Positions 1 through 12,290 of a stretch of 12,290 bases of DNA are shown one piece after another (the first letter of the stretch is position 1; every line of letters starts with the position of its first letter). The stretch spans positions 1 to 12,290 of the forward strand of contig CAKQDG010000067.1 of the NCBI GenBank assembly GCA_934219025.1, given 5' to 3'. The notes under the pieces are model-generated. The model saw only the letters and a list, made by a program, of their open reading frames with translations, had not been told where the DNA came from and made no database searches. Both the position numbers and the translations under genes were made by a program. The DNA is from an uncultured Prevotella sp. GTDB lineage: Bacteria > Bacteroidota > Bacteroidia > Bacteroidales > Bacteroidaceae.

Positions 1-170
1 CTCCCCTTGTCAGGGGCGGAGCAGTTACTCTTTCTGCTAAAAGCTTAAATGTTTACTGGTAAAATTAGTAATGATACTGATTTTTGTAATGACAAATATG
101 TAAGTTTATGACATTTAAAGGTATATACAAACCTTGTTGCCATTCTGTTTTACAGGTCGAAAATGGTTTC
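1..170. other. Non-coding left edge of the window
   Basis: No gene can be supported here. The first 21 bases form a GC-rich hairpin (CCCCT at 3-7 with AGGGG at 12-16) that is not followed by a T-run, so it is not an obvious terminator. Two plus-strand frames stay open from the edge for 15-19 codons before a stop (one stop at 46-48). Either could be the tail of an upstream gene, but they are too short to judge. From about 50 on the sequence is AT-rich, with a short palindrome TTTACTGGTAAA at 53-64. Confidence 0.4.
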
Positions 171-175
171 CTTTG
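144..175 (+). promoter_or_regulatory. Possible promoter of the structured RNA
   Basis: TCTG (144-147) lies 20 bp before TTCCTTTG (168-175). This resembles the Bacteroidetes -33/-7 pair TTTG and TAnnTTTG with one mismatch in each box. It would start transcription at about 180-184, a few bases before the folded rod. The match is imperfect and is supported mainly by its position. Confidence 0.35.
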
Positions 176-181
176 TTTTTT

Positions 182-338
182 ATGTTTATCGCCCTCTGAC
201 AAGTAAAAATGCCAAAGGCATTACCGGTGTATTGACGGATTTCCGAGAGAGAACTTGTTCTCGTAAGGAAATACGACAATACACAGGTAAGCACGAGGAA
301 CGAGGGCTTTACTTGTCTGAGGGGGTTTTATTGGTTTT
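182..338 (+). ncRNA. 6S-like structured RNA (long rod with central bubble)
   Basis: The sequence folds back on itself almost completely. A closing stem pairs 192-207 with 308-323 (16 positions, one U-U mismatch). An upper stem pairs 222-234 with 277-289 (13 positions, one G-A mismatch). It continues through a short broken section (236-237 with 274-275) and 239-244 with 267-272, to an apical hairpin GAGAA/TTCTC closed at 253/258. Between closing and upper stems is a bubble: one strand carries a small hairpin (ATGCC, AAA, GGCAT; 209-221) and the other an unpaired purine-rich stretch (290-307). A rod with a central bubble is the hallmark of 6S RNA, which binds the RNA polymerase holoenzyme as an open-promoter mimic. 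The closing stem runs into a T-rich tract (326-338), and the other strand would end in an A-rich tract, so plus is preferred. The overlapping ORF at 163-345 is explained by this element. Family assignment is by shape only; the ends are estimated. Confidence 0.55.
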
Positions 339-361
339 CGTCTAAAAAAACATTTGCCACT

Positions 362-395
362 TCCGATAATAAATATTATCACTCCAAATATCGGA
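362..395. repeat. Overlapping inverted repeats between the RNA and the porT-like gene
   Basis: TCCGATA (362-368) is repeated inverted as TATCGGA (389-395). A second pair, GATAAT (365-370) with ATTATC (375-380), shares bases with the first, so the two hairpins exclude each other. There is no T-run directly after either. It may only be AT-rich spacer. Confidence 0.3.
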
Positions 396-402
396 TGAAC
401 AA

Positions 403-437
403 AAAAAAATACAGGACTGCTTGTCCTGCATTTTTTA
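403..437. terminator. Bidirectional terminator at the end of the porT-like gene
   Basis: CAGGAC (412-417) pairs with GTCCTG (423-428) around a 5-base loop. It is flanked by an A-run (401-409) and a T-run (431-436) that can extend the stem past one A-C mismatch. It therefore reads as an intrinsic terminator on both strands. The stop codon of the minus-strand gene (435-437) lies inside its flank. On the plus strand it could back up termination of the structured RNA. Confidence 0.65.
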
Positions 438-1187
438 TTCGAAATAGAATGTAAGGGCGATGATTTTGCTGCGCGCCTCTTTCACGCTGTTTGCATACAT
501 AAAGCGGTCTGCCATGCTCGTGTCCTTGAAGCGCTTGGCATGGTTGGTGTCAAGACAGTTGGTCAGTCCGTAACAGAATTTCAGTTCCGGACGGAGTTTG
601 AAAAACGGCAGATAGAAGTCGCAACCCAAACCTAACTCCAGAAACACATCATACTTTTTCAGCTTTATATAGTCATTGCCGTTGCCCGAAAGGTTGAGCA
701 TGGGATTCACGCCAGCCATGAGATACGGACGGTAATTGTTGTGGCGCGGGGCACTGAATATCAGGTCGGCAGCCGCAGAGATGTATATCGTCTTCATCTG
801 CTGCGTTTGCGTAACGTTCTCGCCGCTGCCCGTCTTGTCGGTCAGGTTCATAAACTTGATGTTTCGTGTTCCGAAATACATTGCCGGGGCAAGACGGAAC
901 GCGAAATGCGTGCCGAGGCGTGTTTCGCCCAAAACACCCACGGTGAACCCGGCATCCCAGTTGCTCTGGTCTGCCGTTATGAGTTTTTCAGTCGTGCCGT
1001 CGTCGGTGGTTATCATCTGCGGACCGATGTTTGTCAGTTCCAGATCCTGAAGATGCGTGCCTACCATCACTCCGAAGTGAAACGGACGGAGATCGGTGTA
1101 CGGGCGATTCTGCACTTGAGTGTCTTGCGCCATGGCGCACATGGCTGTTGTCATGGCAACAAATATGATAAATAAGCGTCGTGTCAT
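435..1187 (-). CDS. porT: PorT-like outer-membrane beta-barrel protein
   Basis: A 250-residue protein with a signal peptide (MTRRLFIIFVAM..., cleavage probably after AMA-Q near residue 20). Its body alternates short hydrophobic strands with polar turns, as in an 8-to-10-strand barrel, and ends in the aromatic strand ALTFYFE, a usual signal for outer-membrane insertion. The motif RPYTDLRPFHFGVMVG just after the signal peptide, the length and the GLGCDFYLPFFKLRPELKF segment resemble PorT/SprT of Bacteroidetes. PorT is an outer-membrane component needed for the type IX secretion system. The ORF stays open to 1253, but the extra 22 residues would precede the signal peptide, so the start at 1187 is chosen. 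No other secretion gene lies in the window. The barrel call is firm; the PorT assignment is by recognition, and a generic PorT-family barrel is the alternative. Confidence 0.7.
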   Translation of the reverse strand: MTRRLFIIFVAMTTAMCAMAQDTQVQNRPYTDLRPFHFGVMVGTHLQDLELTNIGPQMITTDDGTTEKLITADQSNWDAGFTVGVLGETRLGTHFAFRLAPAMYFGTRNIKFMNLTDKTGSGENVTQTQQMKTIYISAAADLIFSAPRHNNYRPYLMAGVNPMLNLSGNGNDYIKLKKYDVFLELGLGCDFYLPFFKLRPELKFCYGLTNCLDTNHAKRFKDTSMADRFMYANSVKEARSKIIALTFYFE

Positions 1188-1421
1188 TATTCTGATAATA
1201 TATATATAATGTATAACGGAGTTTTTTTGCCAATATTGCATTGTTGCCGTCATTTTGCCTACCTACTTCTTGTTATTTAGCCCCAAATCCCAAATACACA
1301 ATATTTGTTATGCTGAATGATACCCCACAACAAACGTGGATGCAATAATCCGGCAAATGTGCCACTAAAAACACCGGAAATATCTTTGATAGTTAAAAAA
1401 TGAAAATATCTCTACCAACTA
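1188..1421. other. Divergent intergenic region, porT-like gene and ferredoxin
   Basis: The spacer before the ferredoxin promoter holds no ORF worth calling. It has an AT run at 1197-1210 just before the porT-like start. TATCTTTG (1381-1388) matches the -7 consensus on the plus strand but has no TTTG at the proper distance upstream. I could not find a convincing minus-strand promoter for the porT-like gene. Confidence 0.5.
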
Positions 1422-1452
1422 TTAGGTATTTAAAATAAAAACACTACCTTTG
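1422..1452 (+). promoter_or_regulatory. Ferredoxin promoter
   Basis: TACCTTTG (1445-1452) is an exact match to the Bacteroidetes -7 box TAnnTTTG. A weak -33 element, TTAG (1422-1425), lies 19 bp upstream. Transcription should start at about 1457-1460, giving an AT-rich leader of roughly 45-48 bases without a Shine-Dalgarno site, as is normal for this phylum. Confidence 0.65.
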
Positions 1453-1504
1453 CATCGTACAAAAGTTAGTACACGAAATTATTAACAATTAAAATATAAT
1501 TATT

Positions 1505-1675
1505 ATGGCTTACGTAATTGGTGACGATTGTATCGCATGCGGTACATGTATTGACGAGTGTCCATCAGGTGCAATTTCTGAGGGCGAAAAGTATTCTATC
1601 GACGCAGACGCTTGCACAGAGTGCGGCACATGCGCTTCTGTTTGTCCTTCTGAGGCTATCAGCCTGCCAGAGTAA
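1505..1675 (+). CDS. 2[4Fe-4S] ferredoxin
   Basis: A 56-residue electron carrier of the clostridial or bacterial type. It has two CxxCxxCxxxCP motifs: Cys9, 12, 15, 19 with Pro20, and Cys37, 40, 43, 47 with Pro48. The two halves repeat each other (ACGTC / ECGTC), reflecting the ancient internal duplication of this family. Each cluster is held by three Cys of one motif and the last Cys of the other. The protein is strongly acidic, with one Lys and no Arg. In strict anaerobes such proteins pass low-potential electrons between oxidoreductases such as pyruvate:ferredoxin oxidoreductase, hydrogenase or Rnf; the partner here is unknown. It is monocistronic, with its own promoter and terminator, as expected for an abundant protein. 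The gene is complete and the call is secure. Confidence 0.95.
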   Translation: MAYVIGDDCIACGTCIDECPSGAISEGEKYSIDADACTECGTCASVCPSEAISLPE

Positions 1676-1738
1676 TCTGTAGACAGAAGTAGAAACCAAG
1701 GAGAATAAAATCTCATATATTATTAAGTTTTAGAAACT

Positions 1739-1780
1739 AAAGGAGCGACGCCAGTTATGGAGCCGCTCCTTTTCTTTTTT
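1739..1780 (+). terminator. Ferredoxin terminator
   Basis: AAAGGAGCG (1739-1747) pairs with CGCTCCTTT (1764-1772), and further inner pairs are possible (CC with GG). The T-rich tail TTTTCTTTTTT runs to 1780. It is 64 bases after the ferredoxin stop. It probably also limits minus-strand transcription of the metallophosphatase gene, since the opposite arm is also followed by a few T residues. Confidence 0.85.
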
Positions 1781-1824
1781 ATCCCCCTACTCTGCCGATG
1801 CCCGCCGTGCGGGGGCACCGGTGT

Positions 1825-2667
1825 TTATTTCTTCTTCATATCCACCACAAGCCGGCCGATGAAGATACCGCTCTTGCCGTTCTGGTCGTTGGGCACACTC
1901 ACGCCGTCGAGATTTTTCACACGGCGCAACGTCTGGAAATACGTATGCGAATGGCCGCCCAGCACAATGTCGATATTTCTTGTCTTTGCCATCATCTGCT
2001 TGTCGCCGGTGCCGTCAGCGCCCCACCCCAGGTGGGAGATACACACCACGAGGTCGCACTTCTCCTTGTTCTTCAATGCGTCGGCAGCCTTCTGCGCCTC
2101 AACCACGGGGTCGAGGAATTTCACGCCCACACAGTTTTTGTCAGACACGAGTCCCTTCATCTCGGGTGCAAGTCCGAACACGCCAATCTTCAATCCGTTT
2201 CGCTTTATCACCACGTATGGTTTGACAAGCCCTTCCACACACGTGCCGGTGAAATCATAGTTGGCACAAACGATAGGGAATTTTGCCATGCGGAAGAGGC
2301 GCGCCATGTTTTCAAGTCCAAAGTCGAATTCATGGTTTCCTATCGTGGCGGCATCATAGTGCATCATGTTCATCAAGCCAACCTCCACATCGCCTTTGAA
2401 CATGGAGTAGTATGGCGAACCTTGAGAGAAATCGCCACTGTCGAAGAGCAAGAGGTCGGGATTTTTCTTCCGTTCCTCGTCGAGCATCGCCACACGACGC
2501 AGGTATCCGCCGCGTCCGGCCTGCAGCGTGTCGGCAAGGGTAGACTTCAGCGGCATTACGCAGCTGTGGGTGTCGTTAGTGTGAAGTATCAGCAACTGCT
2601 TGCCGCGGGCCATGCCCGTAGCGGCAAATGCCGCAACGGCAAACAAGAATATTATCAGTTTTTTCAT
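1825..2667 (-). CDS. Metallophosphatase domain of a split 5'-nucleotidase
   Basis: A 280-residue exported protein with a signal peptide (MKKLIIFLFAVAAFAATGMA). It holds the complete metal-binding set of the calcineurin-like 5'-nucleotidase family: NDTH (Asp32, His34), DSGD (Asp76, Asp79), GNHEFDFG (Asn111, His112), SHLG (His212) and GGHSH (His239, His241). Such enzymes remove phosphate from nucleotides outside the cytoplasm. UshA-type enzymes are about 500-550 residues and carry a second, substrate-binding domain. Here that domain is absent and is encoded by the gene just upstream, 45 bases away. I infer one enzyme made from two polypeptides, or two partners acting together. The order of motifs and the intact ligands suggest an active hydrolase. 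Substrate (AMP, UDP-sugars or 2',3'-cyclic nucleotides) cannot be told from sequence. Confidence 0.9.
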   Translation of the reverse strand: MKKLIIFLFAVAAFAATGMARGKQLLILHTNDTHSCVMPLKSTLADTLQAGRGGYLRRVAMLDEERKKNPDLLLFDSGDFSQGSPYYSMFKGDVEVGLMNMMHYDAATIGNHEFDFGLENMARLFRMAKFPIVCANYDFTGTCVEGLVKPYVVIKRNGLKIGVFGLAPEMKGLVSDKNCVGVKFLDPVVEAQKAADALKNKEKCDLVVCISHLGWGADGTGDKQMMAKTRNIDIVLGGHSHTYFQTLRRVKNLDGVSVPNDQNGKSGIFIGRLVVDMKKK

Positions 2668-2712
2668 TTCAATGCTTTATTTTATTTTGAAACATAAGTA
2701 TGATGCCATCTG

Positions 2713-3483
2713 TCAGTCTTTGGAAATGATGAATCTGCCCTCCACATTGGAGTCTACAGCTTCGCCACGGGCAGCCTTATCCTTGAAATAGTTTATTATG
2801 ATAAAGCGCACGTTGTTTTTCTCATCCTTCGGACTGTTCACGCGGGTCTTGCTCTTGAACGCCACCATCCTGTCATTGCCCTCGGCAATATAGTCGAGAG
2901 TGGCTATGCGGTATTCTTTCTTGGGGTCCACGTCGTGGCCGTTGATTTTCAGGCTCTTGATATTTCCGGCCTTGTCTGAAACCACCTCCACGCCATGACT
3001 CACGGCCTGTCCGCCATATCCCGCCATCTGGGAGAAAAGTTCAAGCACCTTCTCGCCGGTAAGCGAACAGAAGCATATTTTATTTTCAAACGGCGCCACG
3101 TCGAGCACGTCGCCATAGGTAATCTCTCCGGCAGGAAACGACGCACGTATGCCGCCCATATTATATACGGCAAAGTCGGGATGCTCGCCGAAAGGTTCGC
3201 CACCCCATACCAGAATGTCGGCAAGAAGATTTGACAGCGGACTTTCGGGCTGATACTTCGAGAGCGGCTTTGCCGTGCGCCCCACCACTGGACTCATCAC
3301 GCTGTCCACCTTTGCCCTGTAAGGGGCGATGAAAGCTTCGGCGGCAGCGTCTTTGTTTCTGTCGTATCGGCTGTCTATCAGCATACGGCTACGGGTAACG
3401 CCTGCCATCTGGTAGTGCGAGGCACAACCTGTGACCATAAGTGCAGCCGACAGAATGATTGCGGCTTTGTATTTGCTACACAT
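2713..3483 (-). CDS. 5'-nucleotidase C-terminal domain lipoprotein
   Basis: A 256-residue lipoprotein: N-terminal hydrophobic stretch then lipobox VTGC with Cys20 as the lipid-bearing residue. From about residue 65 on it matches the substrate-binding C-terminal domain of UshA-like 5'-nucleotidases. It has the SPLSNLLAD segment, the YNMGGIRASFPAG motif, ITYGDVLDVAPFEN, and near the end YIAEGNDRM. In full-length enzymes this domain positions the nucleotide base over the metal site of the other domain. No metal ligands are present, so alone it should not hydrolyse. It is the first gene of the pair, and the catalytic domain follows 45 bases downstream on the same strand. Lipid anchoring could hold the soluble catalytic partner at a membrane; that is inference. 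The split form is common in Bacteroidales. Confidence 0.88.
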   Translation of the reverse strand: MCSKYKAAIILSAALMVTGCASHYQMAGVTRSRMLIDSRYDRNKDAAAEAFIAPYRAKVDSVMSPVVGRTAKPLSKYQPESPLSNLLADILVWGGEPFGEHPDFAVYNMGGIRASFPAGEITYGDVLDVAPFENKICFCSLTGEKVLELFSQMAGYGGQAVSHGVEVVSDKAGNIKSLKINGHDVDPKKEYRIATLDYIAEGNDRMVAFKSKTRVNSPKDEKNNVRFIIINYFKDKAARGEAVDSNVEGRFIISKD

Positions 3484-3516
3484 ATTATATTATTGTTTTT
3501 TTATATTTTCTTTCTG

Positions 3517-3524
3517 CAAAGTTA
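3517..3524 (-). promoter_or_regulatory. Likely promoter of the split nucleotidase operon
   Basis: Read on the minus strand this is TAACTTTG, an exact -7 box of the Bacteroidetes form. The -33 region about 20 bp further upstream (3543-3548) has only a weak match (CTTTA). It would give a leader of about 25 bases before the start at 3483. Confidence 0.5.
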
Positions 3525-3570
3525 CACTAAAATGCCCATACTTTAAAGGATGTCTACGAAAAAGCACACG

Positions 3571-3599
3571 AAAAAAGGCATTTCCTCCCCGGAAATGCC
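3571..3599 (-). terminator. Terminator of the NlpC/P60 gene
   Basis: A perfect 9-bp stem, GGCATTTCC (3577-3585) with GGAAATGCC (3591-3599), and a 5-base loop. On the minus strand it is followed by TTTTTT (3571-3576). It lies about 30 bases after the peptidase stop codon and separates that gene from the nucleotidase operon. Confidence 0.9.
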
Positions 3600-3629
3600 C
3601 TGACTGTATACACGGAATTTGTTTTTCCT

Positions 3630-4193
3630 TTATTTTGATATTCTTCTCGCCCCCACATAGCGGCGAGAATAGAATGGCTCGCTTGACTTGCTCACCTTCA
3701 CGCCGCCGGAACTGCTGGCATGGATAAAGCTGAAATTGCCCTTCATCGGGTCGTAGTCCACAACGATACCCACGTGGCCTATCGACTTGCCGGAACGCGG
3801 ACTTGTGAAGAACACCAGATCGCCTGTCTGAAGATTGCTTGCCGACACTGGTTCGCCCTGAGTGTATTGTCCGCGAGAGGAGCGGTTCAGCTCCACTCCC
3901 ATCTGGCGATACAGATAGCTGGTGAAGCCGGAGCAGTCGAAGCCGCCAGGACCGGATGCACCGGAGCGATAGCGTGTGCCTATAAGCGAGAAGGCCTCGT
4001 TCATAAGGTTTTCCATCGATGCCACATCGTAGCTGTCGATGTCCTTGCCGTCGTTGGCATAGAGAAAATCAAAATTGTCTATCTCGTCAATCTGTTGCTC
4101 ATCATTGTCGTTGTCTGTCGCTCCGCTTGCCAATGCCGGCGCGACAAAAGCAAAAAGGGAAATAATTATTGTTTTAAATCTTCTTGTCATCAT
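3630..4193 (-). CDS. Secreted NlpC/P60 (C40) cell-wall peptidase
   Basis: Numbered from the start at 4193, this is a 187-residue protein with a signal peptide (MMTRRFKTIIISLFAFVAPALASGA). An acidic low-complexity stretch follows (about residues 26-60), then an NlpC/P60 catalytic domain to the end. The catalytic triad is visible: Cys87 in FDCSGF, His140 in GHVGIV and His158 in FIHAS. This family cuts peptide bonds in the stem peptides of peptidoglycan, typically between D-Glu and the diamino acid. There is no SH3 or LysM binding domain, so it is a minimal enzyme. The frame stays open to 4313, but the extra 40 residues precede a normal signal peptide and overlap a possible -7 box, so they are discarded; a start three bases later is equally possible. 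It is probably monocistronic, with a strong terminator behind it. Confidence 0.88.
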   Translation of the reverse strand: MMTRRFKTIIISLFAFVAPALASGATDNDNDEQQIDEIDNFDFLYANDGKDIDSYDVASMENLMNEAFSLIGTRYRSGASGPGGFDCSGFTSYLYRQMGVELNRSSRGQYTQGEPVSASNLQTGDLVFFTSPRSGKSIGHVGIVVDYDPMKGNFSFIHASSSGGVKVSKSSEPFYSRRYVGARRISK

Positions 4194-4485
4194 AAACGTT
4201 AGCTTTATAGCACCACATAAATTCCCGGAAACGGCATTACATAAACACATAATGGCGCAAAAGAAAGAATTTATTTTGCATTGTGATGCATGTTCTTGAT
4301 TTGTTTCTGCCACAAAAATAGTAAAAAAAACTGATATTCGCGAGTGTTTTACATCTTTTCAAATAATGCAAAAGCCGGTATTTCAGTGCTTTCCGTTCTC
4401 TTTACCTCTTGATATAAGTGCATTTACAATAAAATTGCAAAGCGAAAGGTTTAGCCCGAGGCTTTTATTTTCTTTAACAAAACGA
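4194..4485. other. Intergenic region before the NlpC/P60 gene
   Basis: No gene seen. On the minus strand 4313-4320 reads TATTTTTG, which fits the -7 form TAnnTTTG. It would give a leader of about 115 bases for the peptidase gene, but no TTTG stands at the expected -33 position, so it is only a candidate. AGCC/GGCT (4453-4463) makes a short plus-strand hairpin before a T-rich tract, with no plus-strand gene to serve. Confidence 0.4.
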
Positions 4486-4524
4486 GCGTGGCGTATTCCT
4501 AATATTTTTCAGAATACGCCACGC
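4474..4524 (-). terminator. Terminator of the rsmI-lipoprotein unit
   Basis: A perfect 13-bp stem, GCGTGGCGTATTC (4486-4498) with GAATACGCCACGC (4512-4524), and a 13-base loop. It lies 34 bases after the lipoprotein stop codon. On the minus strand it runs into TCGTTTTGTTAAAG, a T-rich exit. It is the longest uninterrupted terminator stem in the window. Confidence 0.85.
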
Positions 4525-4558
4525 CTGTTACTTTTTTCCGCAAAATGTCTCGCAGATT

Positions 4559-5407
4559 TTATTTTACTTGTATTACAAGATATTTGCTCGTGCTCCAGAA
4601 CAGCTGCGGGTTGGTTATGCGCAGCACATACTGGTCTTTTGCATCGGTTGCCAGCGTGTAGCTGCTTGATGGGTGCATAGTCAAGATCTTTGCCGATTTA
4701 GAATACAGCTTTATCTCTTTGTCCACCCTGATGTCTATCTTGGTAAAGAAATTCTTGTTGAAGTTTCCCTGCAACACCTTTCCCTTAACAAGCACGTTCT
4801 GTGCCTTGAGCTCCTTTTTCGAACCGAAGGCAAACCATGCCGTGTTGAGTTGCTTGTCTTGCGAATCTATGGTTTGCGCCTTCTGCTCTGTTTCCGATTT
4901 CAGGTCAGAAACATTGGTGTTCAGCGTATTTATCGTGGCGTCAAGCTCGGCAATGTGTATGTCTTTCGCATTGAGCTCCGCACGCAACTGCTTCAGTTGC
5001 TCGTCTTTCTCCTCCATCTGCTTGATAAGGTTTTCCACCGTGCGCTTCAGCTCTGAACTTTTGAACGAGCTTTCTCGCATCTGCTGCTGCAGTTTTGCTA
5101 TTAGCTCCTTATTCTCGTTCATCCGCTGCTGGATAAACTGGATATTCTCGCGAATCTGTGCCTGCTTGTTCTCTCCTTCGCCATCCTTAGCTATCGTAAC
5201 GCGGTCTTCTGCCTTGTTGATGGCACGGAATCCCTCTTCCACGTCGTTAAGGATTCCCATCATATCGTTTATCTCATTGTCACGCTGCTCTATTATCTTC
5301 TGCAGCGAGTCGTTCTGCACTGTGTTATTTTGCGGCTGCTCCACTTTCCCGTTTTTGCAGGCAACTATCGCTGTCATGCAAAATGCTAAAAACAGAATTT
5401 TTTTCAT
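4559..5407 (-). CDS. Coiled-coil lipoprotein, adhesin-like
   Basis: A 282-residue lipoprotein: signal peptide MKKILFLAFCMTA, lipobox IVAC, with the lipidated Cys near residue 17. A Gln/Asn-rich spacer follows, then a long coiled coil (about residues 30-190) rich in Gln, Glu, Lys and Leu. The C-terminal part, about 90 residues, is compact and beta-rich (VKGKVLQGNFN to KYLVIQVK). The coiled-coil plus beta-domain layout and the length recall the Bacteroides collagen-binding lipoproteins of the Cbp1 type, but I recall that family only in outline and binding is not shown. NDSLQ near residue 35 contains D-S-L, which fits the D(S/T)(A/I/L/M/T/V) O-glycosylation signal of Bacteroidetes envelope proteins. 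The start is the ATG at 5407; an upstream TTG adds two residues and is unlikely. The gap to rsmI is 23 bases, so they are probably co-transcribed. Confidence 0.75.
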   Translation of the reverse strand: MKKILFLAFCMTAIVACKNGKVEQPQNNTVQNDSLQKIIEQRDNEINDMMGILNDVEEGFRAINKAEDRVTIAKDGEGENKQAQIRENIQFIQQRMNENKELIAKLQQQMRESSFKSSELKRTVENLIKQMEEKDEQLKQLRAELNAKDIHIAELDATINTLNTNVSDLKSETEQKAQTIDSQDKQLNTAWFAFGSKKELKAQNVLVKGKVLQGNFNKNFFTKIDIRVDKEIKLYSKSAKILTMHPSSSYTLATDAKDQYVLRITNPQLFWSTSKYLVIQVK

Positions 5408-5430
5408 AATCAAAATGTGTGATTAGTTAT

Positions 5431-6213
5431 TTACTCTTCTTCAAAACTCCTGAACTTCTTTTTTTTGAACTTGCTCGTATCCTGGCGGCTTTCAGCATCC
5501 ACTGCCTTGTCTTTCAACTTCTTTGCCTTTTTCAGCTCTTCTTCATCGGCGCCAGCCACTACAATAACAAACTCTCCCCGAGGCGGGGTTTCTTCGAAAT
5601 GGCTCACCACTTCGTCTATCGTGCCGCGCACACTCTCTTCGTGAATCTTTGAAATCTCGCGGCATGCGCTTACCTGGCGGTCGCCACCGAAATACTCGGC
5701 AAACTGTTTCAAGGTCTTGACCACACGGTATGGCGACTCATAGAAAATCATCGTGCGCGTTTCCTGCGCCAAGATGTCAAGTCGCGTGGCGCGCCCTTTT
5801 TTCTGCGGCAGGAAGCCTTCAAAACAAAATCTGTCGCAAGGCAACCCCGACGAAACAAGAGCCGGCACAAATGCCGTTGCACCGGGCAGGCACTGAACGG
5901 TTATTCCGGCAGCGGCAGCCTCGCGTGCGAGATAGAAACCTGGATCACTTATCCCCGGAGTTCCGGCGTCGCTGATCAGGGCTATCGTCTGACCTCCCTT
6001 CAGACGCTCCACAATGCCGGCCGTGGTGCCATGCTCGTTGAATTTGTGGTGGGCCATAAGCTGGTTCTTTATCTCAAAATGCTTCAACAGGATACCCGAT
6101 GTCCGTGTATCCTCTGCCAACACCAAATCCGCTTCCTTTAGAATGCGGATTGCACGTAGCGTCATATCTTCCATATTGCCGACAGGGGTCGGCACAATAT
6201 ACAATGTTCCCAT
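5431..6213 (-). CDS. rsmI: 16S rRNA (cytidine(1402)-2'-O)-methyltransferase
   Basis: A 260-residue cytoplasmic enzyme of the tetrapyrrole-methylase fold. It uses S-adenosylmethionine to methylate the 2'-O of C1402 in the decoding centre of 16S rRNA. The family signature is clear: MGTLYIVPTPVGN at the start, AEDTR (about residues 34-38), ISDAGTPGISDPG (about 80-92), LPGATAFVPAL, and FYESPYRV (about 152-159). The E. coli enzyme is about 286 residues; here the C-terminal domain is replaced by a short, highly charged Lys/Glu-rich tail (about residues 220-260), as in shorter Bacteroidetes versions. The frame stays open to a TTG at 6225, but that codon lies inside the -7 box, so the ATG at 6213 is the start. 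The mRNA should have almost no leader. Confidence 0.95.
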   Translation of the reverse strand: MGTLYIVPTPVGNMEDMTLRAIRILKEADLVLAEDTRTSGILLKHFEIKNQLMAHHKFNEHGTTAGIVERLKGGQTIALISDAGTPGISDPGFYLAREAAAAGITVQCLPGATAFVPALVSSGLPCDRFCFEGFLPQKKGRATRLDILAQETRTMIFYESPYRVVKTLKQFAEYFGGDRQVSACREISKIHEESVRGTIDEVVSHFEETPPRGEFVIVVAGADEEELKKAKKLKDKAVDAESRQDTSKFKKKKFRSFEEE

Positions 6214-6222
6214 ACTTTGCCA

Positions 6223-6254
6223 CAAATATAAGGATATTAATCAGGTGGAGCAAA
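6223..6254 (-). promoter_or_regulatory. rsmI promoter, at the start codon
   Basis: On the minus strand TTTG (6251-6254) is followed after exactly 20 bp by TATATTTG (6223-6230). Both boxes are perfect matches to the Bacteroidetes consensus. Transcription should begin within about 0-5 bases of the rsmI ATG (6211-6213). Confidence 0.8.
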
Positions 6255-6269
6255 AAATACAGCGGTTTC

Positions 6270-6301
6270 TTTGCAATTTTTAAAACGTCTTTGTAATTTT
6301 G
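6270..6301 (+). promoter_or_regulatory. tdk promoter, at the start codon
   Basis: TTTG (6270-6273) is followed after exactly 20 bp by TAATTTTG (6294-6301), both perfect consensus boxes. The tdk ATG begins at 6309, eight bases after the -7 box, where transcription itself should start. The TAA of the -7 box is an in-frame stop for tdk, so no earlier start is possible. Confidence 0.85.
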
Positions 6302-6308
6302 CGCGCAA

Positions 6309-6890
6309 ATGGACAATAATTTAGCAGGGGAAACACACCGTCCCGGAAGAATTGAAGTGGTGTGCGGTTCCATGTTCTCAGGTAAGACAGAGGAACTGAT
6401 AAGGCGCATGAAACGCGCAAAGTTTGCCAAACAAAGGGTTGAAATATTCAAGCCTGCCATCGACACTCGCTACTCTGAAATTGACGTGGTGAGCCACGAC
6501 AAACATTCCATACCGAGCACTCCGATTGATTCATCATCTACGATAGCCCTGCTTTCATCAGAAATTGACGTGGTGGGCATCGACGAGGCTCAGTTTCTCG
6601 ACGACGGGCTCGTGGATGTTTGCAACGAACTTGCAAACAGAGGAGTGAGAGTGATTGTGGCTGGACTCGACATGGATTTCAAAGGCAAACCCTTCGGACC
6701 GATTCCTGCCCTCTGTGCAATAGCCGACGAAGTAACAAAGGTGCATGCTATCTGCGTGAAATGCGGGGCACTGGCATACATCAGCCACAGGCTCGTGGCA
6801 AACGACAAAAGGGTGCTGCTCGGAGAACAGGCGGAATACGAACCTCTGTGTCGCGAATGTTACAAGCGAACACTCGCAGAAGAAAAATAA
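6309..6890 (+). CDS. tdk: Thymidine kinase, type II
   Basis: A 193-residue cytoplasmic enzyme that phosphorylates thymidine with ATP in the salvage pathway. Visible features: the phosphate-binding loop GSMFSGKT (residues 20-27), the catalytic Glu93 in DEAQF, the [12 protein letters not shown] loop (119-130), and four zinc-binding cysteines, Cys149 and Cys152 (CVKC) with Cys181 and Cys184 (CREC). Length and order are those of the family. The short N-terminal lead before GRIEV is complete, because a stop codon lies five codons upstream with no other ATG between. A membrane protein gene follows 18 bases after the stop, probably in the same transcript. With the secreted nucleotidase elsewhere in the window it belongs to nucleoside recovery, though the two are not linked in one operon. 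Confidence 0.97.
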
Positions 6891-6908
6891 AAATAAAATT
6901 TCTCTCTT

Positions 6909-8012
6909 ATGCTTGAAAAGGAAATCACATTCGACAAATTCATACGCATACTTGGCGTAGTGTTGATTACAGGCGGCGTGTTGTACATGCTGAACTATCT
7001 GAGCAACGTACTGCTCCCATTCTTTATCGCATGGCTACTGGCATACCTGCTGTATCCTATAGTAAAGTTCGTGCAGTATAAATTGCACGTACCGACAAGG
7101 GCTTTGTCGATTATCGTTACCCTTCTGTTCGTATTGGCAATACTCACAGGAGTGTTCTATCTCATAGTGCCGCCCATGCTCGAGCAGTTTGAAAAACTTG
7201 GAGACGTTGCATCACAATACATAAGACAAAGCACCAACGGAGAGAGTTTCCAGTCGCTCGTGCAACAATGGCTACATCAAAACAGAGAAGCTATAGAGCA
7301 AGTATTCAAAAGAAAAGACGTTACCGATGCCATAAAATCAGCCATGCCAAAATTGTTCAGCGTGCTCGGACAGACGGCAAGCGTAATCATAAGCATCGTG
7401 GCATCGCTAATCACCTTGTTATATATGTTCTTTATACTTCTCGACTACGAATACCTGACAACAAACTGGATTAAGATATTTCCAAAGAAAGCTCGTCCGT
7501 TCTGGAAATCACTGATGAAAGACGTGGAAAACGAACTAAACAACTATATACGTGGGCAATCGCTCGTGGCACTCATTATGGGCATACTCTTCTGCATAGG
7601 TTTTACTATCATAGACTTCCCGATGGCAATAGGTCTTGGAATTCTTATCGGCATTATGGACCTCGTGCCATATCTTCACACCTTTGCACTCATCCCTACG
7701 GCTTTTCTCGCATTGCTCAAGGCTGCCGACACCGGACAGAACTTCTGGGTCATATTTGCATCTGCATTTGCCGTGTTCTGCGTGGTACAGATAATAATAG
7801 ATATGGTTGTAACACCAAAGGTTATGGGAAAGGCAATGGGCCTAAACCCGGCAATACTTCTTCTTGCCCTTTCCGTGTGGGGCGCACTGCTCGGCTTTAT
7901 CGGCTTGATTATTGCACTGCCGCTCACCACAATACTTATAGCCTACTATCAGAGATACATAACTAAAGACAAAGCAAAAGCTATAGATGCCTCTACAAAC
8001 GAAACAGAATAA
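6909..8012 (+). CDS. AI-2E/PerM-family membrane protein
   Basis: A 367-residue inner-membrane protein. Hydrophobic segments lie near residues 10-45 (two, LGVVLITGGVLYML and LLPFFIAWLLAYLLYPIV), 58-82, 150-176, and a cluster from about 215 to the end of the membrane part at about 350. A soluble loop of roughly 70 residues follows the third segment. The late segments contain the family's conserved stretches: GILIGIMDLVPYLH and the proline-containing GLIIALPLTTILIAYYQ. The family was named for TqsA, which exports autoinducer-2 in E. coli, but many members do other jobs, such as Na+/H+ antiport or permease roles, so the substrate is not known. Translation starts 18 bases after tdk with no separate promoter visible; co-transcription is likely. 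Confidence 0.9.
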   Translation: MLEKEITFDKFIRILGVVLITGGVLYMLNYLSNVLLPFFIAWLLAYLLYPIVKFVQYKLHVPTRALSIIVTLLFVLAILTGVFYLIVPPMLEQFEKLGDVASQYIRQSTNGESFQSLVQQWLHQNREAIEQVFKRKDVTDAIKSAMPKLFSVLGQTASVIISIVASLITLLYMFFILLDYEYLTTNWIKIFPKKARPFWKSLMKDVENELNNYIRGQSLVALIMGILFCIGFTIIDFPMAIGLGILIGIMDLVPYLHTFALIPTAFLALLKAADTGQNFWVIFASAFAVFCVVQIIIDMVVTPKVMGKAMGLNPAILLLALSVWGALLGFIGLIIALPLTTILIAYYQRYITKDKAKAIDASTNETE

Positions 8013-8166
8013 AGCCACAGTGCTCATAAATAAAAATGAAATTCAAGTATACAGCATATACTTATGTCTGCAGGGATGCTGAGTACTTACGCACAGCATG
8101 CTATACGTCAAAATTCAAGAGCCACTGAGGGCAAAATTATTTTTTCAGAAAAAAACTCAAAAAATA
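8013..8166. other. Spacer between the PerM-family gene and tRNA-Lys
   Basis: No gene is supported. A 7-bp inverted repeat AAGTATA (8045-8051) / TATACTT (8057-8063) stands 33 bases after the stop codon but lacks a T-run, so termination there is uncertain. Nearby, ATGCTG (about 8077-8082) and CAGCAT (about 8095-8100) form another weak inverted pair. Confidence 0.4.
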
Positions 8167-8198
8167 TTTGGAGATTAAACATAAATGCCGTACCTTTG
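8167..8198 (+). promoter_or_regulatory. tRNA-Lys promoter
   Basis: TTTG (8167-8170), exactly 20 bp, then TACCTTTG (8191-8198): a full consensus Bacteroidetes promoter. Transcription should start near 8203-8207, about 25 bases before the mature tRNA. Confidence 0.85.
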
Positions 8199-8229
8199 CA
8201 CTCGCTTTTAGGAATTAAGCATTTCGGGA

Positions 8230-8302
8230 GATCCGCTAGCTCAGTTGGTAGAGCACAACACTTTTAATGTTGGGGTCTTGGGTTCGAACCCCAAGCGGAT
8301 CA
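8230..8302 (+). tRNA. tRNA-Lys (anticodon UUU)
   Basis: A 73-base cloverleaf. The acceptor stem GATCCGC (8230-8236) pairs perfectly with GCGGATC (8295-8301), and the discriminator is A8302. The D arm holds AGCTCAGTTGGTAGAGC. The anticodon stem CAACA/TGTTG encloses the loop CTTTTAA with anticodon TTT at 8263-8265. The T arm is GGG-TTCGAAC-CCC. The 3' CCA is not encoded and must be added enzymatically. It stands alone with its own promoter and terminator. I see no repeat of its 3' end in the window that would mark an integrated element. Confidence 0.97.
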
Positions 8303-8306
8303 CAGG

Positions 8307-8335
8307 AAGGGATACTCGTTGAGTATCCCTTTTTT
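8307..8335 (+). terminator. tRNA-Lys terminator
   Basis: An 11-bp perfect stem, AAGGGATACTC (8307-8317) with GAGTATCCCTT (8321-8331), a 3-base loop, and a T-run through 8335, starting five bases after the tRNA. Confidence 0.92.
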
Positions 8336-8380
8336 GATGGTATTATGCGTAACTCAAAGGAACTACGGATTTTCGGGGCA

Positions 8381-8432
8381 GTCAACAAATATTTACGGTC
8401 AGCGGATAAATATTTGGCAGCTAATAAATTTA
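8381..8432. repeat. Degenerate short tandem repeat, about 21-bp period
   Basis: AAATATTT occurs at 8387-8394 and again at 8408-8415, each before a G/C-richer piece (ACGGTCAGCGG, GGCAGC), and a decayed third copy AAATTTA follows at 8426-8432. It reaches the stop codon of the minus-strand hydrolase gene. A 31-codon plus-strand ORF (8345-8440) crosses it, but it has no support as a gene. Confidence 0.4.
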
Positions 8433-9233
8433 TAAGCTAATAGTTTCCAAGTCGTCAGGCACAAAGATGTTGCCATGATAGTTTTCTGACACCTCGGCAG
8501 TATAAAGTTGTTTACGATGACATAAATCCGTGTCTTCTGTATGATAAACAACAAGATTCTTTACACCTAACTTTTGGGCAATTCTTCCAGCATCAAGAGC
8601 TGTGCTGTGACATTTTTCATACGGATGAAACCTATCCCTGTCAGAATAAAGACAAAAAGCCTCACACATCATCCAGTCTGCTCCCTGGGCATAATGTAGC
8701 GTATGGTCATTGCATGGTTCATCGCCAAAGCAAACAAGTCGAGTATCGTCAGCAAAATGCAAAGTAAAGCCATACTGCTTTTCTTTTTTAGAAAAAATAT
8801 CGAAACATTGCAGACGCATCGAGCCTAAACTAAATTCGTCACCATCAGAAAGTTTGTGCAGGATTACAGTTTTCCCTTTCTGTTTTTCATAATTCTTGTG
8901 AAGTATCATATTGCAGATTGTATCAATGACGCTCATCACCTTGTCATTGCCATACAAATTTAGTTTTCCTTCGTATTTTCCTGAAGCCTTCTTCTGCATT
9001 ACCATTCTTATCATCCAAATTACTCCAAGGATATGGTCGGTATGAGCATGGGTAACAAACAGATTATGAATATCGGCAATATCTATGCTTGCCGCTTCCA
9101 GCTGCCGTAGTATGCCATTTCCGCCACCCGCATCAACAAGTAGCATATCCTCGGCAGACTTAACTATAAAACAAGTGTTGTAACATTTTGTAACTGTGGC
9201 ATGACCTGTGCCAAGCATTATAACCTTATTCAT
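8430..9233 (-). CDS. RNase Z-like metallo-beta-lactamase-fold hydrolase
   Basis: Numbered from 9233, a 267-residue cytoplasmic protein. It begins directly on the first strand of the fold (MNKVIMLGTGHA) and shows the metal-binding HxHxDH motif as THAHTDH (about residues 61-67). Further ligands are the Asp of GDE (about residue 180) and the late His of VVYHTEDTD (about 237). CEAF and HSTALDAG.IA..LGV resemble the EATF and HSTA..A segments of RNase Z and related hydrolases, so the arylsulfatase/RNase Z branch fits best. It is not canonical tRNase Z: the segment around GDEPCNDH departs from the usual GDT pattern. The open frame reaches 9335, but those extra residues would start inside a terminator hairpin of the next gene; 9263 is a less likely second start. 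The substrate is unknown. Confidence 0.8.
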   Translation of the reverse strand: MNKVIMLGTGHATVTKCYNTCFIVKSAEDMLLVDAGGGNGILRQLEAASIDIADIHNLFVTHAHTDHILGVIWMIRMVMQKKASGKYEGKLNLYGNDKVMSVIDTICNMILHKNYEKQKGKTVILHKLSDGDEFSLGSMRLQCFDIFSKKEKQYGFTLHFADDTRLVCFGDEPCNDHTLHYAQGADWMMCEAFCLYSDRDRFHPYEKCHSTALDAGRIAQKLGVKNLVVYHTEDTDLCHRKQLYTAEVSENYHGNIFVPDDLETISL

Positions 9234-9311
9234 ATTCGTATCCGTCTTTATACCTGCTTTCATGCAAATATGTATATTTCTATATATTACTCTTGTATAG
9301 TGATATAAACA

Positions 9312-9345
9312 AGTAAGCGCACCAGATTTCTCCAATGCGCTTACT
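9312..9345 (-). terminator. Terminator of the TPR gene
   Basis: AGTAAGCGCA (9312-9321) pairs perfectly with TGCGCTTACT (9336-9345) around a 14-base loop. On the minus strand it exits into TGTTTATATC, and on the plus strand into CTTTTAGTTTT. It lies 41 bases after the TPR stop codon and marks the boundary with the hydrolase gene. Confidence 0.7.
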
Positions 9346-9386
9346 CTTTTAGTTTTATCTTTTGGTATTTCCTACCATTATATCAA

Positions 9387-10841
9387 TTAGTATGTTGCAA
9401 GAACTTGCTTAGCTGTAGCATTTTCAGGATCAAGCTGCAACAGTTTCTCGAAGTATGGCTTAGCGGCAGCAGCCTCGTTCTTGATCTTATACAGATAGAT
9501 TCCCATATAAGTGTAAGCCTCTGACAGACGAGACTTGTCGGCATCGCTCTTCACGCCGTTTGCCTCGATTATCTTGATAAGCTTTTCGTAGTAAGGACGA
9601 GCAAGTCCCTTTGCTTGTGTCGGGTCAGAGATACCGAGCGTGCGCGCAGCCATAAAGCTACAGAAGTCAGCATTGCTTGGATATTTCTCAGCCATCTGGT
9701 TGTAAATCTCAACTGCCTTGTTTACAGATGCTGTCTGCGCAGCACCAGTCTGGTTTGCCGCCTGATTACGGTAGATAGTTGCAAGTCCGTTATAGTCGTT
9801 GATGCCAACCTTTGGATTGTTCTTCAGATACTCCTCATAAAGCTCGAGAGACTTAGCGAAATCACCTTTTGCCTTATAAGCATCAGAAAGCTCCTTGTAT
9901 ACACCAGCCTTCAGAGCAGGGTCTGTAGCACTTGCCAACTGCTTGTTGTAGTAGTTGATTGCCGAGTCGTAGTCCTTCAATGCGCTGAATGTAAGACCGG
10001 CAAACTTGTAGTCATTGGCTGTAAGTTCAACAGAATCACTCTTGTTGAAGAGGGCATCGACATATTTTGCAGCTTCATCATATTGCTTCAGCTCTACTGA
10101 GTTATAGAGAGCCAAACGGTTGTAACCGGCATTACGAGGTTTCTGCGACAGTCCGTAGAGAGCGAGCTGCTTAGACACGTCGTTCTTCTGGTTTGCAAAT
10201 GCAGCAAGTGCATACTCTGTAAGATAACTTGGATCGTGGGCATACAGCTTTGCCGGTGTCAGCTTGCCGTAATACTCGAGCACCTTCTGCATATAAGCAC
10301 TATTCTTCTTTGCAGCCTCATAGTAGATATGTGCGGCCTCTGCATCAACAGGATAGTTAGGGTCGAGCGAGCGAACCTTCTCGAGCTGTTCTACAGCCAT
10401 ATTTGGAGATACGCCACGCATCACACGGGCATATTTCACGTATGCTGTGATATTGTTAGGCTCTACGTAATAAGCGTTCTGGTACATTGCTGCAGCAGCC
10501 CCTGGATCATCCTTGTAATATTCCAGGTCGCCCATAAGCATAAATCCGTCGCCAACCTTTCCGCTCTTTGCCTTGTTTGTCAATGCAATAGACATGTCGG
10601 CATACTTGCGAGTGTTTGCAGTGTCTTTTACATCAAGATAAGCACGTCCGATTGCTGCGAGAGCCTTGGCGTCTTTCTTGTATTCCTTCGTGGCATTTTT
10701 CACAATGGCAGCAACAGCAGCCTTGTCCTTGTTTGTCTTTATGGCAGTTACAGCATCCTTTACAGATACTTCCTGTGCCATAACCGAGCCGCTGACAACT
10801 GTCATCAGGGCTCCCATGAATAAATATTTAATCGTTTTCAT
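9387..10841 (-). CDS. Exported TPR-repeat protein
   Basis: A 484-residue protein with a signal peptide (MKTIKYLFMGALMTVVSGSVMAQ), so it is periplasmic or loosely attached to a membrane. Almost the whole mature part is helical and made of tetratricopeptide-like repeats. Clear units include the one near residues 100-130 (AAAMYQNAYYVEPNNITAY), one around 290-340 (DYDSAINYYNKQL and FAKSLELYEEYLKNNP), and the last (AKPYFEKLLQLDPENATAK) before the C-terminus. The first 100 residues are Lys/Ala-rich. TPR domains bind other proteins; no catalytic domain is present. It follows the PstS-like lipoprotein gene, which follows tonB, an order I recognise from Prevotella and Bacteroides genomes, suggesting service to the TonB system. 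Its own promoter may lie at 10968-10975. Confidence 0.85.
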   Translation of the reverse strand: MKTIKYLFMGALMTVVSGSVMAQEVSVKDAVTAIKTNKDKAAVAAIVKNATKEYKKDAKALAAIGRAYLDVKDTANTRKYADMSIALTNKAKSGKVGDGFMLMGDLEYYKDDPGAAAAMYQNAYYVEPNNITAYVKYARVMRGVSPNMAVEQLEKVRSLDPNYPVDAEAAHIYYEAAKKNSAYMQKVLEYYGKLTPAKLYAHDPSYLTEYALAAFANQKNDVSKQLALYGLSQKPRNAGYNRLALYNSVELKQYDEAAKYVDALFNKSDSVELTANDYKFAGLTFSALKDYDSAINYYNKQLASATDPALKAGVYKELSDAYKAKGDFAKSLELYEEYLKNNPKVGINDYNGLATIYRNQAANQTGAAQTASVNKAVEIYNQMAEKYPSNADFCSFMAARTLGISDPTQAKGLARPYYEKLIKIIEANGVKSDADKSRLSEAYTYMGIYLYKIKNEAAAAKPYFEKLLQLDPENATAKQVLATY

Positions 10842-10967
10842 AAGTCGAATGTTTTTTACTGGATTAAACAGTTTCTATATACACTTAGGTCCTAATTTAT
10901 TTCCGTATTTTTTTTGCAATTAAAAAGTTTATGTTAAAGGATGAATATACTTTTCCTTATATTGATG

Positions 10968-10975
10968 CAAAGATA
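10968..10975 (-). promoter_or_regulatory. Candidate promoter of the TPR gene
   Basis: Read on the minus strand this is TATCTTTG, an exact -7 box. No TTTG stands 19-21 bp upstream (that region reads GTGCAA). It would give an AT-rich leader of about 120 bases. It sits in the 205-bp gap between the lipoprotein and TPR genes, in which no strong terminator is visible. Confidence 0.4.
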
Positions 10976-11046
10976 ACTACTTTTTATTTTAACTTGCACC
11001 ATTTTGTCAAGGAATTTGCATTCTATTTATATATTATGTTAAACTT

Positions 11047-12006
11047 TTAATCATCATTAACCTGTACGCTACGCCATTCGAGGTCTCCTCGGTATGGCAA
11101 GAGAGCTGATTTGAGGATTATTTTCTGTCCCTGAGGCGACTGCATAAAGTTTGCCACGCCAACTGGCAGTCCGTGGAACGGGTCAGCAAGCAAAGCATAA
11201 ATCGTTCTGGCAAACGGGTATCTGCCGTCGAGGAGATAGAGTTGATATGGTTTCCAGCTGTTCATCTCCGTTGCCTTTTCCATCTGGCATACAGACATCA
11301 CCGTGATGTTTTTCTTGAACGTAACGTTTGTCGTGTCGCGCTTGTCGTTGAGCCAGTTGCTGCCGATGATTCCAATGGCATTAGGAGTTTTCTCTACATA
11401 TTTAATTACTTCGGCACTGGTTTTGACTGCCGAGATGTTAGGACTGTTGATTGGTTTTCCGCCAAGAATTGAATCCACGGCCCAGCGGACAGCTGCCGAC
11501 TGTCGATTGTCGAACACAACATCTATTGTTCCGAGTCGCGAGCCTTTGTTTATCTGGTTCCATTTTGTTGCCTGCCCTGACAGGATTCTCTTTATATCCT
11601 TCACGGTTATGCACGAGTCTACATTGTTGCGGTTTATGATAAATGCCAATCCGTCATACCCCAGCGGGAACCAACGTGGCTGTATTTTATTAGTCTTGAA
11701 ATATTCAAGCTGCTTGGCTGAAAAATTACGAGCCGTGATTATCAGATGCACTTGCTGCTTCATCAAGGCATTAAATGCATCTATCTCGTTTGTGTATTTA
11801 GCCGTAACATGAGCGTCGGGATACATGGCATGAAACACGGCAAGCTCTTCCTTGACAATGGGACTGAAGCTTTCGTCGCACATTAATGTCATTTTACCGG
11901 ATGCATAGGTGTCCGTTCTGCCATTCTTGGACTTCTGACCTCCGCATGTGCAGAAAACCAATAATGCCATTGTCATAACAATATATGTGAATGTAATTCG
12001 CTTCAT
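11047..12006 (-). CDS. PstS-like substrate-binding lipoprotein
   Basis: A 319-residue exported protein. The N-terminus is a hydrophobic signal ending VFCTCGGQ; Cys19 or Cys21 is probably lipidated, though the lipobox is not canonical. The rest is a periplasmic-binding-protein fold of the PstS/phosphate-binding-like type. It has SGKMTLMCDESFSP at the first strand, LIITARNFS, PLGYDGLAFIINRNN (about residues 117-131), TVKDIKRILSGQATKWNQI (about 138-156), and AIGIIGSNWLND. Those last three are the family's usual core motifs. No Pst permease or ATPase is nearby; instead tonB lies upstream and a TPR gene downstream. In Bacteroidales such proteins are regularly found next to TonB-ExbB-ExbD genes, so a role with TonB rather than phosphate import is possible. 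The ligand is unknown. Confidence 0.85.
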   Translation of the reverse strand: MKRITFTYIVMTMALLVFCTCGGQKSKNGRTDTYASGKMTLMCDESFSPIVKEELAVFHAMYPDAHVTAKYTNEIDAFNALMKQQVHLIITARNFSAKQLEYFKTNKIQPRWFPLGYDGLAFIINRNNVDSCITVKDIKRILSGQATKWNQINKGSRLGTIDVVFDNRQSAAVRWAVDSILGGKPINSPNISAVKTSAEVIKYVEKTPNAIGIIGSNWLNDKRDTTNVTFKKNITVMSVCQMEKATEMNSWKPYQLYLLDGRYPFARTIYALLADPFHGLPVGVANFMQSPQGQKIILKSALLPYRGDLEWRSVQVNDD

Positions 12007-12106
12007 TTTATTTACTAATTAATTGTTATTTATTTTGACCGCTCCCCGACGAAGCAAAAAAGCTGCAGATTGCTTTGGGAAAGGCTGTCGATAAATGTAT
12101 TTTACT
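12007..12106. other. Spacer between tonB terminator and the lipoprotein gene
   Basis: About 100 bases. No exact TAnnTTTG is present on the minus strand; TACATTTA (12089-12096) is the nearest, with the last base wrong. The lipoprotein gene may therefore depend on a weak promoter or on read-through from tonB. The stretch just before the start codon is very AT-rich. Confidence 0.35.
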
Positions 12107-12161
12107 TTAAAAAAGAAAGGTAGAGACATACCTCCCAAGAGAGACATTACCTCTACCTTTC
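12107..12161 (-). terminator. Terminator of tonB
   Basis: GAAAGGTAGAG (12115-12125) pairs with CTCTACCTTTC (12151-12161), 11 bp. On the minus strand it is followed by TTTTTTAAAG. It begins 20 bases after the tonB stop. The 25-base loop contains a near-copy of its own flank (AGAGACATACCTC and AGAGACATTACCTC), so an alternative fold is possible. Read-through into the lipoprotein gene cannot be excluded. Confidence 0.75.
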
Positions 12162-12180
12162 CCTATAATATTCAATGATA

Positions 12181-12290
12181 TTACTGGAGGCGGAATGTTA
12201 CAGGAACGGTGTATTTAACACGTACTGCAGAACCATTCTGCTTACCAGGAATCCACTTAGGCATCTGAGAAACCACGCGGGTTGCCTCTT
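12181..12290 (-). CDS. tonB: TonB C-terminal domain (partial)
   Basis: Only the last 35 codons and the stop are present; the gene runs off the right edge. The visible end reads EATRVVSQMPKWIPGKQNG, then SAVRVKYTVPVTFRLQ and the stop. This is the C-terminal part of the TonB domain, which spans the periplasm to contact the TonB box of outer-membrane receptors and passes energy from the inner-membrane ExbB-ExbD motor. The MPKW.PGKQNG and PVTFRLQ segments are typical of Bacteroidales TonB proteins. Upstream genes are expected to be exbD and exbB, outside the window. It has its own terminator, so the following lipoprotein gene is at most partly co-transcribed. Confidence 0.9.
   Translation of the reverse strand, partial: EATRVVSQMPKWIPGKQNGSAVRVKYTVPVTFRLQ

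Follow-up and report, generated by a model that had tools for sequence, protein, structure and literature searches.

The window analysed here is a stretch of 12,290 nucleotides from an uncultured Prevotella sp., and the element described below lies near its start, in an intergenic region and on the plus strand. Its convergent neighbour, outside the element at 435..1253 on the minus strand, encodes an outer-membrane beta-barrel protein, and a terminator-like hairpin, recognised by eye and separate from the element, is found at 411-443. Positions 1-25 form a CTCCCC..GGGG-type start that by eye resembles CCTCCCC..GGGGAGG repeats. Elsewhere in the window, two adjacent minus-strand ORFs (1825-2667 and 2713-3483) hold a metallophosphoesterase domain and a 5'-nucleotidase C-terminal domain, which are usually part of one protein. 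The element itself is crossed by a 60-codon ORF (163..345, plus strand) and preceded on the same strand by a candidate promoter at 156..188, GTCG followed after 21 bases by TATGTTTA, which we matched to what we take to be the Bacteroidales promoter consensus.

A sequence-only reading had described, at 182-338, two long stems with single mismatches, a small hairpin facing an unpaired strand, an apical hairpin and a T-rich exit, and had proposed a 6S-type RNA. All of these parts are present in the sequence: the closing stem 192-207/308-323 spans 16 positions with a single U-U mismatch at 197/318, the stem 222-234/277-289 spans 13 positions with a single G-A mismatch at 226/285, and the small 5'-side hairpin, the apical hairpin and the T-rich exit can be read as well. 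The minimum free energy of 182-338 is -59.2 kcal/mol, with the stems at these same positions, compared with a mean of -35.3 +/- 3.6 for 200 dinucleotide shuffles (z -6.63; 0/200 as good). From the window fold and the consensus described below, we assigned on the plus strand the closing stem P1 (5' arm 192..206, 3' arm 309..323), the small hairpin P2 (209..221, AUGCC-AAA-GGCAU), and the long arm P3 (222..289), which contains internal mismatches and ends in the apical hairpin GAGAA-CUUG-UUCUC (249..262). The hairpin P4 on the 3' side of the junction (290..308, plus strand) was assigned from metagenome-derived rows and the consensus; in the window this purine-rich strand is unpaired, because A293 weakens P4. 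A conserved T-rich tail, TTTTATTGGTTTTCGTCTAAAA, follows at 326..347 on the plus strand.

Protein searches with the ORF at 163-345 identified ten relatives in metagenome assemblies, and queries from a minus-strand frame and a third frame yielded one and four further relatives, respectively. The relatives occupy three frames, one of them on the minus strand, and carry indels that shift the frame; therefore no single reading frame is conserved, and the ORF, which also has no Pfam match, was rejected as a protein gene. A conserved frame, which the sequence-only reading had named as speaking against an RNA, is thus absent among the metagenome relatives. Three of them, P0001, P0002 and P0012, appear to be the same loci from related strains: upstream, P0001 matches the window as far as position 101 and beyond its reach, with an upstream sequence also common to P0002 and P0012.

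For an analysis of pairing, back-translated codon sets of the metagenome proteins were aligned to the window and forced changes were listed for the stem pairs. In P1, C-G at 194/321 becomes A-U in P0006 (where the codon set allows U or one other letter) and in P0008, a forced compensatory change that further supports both arms of this stem; 198/317 becomes a pair in P0005, and the U-U of the window at 197/318 is able to pair in each of the seven rows that have a forced change at one or the other of these positions. In P3, 224/287 changes from C-G to G-C in P0015. Other forced changes speak against the structure: pairing is impossible at 196/319, 204/311 and 236/275 in P0005, at 198/317 in P0014, at 199/316 in four rows, at 224/287 and 234/277 in P0003, at 227/284 in two rows and at 233/278 in P0015, with P0005 and P0015 being partly misaligned there. 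The positions 230/281 likewise cannot pair in 11 of the 12 changed rows, and relatives show G-A there. Arm-swap tests on protein-derived arms gave p 0.002 for 16 rows, two of which (P0009 and P0010) have no true 3' arm, and p 0.041 for 13 rows permuted within frame classes; taken alone, these tests support pairing weakly. Upstream, the candidate promoter reads GTTG-N21-TATGTTTA in metagenome relatives, with T at 158 forced in six rows (P0001, P0002, P0007, P0009, P0011 and P0012).

The consensus of the window and 11 inferred rows (alignment A3) is a closed four-way junction of P1-P4; it is not an independent test, since two rows contain hand choices that favour pairing. The strand 290-308 forms a hairpin in the consensus of the metagenome-derived rows, and position 293 is C in 12 of the 13 rows that have a letter there (P0006 has A). 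The 'bubble' of the window is therefore a weakened four-way junction, which most of the relatives close with hairpins.

In a scan of genome contigs, the neighbour gene had one relative, in Prevotella pectinovora P4-76 (genome G001), with 81% over the best segment. The gene occurs in 360 of 398 genomes of the genus, and among the matches listed after P. pectinovora all are at or below 68%. In P. pectinovora it is followed by another gene with the element absent between them, and as this gene order was found in 1/30 loci only, P. pectinovora itself, synteny tells little. Blastn with the window copy gave no credible match in P. pectinovora and matches of no more than 34 bases in 8/299 genomes and 1/100 relatives, and a pattern from the apical region matched 0/398 genomes. 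We used two covariance models, R1 from the window and the metagenome-derived rows and R2 from four P. pectinovora genomic copies only, the E-values of both being rough. Searching 40 genomes (the 39 best by neighbour gene and G016), R1 matched P. pectinovora only, at two places with E 1.5e-6 and 1.6e-5; there was no match in the remaining 39, with 83 of 688-1760 candidates scored per genome, so that weak copies elsewhere may escape. Blastn with a P. pectinovora copy against the 398 genomes, at most two candidates being scored per genome, again found this genome alone. Within it, blastn with the copy C51 returned 28 places up to E 10, among them four full-length copies at different places, namely C51 itself, C14 (88%), C87 (85%) and C61 (71%); the other places were ten short tail matches, one 5' fragment and matches that were self-inverted or short. 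R1 found the same four copies and nothing else in 1.74 Mb of this genome (~3.3 Mb in total). Conversely, R2 recovered the window element at 188-327 on the plus strand with E 8e-9. It also matched its four source copies on both strands, as palindromes would, and gave no further places up to E 10 on either strand in 1.75 Mb beyond the window and these copies, and nothing up to E 1 in 56 other loci. A truncated copy, composed of the 5' flank, the P1 5' arm and the P2 5' arm followed by unrelated sequence, is located at L074 1501-1534. In all, the genomic evidence comprises four full copies and the window.

For two of the P. pectinovora copies the predicted fold has z -11.7 and -10.3, and 203 of the 208 pair cells in the four genomic copies are paired (97.6%). 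Both sides change in 18 of 52 pairs, with C61 contributing most of these changes, compared with a shuffled mean of 5.3 (0/500 as high) and at most 2 two-sided changes for slid versions of the structure. The inner hairpins of the four copies co-vary as well as the ends: in the helix matching P3, 11/17 pairs change on both sides, and the P3 apical hairpin, here GAGAG..CUCUC, is invariant in six of six pairs. P2, nearly constant in the metagenome rows, is represented in P. pectinovora by GUGGUGAC..GUCACCAC-type hairpins instead, and P4 reads AGCC-GUAA/GUGA-GGCU or AGCU-GUAA-GGCU. The candidate promoter motif is not clear in these copies. RNAalifold on a wider alignment (A8) found a kept two-sided change in 13/55 pairs. 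The compensatory changes that the sequence-only reading had suggested looking for in relatives are therefore seen in the metagenome rows, in A8 and in the four genomic copies. Positions 182-338 form a genuine cloverleaf-like RNA fold that evolution has maintained.

A 6S RNA has the shape of a long rod whose central bubble, open and asymmetric, imitates an open promoter, and it is the product of a single, widely conserved housekeeping gene. The window has the length, the rod shape and the T-rich exit for such an RNA. However, the consensus and the P. pectinovora copies have hairpins on either side of the bubble, which close the junction, and four copies occur in P. pectinovora with R1 finding 0/39 in the other genomes searched. 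At Rfam gathering cut-offs the window contained only a tRNA elsewhere and no family for the element, and neither the 6S nor the Bacteroidales-1 model matches the window, which leaves the suggested Bacteroidales-1 identity without support. Among 17 Rfam matches up to E 10 within 100-450 none was 6S or Bacteroidales-1, and the lowest E (0.022) fell outside the element; we took these matches for chance, as we did a hit to BTnc049 at L068 (21.9 bits against a cut-off of 81.9, E 0.11). Searched against 60 genomes of the genus, the 6S model RF00013 gave nothing at E <= 0.01; it had no match over its cut-off in 27 other relatives, and RF01685 had none over its cut-off in 40 genomes of the genus, so that a diverged 6S RNA could hide. 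Bacteroides thetaiotaomicron has a 6S RNA (PMC7366714), and the silence of RF00013 across relatives makes a miss of the 6S model alone weak evidence. The 6S reading fails because of architecture, copy number and distribution. Of the original proposal, a structured plus-strand RNA fold that is not a protein gene stands; the element is probably not a 6S RNA, and we consider one that binds RNA polymerase highly improbable.

In 5/5 copies the plus strand gives a better fold than the minus strand; the advantage is clear in four and slight in the window (-58.5 versus -55.3). The minus strand also folds well. The four copies have 13 G-U pairs when folded as plus and 3 when folded as minus, and their consensus pairs (208 cells) include nine G-U (G-T in DNA) and no A-C; one C-A is found among 11 single mismatches, and the window copy itself has no G-U pairs. 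These counts are biased towards plus, the strand for which the structure was predicted. The asymmetry favours pairing that acts as RNA rather than DNA, and it bears on a rival account according to which the element is a dispersed DNA repeat of MITE- or REP-like type and any RNA is incidental. The fold would then matter as a cruciform or as the single-stranded DNA target of a transposase or recombinase; alternatively, template switching during replication would keep the inverted repeats matched. The good fold of the minus strand is consistent with this, but the better plus-strand fold of all copies, the G-T pairs without A-C (on a structure predicted for the plus strand) and the co-variation of the inner hairpins argue against it.

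The surroundings of the copies add to the case for a DNA repeat. The copies sit at different intergenic sites, several of them in repeat-rich stretches, and similar direct repeats flank the P. pectinovora copies: those of C87, C51 and C14, GGTTTATCTTGGTTTATCGC and TTTATCYTGGTTTTTGTCT, are alike, with C61 having a variant at either end. When the copies are aligned pairwise, all six alignments stop 16-23 bases past the core, defining a common 3' boundary, and the match between C51 and C14 begins ~28 bases before it; the shared unit is therefore ~190 bp around a folded core of ~135-140 nt. For several other copy pairs the alignment continues upstream into neighbouring repeats. The tail, in P. pectinovora TTATCYYGGTTTTTGTCT, also occurs alone elsewhere in this genome: its motif was found at 25 places with <=3 mismatches, compared with 7 for a reversed control pattern that had not been cleared of duplicates, and at 11 places with <=1 mismatch, 8 of them alone. 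Overall, we regard a DNA-level repeat as an unlikely alternative.

The eight lone tail motifs in P. pectinovora (TTATCYTGGTTTTTGTCT, <=1 mismatch, without the four-way junction) are located at reverse-strand offsets 126, 4272 and 15649 of L100 and 925 of L171, and at L111 19745, L112 279, L117 1127 and L132 18657; at two of these sites another repeated hairpin precedes the motif. CCTCCCC..GGGGAGG repeats crowd the intergenic stretches around the copies (L067 ~640-1400; L068 ~630-890). Dispersed intergenic repeats ending in CTCTGTGGTT are present in four Prevotella-genus genomes (L010, L018, L019, L052, L056, L059-L062 and L065) and contain CTCTNANAAnTCnAAATGCCAAAGGCATT, alike to window 191-223; one of them precedes an ORF that by eye resembles, presumably, a GxxExxY-family protein. 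Blastn in G016 and G131 showed 85-88% over 32-34 bases between 191-223 and dispersed repeats, the exact hairpin AATGCCAAAGGCATT occurs in 9/100 genomes at 12 places, six of them inside such repeats, and R1 scored 17.2 bits (E 0.09) at one such repeat, a single place seen through two overlapping loci. As the resemblance is confined to P2 and a few bases, we consider this kinship chance or minor. A phage or plasmid origin was also rejected: blastn with the window copy and with a P. pectinovora copy gave no match, no relative turned up in viral contigs when these were searched with a protein pattern, and two exact 17-base matches in viral contigs had unlike surroundings and no R2 match.

The orientation of the copies suggested a further possibility, a strand-specific 3'-end element that blocks or ends transcription between convergent genes. 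In 4/5 copies (the window, L067, L070 and L072) the 3' ends of the RNA and of the next gene point towards each other, 110 to ~250 bases apart. A simple hairpin would suffice for this role, however, the window has a separate terminator-like hairpin, identified by eye, and C51 (L068) is by eye not convergent, all of which makes such a function improbable. C51 is flanked by what we take, by eye, to be the start of a 16S rRNA gene (L068 1-60, at the contig end, reverse strand) and, from L068 ~1654 onward, by a gene that presumably resembles inositol-1-phosphate synthase, again judged by eye. A mobile RNA cassette appears rather unlikely to us: its four-way-junction fold would be recognised by the spreading machinery, as RNA or as one DNA strand, and it would insert at a repeated GGTTTATCYTGGTTTTTGTCT site and leave direct-repeat flanks, the structure being kept for movement and not for host regulation.

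On balance, we favour the explanation that the element is one copy of a lineage-restricted, dispersed intergenic repeat family whose plus strand encodes a small structured RNA. The fold is maintained between copies and species, it recurs at four places in one genome with a common 3' boundary, and it contains no conserved frame. The RNA would fold as a closed four-way junction with a long P1, a short P2, a long P3 carrying the conserved apical hairpin and a short P4, and the pairing is likely maintained as plus-strand RNA. A stand-alone transcript may start near 190, near the GTTTATCGC motif, and the RNA may work as a scaffold whose shape and conserved P3 tip a protein recognises, with the unit spreading as a putative non-autonomous mobile repeat. 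If true, dispersed repeats with four co-varying helices and an apparent preference for one RNA strand would make small RNA genes and selfish repeats harder to tell apart. The family also changes fast: covariance models find the P. pectinovora copies and blastn with the window copy does not, so elements of this kind in gut Bacteroidales may escape notice. P. pectinovora P4-76 is a named strain that carries the family and in which the question can be tested.

The family occurs in a small group of gut Prevotella, and we found no description of it in the open-licence literature. A study of candidate structured RNAs from the human microbiome describes two that are Prevotella-exclusive, mostly near uvrC (PMC8040213); its candidates are of the same kind, predicted structured intergenic RNAs, and our comparison is with its descriptions rather than its 16,482 models, so that its model tables may contain the family. 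The Bacteroidales-1 motif (RF01693) is alike as a structured RNA of Bacteroidales, with no match up to E 10 in 100-450. 6S RNA (RF00013) and 6S-Flavo (RF01685) resemble the element in length, long closing stem and non-coding intergenic position, but their central bubble is open whereas the relatives of the element form a closed junction, and the element has four copies in one genome and no match to either model. REP elements are likewise intergenic, palindromic and repeated, but they are 20-40 bp single palindromes tagged by GTAG or CGTC (PMC3733652), whereas the element has a far longer core with four helices; CGTC is present in the window tail at 339-342, and P. pectinovora has TGTC. MITEs, one of which is described in Porphyromonas gingivalis (PMC4596501), are similarly short, non-coding and repeated, with terminal inverted repeats. 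The element has inverted ends and several copies, and flanking direct repeats are seen, at most a candidate target-site duplication; neither a transposase nor an empty site was found. It differs from MITEs in that its inner hairpins co-vary as well as its ends.
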